Shown: piece by piece, positions 1 through 32,676 of the stretch
Numbering within the stretch: position 1 is the first letter of the stretch
Layout of the letters: every line of letters starts with the position of its first letter
Program-made: the position numbers and the translations under genes
NCBI GenBank assembly: GCA_903933385.1
Contig: CAIZJW010000208.1
Coordinates: 1 to 32,676, forward strand
Reading direction: 5' to 3'
DNA from: an uncultured Silvanigrella sp.
Lineage (GTDB): Bacteria > Bdellovibrionota_B > Oligoflexia > Silvanigrellales > Silvanigrellaceae
Length of the DNA stretch: 32,676 nt
Notes under the pieces: model-generated
Seen by the model: only the letters and a program-made list of their open reading frames with translations
Told to the model about the DNA's origin: nothing
Database searches by the model: none

Positions 1-3
1 GTT

Positions 4-309
4 GTGAGCATTGGTTTTGACCTTTTGGGAGGCGACTCACATCCTCGCTGGATTTCTTCAAACCACCGCAATCATCGCAATTGGAATCTTCTCGAAGGGC
101 AAACGAACGGAGAGACTTATGGTCATCCTAGCCTGATTCCTTCTCAGCAAGTCACAGCTCAGCAGGGTGAAATTGAATCTTTGTGTCGAATTGTCCAGGG
201 CGATGGAGCTTACATTGGCACGATTATCGACGGCTCGTGCTTTGCCGCCTGGCAAGGATTGGAGCTCATCTCAGCAGATTACGAGATTGTTGACCTCGGC
301 CAAGATTGA
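4..309 (+). CDS. possible partial or small ORF, function unknown
   Basis: This is an open frame of 101 codons from a GTG near the window edge to a TGA at 307-309. The frame is still open at base 1, so the true start could lie outside the window. No signal peptide, membrane segment or family motif was recognised. The second half looks more like protein than the first, which has odd His/Asn/Arg-rich stretches. No clear Shine-Dalgarno sequence precedes the GTG. Other frames over the same bases are also partly open, one of them reading as a short hydrophobic peptide (about bases 11-130). It may be a real gene end, a small gene, or chance. Confidence 0.25.
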   Translation: MSIGFDLLGGDSHPRWISSNHRNHRNWNLLEGQTNGETYGHPSLIPSQQVTAQQGEIESLCRIVQGDGAYIGTIIDGSCFAAWQGLELISADYEIVDLGQD

Positions 310-329
310 TCCTGAGACACCGGTCAGGG

Positions 330-371
330 CGCTGATGTATCAGCGGGGGGTGGGGGCAACCTTGACACCCC
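330..371. other. two tandem short stem-loops upstream of the PilZ gene
   Basis: CGCTGA (330-335) and TCAGCG (340-345) form a perfect 6-bp stem with a 4-nt loop. Directly after it, GGGGTG (347-352) pairs with CACCCC (366-371) around 13 nt. The second stem includes part of a G-rich run at 345-356. No T-run follows on either strand, so neither is a standard intrinsic terminator. The rest of 310-469 shows nothing else recognisable. Confidence 0.35.
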
Positions 372-478
372 TCAACTGTCATGTGCATCAAGCCGAATGT
401 AACCTGATGGAAGCGTCGAGGCAGAGTGTTGTATGGACACCGTACATCTGACTCGCACCCATCCGGGAGATGAGTCGA

Positions 479-1228
479 ATGGCAGCACCAAAATTATCAG
501 AACGCCGGGTTTCGCAGAGGTATGCCCTCAGTCTCGAAAATACGAGCGGACACGCGGTTTTTGAAAAATCCATTGTTCTCCCTCTCATGGATATCAGCTA
601 CGGTGGGTTTTCAGTCGCAATTGATAAACCAGAGCATCAATCACTCTGCGAGACGCTTCCAAGAACTTCAGAAGTTGATGTTGTGATGTTGGGTGTCGGA
701 ACAACCGGCCGAGCCGTCAGGGTTTTCGAAAGTAAACAAAGACTCGGTTATGCATTTTGTCATGACACTGCTTCAGTGCTCATTTTTCTGCGCCGATTTA
801 TCGAATTTATGCGCCTGGGTGAGCATCTAAACACACTTGATCGTAGCTTGCTCAAACCACCCTATGATTCGGCGGAATGGTTGTGTTTTCGTGGTGATGG
901 GCCAACAGACTTCGTTTTTCACAAAAACAAGGGCGCAAATAATAGCGTCGATGAAGCTGTGATCACTTACCGCGAAAAAGATTCCTATCGCACAGCTGAG
1001 CTTCGCAATGGCAGACTGCTCACTTCCATGTCTTCTGAGGCGGGTGGCGGTCTGAATGGACGATCTGCCCAAGATGCGACTGCCAATGAAGACATTTTAC
1101 GGAAATCAGCCTGTGTCATCATGGGTTTCTTGCAGTCGTGCGACGAAGTGCATCAGCCTGCGCTCACACATTTGCTCAACACATTGCGCAAGCAACTTTT
1201 ATCGAGCCCACAACAGAAAACAAAATAA
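479..1228 (+). CDS. PilZ domain protein, putative c-di-GMP receptor
   Basis: The N-terminal part carries both PilZ signatures: RxxxR (R10-V-S-Q-R14) and a DxSxxG motif (D38-I-S40-Y-G-G43), counted from ATG 479. In known PilZ domains these residues bind cyclic di-GMP, so a c-di-GMP-responsive role is likely. The remaining ~130 residues match nothing I recognise and may be an output region. The protein is about 249 aa, soluble, with no signal peptide. An in-frame ATG at 470 is also possible, but GGGAG at 463-467 is only 2 nt from it and 11 nt from 479, so 479 is preferred. The gene stands alone on its strand; tRNA-Leu follows on the opposite strand. Family assignment is fairly sure, the regulated process is unknown. 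Confidence 0.8.
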   Translation: MAAPKLSERRVSQRYALSLENTSGHAVFEKSIVLPLMDISYGGFSVAIDKPEHQSLCETLPRTSEVDVVMLGVGTTGRAVRVFESKQRLGYAFCHDTASVLIFLRRFIEFMRLGEHLNTLDRSLLKPPYDSAEWLCFRGDGPTDFVFHKNKGANNSVDEAVITYREKDSYRTAELRNGRLLTSMSSEAGGGLNGRSAQDATANEDILRKSACVIMGFLQSCDEVHQPALTHLLNTLRKQLLSSPQQKTK

Positions 1229-1246
1229 ATCAATGAATCAAAGAAG

Positions 1247-1331
1247 TGGTGCGGACGGTGAGACTCGAACTCACATGCCTCTCGGCGCTGGCTTCTAAGA
1301 CCAGTGCGTCTACCAATTTCGCCACGTCCGC
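1247..1331 (-). tRNA. tRNA-Leu (anticodon UAG)
   Basis: Read on the minus strand from 1331 it begins GCGGACGTGGCGAAATTGG and ends with the complementary acceptor strand GTCCGC, discriminator A and an encoded CCA (1247-1249). The anticodon stem CTGGT/GCCAG encloses the loop CTTAGAA, giving anticodon TAG. The long variable arm is that of a class II tRNA, and the T arm has GTTCGAGTC. The 85-nt length including CCA suits tRNA-Leu. It decodes CUA and possibly other CUN codons. Confidence 0.97.
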
Positions 1332-1366
1332 AGTACCGAGGTGTTTAGAACAATCACGGTGGACAC

Positions 1367-1395
1367 CCTATAGACGAAGCCGTGAAAAGGCGCAA
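1367..1395 (-). promoter_or_regulatory. possible promoter of tRNA-Leu
   Basis: On the minus strand TTGCGC (1390-1395) and TATAGG (1367-1372) are separated by 17 bp, a sigma70-like spacing. Transcription would start near 1360, about 30 nt before the tRNA 5' end. Both hexamers are imperfect. The site lies between the stop of the upstream minus-strand gene (1397) and the tRNA. Confidence 0.35.
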
Positions 1396-1396
1396 T

Positions 1397-2659
1397 TCAA
1401 GGTTGGCTTGCATCGACACTCAGACGAAGAAAATAACGCCTATCCTTACGAGACGCAGAGCCAAGTGGGCCATTGACCGAAACCGACGTGCTGGCAACCT
1501 CGAGGAGGGCAAAAGCCATATCCCAGCTCGCACCGTAAGAAAGTCCATCTTTTGTTCCACCAAACCTTAAGATCAGCGGGGCATCGACCACCGCATCGCC
1601 CTCTATTTGCCCCCTGAAATGGATTTCACAGCCGGCGCCGACAGTAGAAACCTTCAAGAGCCTAGAATCATTTAAATGATGGCCGGCAATTGTGCATTGT
1701 GTGCTGGCCGATTTCCCCTGAAAAAGCCAACCAGCAATGCCCGCACTGAGATTCGATTTCTGAACAAAACTTTGATGCAAATGATTGGCGGCTCGGTAAT
1801 ACGTGTCACCAACATCGTCGAGCTTCACACCCAAACTTGGCTTCGTTGCAAACCTTGGGAAGCGAACATTAAGCCCAAAATCGACCGGCATACCACGCGT
1901 TTCGTTGAACCTTGCGCGCAAATTTTTTGCAGACTCGGCAACCAGCGGGTCAGATAAATCGACATTTCCAGAAAACTCGCTGCGCCAAGTCGGACGTGCG
2001 GTGACTCCCAGGGTGACGCCCGTGTTTTTGTAGGGTGTAGAGAAAGAGATTGCAGTGCCTCTTTCAACAAGCGCATTCACGCTCATCTGAGTCTCGATTG
2101 AGGTCAAAGCTAAAATGTCAGTGGAAATTCTACCGCTCGCAGTTTCATTCGAAACTCCGCTGCTTTGCACATTCGTGTCACTCGAAGGTTGCCAAACAAA
2201 ACCCTCAACTTGCGTGCGAGCAAACAACGCCCATTGAAATCGCATGATTGTTAAACTCGGAGCCATCTCAAAAAAACCGTATGGCGTTTGCTCGTTTTGA
2301 GCGGCTTTCAGAAAATTCTCGATGGCTGTTTGCGTTGATCCGCGCCCACCAAAATAGGCGCGACCCAAAGAACGAGTTGTTCCATTTGCCCCAAGTGTCA
2401 AACCAGGAAAAATCATTCCTCGCAGCACGCTTTTTTGCAGGGCCTTACTCTCAAAACCTGTCCATACCGGATTGTTCAGCGAAGTTTCCCCTTGCGGAAC
2501 TCCCGTCAGAGACACCGCCGGGACTCCCAATCCCAAGGCACGGATTCCGCGCAAATTACGATCCGGTGGCAAAAGCTCAGCAGCTGACGAGTCGCCAAAT
2601 GGCACCAAGCAAGCAAGTGATACGCAAAGCGCTGTTGTCGAAAATAGATCTAATTTCAC
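1397..2659 (-). CDS. exported protein, probable outer-membrane beta-barrel
   Basis: About 420 aa. A frame open to 2719 allows a longer N-terminus, but GTG at 2659 is preferred: it has AGGTAGG about 8 nt upstream and gives a clean signal peptide (VKLDLFSTTALCVSLAC, cleavage near SSAA-E). The mature part alternates polar and hydrophobic residues in many short stretches, is Gly/Ser/Thr/Asn-rich, and ends in repeated strand-like segments, as in outer-membrane barrels. The segment near the N-terminus (ALGLGVPAVSLTG, NNPVWTGFESKALQKS) resembles TraF_2/PorV-like barrel proteins of deltaproteobacteria, but this is only an impression. No enzyme motif is visible. Substrate and role are unknown. tRNA-Leu lies downstream on the same strand. 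Confidence 0.65.
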   Translation of the reverse strand: MKLDLFSTTALCVSLACLVPFGDSSAAELLPPDRNLRGIRALGLGVPAVSLTGVPQGETSLNNPVWTGFESKALQKSVLRGMIFPGLTLGANGTTRSLGRAYFGGRGSTQTAIENFLKAAQNEQTPYGFFEMAPSLTIMRFQWALFARTQVEGFVWQPSSDTNVQSSGVSNETASGRISTDILALTSIETQMSVNALVERGTAISFSTPYKNTGVTLGVTARPTWRSEFSGNVDLSDPLVAESAKNLRARFNETRGMPVDFGLNVRFPRFATKPSLGVKLDDVGDTYYRAANHLHQSFVQKSNLSAGIAGWLFQGKSASTQCTIAGHHLNDSRLLKVSTVGAGCEIHFRGQIEGDAVVDAPLILRFGGTKDGLSYGASWDMAFALLEVASTSVSVNGPLGSASRKDRRYFLRLSVDASQP

Positions 2660-2828
2660 AACTCGTCCTACCTCTTTCAAGGTATCGGCAACGAAGTGGC
2701 GGAATTCTAGAGATATCAACCGCCAGCTCTATGAACAGATGCTACTTTTTTACCGTGCTACCTAAAACCAGCTGAAATAAACTGGATTTTGAGTGGCAAT
2801 TGGGCCGCGATAAGGAGTTCAAGCGTAG

Positions 2829-3779
2829 GTGTCACTGCAGCCGCGTGCCATTATCTTCGCCGACGATCGCGCATCTGGATTTGTCCAGATCCTTCGTGAA
2901 TTTTTGTTCAAGATGGGATTCCGACAAACAGCAGTTACGACCAATCCACTGGAAGTCTCGAACCTAATTCACACCAGCCACTGGCCCATTGTATTTGTAG
3001 ACCACACCGACGGCGCCAACGATGGCATGCAAATGTTCGAGGGTATTTATAAAATCTTGGGACATCAGCTCTTGCCCTATGTGTTCACAGCACCCTCTGA
3101 CAACCAAATCTTCGATTCCTTCTACCAAAGTATTGGTGCTTCGGGGCTCATCAAAAAACCAATTCAAACATCGAATGCCGAAAAAATTGTCCGCGCTCTT
3201 TTGCCTCAGCCAAATGATCCGGCGATTCGCCTCGCACATCAGGTTTCCAAGGCGATGCTGCAAGGACATTATGGCACCATCGATATGCAACTCAACCGCC
3301 TGCGGGACATACCGCAGTTCAAGCGACACGCAGAAATAGCGTTGCTGCGCGTGGAGATGGCACAGGGACTGATGTCAAAAGCAAATGAGCGCTTTAGGCA
3401 CCTCTTGAGGGATCGGCCACGCGACCTGCGCGTACTCTCAGAATATGCGGAATTTCTGAAAAAGAACGCTCTTTATTTCAACACTCTAAAATGCTACCAA
3501 CGCATACAGAGCCTACATCCAGAGCTTTCTTTCAAATTCTGGGATCAAGTCACGCTCCACATTGAGCTCGAACAGCTCGATGAAGCTGCGAGACTTCTCG
3601 ACAGCATGCAACACGATGGAACTCATAAAGACATCGCCGCTGAAGCGTTAGCGCGAATGATGTACTTTATGGGACTGCAACATAATATTCCAAACTTTAT
3701 TAAGCTTCATCCAAACGCAACCCGCAATTACAATCTCTTCACTGGAGCCACTCCCGGGAAGAAAGTGAGTTCATCATGA
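2829..3779 (+). CDS. response-regulator receiver domain with TPR-like repeats
   Basis: 316 aa, GTG start with AAGGAG 11 nt upstream. Residues ~6-125 form a receiver domain: acidic pair D12-D13, phosphoacceptor D58 in IVFVDH, T87, and K110 in LIKKP are all present, so phosphorylation by a histidine kinase is expected. Residues ~135-300 are helical repeats of TPR type (for example the stretches near 160-190, 195-225 and 230-265), suggesting protein-protein interaction as output rather than DNA binding. No HTH or GGDEF domain follows. The stop codon overlaps the ATG of the next gene (ATGA at 3776-3779), so the two are translationally coupled and probably work together. No kinase gene is in the window. 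Confidence 0.8.
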   Translation: MSLQPRAIIFADDRASGFVQILREFLFKMGFRQTAVTTNPLEVSNLIHTSHWPIVFVDHTDGANDGMQMFEGIYKILGHQLLPYVFTAPSDNQIFDSFYQSIGASGLIKKPIQTSNAEKIVRALLPQPNDPAIRLAHQVSKAMLQGHYGTIDMQLNRLRDIPQFKRHAEIALLRVEMAQGLMSKANERFRHLLRDRPRDLRVLSEYAEFLKKNALYFNTLKCYQRIQSLHPELSFKFWDQVTLHIELEQLDEAARLLDSMQHDGTHKDIAAEALARMMYFMGLQHNIPNFIKLHPNATRNYNLFTGATPGKKVSSS

Positions 3780-4729
3780 AAAAGCGCGGGCTGGTTTTGT
3801 ATCTGCTTGGAGCCTCCGGCGTCGCCACTCTTCTCGCCTGTGGAACGAGCCTGTATAGGCCAATCTCGAGCAAGGAAACTGCAGAGGCGCTGCGAGAAGA
3901 AACACTCCTGCTTCTCAATGGTGGAGAATATGAAAATGCAGTTGCCACCGCAGAAAAACTCTGGTCGAAAGACAAAACAAACGAGAGCGCGAGTCTCTAT
4001 TCAGTTGCACTGTTAGGATCTGCTGGAGTCGGCCTTTTCGACTTAACTGTGAACTCAATCAAGAATGCGACTTCAGGAAGTTCGCAGACCGCATCCTCTG
4101 GACAATCAAGCGCAGCCGGTAACAATGTTTTCAATTCACTTTCCAGTTTACTGCCCACATTCACTCCAGAACAAACTGAAAAATTGAAAAAATCCATCGA
4201 GATTCTCGATAGCGCACCGCATAAAAAAGCCTCGAATTTAGTTTTTCAACGCTGTTTGACCGCTGGAATCTATACAGTTCCAACAATTACAAACCTGCAA
4301 AAAAGCATTAGCTCGGTGCAAGCGACTCTCTCAAGCCTGCCAAGCAAACTCGGCTCCGGAAGTGGAAGCTCATGCAGCGCAACAGCGAGCGAAATCAACT
4401 CTGCTGCCACCGAGGTGTCCACATCTATTAACGGCCTTGCATCGCTCGCAGGCGATTTCGCGACAGCGATGACAATTATTGGCGAATGCTTTCCAACTTC
4501 AGACGGAAAAGCTTCACTCAATAGCGTGAGTCAGCAGGTGAGTAAGCTTTTGGAAAATGCCGACAAGGGCTGCTCAATTCCACAGACGCAAAAAATTGGA
4601 AATTATACGCTGCCTTCATGTCTCAATGATACAATTACCGCGACAGGCGCGAACTCTGCTCAAGCTGGCGACGGAACAATTGCGGGGTGTGAGCTTTTTA
4701 TCAACTGTCCCGCGGGCTCGTGCCTTTAG
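3776..4729 (+). CDS. lipoprotein with a TPR-like N-terminal region
   Basis: 317 aa. The N-terminus is a lipoprotein signal: MKKR, hydrophobic core, lipobox LLAC with the acylated cysteine at 22. Residues ~32-90 read like one or two TPR-type helix pairs (EALREETLLLLNGGEYENAV). The middle is Ser/Gly/Ala-rich and low-complexity (about 95-120 and 180-200), and several cysteines in the last third could form disulfides, which fits a periplasmic location. The ATG overlaps the stop of the receiver-TPR gene by 4 nt. The order of a cytoplasmic TPR receiver protein and an exported TPR lipoprotein suggests a shared process, but the function is unknown. The downstream helicase gene is convergent, 14 nt away. 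Confidence 0.75.
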   Translation: MKKRGLVLYLLGASGVATLLACGTSLYRPISSKETAEALREETLLLLNGGEYENAVATAEKLWSKDKTNESASLYSVALLGSAGVGLFDLTVNSIKNATSGSSQTASSGQSSAAGNNVFNSLSSLLPTFTPEQTEKLKKSIEILDSAPHKKASNLVFQRCLTAGIYTVPTITNLQKSISSVQATLSSLPSKLGSGSGSSCSATASEINSAATEVSTSINGLASLAGDFATAMTIIGECFPTSDGKASLNSVSQQVSKLLENADKGCSIPQTQKIGNYTLPSCLNDTITATGANSAQAGDGTIAGCELFINCPAGSCL

Positions 4730-4743
4730 GCAAAAAACCTGTG

Positions 4744-6948
4744 TTACCTTAGCAATTCGAGCAATTCCTTCTTGCTCAGCTGAGCACCACCCTGAGAAAC
4801 ATTCTGCGCAACGGTTCCTACGCCAAGCCCCTCATCCAAGACCTGGCTGGCCGTCTTGAGCTTCTCAAGAACCGTTTTGCGAATGTATTCATCCACAGTT
4901 CCTTCAGCAATTAAGTGCACGACCAAACAACGCACCGCTTGCTGACCAATTCGGTGAAACCGCGCTTGTGATTGAACATATGAACCACTGTCGAAACTCA
5001 AATCGAGATAGATCATTGTATCGGCAACCATCTTGCCATCACGAGGCAGAAGCGTGAGGCCTTCTTTAGCAGATTGAGGCGTTGCTATAAACATCCGACA
5101 CGCGGGATTCTCCTGGAAAGCCTTAACGCTTGCCTCACGCTCCTCAACATTCATTTCCCCAGTGTGGCCTACAGCACCAAATTTTTCGCCATAGGTCTCG
5201 ACCAATCTCCTCACATTGTCGACATAATGTGACCACAAAATAACCTTCTTAGAGTCATCCGAAAAAACATCTTCAAGCAAATCTTCGAGCTCCGACTGCT
5301 TTGCATTCGACCCCTTGTAGTCAGGATCAAGTAGAAGCGGATTCGACGAAATTTGCGCGAGCCTCAACAACTTTACAACGATGTTTGCGGCATCGGCACT
5401 AATTTCTTTATCAGACATGTTGCCAATCTCGAGTCTGAGGTGATCTCGCATTTGGACATACATATGCTTTTGCTCGGCCCTGAGTTCTACGACGAAATCC
5501 TTAAAGAGAATGGGCGGAAGATCGAGAACTTCCGATTTAAGCCTTCGCAAACTTGTTCGAAGAATACGAGCCTGAAGTTCATCGGGGTTACGTGTTCCAA
5601 TGAATTTTTCGACGCGAATGGTTTTGCGGCCAACGTTAAGTTTTTGTACTTCAATTTCACAAAAAGTATTCTTGAATGCAGGAAAACGGTTACCGAATGT
5701 ATCGCCCTGATCCATGACAAGATATTGGGCGAAAAGGTCGATAGGGCGGTTTGCGATTGGAGTACCAGTAGCAATCACGCACCTTCTTGAAACAGGCCTT
5801 AAGCGGAGGGCCGCCTGAGTTGTTTGCGCCTGTAAATTTTTAATCCGCTGGCTCTCATCAAAAACCAATGCACAACGACCGGCCTCCATCCACTCACGAA
5901 ATCGCTCCTCTTCGAGACGCAGACCTTCGTAGTGTACGAGAAAAATTGGAGCTGTGTTGTTGAAAGCCTTCGCGCGTTGTGCTGGTGTGCCACCAACAAC
6001 TGCAAAGGGAATATCAATAGAAATCTTGAGCTCTTCCTGCCATGTCTTGAGAAGCGACATTGGCACGACAATTAATGCTCTGTCGATTTCTCCTTCCTGA
6101 AAAAGTACGCCTAAAGCGGATGCAATTTGGAAAGTTTTTCCGCAGCCCATTTCATCAAGCAGAGCAGCTGTCTTGTTGGCAAGCAAAAATTCCATGCCGC
6201 TGCGCTGATGCTGATATGGCTTGCGACCAAATGAGTATTTAGATAATGCATCTCGCCAATGCTCAACGGAATGCTGCGTTTCGTCATCAAAGCTTTCCAT
6301 CGGCACTTTTTCGAGATGGAAGAACGAGCTTCCAAATTTAACTTTGTTCGCGCTCAGATGAGCAATATCTTCGAACCAACTTTCGCGCACCACTAACTTT
6401 CCGAGACGGCTGCGTCCGAGATGAGCGTAGTATGGAGTCGCTACAAATTCGTTAATAGCTGCGTATGCAGCCTCGGTGAGTTTGAAGCCGCGACCGAGGA
6501 TATCGAAGACGTCATCAAAAGTACCGAGGAAAACTCTCCAGAGTTTTTGATCAGGATCCCACGCCCGCTCATTGCGATCGAGTCCCTTCATTCTTTCAAC
6601 AGCGGTTTGCTCATAGGGAAAAACAACCCTCAGCTCGCCATCAACAAAATCGAGTGACGAGCGACCAGAACTCGTGATCCCGTCAAGATAAATTTTCTTG
6701 AGATTCTTGCGAATGCGCTCAATAAAATCAGGTGCGAGCGGCTCGCATTTTTCATAGGGAACACCCTTCAACTTGAGGGTGCCGACGATCTCTTGGCGCG
6801 CAAAAACGGGCTCCTCTGGCTTACGCGGAGGTGGCTGAGGAGTATTTTCAGACTGATTGGGAGACGGGATGACTCCAAAGCTCAGTTTCACTGGACCACG
6901 AGGGGGTTTGGGTCGGTAACTTGAACCTCGATTGTTGCGATACTGCAT
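4744..6948 (-). CDS. SNF2-family helicase/translocase with HARP-like N-terminal region
   Basis: 734 aa, ATG with AGGATGG 6 nt upstream. Superfamily 2 motifs are intact: Walker A GCGKT (K271), DESQ (364-367) in the DEAH-box position, ATGTP (393-397), and a motif VI reading ARFHRIGQ near residue 660. Residues ~100-145 (VVFPYEQTAVERM ... WDPDQKLWRVF) resemble the HARP module of SMARCAL1-type annealing helicases, which reanneal RPA- or SSB-coated DNA. The first ~50 residues are Pro/Arg-rich and probably disordered. Role inferred: ATP-driven DNA translocation or annealing in repair or fork remodelling. No nuclease domain or methylase neighbour is visible, so a phage-defence role has no direct support. 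Family is sure, substrate is not. Confidence 0.88.
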   Translation of the reverse strand: MQYRNNRGSSYRPKPPRGPVKLSFGVIPSPNQSENTPQPPPRKPEEPVFARQEIVGTLKLKGVPYEKCEPLAPDFIERIRKNLKKIYLDGITSSGRSSLDFVDGELRVVFPYEQTAVERMKGLDRNERAWDPDQKLWRVFLGTFDDVFDILGRGFKLTEAAYAAINEFVATPYYAHLGRSRLGKLVVRESWFEDIAHLSANKVKFGSSFFHLEKVPMESFDDETQHSVEHWRDALSKYSFGRKPYQHQRSGMEFLLANKTAALLDEMGCGKTFQIASALGVLFQEGEIDRALIVVPMSLLKTWQEELKISIDIPFAVVGGTPAQRAKAFNNTAPIFLVHYEGLRLEEERFREWMEAGRCALVFDESQRIKNLQAQTTQAALRLRPVSRRCVIATGTPIANRPIDLFAQYLVMDQGDTFGNRFPAFKNTFCEIEVQKLNVGRKTIRVEKFIGTRNPDELQARILRTSLRRLKSEVLDLPPILFKDFVVELRAEQKHMYVQMRDHLRLEIGNMSDKEISADAANIVVKLLRLAQISSNPLLLDPDYKGSNAKQSELEDLLEDVFSDDSKKVILWSHYVDNVRRLVETYGEKFGAVGHTGEMNVEEREASVKAFQENPACRMFIATPQSAKEGLTLLPRDGKMVADTMIYLDLSFDSGSYVQSQARFHRIGQQAVRCLVVHLIAEGTVDEYIRKTVLEKLKTASQVLDEGLGVGTVAQNVSQGGAQLSKKELLELLR

Positions 6949-7038
6949 GAATAGCCATCCTGATGAAAAAAAATGCGCAGCTTAGGTGGTCGCATTTCCA
7001 CACAAAAGTTTCAACGCCAAAGGGGCCCGATGTCAGTC

Positions 7039-7056
7039 TTGTTGACTGGACAACAA
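7039..7056. promoter_or_regulatory. inverted repeat upstream of the FAH gene, possible operator
   Basis: TTGTTG (7039-7044) and CAACAA (7051-7056) are exact complements around 6 nt. The site lies in the 161-nt divergent gap between the helicase and FAH genes. It overlaps TTGACT (7042-7047), a possible -35 element for the FAH gene, but no good -10 sits at normal spacing. The repeat could bind a dimeric regulator; this is weak evidence. Confidence 0.25.
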
Positions 7057-7109
7057 CGAATCACCCCCCTACAGTGCGTGCTTCACGGCCGAAGTCAGGG
7101 AGGTGCCTC

Positions 7110-7745
7110 GTGGACAAAATCATTTGTGTTGGAAAGAACTATGCCGACCACGCAGCAGAACTTGGCGATGTTCACCCAGAAAAGCCAGTATTGTTCATCA
7201 AACCACCCAGCGTTTTACGCAAGGCATTGAGAAACAACGAAGTTCTCGAACTCAGCTTGCCGTCGCATTCGAATCAAGTTCATCATGAAATAGAGCTTGT
7301 CTTTCGCATCGACCGTGACGGCTTCAGGATGAATGTTGAAGAGGCGCAAGCAGCACTCGGTGCGGTCACAGTCGGCTTGGACATGACGCTGCGCGATTTA
7401 CAAACCGAAGCAAAAAAGAAGGGCACACCCTGGACAACAGGCAAGATATTTCCCGATGCCGCTGTGATTGGTCCCTGGATTGAGTTGAAAGATTCGCGAG
7501 AAATTCTTCAGCAAGAGTTCACTCTCGCAATTGATGATGCAATCAAACAGCGAGCAAAGAGTACAGACATGAGTCACTCTCCCGCAGAATGTCTTGCTTA
7601 TGCGTCGCAGTTTTTCCCAATCTGCGCTGGCGATGTTCTCTTTACGGGAACGCCGGTGGGAGTCGGACCAGTTGAAGTCGGACAATCTGGTACACTGCAG
7701 TTTGGCTCTGTGAGCTATGCGGTTAAATGGACTTCGAGATCGTAA
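7110..7745 (+). CDS. fumarylacetoacetate hydrolase (FAH) family protein
   Basis: 211 aa from GTG 7110, which has GGGAGG 6 nt upstream and gives the usual start of the YcgM/FAHD1 group (VDKIICVGKNYADHAAELG). A longer frame from 6963 adds 49 residues unlike the family. Metal ligands of the FAH fold are visible: E60 and E62 in HHEIELVF and D91 in GLDMTLRDLQ; GKIFPDAAVIGPW and the C-terminal GDVLFTGTPVGVGP are also conserved. Known relatives act on acylpyruvates or decarboxylate oxaloacetate using Mg2+. The exact substrate cannot be told from sequence. The 3' end overlaps the convergent adenosyltransferase gene by 23 nt. Confidence 0.9.
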   Translation: MDKIICVGKNYADHAAELGDVHPEKPVLFIKPPSVLRKALRNNEVLELSLPSHSNQVHHEIELVFRIDRDGFRMNVEEAQAALGAVTVGLDMTLRDLQTEAKKKGTPWTTGKIFPDAAVIGPWIELKDSREILQQEFTLAIDDAIKQRAKSTDMSHSPAECLAYASQFFPICAGDVLFTGTPVGVGPVEVGQSGTLQFGSVSYAVKWTSRS

Positions 7746-8340
7746 TTTCCCGCAGTCCGCCTGATTTCTTCCAGGTGGTTTCTGGCACACCCAATGAATG
7801 CTGAATCCAACGAGATGCAACAAAAAAGAAGTCTGAAAGCCTGTTGAGGAATGGCACGGCCTGCAAATTGATTTCGGCCTGTTCCTGAAGCTCTACAGCC
7901 AACCTTTCTGCTCGCCTGCAAACTGTTCTCGCTTGATGCAGCTCTGCATTAAGGCGCGTTCCGCCGGGCAGGACAAATTCTCTTAAGGGCGCCAAGTCGA
8001 GCTGAAGTCGGTCTATCATCTGTTCGAGATGGGTGATCTCGAATTCACCCACGACCACCATCGATTCCCAGCGCGAGGCGATTGGTGTCGCGAGATCTCC
8101 TCCCAGATTGAAGAGATCGTTTTGAATGCGCTCAAGCCACTCATCGACTAGCAATCTTTTCTCATTCGAAAGCTGCTGAACTTCAGAGAGTGTGCTTCTG
8201 CACAAGCCAACAATTGCATTAAGTTCATCAACTGTGCCATATGTATCTAACCTAAGATCGGTTTTCGAAACTCGTGATCCATCGGCAAGGCTCGTTGTGC
8301 CCTTGTCGCCTGTTTTTGTATAAACTCTCGTAATTCTCAT
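7723..8340 (-). CDS. PduO-type cob(I)alamin adenosyltransferase
   Basis: 205 aa. It transfers the 5'-deoxyadenosyl group of ATP to cob(I)alamin, making adenosylcobalamin. Family marks are the N-terminal ATP-binding stretch YTKTGDKGTTSLADGSRV, TYGTVDELNAIVG, and the C-terminal helix LPGGTRLNAELHQARTVCRR. The start is ATG 8340, with GAGGT 7 nt upstream; a TTG directly before it (8343) is less likely. It lies 10 nt after tolB, so it is probably the last gene of the accA-cmk-tol operon, an odd partner for an envelope machine. No cobalamin-dependent enzyme is in the window. Its 3' end overlaps the convergent FAH gene. Confidence 0.93.
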   Translation of the reverse strand: MRITRVYTKTGDKGTTSLADGSRVSKTDLRLDTYGTVDELNAIVGLCRSTLSEVQQLSNEKRLLVDEWLERIQNDLFNLGGDLATPIASRWESMVVVGEFEITHLEQMIDRLQLDLAPLREFVLPGGTRLNAELHQARTVCRRAERLAVELQEQAEINLQAVPFLNRLSDFFFVASRWIQHSLGVPETTWKKSGGLREITISKSI

Positions 8341-8350
8341 CAAGTAAACC

Positions 8351-9754
8351 TCAATCTACCGCATCCAAGTGCGGACTCCATACGGGCATCACCGCGTCAT
8401 GGAGCGGAATGCTCAGTTGTTTCACATTACCGCCATCGCGCGACATGATGTAAAGTTTGTAACTGTTCGCCTTGCCGCGTCCTTTTGCAAGTCTATTCGA
8501 CTGAAAAACAAGATATCTTCCATCCGGGGACCAAGATGGTTTTTCATTGTCTCCTTGATCAAGTGTGAGTCTCTCCATCTGTCGGCCATCAGGGTTCACC
8601 GTGAAAATATCATAACGGTCAATGTCGCGATCGTATCCGGCAAAAGAAAGCTTGCGACCATCACGTCGCCATGATGGGGATGAATTGTACCAACCCGCGT
8701 ATGTGATGCGCGTATCACTGTTACTTCGCAAATCACGAATAAATAGATGCGGATTGCCAAAACGTCCGCTCACAAAGGCTACCTTTGCACCATCGGGAGA
8801 ATACGCGGGCTCAACCTCGAGTCCACTTCCGGAGATGAACGACTTGCGATCGCCTCCATCCATTGAGTTGACTGTGAAAATACTCGTCAAGCCAGAGTGG
8901 CTTCCGGAAAATGCAATTCTCCTGCCGTCTGGATGCCAATTTGCACCAGAGTTATTACCAAACCCACTCGTCAACTTTGATGTTCTTTGCGTGAGCATGT
9001 TGTACACGTAGATGTCTGCTTTACCTTCACGAAAAGACGTGTAGGTCAGTTTAGTACCATCAGGCGACCACGATGGACTCATGTTGATTGAGCCGTTATT
9101 GGTAATCTGTCTCAGCCCGGAACCATCAAAATTAGAGATAAAGATTTGCCGGAGTTCACCTGCTCTGCGGGCACCTGCAAATGCTAATTTTGTTGAAAAA
9201 ATTCCTCTCTCACGGGTCAGCTTCTCAATACATTTGTCAGCAAAACGGCGCAAGACGCGCTCAAGATCACCCACTTCAAAATCGGAATAACGAACGCCGT
9301 GAAGTTGCTGCCTTCTCTTGATGTCATAGAATCTCAAATCAAGCGTAAATTTTCCGGCCGATGAACTCGGCACAAACTTTCCAAGAATAACTGCTTCCGT
9401 TTGAATGGGAGTCCACTCATCAAACTGAATGGGCTTTGACGCAATATTTCCCTTGGCAAGATAGCTAGAGGCAGGAACAAATTCAAATGAATTTGTGAAC
9501 GCAAAAATATCCGACAACCTATCTGCTGCAAACTCTTTATCAGCCTCAGTAACAGCCGTCCCGGGCTCTGATCCAAAGACAGGTATAGCCATTTTAAGCT
9601 TTCTCGTCCCGGCGCGGCCGACATCGATAAAAAGCTCAGTGTCCGATGATTCAGCAGCAAGGCTTTGCTGTGCTTGAAATGAATAAACAAAGAACAGTGA
9701 AGCCAAGCAAATCTTCACTAAAGTCATCTTCCACAGAGGCTTCATTTTCATCAT
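8351..9754 (-). CDS. tolB: TolB, periplasmic beta-propeller of the Tol-Pal system
   Basis: 467 aa. An N-terminal signal peptide (hydrophobic core LVKICLASLFFVYSF, cleavage near SLAA-E) exports it. Residues ~35-190 are the TolB N-terminal domain; after that come at least five WD40-like PD40 repeats recognisable by variants of SWSPDGxxLxF (PSWSPDGTKLTY, WHPDGRRIAFSG, YSPDGAKVAFVSG, WRRDGRKLSFAG, PSWSPDGRYLVF). In known systems TolB links Pal to the inner-membrane TolQRA complex and helps constrict the outer membrane at division. Shine-Dalgarno AGGGA lies 6 nt upstream of ATG 9754, and tolA ends 9 nt before. No pal gene follows, although pal usually does. Confidence 0.95.
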   Translation of the reverse strand: MMKMKPLWKMTLVKICLASLFFVYSFQAQQSLAAESSDTELFIDVGRAGTRKLKMAIPVFGSEPGTAVTEADKEFAADRLSDIFAFTNSFEFVPASSYLAKGNIASKPIQFDEWTPIQTEAVILGKFVPSSSAGKFTLDLRFYDIKRRQQLHGVRYSDFEVGDLERVLRRFADKCIEKLTRERGIFSTKLAFAGARRAGELRQIFISNFDGSGLRQITNNGSINMSPSWSPDGTKLTYTSFREGKADIYVYNMLTQRTSKLTSGFGNNSGANWHPDGRRIAFSGSHSGLTSIFTVNSMDGGDRKSFISGSGLEVEPAYSPDGAKVAFVSGRFGNPHLFIRDLRSNSDTRITYAGWYNSSPSWRRDGRKLSFAGYDRDIDRYDIFTVNPDGRQMERLTLDQGDNEKPSWSPDGRYLVFQSNRLAKGRGKANSYKLYIMSRDGGNVKQLSIPLHDAVMPVWSPHLDAVD

Positions 9755-9763
9755 GACTGATCC

Positions 9764-10954
9764 CTAAAAGTTGATGCTTTGGGGCGAAAATTTCATACGA
9801 AGAGTAAGCTTGGATCCCATCTCCTTGGGAAGATCGGGGAATGGACCGGCTGCTTCAAGGGCTTTCATGGCTTCTTCATCAAAGCGAGCGTTGCCACTGC
9901 CGCGCACAACTCTCACTCGTCCCATAATTTTTCCGGCGGTGTTGATGTCAAATCCGAGCACGACTTCAAGACGCGACTCAAACGACAAAACGTCGGGCAA
10001 GCTCCAATGCTTTTTCATGTGAGAGGCTGCTGCTTGGGCGTACTCACTTTTTACTTGAGGGCTGATCTTTCCCGTCAGCATTCCCGCTTGTGTTAGAGCG
10101 GTGGGTGCCCTGGGAATATCCTTTCCTAGGGGAGAAATAGGTATGTCGCTCGGACGTTTGAATGTATCGTTAGGAGACGGTTTTTGAACACCGGCTTTCT
10201 CCTTTGCACCCACGGCGCGCTGCTCCTTTTCGAGACGCTTGGCCAACTCTTCCAATTTCAATTTTTTCGTTGCCGCAGGGTCAATTTGTTGAACGGTTGG
10301 ACCAGGCGTTGGTGTTGCGGCCACCTTCGGAGGCGCGGTGACTGTTGGAACAGCTGTGGGGGCGGGCGTAGCTGAAACGGAATTTGGCATTGTCATTGAG
10401 TTGTCAACTGGCGCGGGAGTCGCTGCATCAACAGTCAGGAGCTTCGGCAGCTGCGGAAGCTGTTGCAGCGTTTTTGTCGCCTCTGCATCCATGCGTTCAT
10501 CAGCGATTTTTCCATCGGGCAATGCGCGACCAGCATCGAGTGACAATCCAAAACTAACTTCAATAGGTTCGGAGATGTTTTTCTCAAGAGAATTTGGAAT
10601 CTCGGCGAATTGAACGAATCCAAAGACCATTGCCGCTATGACAACGTGCCAAAGAATGGAAAACCCAAGTGGCCAAGGGCCCAAACCCTCATCTTCCAAT
10701 CCTTCGACCCGAAGACGCTGGGAAAATGCATTTTCGTCGACGCGAGGCTCGGCATCCAACATGAATCGTGCAGAAAATGGAATTTCCAAATCTGGTTCAG
10801 CGATCTTTGCCAAATCGGGGTCAATATTGAATTCCAAAATAGGCTCAGGCGACAAGGTTGTCGAACGGTTCTGCACAGACCACAGCATTATATCACCATC
10901 CACTTGTGGTGATGCAAAAATAGCTGTGATGTTTTCTTGTCCCGCAGTTTCCAT
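9764..10954 (-). CDS. tolA: TolA/TonB-like energy transducer with long cytoplasmic N-terminus
   Basis: 396 aa. A single membrane helix lies at ~96-117 (LGFSILWHVVIAAMVFGFVQF), followed by a Pro/Ala/Thr-rich linker (~185-235), a charged helix-forming stretch (~238-265) and a C-terminal TonB/TolA domain (~310-396, FDEEAMKALEAAGPFPDLP). Position after tolQ-tolR and before tolB makes TolA the likely role: carrying proton-motive force across the periplasm. Unlike E. coli TolA, which has only a few residues before its membrane helix, about 95 acidic residues precede it here. ATG 10954 is 3 nt after tolR but has no strong Shine-Dalgarno; M65 is an alternative start that would shorten the extension to ~30 residues. 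Confidence 0.85.
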   Translation of the reverse strand: METAGQENITAIFASPQVDGDIMLWSVQNRSTTLSPEPILEFNIDPDLAKIAEPDLEIPFSARFMLDAEPRVDENAFSQRLRVEGLEDEGLGPWPLGFSILWHVVIAAMVFGFVQFAEIPNSLEKNISEPIEVSFGLSLDAGRALPDGKIADERMDAEATKTLQQLPQLPKLLTVDAATPAPVDNSMTMPNSVSATPAPTAVPTVTAPPKVAATPTPGPTVQQIDPAATKKLKLEELAKRLEKEQRAVGAKEKAGVQKPSPNDTFKRPSDIPISPLGKDIPRAPTALTQAGMLTGKISPQVKSEYAQAAASHMKKHWSLPDVLSFESRLEVVLGFDINTAGKIMGRVRVVRGSGNARFDEEAMKALEAAGPFPDLPKEMGSKLTLRMKFSPQSINF

Positions 10955-10957
10955 AAA

Positions 10958-11410
10958 TCAGCGCGCCTTTGTTCCGCTGCCAGATCCTTCACCCATCATA
11001 CCAATTTTTTTGGCTCCAGCTGTTTGAGCAGCCGCCATCGCTTCCATGACTTTAGCATAGGCGACATCACGATCTGCTCGAATAAATACGGTTGGTAATT
11101 CTTGTCCAGCGATTGCCGTTTGAATTTTACCGATAAGCTCGTCGCGTTTGACGGTTTTTTTTCCAAGAAAAAAATCTCCTTGGCTTGAGACAGAAACAAC
11201 GACAGGATCTTGCCCAAGACTCAATGTTTTCGATTTGGATTTTGGAAGTTGAATATCAACGCCCGACACAGCAAACGGTGCCGTAACCATAAAAATGATA
11301 AGCAAAACAAGCATCACATCAACAAATGGTGTGATGTTTATATCAGCCAACATCGAGTTGCGAGCAAATGAGCTCTCGCCACCTTCACCGTCTCCGGTTC
11401 TCATTCCCAT
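10958..11410 (-). CDS. tolR: TolR/ExbD-family inner-membrane protein
   Basis: 150 aa. The N-terminal segment ADINITPFVDVMLVLLIIFM is the ExbD/TolR membrane helix, with the conserved proton-carrying Asp at D31 (D23 in E. coli TolR). A periplasmic domain follows and the C-terminus is Gly/Ser-rich. With TolQ it forms the proton channel that drives TolA. Shine-Dalgarno AGGAAGG lies 4 nt upstream of ATG. It is third-to-last among the tol genes, 37 nt after tolQ and 3 nt before tolA. ExbD is the other possible name, but tolB downstream argues for TolR. Confidence 0.93.
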   Translation of the reverse strand: MGMRTGDGEGGESSFARNSMLADINITPFVDVMLVLLIIFMVTAPFAVSGVDIQLPKSKSKTLSLGQDPVVVSVSSQGDFFLGKKTVKRDELIGKIQTAIAGQELPTVFIRADRDVAYAKVMEAMAAAQTAGAKKIGMMGEGSGSGTKAR

Positions 11411-11447
11411 GATACCTTCCTCGTGGTTTCTGACTGCGTAGAGAGAC

Positions 11448-12215
11448 TCAAGCTTCAGAAATAGAATTTAAAGCGGAGCTTGGTGCTGAATGGTTTGCTG
11501 CTGTTTCACCTGAACGACCCAGATTAAAATGTCGTTCGAGTATATTGAGAAAGTCGGTAGAAAATCCCTCGAGAATTAGGACTTGCTGACGGGCTTTGCC
11601 ATTGAAAAAATTGAACGCAATCACGGCAGGAATGGCCGCAGCCAAGCCCAGTGCGGTCGCAACAAGAGCCTCAGAAATTCCCGGCGCAACGGCAGCAAGA
11701 CTCGACGATCCTGCTAGACCAATATCGTGAAACGCTCGAATGATGCCAACAACAGTTCCAAACAAACCGATAAACGGACAAGCTGACGCTGAAACAGCAA
11801 GGAATGTCATATTGCGAGAAAGCTGCACTTCCTCGAGTTGACGAGCCTTGCCAAGAGCTCGTCGCACCGTGTCGGTCGAGAGTGGTAGTGTTGATGACAG
11901 TCCGCGCTTTTCGCGCACCTGCAAAACTCTCACCATTTCGTTGTATCCGGAGCGAAACACTTCCCGTGCTGGACTGTACTCAAGGTCTTTTAACTTACCA
12001 TTGAGATCGGAGAGACTTTTTGAGTCCCAAAATTCCTGCATAAAATCATCAGACATGTTCTGAAGATGCCGAAGAGCGCGCCAACGCTCAAAGACAACGG
12101 CCCACGTTGCAATCGAAAGAAGGACTAATAGCCCTAGGATCGCAACTCCCACCGGGCCTCCGTTTGTAAACACGGATAGCCAATTCATTGTATCGAGATT
12201 GGTCTGGTCGCCCAT
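11448..12215 (-). CDS. tolQ: TolQ/ExbB-family proton channel subunit
   Basis: 255 aa of the MotA/TolQ/ExbB family. Membrane helices are visible at ~20-43, ~137-160 and ~175-200, with the family signature ACPFIGLFGTVVGIIRAFHDIG and the Ala-rich third helix ALVATALGLAAAIPAVIAFN. It forms the pentameric channel that passes protons with TolR and energises TolA. The last ~25 residues are Ser/Ala/Asn-rich and extra. Shine-Dalgarno GAGGAG lies 5 nt before ATG. The gene follows cmk by 37 nt on the same strand, starting the tolQ-R-A-B block. Confidence 0.94.
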   Translation of the reverse strand: MGDQTNLDTMNWLSVFTNGGPVGVAILGLLVLLSIATWAVVFERWRALRHLQNMSDDFMQEFWDSKSLSDLNGKLKDLEYSPAREVFRSGYNEMVRVLQVREKRGLSSTLPLSTDTVRRALGKARQLEEVQLSRNMTFLAVSASACPFIGLFGTVVGIIRAFHDIGLAGSSSLAAVAPGISEALVATALGLAAAIPAVIAFNFFNGKARQQVLILEGFSTDFLNILERHFNLGRSGETAANHSAPSSALNSISEA

Positions 12216-12252
12216 CGCTGCTCCTCACTCTGTCAGACAGATGTTTCGCTGC

Positions 12253-12972
12253 TCAGGATTCCTCCAGACCCGGGACCAACCCGCGGTCAACGCACAAGCG
12301 CAACACTGCCCGCACGACCGCATTGGGTTCAAGCTCGGTGGAATCCAAAAGGACAGCATCCTCTGCCGGGCGCATTGGTGCAACTAGTCGGTTGGCATCA
12401 CGAGCGTCACGCGCGTGAATCTCACGAATGAGTTCATCCAAACTGGGCTCCAGATTTTGAGCACGCAGCTCGTCCAATCGACGCTGGGCCCTTTGCTCGG
12501 GAGAAGCTGTCAAGAATATCTTGAGCGGTGCGTCGGGAAATACAACTGTCCCCATGTCACGTCCGTCCACAACGGCCCCATTGCAATCTAGAACCACTTT
12601 CCGTTGCACAGGAAGGAGGCGTCTTCGAACAAGCTCGTCCTGGGCCACCAGGCTCGCCTGTTCAGAGACAAACGGGGTTCTGATTTCATGGGTAATCTCT
12701 CGATCCCCAAGAAAAACGCGGCCACTTCGCGGATCTTGCCGATAGCGCTCGGATAGAAATGCGACGAATCGCTCGATAGATCCCCGATCCTGGACACCTG
12801 TACCAGCCTCAAAAAGCATCAAAGCCAGTGTCCGATAAATGGCACCCGTGGTGACATAAATCCAACCTAGGCGGTGGGCCAACAGACGAGACACCGTACT
12901 TTTTCCAGAACCGGCAGGGCCATCAATGGTAATGACCTTCAAGGTCTCTTCGCTGGTCACAAACACCGTCAT
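12253..12972 (-). CDS. cmk: cytidylate kinase
   Basis: 239 aa. It phosphorylates CMP and dCMP with ATP. The P-loop is GPAGSGKST near residue 16-24, the substrate region reads [13 protein letters not shown] (the family's DTGAxYR motif with T for D), and [13 protein letters not shown] followed by [15 protein letters not shown] are typical of Cmk. The ATG at 12972 overlaps the accA stop (ATGA at 12969-12972), so translation is probably coupled; a longer frame to 13032 would run into accA and adds nothing family-like. Linkage to accA and tol genes is likely operonic. Confidence 0.95.
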
Positions 12973-14045
12973 GGTTGAGTTGCATCTCCCACATAGCCGG
13001 ATTTTGAAAATTGCTCCCAGCTTTGCACCCAAGCAGGATCGGGGGCTACATCGGTGCGGAATGGCGAGACGGGCTCACGCTCTTCGACTCGTCCCATCGC
13101 AGCAAATTTTTGGTGTCGTTGCTTTTTCAATTGCTCAGAAGTCATTTGACCTAACTCGAGCAGATATTTTTCAAGCGTGTTGCCCAAAGTTAAGATCGCT
13201 TCTTTGGGTTTCCAGTGAGCACCACCCAGTGGTTCAGGAATGATCTCGTCAACCACTCCTAATTTTTTTGCATGTTCAGCTGTGACTCCTAAGGCGGCCG
13301 CAGCGCGATCTGCTTGTGACCCGTCTTTCCAGAGAATAGACGCGCAGCCCTCTGGAGAAATAACGCTGTAGGTGCTGTATTGAAGCATTAAAACTCTATT
13401 GCCAACACCAATCGCAAGAGCACCACCACTCCCGCCTTCGCCAACTACGACCGAGATGATTGGTACACCGAGCTTGAACATAACCATGATATTCTTGGCA
13501 ATGGCTTCACTTTGACCACGCTCCTCAGCGTCGATACCGGGATAAGCTCCCGGGGTATCAATAAAGGTAACAATGGGGAGTTTGAACCGCTCAGCAAGAC
13601 TCATAAGACGCAGAGCTTTTCGGTAACCCTCGGGGCGAGGCATACCAAAGTTTCTTTTTACGTTCTCTTTAGTTCCGCGACCTTTTTGGTGTCCTACAAA
13701 AACGACTCTGTGCCCGCGGAATGTTCCAAGACCACCGACAATGGATGCGTCGTCCATGAAATTTCTGTCGCCCTGGAGCTCGATGAATTCGTCACAAAGC
13801 TGATGGACGATATCGAGTGTGTATGGGCGATGTGGGTGACGACTCAATTGGGTGATTTCATAGGGGGTCAAATTTGAAAAAATCTGTTTGGCAAGAATTT
13901 CGAACTGCTCTTCAAGGGTGCGTATCTCACCCTGAAGATCTTTCTCATTTTTGCCCGTCAATTGCGATTGACGCGCTTGTGCGCGCAACTCAGCAATTCG
14001 GTTGCTGAGTTCAAGTAAGGGACGCTCTAGGGGTAAAACCTCCAT
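12969..14045 (-). CDS. accA: acetyl-CoA carboxylase carboxyltransferase alpha subunit
   Basis: 358 aa from ATG 14045, which has AGAGG 8 nt upstream and starts with the usual [16 protein letters not shown] helix; the open frame to 14159 adds 38 residues without similarity. AccA with AccD moves CO2 from carboxybiotin to acetyl-CoA, the first step of fatty acid synthesis. Family marks: [47 protein letters not shown], and the oxyanion-hole stretch [20 protein letters not shown]. It is longer than E. coli AccA (319 aa), mainly through a C-terminal tail of ~30 residues. It heads the seven-gene minus-strand operon and is divergent from the citrate synthase gene. No accD, accB or accC is in the window. 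Confidence 0.96.
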
Positions 14046-14093
14046 GACACTGTCCTCTCTTTTGTCTGGCTGTTTCTCAGTTTCCGTGTCGAC

Positions 14094-14122
14094 GTGGTAA
14101 CAAATCAGGACAGGGTGGTCAA
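14094..14122 (-). promoter_or_regulatory. possible promoter of the accA-cmk-tol operon
   Basis: On the minus strand TTGACC (14117-14122) and TACCAC (14094-14099) lie 17 bp apart, placing a start near 14087, about 40 nt before the accA ATG. The -35 hexamer is good, the -10 is poor. It sits in the 92-nt divergent gap. Confidence 0.3.
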
Positions 14123-14137
14123 AAAAAGGGGGGCAGG

Positions 14138-15304
14138 GTGGCTCAAGACCCAGTGGCACAGAACCAAACTATCAAGCGTGGCATGGACGACCTTGTTGTT
14201 GATACAACTGCCGTGAGCTGGGTTGATGGTCAGCGCGGACGACTCTACTACCGTGGGTACCGTGTCGAAGAATTGGCGAAAAAGGCAAGCTTCGAGGAGG
14301 TCGCCTACTTGCTGTTATGTGGCCACCTGCCATCTCAACAGCAACTTCTGGCGTTCACCTGGAAGCTCCGCCAGCTCTCGCACACTCCAGAAAAAATAAT
14401 TCGTATCCTTCAGGAGCTACCGCGACATACCGCCCCACTGGCTGCACTCCAGACAGCTTTGGCTGCTCTTGGTTGCACCGATCCAGGACCAAAGTACTCC
14501 GAGGAGGAAACACTCCTCGGGCTAGCCATGCGCATTGTCGCCCAGACTCCGATCATCCTTGCAGCGTTTTACAGGTTGAACCAAGGGGCATGCATTTTGT
14601 CCGCAAGGGAAGATCTCTCACATGCAGAAAACTTCCTCTACATGCTTTCTGGCCGTGTACCGAATGCGCATGAAACTCGTGCCATGGAAATCGCACTCAT
14701 CATTCAAATGGATCATGGCTTTAACTCGTCCACCTTCACTGCACGAGCTGTCGCCTCGACGCTCACCAACATGTACGCAGCAACGAGCGCTGCCGTGGGA
14801 GCCCTCAGTGGTCCCTTGCATGGTGGAGCAAGTGAACAGGTTGTCGAGATGCTCAAAGAAGTCGAAGAGTGGGGAGATGTGGACTCTTACCTTGATCATC
14901 TCTTTGCCCACGGCGGAAAGGTGATGGGAATGGGGCACCGAGTCTATAAACAAAGAGATCCTCGGGCTGTTGTGTTTGAAGAACTCCTTGAAGAGCTGAC
15001 GCGCAATGAGAAAAAACCGAAAGACATTCAGATACTCAGCCACATTGCAGAGAGGGCTCGCGCACACTTTGCAACACGCGATCAGCCCATTCACGTCAAC
15101 GTCGATTTTTGGAGTGGCGCTGTTTACAAACGCTTAGGCATCCAACCCATTTTGTTCCCGGCGATTTTTGCTGCCGCGCGCATTGTTGGGTGGTGTGCTC
15201 ATATTATTGAGCTTCGCCAAAACAACCGCCTTTACCGACCACTTTCGATGTATACAGGGGCCGTAGATCTTAAGTTTACCCCTCTTAAAGACCGACCTAC
15301 ATGA
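14138..15304 (+). CDS. gltA: citrate synthase (short type)
   Basis: 388 aa, GTG start with a GGGGGG/AGG Shine-Dalgarno just upstream. It condenses acetyl-CoA with oxaloacetate to citrate in the TCA cycle. Catalytic residues are in place: H228 ([12 protein letters not shown]), H267 ([14 protein letters not shown]) and D323 ([10 protein letters not shown]), plus DHGFNSSTF at 192-200. The length is that of the short citrate synthase/methylcitrate synthase group, not the ~430-aa NADH-regulated E. coli type. 2-Methylcitrate synthase is possible, but no prpB/prpD neighbour supports it. The stop overlaps the next ATG (ATGA at 15301-15304), coupling it to the WaaA-like gene. Confidence 0.93.
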
Positions 15305-16707
15305 TGTTTTCAATGCTCTCCATTTTAAGTTATTTTTTGCTCACTCCGCTGCGCTGGTCGTGTGGGATTTTGGCAAAATTAATGAGATCTGAGAAAGCAA
15401 GAATTTTTCTTCAAGAGCGCGAACCAAGCCATTTCGAGACAATCATCACGCAAGCGAAAGCCGCACTCAGAGCTAAACAGAACGAAAAAACTCCCCTGGT
15501 TTACTGGCTGCATGTTTCGAGCGCTGGGGAACTTGAGCAAGTCATACCCATATTGCGAACTCTTCACGAGAAGCATTCAGTTCTTTTTTTTCTAACCTAC
15601 TTTTCCCCAAGCGCTAAAGCGTTCACTCAAAACTGCCCTGGCCTCTTGGCTACGACCAGTCTGCCACTCGAAGATCCGCGTTTGTTCAGAAAAATTATCT
15701 CTGAGCTGAAAGTCAGCCGATTACTTCTGGTGCGCTATGACTTCTGGCCAATGATGCTTTCCGTGGCCGAGGACACCAAAACTCCCGTCGGCATTCTTGC
15801 CGCAACTCTGGAAAGAGCTCGCTCACCCCTTCCCCAGAAGCTACAGCTACGCATCAGAACGCTTTGGTTCCAAAGGTCGGATTTAATTTTTCTCGTTTCA
15901 GAAAATGACAAGTTCAAATTGCTGGAACTGAAATTTCCAGAAGAGAAAATTGTCGTAAGTGGCGATGCAAAATGGGCGCGTGCCAAAGAACGAGCGGAAA
16001 ATGCCATCGAAAACAAACCAGCAAGCAAAATCGCCGAGCTCAAAAAAGCAATCGAACTAACATCTCTTGTTCAACCTCGAAAAATTATGGTTTTTGGATC
16101 GCCGCACGAAGAAGAACTCTCGATTCTTGAACAGTGCATAGGCGACTTTGTAAAAAACGAAATCTCGATTGTCGCGCCAGCCGAAGTGGATGAGAAATCA
16201 ATCTCAATCATTCAGACACGGCTCGCTCGAGCTGGCGCCACAACGTTCAGACTCAGTCAAGAAACGAGAGAATCTCTCAGCGCTGCGCTCTGTGCGAAAA
16301 AAGCAAGGGTGGTGCTTATTCTTGACAGCTTTGGGCATCTCGCCGAAGCCTACAGATGCGCAGATATCGCAATTGTCGGTGGTGGATTTGATGGCCAGTT
16401 GCACAATGTTCTGGAGCCTGTAGCTCACCCTGTGGTGACCCTCTATGGAAATTGTGCAAAACGCGCTCCGGAGGCACACCGCTTGCTCGAACACAAGGCT
16501 GCACTTGGTTTTGCAAATCCAAATGAATTGTTCCAATTTCTCGCCCACTGGAGTACCCTAAAGGAATCTGACGGGGAAAGCCTCGAAGTGAAGCAAAAAC
16601 TAGCGGAAACCCTCAAAAACGCTCGGGATTTGTTCAGTTCACTGCCAGACACAAGTGAGGTGGTCTGCCGTGCGCTTGCAAAGCAAGACAGCCTGGAGAG
16701 CACCTGA
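15301..16707 (+). CDS. waaA: WaaA-like 3-deoxy-D-manno-octulosonate (Kdo) transferase
   Basis: 468 aa, family GT30. It would add Kdo from CMP-Kdo to lipid A precursor at the inner face of the inner membrane. A membrane-anchoring helix lies at ~5-25. Recognisable motifs: HVSSAGELEQ (H71-E77; canonical HxxSxGE), RYDFWP where most members have ELWP, VFGSPHEEELSIL (canonical STHpGEE region), and VGGGFDGQLHNVLEP (canonical GGSFxxxGGHNxLEPA). The order and spacing match WaaA, but several key positions vary (Asp for Glu in the ELWP motif, no second His-Gly), so activity or acceptor could differ. The start overlaps the citrate synthase stop by 4 nt, an unusual pairing. The rng-like gene follows after 42 nt. 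Confidence 0.82.
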   Translation: MMFSMLSILSYFLLTPLRWSCGILAKLMRSEKARIFLQEREPSHFETIITQAKAALRAKQNEKTPLVYWLHVSSAGELEQVIPILRTLHEKHSVLFFLTYFSPSAKAFTQNCPGLLATTSLPLEDPRLFRKIISELKVSRLLLVRYDFWPMMLSVAEDTKTPVGILAATLERARSPLPQKLQLRIRTLWFQRSDLIFLVSENDKFKLLELKFPEEKIVVSGDAKWARAKERAENAIENKPASKIAELKKAIELTSLVQPRKIMVFGSPHEEELSILEQCIGDFVKNEISIVAPAEVDEKSISIIQTRLARAGATTFRLSQETRESLSAALCAKKARVVLILDSFGHLAEAYRCADIAIVGGGFDGQLHNVLEPVAHPVVTLYGNCAKRAPEAHRLLEHKAALGFANPNELFQFLAHWSTLKESDGESLEVKQKLAETLKNARDLFSSLPDTSEVVCRALAKQDSLEST

Positions 16708-16749
16708 CTTAAGTCGCAAGTTTGAACTTTTTTTGAAAGATCGAAAAAA

Positions 16750-18315
16750 ATGGTAGGAAAGCAGTTGATTATCAACGCCTCGGCGTTTGAGACTCGTGTT
16801 GCGCTGATCGAAGGCGGACACGTTGCTGAGTATTATATCGAAAGACAAAAAGACCGAGGAATTGTTGGAAGTATCTTCAAGGGCCGCATTCTCAGGGTTC
16901 TTCCCGGTATGCAAAGCGCTTTTGTCGACATCGGTTTGGACAGGTCCGCATTTCTCTACGGTGGAGACATCCAGCCGCCAGGAGGTCCCACCAATGAACT
17001 TCCTGAATTTCTCGAAGATGACGACAAAACCAGCCTCACTGCCACCTCAGATGATGGCCCACAACCTGCGGCCGAGGGTCCAATTCCCGGATCACATCGT
17101 CCACAGCGTTTTTTCAAAATTGCTGACCTGGCCAAAGAAGGACAAGAGGTTCTCGTCCAGGTTGCAAAAGATTCGATCGGCACTAAGGGTGCACGAATCA
17201 CAACCTATCTCAGCTTTCCTGGTCGCTACGTAGTCTTGATGCCAAACATCAATCACGTCGGGATCAGCCGCCGTATCGTGAATGAAGACGAACGTCTTCG
17301 TCTGCGAAACATAGTCCAAAGGGTTCGACCTGATGGCATGGGAATCATCGTTCGCACAGCGAGTGAAGGTGTTTCAGACGAGAAGCTCACAGCCGACATC
17401 GATTTTCTTCTTAAACTCTGGGAAAACGTCAAAGCGAAGGCATCGAAATCAAAAGCGCCGAGCCTCGTGCACGAAGATCTGAATTTGGTTTTTCGAGCAA
17501 CACGCGATCTCATTTCCCGAGATCTTGAACGCATCGTCATCGACAACAAAGACGTTTACGAAGACGTTGTTCGTTTCCTGAACAGATTCTCGGTAAAACT
17601 GGGAGCACAAGTACAATTTTACCAAAGCGATACTGCGATCTTTGATGCCTATGGAATTGAACTCGAAGTCGCGCGCGCTCTTGGTTCGAAGGTTTGGCTT
17701 AAATCGGGTGGCTATCTCGTCATTGAACGCACAGAAGCATTAACAGCAATTGACGTAAACACCGGTCGCTTTGTTGGCGGAAAATCGCTCGGTGACACCA
17801 TCGTCAAAACTAACCTCGAGGCGGTGAAAGAAATTGTACTCCAACTTCGCCTGCGCAATATTGGCGGAATCATTATTCTCGACTTCATCGACATGGATAG
17901 GGCAGATGACAGAGACAGAGTCTTCAACGCTCTCGTTGAGGAACTGAAAAAAGACAAAGCAAAAAACTCTGCTTTGCGAATTTCAGAAATGGGATTGGTC
18001 CAGATGACTCGCAAACGGACAGAAGAAAGCCTGTCACAAAAGCTCTGTACGCCTTGCCCCTATTGTGAAGGAAAGGGCGAAGTGAAAAGTCCAGCCACTG
18101 TGTCCTACGATATCATTCGCGAGCTTGTGCGTGAATTCTCAAAGATCCCGGCGGAAACTTTTGTGCTCAAAGCCCACCCGCAAGTCATTGATAGACTCTG
18201 CGAAGAAGACGCTGAGTTCGTTCAAGAAATTAGAGAGCGTTTTTCCAAGAAAATTATGCTTAAAACAGCTCAAGAATTTCATCTTGAGCAGTATGAGGTG
18301 TCTCCATTGCGCTGA
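16750..18315 (+). CDS. rng: ribonuclease G/E family endoribonuclease
   Basis: 521 aa (E. coli RNase G is 489). The N-terminus matches the family (IVGSIFKGRILRVLPGMQSAFVDIGLDRSAFL) and holds the S1 RNA-binding domain. An acidic, Pro-rich insert of about 40 residues (~76-118) interrupts the S1 domain where RNase E/G normally has a shorter loop. The DNase I-like catalytic core has both metal-binding aspartates, D335 in AIDVNTG and D378 in ILDFIDMD, and the zinc-link cysteines C433 and C436 (LCTPC). There is no long C-terminal degradosome scaffold, so RNase G is the better name. Role: processing of rRNA 5' ends and mRNA decay. The Shine-Dalgarno is weak. The 3' end overlaps the convergent rdgB-like gene by 56 nt. 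Confidence 0.93.
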   Translation: MVGKQLIINASAFETRVALIEGGHVAEYYIERQKDRGIVGSIFKGRILRVLPGMQSAFVDIGLDRSAFLYGGDIQPPGGPTNELPEFLEDDDKTSLTATSDDGPQPAAEGPIPGSHRPQRFFKIADLAKEGQEVLVQVAKDSIGTKGARITTYLSFPGRYVVLMPNINHVGISRRIVNEDERLRLRNIVQRVRPDGMGIIVRTASEGVSDEKLTADIDFLLKLWENVKAKASKSKAPSLVHEDLNLVFRATRDLISRDLERIVIDNKDVYEDVVRFLNRFSVKLGAQVQFYQSDTAIFDAYGIELEVARALGSKVWLKSGGYLVIERTEALTAIDVNTGRFVGGKSLGDTIVKTNLEAVKEIVLQLRLRNIGGIIILDFIDMDRADDRDRVFNALVEELKKDKAKNSALRISEMGLVQMTRKRTEESLSQKLCTPCPYCEGKGEVKSPATVSYDIIRELVREFSKIPAETFVLKAHPQVIDRLCEEDAEFVQEIRERFSKKIMLKTAQEFHLEQYEVSPLR

Positions 18316-19114
18316 GGCCTCTCAGCGCTTCAGAGCGATGACTCATTTTGTTTTTTTCAATCAGCGGTATGCTCGCAAAAGAAAAATCAGGCATGGCGTT
18401 TGGAAAAAACATCGCATCATAGCCATGACCCTCGCCCTCAAGTCTTTGCTGCTCGTAGAGAGCAACCTTTCCTGTGCAAATACCCATCACTAGCCGAACA
18501 CGGTATTTAACATCCCAAGCGACAATGTGCATATCATGTGCATAAGCGGCAGAACAAACTTCACTGAGTCGCTGAACAACCATCGACATGATTTTGGGCT
18601 CAATACTTTCGAGATGACTCAAAAGCGCTGTGCTCTCTAAAGCAGACTTTTCCTGACCAGCTTCGTCATCAGAACTTCTGCTTGCCATCAGCAATGAACA
18701 AACGAAAAAAGCCGGCTCTTTTTCGTTCGGAGACAAGCCAAGTGCACTCTTTAATTTTTCAATCAGATATTGCCTATTCTTAGCATCATCGCGAGGTAAC
18801 CCAGCAAACGAAGCCGAATGTACTCCTGGAGCAAAATTCAACCGCGGCACGCACAAACCAGAGTCGTCAACGAGCGCAGATTTAACTCCAACAGATCTGA
18901 GCGTCGGCAAAACCCTGAGCGCTTCCATCAATTTTCGACAGTTATTCCCTAGAAAAGTCTCGCGATCTTCATCAGGTGTTTTCCAATCGAACGAATTTCC
19001 CGCAACAGATCTTGCTGCCTCAATTCCAAAACAACCCTTATTTTGTGCTGACAAAGCATGTTCAAATTCTCTCAGTTTTCCAAAATTACTGGTAGGCACA
19101 AAAATTTTGTCCAC
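18260..19114 (-). CDS. rdgB: RdgB/HAM1-like non-canonical purine NTP pyrophosphatase, enlarged
   Basis: 284 aa against a usual ~200. It should hydrolyse ITP, dITP and XTP to monophosphates, cleaning the nucleotide pool. Motifs in order: PTSNFGKLREFE, VDDSGLCVPRLNFAPGVHSASFAG, GHGYDAMFFP, and MSHRSEAL near the C-terminus. Between PAFFVCSLLMASR and VMGICTGKVAL lie roughly 60 residues that the family normally lacks, and ~20 residues follow the SHR motif; this tail is encoded in the overlap with rng. Start GTG 19114 fits the family N-terminus and has GAGGT 5 nt upstream; TTG 19126 is an alternative. The catalytic motifs look intact, so an active enzyme is expected. Confidence 0.87.
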   Translation of the reverse strand: MDKIFVPTSNFGKLREFEHALSAQNKGCFGIEAARSVAGNSFDWKTPDEDRETFLGNNCRKLMEALRVLPTLRSVGVKSALVDDSGLCVPRLNFAPGVHSASFAGLPRDDAKNRQYLIEKLKSALGLSPNEKEPAFFVCSLLMASRSSDDEAGQEKSALESTALLSHLESIEPKIMSMVVQRLSEVCSAAYAHDMHIVAWDVKYRVRLVMGICTGKVALYEQQRLEGEGHGYDAMFFPNAMPDFSFASIPLIEKNKMSHRSEALRGLSAMETPHTAQDEILELF

Positions 19115-19152
19115 TGGCGACCTCAAAATCTATTTCTGTTTTGCCAAATCGT

Positions 19153-19180
19153 ATTTTACATAATGATAAAAAGGACTCAA
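19153..19180 (-). promoter_or_regulatory. possible promoter of the rdgB-like gene
   Basis: On the minus strand TTGAGT (19175-19180) and TAAAAT (19153-19158) are separated by 16 bp, and TATG precedes the -10 like an extended element. Transcription would start about 30 nt before GTG 19114. Both hexamers are near consensus. Confidence 0.4.
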
Positions 19181-19291
19181 AAAACAACCTCAAAAAGACC
19201 AGCAAAAGCACAATTTTGCAGCAAAGCAAATTTGACGCATCTGGGCTTTTCAAAACAACTCTGTTTTTTTGTATTTTTTTCTGATTTTCCA

Positions 19292-19371
19292 ATTTTTTCT
19301 CGGGAAAAAGAAAATCCCAGCTCAGCCTCGACAGCGTGAACCAGGATTTTCCATTCGACCCGAGAAAAAAT
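19292..19371. repeat. 80-bp imperfect palindrome between transaldolase and rdgB genes
   Basis: A 13-bp perfect inverted repeat (ATTTTTTCTCGGG at 19292-19304, CCCGAGAAAAAAT at 19359-19371) encloses a second 8-bp pair (GAAAATCC at 19310-19317, GGATTTTC at 19344-19351), leaving a 26-nt apical loop. The transcript of either strand could fold into one long hairpin with an internal loop. It begins about 32 nt after the transaldolase stop. The 3' side of the stem is A-rich on both strands, not T-rich, so it is not a standard intrinsic terminator. The rest of 19115-19403 is AT-rich and shows no convincing gene. Confidence 0.7.
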
Positions 19372-19403
19372 GACTCAGAGTGCGCCCAAACCAAAACTTT
19401 CAA

Positions 19404-20060
19404 TTAGACGATTGGCTTTTGATTAGCCTTTTTCCAGTCTTCCATGAAGCTCGTGAGCCCCTTGTCGGTCAGTGGGTGCTGATAAAGCGACATAAGAACC
19501 TTCATTGGGCAGGTTGCTACATCAGAACCGGCCAACGCTGACTGAATCACATGCTGTGGGTGTCGAATACTGGCAGCGAGTATCTGAGTGTCATATCCAT
19601 AGTTATCGTAGATAGCTCTAATTTCGCGAATAAGCTGCATTCCATCCTGGCTCACGTCATCCAAGCGCCCGATGAATGGCGAGATGTAAGTGGCTCCACA
19701 TTTCGCTGCCAGAAGAGCTTGGCCAGCCTGAAAACAAAGAGTGACGTTTGTTTTAATATTGCGAGCGCTTAAAGCTTTGCAGGCCTTCAATCCTTCTGGC
19801 GTGAGCGGCAATTTGATAACAATATTTTCATGAATTTTCGCCAAAACCTCAGCCTCGCTGAGCATTTCAGGGGCTGTTAGGCCAACCACTTCCGCAGATA
19901 TCGGTCCGGGAATCAAACGAACAATTTCATTCAGGAGTGATTTGAAGTCTTGCCCCGACTTGGCAACAAGAGTTGGGTTGGTCGTGACGCCGTCGCAGAT
20001 ACCTAAATCTGCCATTTGGCGAATCTCATTTATATCTGCGCTATCGAGAAAAAATTTCAC
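19404..20060 (-). CDS. tal: transaldolase, small (TalC/fructose-6-phosphate aldolase-like) type
   Basis: 218 aa, the compact transaldolase subfamily. It moves a dihydroxyacetone unit between sugar phosphates in the pentose phosphate pathway; some relatives are fructose-6-phosphate aldolases. The start [28 protein letters not shown], the Schiff-base lysine K83 in [12 protein letters not shown], and [32 protein letters not shown] by parts are all typical. The ATG overlaps the stop of the upstream lipoprotein gene (ATGA at 20057-20060), so the gene is read from the gyrA side. No other pentose phosphate gene is in the window. Confidence 0.95.
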
Positions 20061-21559
20061 TGAAAAAGCCCTCCAGCTTGAATCTTGGATCCATCGAATT
20101 TGAATTGCTGTAATTGATTCGTTCCAAATGAACCTGTGAGAATGGATGAACCATTCACCGAAAATGACGCCAATCCAAGCAGAGGAGATTCTACTTGAGC
20201 TTGTTCAGCTGCCGACTGAGCAGTGACAATTTGAAGTCGACTTTTTTCTGCACCGAGACTGCTACGGCGTTGTTCAACGCGCAGCCATGCGAGCGTGCAG
20301 AGGCCGCTTGATTGAATCAATTGAAATTGAGGAATGAGGGTCCTGATGTCGGTCAATTCAGGCATTTGAGATGCCATCGAAACAGGCTGTGGGATAAGAA
20401 CATTACCCAAAACAGGCTGTCGCTCGCCCTGCTCAAGCCGCGTGCGTAATTGCGCCGCGACAGCGTTGAATCCACCTAATGCGATAACATCTACCGACTG
20501 ACCATTCGTTGCCACAACTGCGGTATTTATCGCGAGTGAGGCCACGGGCGAATTGGGGACACAATACGAACTCGATGAGTCAATTGCATATGCAGATTGA
20601 TAAGAGGTCCGGAAAGAATAGGACGCATTTTCTGAAGAAGATGCATCGGCATTTGGATTGCCCGGCTTACCGTTTTCATTGAAAGCGATGGGCGCATATC
20701 CGAGGGAGCTTTCAACAACCGCGCCTGAAATCAGTCGATTCAAATCAACAACCAGTGTCGATACCGTGCGAAGATCACTCAAAGCGTTTGTCGTGGCTGC
20801 CTTTCCTGAGAGCCAGTCCAGGGCTGTTGGATTCAAACCCAAGTATCCAAGTGTTCCATAGGGAAATGCTGCCAAAATTCCGAGGCTTTCGAAAACCACA
20901 GGCGAGCCCCAAGCGAGAGAGTAGGCACCCAAAATACTGTCGCGCGACGGACTGTAGAAATCGCCTGGAGTGCTGAGAAGCTTACGAAACCCGGTCAGTG
21001 GTGAATATTGATATACGAAAATCTGCGCTTCATAACTTCGGTCGGCAGATGACGCAACAACCGTCCAATCTTGTTGTCCTGCCAAACGAACGACCTGCAG
21101 AGTTCCAATGCGACCCGCTGGCAGTGTGAGACGATCAAACTCCTGTGCCGACTGAGTCGCTGCACCATTTTTGTCGAGAAGATAAACCTGGATCTCGGGA
21201 GTAGACCCGGAAAAACCAGCCATCAAAAATTCACCCGTTTTAGCGACCGCAATCGCTGTGCCTAAACGCGGAGAGTTTTGCGCTGACAGGAGTTGTGGCG
21301 AGGCACCGGCAGAAAGAGAAAATGATTGCAGCGACCCGGTTTCATATTCACCGCCGAGCACCGCATTGAGCACATAAGTGATAGGAAGTGTCGGATGACT
21401 CGCCATTGCGATGGGCGAATCAACCCCGTTTCCAATTGAAGCACGTTGTGCTTTTCCGCAACCAGAAAAAATCTGGACAATAACTGCAAGCACAATGAAA
21501 AAAGCCCAGGATTGACCGGATGCTTGCCCAAGAGAGTTCAACATTCTTGGGTTCTTCAT
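20057..21559 (-). CDS. lipoprotein of unknown function
   Basis: 500 aa from ATG 21559; a GTG directly before it (21562) is equally placed. The N-terminus is a lipoprotein signal with lipobox IFSGC (acylated C34). The rest has many short beta-like segments with repeats of the kind [23 protein letters not shown] and [18 protein letters not shown], which read like the blades of a 7-bladed lactonase/YncE-type propeller. That fold is a guess from pattern, and no catalytic site is evident. It overlaps the gyrA stop at one end (TGATG) and the transaldolase ATG at the other, so the three are translationally linked though functionally unrelated. Confidence 0.7.
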
Positions 21560-24036
21560 CACTCAATCTCCTCGGCTGCTTCTATTTGTGTCACAGGCGT
21601 GTCGTCGAACTCGCTCGGTTTCGAAACAGAAACTACGCGCTCGCCATCAAGAATTCTCATGAGGCAAACACCTTGTGTGAGCCGACCAATCACCTTCACG
21701 CTGGTTGTATGAATACGCAACACACGCCCTGTATTGGTTGTCAGCATGAGGTCTGCCGAGTCCGGAACCGACAACAAAGCAACAACTTTACCATTGCGTT
21801 CTGTCACCCGAATCGCACTGACGCCTTTACCGGCACGACCGGTCAAGCGGTATTCTTCAAGCTCAGAGCGTTTGCCGTATCCAAACTCAGTCACGACCAA
21901 AAGCTTCTCATTCGAGGAAGGATCAACAACTTCTGATGCTACAACTGAATCACCCTCTTCGAGATTGATTCCCGATACACCACGAGCGGTGCGGCCCATA
22001 GAACGAACTTCGTCTTCATTGAAACGAATTGCCCGACCATTAGCACTCGTCAGAATCATCTGATTTTTGCCGTTGGTGATTCTCACAGAAACCAGCGTAT
22101 CACCCTCATCAAGCGTAACAGCGCGCAAACCTGTGGCACGAATATTTGAGAATGCCGACAGTTCGGTTTTCTTTACTGTTCCCTGCGATGTGCACATAAA
22201 CACATGCATATTCTCAGAGAATTCGTTTACAGGGAGCATGGTTGTGATTTGCTCACCCGATTGCAACGTGAGGATTTGAGCAATTGATTTCCCGCGACCA
22301 GTCGCAGGAGCTTCAGGCAGTTCATACACCTTAAAGCAATAAACCTTGCCAAAGTTAGAGAACATCAACACATGGTCGTGTGTGTGCGCACGGAAGGTGA
22401 CCTTTACAAAGTCCGAGTCCTTCAAGGCTGCTCCGGTTTTGCCTTTACCAGCCCGATGTTGGGAACGGAACTCGTCCTGCAGCACGCGCTTGATGTATCC
22501 ACCTTGCGAGAAAGTAACAAAGACATCAGCTGGAGGAACAAGGGATTCAAGATCAACATCACCAGCATCAGTTGTGATTTCTGTCCGGCGATTGTCGCCG
22601 TGTGACTCACGCAGCGCGACAAACTCTTCTCGCGCTATAGCCGCAACGCGTGCAGGTTTTGCAAGAATGTCTTTTAGGTCAGAAATGGTCAAAAGGATCT
22701 CTGCATGTTCGGCAACAATTTTATCGCGCTCAAGTCCGGTGATACGAGAAAGTCGCATTTCCAGAATCGCCGTTGCCTGCCGCTCGCTGAGAGCAAAGCG
22801 AGCAACAAGTTTCTCACGAGCTTCATCAGGGCTTGGTGCCTTGCGAATGAGATCGATTGTTTCATCGAGATTGTCGACAGCAATTTTCAAGCCCTCCAAA
22901 ATATGGAGGCGCTCTTCAGCCTTGCGCAAACGGAAACTCGTGCGGCGCGTTATCACTTCATAGCGGTGGTCCACAAAGTGCGAAAGCGCTTCTTTTAGAT
23001 TTACAAGCTTCGGGATGCCGCGAACAATGCAGACCATGTTCACGCCGAATGAATCTTGCAGACGGGTGCGCTTGTAGAGATGATTCAGCAGAATCTCTCC
23101 GTTTTCGCCCTTCTTAACTTCAATGACAATTCGAATTCCCTCTTTATTGGATTCATCGCGAATGTCGGAAATTCCCGTGATCTCTTCTTCCTTTACCAGG
23201 TCGGCAATACGTTCAATTAAGGTTGCCTTATTTACCTGATAAGGAAGCTCGGTGATGATGATTTGCTCGCGACCACCTTTTGTCTGCTCGACTGATGCGC
23301 GTCCGCGCACAACAATCGAACCACGACCGGTCCGGTAAGCATCGTGAATTCCCTTGAGCCCACAGATCATGCCTGAGGTCGGAAAATCAGGGCCCTTCAC
23401 AAATCCCATTAGCTGTTCAATCGACGCATTTTCGTTGTCTATGACGTGAATCAATGCGTCGATTACTTCGGTCAGATTGTGAGGAGGAATGTTGGTCGCC
23501 ATACCAACGGCAATTCCTGACTGTCCATTCACTAGGAGTTGCGGAAATACAGTTGGCAGCACTCTTGGTTCGCGTTCGCTGTTGTCGTAGTTCGGCCCAA
23601 AATCGACCGTATCTTCGTCAAGTGATTGCATCAGAGATTCAGAAATTTTTGCCAGGCGAACTTCTGTGTAACGCATCGCCGCTGGGCTGTCGCCATCAAT
23701 ACTTCCGAAGTTTCCTTGGCCATCAATGAGTGGATATCTCATTGAGAACTCTTGAGCCATACGAACAAGTGCGTCATAAATTGCTGAGTCGCCATGCGGA
23801 TGGTATTTACCCATCACATCACCGACAATACGCGCCGATTTTTTATATGGCTTGTTATAAACATTATTGTGCTCGTACATCGCGTAAAGAACACGACGAT
23901 GAACCGGCTTCATACCGTCGCGAACATCTGGAAGAGCACGACTCACGATTACGCTCATCGCATAATCGAGATAAGCATTCTTCATCTCTTCGTTAATATT
24001 AATTCCTACGATGCCTTGGCTTTGAATCTGCGACAT
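21559..24036 (-). CDS. gyrA: DNA gyrase subunit A
   Basis: 825 aa. GyrA cuts and rejoins the DNA strand in the A2B2 gyrase that adds negative supercoils. The catalytic Tyr is Y123 in [10 protein letters not shown]. The quinolone-resistance region reads [17 protein letters not shown], with Ser84 and Asp88 (E. coli S83 and D87), the wild-type, quinolone-sensitive pair. The C-terminal domain has the propeller repeats and a variant GyrA box, QHRAGKG (QRRGGKG in E. coli), which argues for GyrA over ParC. The acidic C-terminal tail is short. It follows gyrB by 24 nt and points away from the origin. Confidence 0.97.
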
Positions 24037-24060
24037 ATTCTTTTCACCTAGCCTTTAATT

Positions 24061-26617
<2,557 letters not shown>

Positions 26618-27805
26618 TCAAAATCGAGTCGGAACGAGCAAATAAAAGACGTCAAGTCCCTTTTCAGCTTCACCCGTTATCATGACAGGACGATTCACGT
26701 TCTCCCATGAGAATTTCAGACTCGCGCCCGACAATACATTGAGAATTCCCGTCAAGAGAGTTCCATTGTAATTAACGACAAAGGGTTGTTCTACTGGCGC
26801 GGCCAGCTCAACAACTTCTTCACCCTCCTTAAGACCGGGGGTAAAGCTCTGGACGTCGAGAACGGGACCATCAAATCCCAATTTAATGATGCGATTTTTG
26901 TCTGCAAACAGAAGCACGCGTTTGACGCTTTCAAGCAGCGGCGACAAGCCTATGTTGACAGTGAAATTGACCTTCTGAGGAATCGCTGATGTGTAAGGAG
27001 GATATTTTCCTGGAATACACTTTGATACCATGACGTAATTTTCTGTTTCAACAGCAAAGAACAAGCGTTCTCCGTGCCAGCGCAGTCGATAGTCCATTTC
27101 CGGATTTGCGGCGCAAAGTCGGCGAAGTTCATCGAGAGCTTTTTTAGGAACAAGAACTGCGCTGTCTTCAACGCGCTCTGATCTCAATCCATCTTTAAGT
27201 TGAGCTTTGGCGAGTCGGTAGGCGTCTGATGCAACAGCTTGGAGATTCAATCCCTGCGATGTGTCCGCCCAGATCAATGCACCGTTTGCGTAAAAACGCG
27301 TGTCGTCAGTTGAGACGAAATCTCGAAAGGCATTAACCCAGCGCTCAAGGTAATCGCCCTTAACAACGATTGAAGTACCTTCCTGAGGAACGACGACATC
27401 GGTTTGTGTTTGGTCTTGAACAAGCTGCAGCTTTGCCGAGGAGCGACCGCACTTGACAACCAGCCGTTGAGGGAGTTCTGCAATGAGTGTGATTTTTTCG
27501 GGCGGGAGTTGGCGAACATATTCGCTCAGTTGTTTCCCGGAAACCTTCAGAACACCCTGTCCTTCATACTCAGCAGCAAAACTGTAGCGGATGGATAGAT
27601 TGTGACTGAGCGCACTGACTACGACTTGTCCCTCACCGCCGAATTGAAATTGCACCCAGCCCACATCGCCATCGGCTTGGGCAGCTGTCACGGCTGCGAG
27701 AGCACCTGCGAGTTTATCGCGATCGATGACTGCGCGAATCGATGATCCTTTTTCACCGGAAACTTCATTTCCGTGATTAAAAGTGCTCATGCGTTTGTAG
27801 AGCAT
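26618..27805 (-). CDS. dnaN: DNA polymerase III beta subunit (sliding clamp)
   Basis: 395 aa. The clamp encircles DNA and tethers polymerase III and repair proteins. The three similar domains are visible in order, with FYANGALIWADTSQGLNLQAVASDAYRLA in the middle domain and the C-terminal FYLLVPTRF matching the family's VYLVMPMRL ending. ATG 27805 has AGAGGAG 7 nt upstream; M6 is a less likely start. The N-terminal ~18 residues before SIRAVIDRDKLAGAL are extra. It is the first gene left of the origin, transcribed away from it. Confidence 0.95.
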   Translation of the reverse strand: MLYKRMSTFNHGNEVSGEKGSSIRAVIDRDKLAGALAAVTAAQADGDVGWVQFQFGGEGQVVVSALSHNLSIRYSFAAEYEGQGVLKVSGKQLSEYVRQLPPEKITLIAELPQRLVVKCGRSSAKLQLVQDQTQTDVVVPQEGTSIVVKGDYLERWVNAFRDFVSTDDTRFYANGALIWADTSQGLNLQAVASDAYRLAKAQLKDGLRSERVEDSAVLVPKKALDELRRLCAANPEMDYRLRWHGERLFFAVETENYVMVSKCIPGKYPPYTSAIPQKVNFTVNIGLSPLLESVKRVLLFADKNRIIKLGFDGPVLDVQSFTPGLKEGEEVVELAAPVEQPFVVNYNGTLLTGILNVLSGASLKFSWENVNRPVMITGEAEKGLDVFYLLVPTRF

Positions 27806-28296
27806 GGCTCAACTCCTCTGGTGGCTTTTCTTTTGCTGCACAGGTCTACATGAGGAAAGACGTGGGTACAAGCATCCCAGAAGATTCATCCACAGCCACG
27901 TCTTCTCCTTTATTTAAGATAGATATTAGTGTGTTTGAGTAGTTGAAGTAGTAGGTGGCAGCATTTTTTGTGGAAAACCCTACTTTTTTGATGTAACCAT
28001 TTGTTATTAATGTATTTTTATTCACTCATAGCTGTTGATAAGTTGTGGATGAGATGGTGGATAGGTTGTTCATGAATTGAAAAGTCTGTTGATAACAATT
28101 TGCTTCAAATAAAGGCAGCGAGACTTATCCACGATTCATCCACAGCTCTTCCACACCTTGTCCACAGGAGCTCCTCTGTGCTGAAGATTGTCCGTTTGGG
28201 GTGGCTAAGTTCGACTCTTGTCCACACTCGTTGTTGACATCCTGTGGATAACCTGTGGATACATCGCCGCGATTGTGTTTCACAGGGAGTTAGTTC
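27806..28296. other. oriC: probable chromosomal origin of replication (oriC)
   Basis: This 491-bp gene-free stretch is packed with DnaA-box-like 9-mers (consensus TTATNCACA or complement). One exact box is at 28243-28251. Copies with one mismatch are at 27886-27894, 27969-27977, 28033-28041, 28044-28052, 28087-28095, 28125-28133, 28136-28144, 28158-28166, 28218-28226 and 28254-28262; a weaker one is at 28147-28155. The left half, about 27996-28030, is AT-rich and could be the unwinding element. A run of triplets TAG TTG AAG TAG TAG at 27940-27954 followed by a GC-rich spacer resembles a DnaA-trio. Genes dnaN, gyrB and gyrA lie immediately to the left. Confidence 0.85.
28234..28263 (+). promoter_or_regulatory. 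probable sua5 promoter overlapping two DnaA boxes
   Basis: A perfect -35 TTGACA is at 28234-28239 and a moderate -10 GATACA at 28258-28263, 18 bp apart, about 33 nt before the GTG start of sua5. The exact DnaA box at 28243-28251 fills the spacer and a one-mismatch box at 28254-28262 covers the -10. Bound DnaA would be expected to block RNA polymerase here. Confidence 0.5.
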
Positions 28297-29472
28297 GTGA
28301 CGCAACTGCTAAGAGAAATCGACGATATCACGCTGGAGCGGCTCGCTCGATGCCTACAGTCTGGAGAGTTGGTCTCTTTTCCAACCGAAACTGTTTATGG
28401 CTTGGGGGCGCATGCAGGTTTAGCTGCAGCTGTCGGAAGGATTTTTGAGGTTAAAGGCCGGCCAGCTCAAGATCCATTGATTGTCCACTGCTCATCGTTT
28501 GAGCAGACAAAAAGATACATTTCGTCGAACGCCTCAGTTTGGCAGCGTTTGGTCCATGAGGCGTTAGGTCGCACTTTTTGGCCAGGACCTTTGACTTTGA
28601 TTTTGCCGTGTCATCAGGAAAAAATTGTTTCTGCAGTGACAGCAGGAACTGGGTGGGTTGGGTTGCGCTGTCCCAATCATGCAATCGCACTTCGGTTTCT
28701 GGAGATGTGTGATTGCCCCGTTGCGGCTCCAAGCGCCAATCTCTTTGGTCATGTGAGTCCAACAACAGCTCAACACGTCTATGACGATTTTCCGCTTGTG
28801 GATAACTTGTGGATAATTGATGGTGGCGCCTGTGGATTCGGAATTGAGTCAACGGTTCTTCGTGTTAATGCAGATAATACTCTCGATATTCTGCGTCGAG
28901 GCGGTGTTGGTCGTGATGCTATTGTTAAGTGCTTGATAGACTTTCAACTCCTTCATAATGAAATTGAAGCCAAAGAATGTGTGCGGGTTGTTGAACGATA
29001 CGTTTCTCCGAAAGCTCAACTGACTCCGATGTTGTCTCCTGGTCAGTTGCTTGTGCACTACGCGCCGCGATTATTCACTCAGATGATTGAATGGTCGAGT
29101 GATCTAGAGGGTGTTGGGGATTTTAGCCTCGTCTCCTCAGAGCAGATGAGGAAAACAATATTAATTGATTTTTTTGGGCAATTTTCAGTGCTGTCTGGGC
29201 TCGTCGGCGTATATCGCGATTTGTCTCAGTCGGGATCGTCTGAAGAGGCCGTTCACGACCTATTTTCTGCGCTACGATGGGCAGAAAGTCATGGTTTGGG
29301 AGATGATTTACATTGGCAAATTTGGATTTTTAATCCAAAAAATATTGAACTAATGAAATCTAATGAGATCTTTCTTGCAATGTCTGACCGAGTTTATCGA
29401 GCTTCTTCAGGCAGAAGTATGGCGCTAAAATTCAAACCAGATTTTGGTCAAGTTTTCTCTTCAGCTCGTTGA
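28297..29472 (+). CDS. threonylcarbamoyl-AMP synthase, long Sua5 type
   Basis: 391 aa. It makes L-threonylcarbamoyladenylate from threonine, bicarbonate and ATP, the first step of the t6A37 modification of ANN-decoding tRNAs. The YrdC domain (~1-210) has LVSFPTETVYGLGA, KGRPAQDPLIVH, APSANLFGHVSPTTA and GFGIESTVL; the C-terminal Sua5 domain begins near LSPGQLLVHYAPR. GTG start with GGAG 7 nt upstream. It sits between the origin and dnaA, an uncommon position. Its coding sequence contains two exact DnaA boxes at 28797-28816. The 3' end overlaps the convergent dnaA gene by 41 nt. Confidence 0.95.
   Translation: MTQLLREIDDITLERLARCLQSGELVSFPTETVYGLGAHAGLAAAVGRIFEVKGRPAQDPLIVHCSSFEQTKRYISSNASVWQRLVHEALGRTFWPGPLTLILPCHQEKIVSAVTAGTGWVGLRCPNHAIALRFLEMCDCPVAAPSANLFGHVSPTTAQHVYDDFPLVDNLWIIDGGACGFGIESTVLRVNADNTLDILRRGGVGRDAIVKCLIDFQLLHNEIEAKECVRVVERYVSPKAQLTPMLSPGQLLVHYAPRLFTQMIEWSSDLEGVGDFSLVSSEQMRKTILIDFFGQFSVLSGLVGVYRDLSQSGSSEEAVHDLFSALRWAESHGLGDDLHWQIWIFNPKNIELMKSNEIFLAMSDRVYRASSGRSMALKFKPDFGQVFSSAR
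28797..28816 (+). promoter_or_regulatory. two exact DnaA boxes inside the sua5 coding sequence
   Basis: TGTGGATAA occurs at 28797-28805 and again at 28808-28816, both in the same orientation and 11 bp apart, about one helical turn. A degenerate third copy, TGTGGATTC, is at 28831-28839. The 11-bp repeat matches the spacing of the pair at 28243 and 28254 in the origin region. The codons used (VDNLWIIDG) are ordinary, so the match could partly be codon-driven. Confidence 0.6.
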
Positions 29473-31036
29473 CTATTGCTCTTGTTGAAGCGTCCTTTTC
29501 GATAAGGTCTTTGACCTTTTCAACGGCATGCATGACGGTTGTGTGGTTTTTCCGCCCAAATGCTTCGGCAATTTCTGTTGTCGCCGACCCTAATAACTCA
29601 CGACTTAAATACATTGCGATATGTCGAGGGACCACAAGCCTCTGTGAGCGATCTGAAGACATTAATTCCGTTAATTTGATGCCAAAATGAGACGCGACTG
29701 CCTTTTGAATTGTGTTGAGGTCGAGCGATTGAGTCGGAATCCGAATCATGCGTCGTAAGTGCGAATTGGTCGATTCAATAGACGGTGGTGCGCCGGTCAT
29801 TGATTGCGTCATGGCAAGATTATTAAGTATGCCCTGTATTTCACGTACGTTTGATTTCACGTGCGTTGCAATGTGCATCACGACATCGCGAGTTAATTTC
29901 AAATTGAGAGCTCTTGCTTTTGATTCAATGATTGCCACTCGGTCTTCAAAGCCAGGCGGCTCAATGTCGGCAATAAGGCCCTGAAGAAATCGGCTTTTTA
30001 AGCGCTCTTCAATATTTGGAATGTCTTTAGGATATTTATCGCTTGTGATTACAATCTGTTTTCGTTTTTGAAAAAGATCGTTAAAGGTGTGAAAAAATTC
30101 GAGTTGGGTTGAATCCTTGCTTTCAAGGAACTGAATATCATCAACTAACAACACATCTACGTGGTTGTACTTATTTCTAAATGCTTCCTGTTTGTAGAAA
30201 CGGATCGCTTGAATCAATTCGTTCATATAATCCACACTGGTGACATATTTGATGTTCCAGTTCGGATGTTGCTTGAGAATTTCGTTGCCCACCGAATGCA
30301 AAAGGTGGGTTTTTCCTAGGCCCGTTGCACCGTAGATAAACACAGGATTTGTTAAATTACCTGGATTTTTGGCGATTGATTCGCAAGCGGAATATGCAAT
30401 AAGGTTGCTTTGACCGCGCACAAATGTTGAAAAGTTGAGTTCGGAATTGAGAGAACGTGTGGACTCCTGGGCTGGAGTTGCTTTCGCTTCGAAATCATCA
30501 GCGAGAGAAATGGGTGTGACGTTCATTTGGGTTGACATTTGATTAATGTTTTTTGAAGCCTGAAGGGTTGAGATTTTAGGCTTCAAATTATCTTTGGGTG
30601 CAGTCATTGAGCTCGTGCCCAATTGTTCGAGAGTTGCATCGTTGCGAGAGGTTTTTACACTTTTTTCTGTTTTTCTTGGCGAAGCTTTCTTTTGACTGTC
30701 CTCGGGGGTGTCAAACAATGAGGGAGTTTCGCTCGTTTTCGATGTTTTGCTACGCTTGGGTTGTGGTGTGATTGAGTCCGAGTCGGAGCGAATATAAAAT
30801 TCGATATTCGGCCCCCAAACGTCCTTTGCGACCTCAATAATATCGTTCATTTTTGCGCTAATAATAAGATTGCCATGAAACTGACTTTTGCAGTCAGCTA
30901 TCACAGTTTGGCCGTCAAATTTGACGGGGACAACTTGGTTGGCAATTGAGTGAGCAACACTGTCTCCGAGTCCGAGCGACTTGAGTCTTAATTTGAGTTT
31001 TTCAAAGAAGACTTCCGATTTTTCGATTGTCGCCAT
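29432..31036 (-). CDS. dnaA: chromosomal replication initiator protein DnaA
   Basis: 534 aa from ATG 31036. DnaA binds DnaA boxes, opens the origin and loads the helicase. Domain I (~1-85) is recognisable but divergent; a long Ser/Thr/Lys-rich linker spans ~85-200; the AAA+ domain has Walker A GATGLGKT (236-243) and Walker B DVLLVDDIQF (294 onward); domain IV ends in the DNA-binding signature EIAEAFGRKNHTTVMHAVEKV. The frame is open to TTG 31123 and has another ATG at 31078; 31036 is chosen because domain I then begins at the usual distance, although no strong Shine-Dalgarno is seen at any of them. It points toward the origin and is convergent with sua5, overlapping it by 41 nt. Confidence 0.95.
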   Translation of the reverse strand: MATIEKSEVFFEKLKLRLKSLGLGDSVAHSIANQVVPVKFDGQTVIADCKSQFHGNLIISAKMNDIIEVAKDVWGPNIEFYIRSDSDSITPQPKRSKTSKTSETPSLFDTPEDSQKKASPRKTEKSVKTSRNDATLEQLGTSSMTAPKDNLKPKISTLQASKNINQMSTQMNVTPISLADDFEAKATPAQESTRSLNSELNFSTFVRGQSNLIAYSACESIAKNPGNLTNPVFIYGATGLGKTHLLHSVGNEILKQHPNWNIKYVTSVDYMNELIQAIRFYKQEAFRNKYNHVDVLLVDDIQFLESKDSTQLEFFHTFNDLFQKRKQIVITSDKYPKDIPNIEERLKSRFLQGLIADIEPPGFEDRVAIIESKARALNLKLTRDVVMHIATHVKSNVREIQGILNNLAMTQSMTGAPPSIESTNSHLRRMIRIPTQSLDLNTIQKAVASHFGIKLTELMSSDRSQRLVVPRHIAMYLSRELLGSATTEIAEAFGRKNHTTVMHAVEKVKDLIEKDASTRAIVNELKRKLDQNLV

Positions 31037-31123
31037 ACTGTTTACTCGTGCTCGACTTTCTGTTTCTGACTTTGGCATTGAGGGCCGGATTGTGCAGAGG
31101 GTCTGGTTGGAGGTCAAGTCCAA

Positions 31124-31402
31124 ATGGGAAAACTTCTTATCTGGTTTGGTATTTTGTACGGAAATTTGGTTGCTCTTGTTGGTTTAGCAGTTATTACGAT
31201 CTGGTGGACGAAGGAGTCTTCTGGACGGCAATTTTGCCAAGCGTTTGGGCTGGGTTTGACGGGTTGTCGGAGTCTGCTGTTGATTTTGGATTTTGTCGTT
31301 ATGGGCACGGCCACTTTTTTGAGCTTTCGGAGAATGTCGACGGCTCGTAAAAACCTGGACAATCATTCTTCGACCCGCTCTGGAGATGGAACCGACCGAT
31401 GA
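31124..31402 (+). CDS. small membrane protein upstream of atpB
   Basis: 92 aa with two probable membrane helices (~5-27 and ~47-68) and a polar, charged C-terminus. ATG 31124 has GGAGGT 9 nt upstream. Its stop overlaps the ATG of the next gene (ATGA at 31399-31402), so the pair is coupled. Short two-helix proteins of AtpI/AtpZ type stand in this position ahead of atpB in many ATP synthase operons and are thought to assist c-ring assembly or Mg2+ uptake; the position suggests a similar part, but I see no clear sequence signature. Confidence 0.6.
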   Translation: MGKLLIWFGILYGNLVALVGLAVITIWWTKESSGRQFCQAFGLGLTGCRSLLLILDFVVMGTATFLSFRRMSTARKNLDNHSSTRSGDGTDR

Positions 31403-31659
31403 GTTTGTGGTTTTTTCTTTTGGCCGCCGTGAGTTCTGGGTTATTTGTAGGTTGGGGTCTGTTTATGCAGGTTGCTGCCATCGTCCGACAAAAGCGGTCG
31501 TTTGTCGGATTTGTTGCAAAATTTCTTGGGCTTGGACCCTTTTTTTGGGCTCTCTATGCAGGCCGCGAAAATTTAACCCTGCTCATTATAACTTTTTTCA
31601 TTTCTCTCGCTGGCTTCCTGGTTGTGCTCACCCTTGCACGAGACAGGCTTCTGCGTTAG
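31399..31659 (+). CDS. small two-helix membrane protein, possibly AtpI/AtpR-like
   Basis: 86 aa, with helices at ~3-27 and ~58-80 and a basic patch (VRQKRSF) between them. The pattern, an N-terminal Gly-containing helix, a basic loop and a final LAGFLVVLTLARDR, is reminiscent of the AtpI and N-ATPase AtpR groups, which sit ahead of atpB. This is a resemblance by eye, not a proven family match. It starts inside the stop of the preceding gene by 4 nt, and atpB follows after 53 nt. Confidence 0.6.
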   Translation: MSLWFFLLAAVSSGLFVGWGLFMQVAAIVRQKRSFVGFVAKFLGLGPFFWALYAGRENLTLLIITFFISLAGFLVVLTLARDRLLR

Positions 31660-31712
31660 GAACCCCACGCTGTTTGAAGACTGTATTTAACCCCCGCATC
31701 AAGGGATACATC

Positions 31713-32564
31713 ATGAGTCGCTTGGCCTGCGCGTGTCTTAATCTTTCCATTGTGTTTTTACTTGTTGCTGTGAGTTCTGCAGCCCTTGCCGCTGGCGGAA
31801 GCCTCACAATTGTTTCTTGGTATGCAGTGGTTGCCGAATACCTTCGCGAAACCTTTGCCATCGGCCTCGACCTAGCGATTGTGAGTGAAGCTGTTTCCTC
31901 TGCCGCTGCATTTTTGGTGGTGACAGCTGTTGGATTACTCGCTGGTTTTTATCGATTGAAGCCCGAGTCAATGTCCGATGATGAAATCCTTCCACCGAAG
32001 GCATTTGGATTTAAGGCTTTTGTTGAACTCTGTTGGGGTGTAATCAGCAGCACTCTTGAGAAGATTGTCGGCGAGAAGGCTTGGACGCACTACGCATCTC
32101 TTCTTGGTGGAACGTTCTTTTTTATTATCTGCGCAAATCTTTCTGGTCTGGTCCCCGGTTTTCCGCCGGCAACTGAATATATAAATCAGAACGCTTCGAT
32201 GGCTATTATCATCTTTTTGGCATTCAACTATGTTGGTTTGAAACATGGTGGCTTGAATTATATCAAACACCTTTGCGGCCCAGTGCTGTTTCTTGCCCCA
32301 ATTATGTTCGTCATTGAGTTGATTGCACTCCTCGCTCGCCCTGTTTCATTGAGTTTGCGTCTTTATGGAAACGTCTCTGGGGACCACATGGTTTTCAACG
32401 TGTTTTCCACACTCATGCGCGATTTTAATGTTCCCTTTTTACCGGTCCCTGGCGCACTATTGACCTTTGGTCTTTTGGTCGCGTGCCTTCAGGCCTTTAT
32501 TTTTATGACCTTGAGTTCGGTTTACGTGCGTCTCTCTCTTGATACGGCCCATCACGATCACTGA
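31713..32564 (+). CDS. atpB: F-type ATP synthase subunit a
   Basis: 283 aa. Subunit a forms the proton half-channels against the c-ring in the F0 sector. The essential arginine is R216 in SLSLRLYGN, followed by V-S-G-D-H, and Q260 lies in the last helix (LQAFIFMTLSSVYV). Several membrane helices are clear. The first ~27 residues look like a cleavable signal peptide (LSIVFLLVAVSSAALA-A), which E. coli subunit a does not have. ATG 31713 has AAGGG 7 nt upstream; a much longer frame from 31386 would overlap the preceding gene and is rejected. The rest of the operon lies beyond the window. Confidence 0.94.
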   Translation: MSRLACACLNLSIVFLLVAVSSAALAAGGSLTIVSWYAVVAEYLRETFAIGLDLAIVSEAVSSAAAFLVVTAVGLLAGFYRLKPESMSDDEILPPKAFGFKAFVELCWGVISSTLEKIVGEKAWTHYASLLGGTFFFIICANLSGLVPGFPPATEYINQNASMAIIIFLAFNYVGLKHGGLNYIKHLCGPVLFLAPIMFVIELIALLARPVSLSLRLYGNVSGDHMVFNVFSTLMRDFNVPFLPVPGALLTFGLLVACLQAFIFMTLSSVYVRLSLDTAHHDH

Positions 32565-32574
32565 GAGATTTCAC

Positions 32575-32676
32575 GTGAATTGGTTCTTGTGTATCGCGCG
32601 TAGCTTCCGCCATGCTATCGGCCCTCGTCGTTTGGCCAGAGCTACACAAAGCGCATTGGTTTGTCCTCAGGGCAAA
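32575..32676 (+). CDS. possible start of a partial ORF after atpB
   Basis: A GTG at 32575, 10 nt after the atpB stop, opens a frame to the window edge (34 codons). The residues so far are basic and show no subunit c or b signature, and the upstream Shine-Dalgarno (GAG) is weak. A neighbouring frame is also open to the edge. The next ATP synthase gene may begin here or just outside. Confidence 0.2.
   Translation, partial: MNWFLCIARSFRHAIGPRRLARATQSALVCPQGK

Follow-up and report, generated by a model that had tools for sequence, protein, structure and literature searches.

The sequence of the window, the whole 32,676-nt stretch of DNA analysed here, indicates that the gap between dnaN and sua5 is a real and ordinary DnaA-dependent chromosome origin. 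Both signs of such an oriC were found: a DnaA-box cluster above chance, and a GC-skew switch that is seen in the window, in its congener G001 and in the family members G010 and G011. Across the genomes compared, the only unusual feature of the locus appears to be a family-level insertion, in the Silvanigrellaceae, of sua5 between dnaA and oriC. We put the probability of this whole explanation, including the order of the gene block and the sua5 insertion, at about 0.92. Its main outcome is a corrected starting point: a dnaA gene that faces oriC would be normal in this class, and no oddity.

The window is one entire contig (G000:C208). The draft genome to which it belongs has 326 contigs and a single full-length copy of dnaA. 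Read along the minus strand, the genes follow the order dnaA, sua5 (reversed), oriC, dnaN, gyrB and gyrA (Table 1). ORFs and Pfam matches agree with the coordinates and gene calls of an earlier note on this DNA, which had dnaN, gyrB and gyrA running leftward, sua5 rightward and dnaA back, and the 41-nt overlap that it gave for sua5 and dnaA is exact. dnaA and dnaN share one strand and lie collinearly on either side of oriC, the arrangement of an origin block. Because sua5 intervenes between dnaA and dnaN, as it does in all readable genomes of the family, the locus was classed as a variant of the dnaA-oriC-dnaN block. Directly after gyrA lies a 501-aa ORF (20057-21562, minus strand) that gave no Pfam match; it is conserved in G002 (43%), and more weakly so in G010 (23%).

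Table 1. Features of the origin locus, with positions in the window.
Feature	Position	Strand	Evidence and remarks
gyrA	21559-24036	-	follows gyrB
gyrB	24061-26493	-	Pfam DNA_gyraseB 211 bits, DNA_topoisoIV 559 bits
dnaN	26618-27805	-	ORF and Pfam, three beta-clamp domains
oriC (dnaN-sua5 intergenic, 491 nt)	27806-28296		11 DnaA boxes, at most 1 mismatch
AT-rich putative unwinding stretch beside DnaA-trios	27906-27939	+	sequence; predicted
DnaA-trio-like array TAG-TTG-AAG-TAG-TAG	27940-27954	+	sequence; GC-rich spacer 27955-27962 next
DnaA box beside trios	27969-27977	-	TTTTCCACA; perfect TTATCCACA in genus g5
Minus-strand DnaA-box array, ~11-bp spacing	28033-28064	-	boxes 28033, 28044, degenerate 28056
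Single DnaA box	28087		between the two arrays
Opposed DnaA-box array, four boxes, 11-bp spacing	28125-28166	+	boxes 28125, 28136, 28147, 28158
DnaA-box pair, 11 bp apart	28243-28262	-	boxes 28243/28254, just upstream of sua5
sua5 (threonylcarbamoyl-AMP synthase)	28297-29472	+	Pfam Sua5_yciO_yrdC 168 bits, Sua5_C 33 bits
sua5/dnaA tail-to-tail overlap	29432-29472		41 nt, exact
dnaA	29432-31036	-	Pfam Bac_DnaA 206 bits, Bac_DnaA_C 96 bits; reads toward oriC
atpB	31713-32564	+	Pfam ATP-synt_A 146 bits; divergent from dnaA

DnaA boxes with at most one mismatch number 18 in the 32.7-kb window, compared with 5.4 ± 2.3 in shuffled sequences, and none of 100 shuffles contained 18 or more. At the dnaN side of oriC, the trio-like array, the spacer GTGGCAGC and the adjacent box (27940-27977) are in the correct orientation for a basal unwinding system. 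This trio-spacer-box arrangement is kept in 10 of the 11 family members, the pattern search giving no match in G003. The array itself is kept as TAGAAGTAGTAGTAGG or TAGTAGTAGTAGG in relatives of genus g5, and is recognisable in the class families f3, f5, f9 and f10. The minus-strand array comprises four boxes in most g5 genomes, the sua5-proximal box pair is present in 10/11 family members, and the family members share the same oriC layout with nearly perfect boxes. The two opposed arrays (28033-28166), with up to four boxes each at ~11-bp spacing, have equivalents in G006-G012, and similar opposed arrays are also found in class families f5 and f10. Finally, the sua5-proximal part of oriC in genus g5 (G006-G012) contains, between box pairs, a near-invariant block, CTTGAAAATCATTCTAAAATATGGAAAAA, which is absent from the window's genus and is possibly a candidate binding site of another origin protein.

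These elements suggest how the origin might work. The conserved block atpB(divergent)-dnaA-oriC-dnaN-gyrB-gyrA would house the origin, and, starting from box 27969, DnaA would most likely load onto the trios beside it (27940-27954), then open the AT-rich stretch next to dnaN with the help of the two opposed box arrays. As far as sequence can tell, the parts and their order fit the basal unwinding system (PMC6669920, PMC10721633). A bipartite origin, with sua5 instead of dnaA as the spacer and the boxes inside sua5 as the second subregion, seems to us highly improbable. The sua5 coding sequence does carry two perfect boxes, 28797 and 28808, 11 bp apart (28797-28816), and one or two are found within sua5 in both congeners, but none was found there in the other eight family members. 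Moreover, all other elements sit in one intergenic gap, and the origin therefore looks continuous. A second box cluster upstream of dnaA was not found in the 11 family genomes: the 600 nt upstream of the gene (31037-31636 in the window) contain no box with at most one mismatch in 10 of them, window included, the sole exception being one box in G006.

We then consider the insertion that distinguishes the family. The order dnaA-sua5-dnaN, with sua5 convergent to dnaA, was found in 11 family genomes (G000-G003 and G006-G012), and a twelfth, G004, has the same gene pairs split over two contigs, consistent with this order; G005 and G013, in which dnaA or dnaN was not readable, stand outside the count. 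Of the 11 genomes, G003 alone has the tails of sua5 and dnaA apart, by 51 nt; in the other ten they share 4-41 nt. Elsewhere in the class, sua5 is located at other places or was undetected with the query used. G014 alone represents another family of the same order; its contig ends 786 nt past dnaA, and that stretch is without sua5 and without boxes. We propose that, in the family ancestor, sua5 entered the interval from the dnaA 3' end to oriC, on the strand opposite to dnaA, an insertion that would have set dnaA ~1.1 kb away from the origin and left its strand unchanged. The insertion may serve as a small natural comparison between a dnaA gene touching oriC and one located 1.1 kb away, raising the question of whether this distance matters.

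A rightward fork that leaves an origin at 27.8-28.3 kb meets dnaA head-on. The earlier note had described this orientation, and GC skew, together with a codon signature of the lagging strand in the dnaA gene of G001, bears it out. A strand classifier using the third-position skews of 178 G001 ORFs, T/A skew included (93% accurate), assigned dnaA to the lagging strand (P leading 0.00) and atpB to the leading strand (0.99), while dnaN and gyrB scored weakly as leading (P 0.16 and 0.22), probably due to codon bias. The G+C third-position skew alone was dropped as a test of the dnaA strand: the same codon bias occurs in dnaN and gyrB, which makes this skew uninformative.

The earlier note went on to suggest that collisions couple initiator expression to replication, a proposal for which we found no supporting evidence: in a promoter and terminator scan of the region, matches were no more numerous than in shuffles. 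The head-on direction of dnaA, the convergent sua5/dnaA overlap (4-41 nt) kept in 10/11 genomes, and the DnaA-box pair just upstream of sua5 would all suit a coupling of DnaA expression to initiation through collisions of the fork with RNA polymerase transcribing dnaA, perhaps with a contribution from convergent transcription of sua5. So would the near absence of boxes upstream of dnaA, because of which promoter autoregulation of the usual kind by DnaA is not evident. Nevertheless, such coupling is doubtful in the extreme, since a head-on dnaA is widespread and older than sua5, and hence needs no special role. Relatives without sua5 would also replicate dnaA head-on, with no sign that orientation serves as a control device. 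It is equally a long shot that sua5, with a promoter beside oriC and the conserved DnaA-box pair, runs into dnaA and works on it as an antisense or interference switch that responds to DnaA; combined with head-on replication, this switch could time dnaA expression to initiation and replace the missing boxes upstream of dnaA.

The orientation of dnaA was further placed in context by gene order in 33 relatives that belong to other families of the class and have dnaA and dnaN on one contig. dnaN lies directly after dnaA, on the same strand and within a few hundred bases, in 33/33 of these genomes, and 29 of the 33 have a divergent atpB upstream of dnaA, as in the window. A search for yidC (PF02096) as an old upstream neighbour did not find it near dnaA in f1 or in the compared class genomes. 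DnaA boxes are present in the dnaA-dnaN gap of the 20 relatives examined, and trios are recognisable on the dnaN side of the gap in several class families. Experimentally, DnaA of Bdellovibrio bacteriovorus bound an oriC located in the dnaA-dnaN gap (PMC5124646). From the order in all 33 relatives and the Bdellovibrio oriC, it follows that dnaA reading toward oriC would be ancestral. On this comparison, we consider dnaA facing oriC to be the normal state in the class, dnaA itself having neither moved nor flipped.

This gene-order comparison, which the earlier note had called for, changes its picture of the locus. It is misleading to contrast the order with the usual dnaA-dnaN block, as dnaA, dnaN, gyrB and gyrA form a collinear series on the same strand, and the statement that dnaA normally reads away from or along the fork does not hold in the class and in Bdellovibrio, where oriC as a rule lies between dnaA and dnaN (PMC5124646). 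Of the two rearrangements it had offered, the insertion stands, as that of sua5 and in this family only, and the inversion falls, with the strand of dnaA relative to dnaN kept class-wide and atpB mostly kept too. Strand and neighbours across the class rule out an inverted dnaA. That dnaA was inverted relative to dnaN, in a derived order newly facing the origin, is accordingly a reading with hardly any credit left: the reading direction of dnaA is indeed toward the box cluster, but the four genes keep the standard order, and neither the dnaA/dnaN orientation of the 33 relatives nor the divergent atpB in 29 leaves room for a flip.

GC skew places the origin at the same locus. The window's own skew, which covers 32.7 kb only of a draft genome, has its cumulative minimum at 26836, and plus-strand skew turns from negative to positive beside the gap. 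Over the whole 272-kb contig of the congener G001, skew changes from about -0.08 to +0.07: it stays near -0.08 as far as dnaA and is +0.04 to +0.08 past gyrA, and its cumulative minimum is within ~5 kb of oriC. G011 and G010, complete single-contig chromosomes of the family in which skew was taken from 20-kb samples, display a clear negative-to-positive switch at the dnaA/dnaN locus, and the local cumulative minimum falls within the dnaN-sua5 gap, at 1660467 in G011 and at about record base 435 in G010. The GC-skew check suggested in the earlier note has thereby been run, with the minimum at the locus, inside oriC in G010 and G011, and none to the right of dnaA; box cluster and skew together support the origin that it had located at 27.8-28.3 kb. 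A true origin elsewhere or to the right of dnaA, the boxes here being merely regulatory, could appeal to the window minimum at 26836, ~1 kb left of the box cluster, but is exceedingly improbable given the switch here in G001, G010 and G011, the minimum inside oriC in both complete chromosomes, and the absence of boxes upstream of dnaA in 10/11 genomes.

Taken as an ordinary origin with an inserted sua5, the locus most resembles that of Bdellovibrio bacteriovorus, where oriC also follows the 3' end of dnaA and precedes dnaN, dnaA reads toward oriC, and DnaA-trios with a GC-rich spacer stand beside a box (PMC5124646). By contrast, the Bdellovibrio gap is 232 bp long and without sua5, with rnpA-rpmH upstream and recF downstream, whereas the window has sua5 inserted, atpB upstream and gyrB directly after dnaN. 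The unwinding region of Bacillus subtilis is situated between dnaA and dnaN, so that dnaA faces it too. Its basal unwinding system likewise combines DnaA-boxes and trios in the unwinding region (PMC6669920, PMC10721633). Unlike the window, B. subtilis has a bipartite origin, whose second box region lies upstream of dnaA; the window has almost no boxes there, and its dnaA is set apart from oriC by sua5. Escherichia coli oriC shares with the window a box beside the unwinding element, followed by two box arrays in opposite orientation, but is not next to dnaA. Its arrays are of low affinity, whereas many array boxes in the window are close to consensus.
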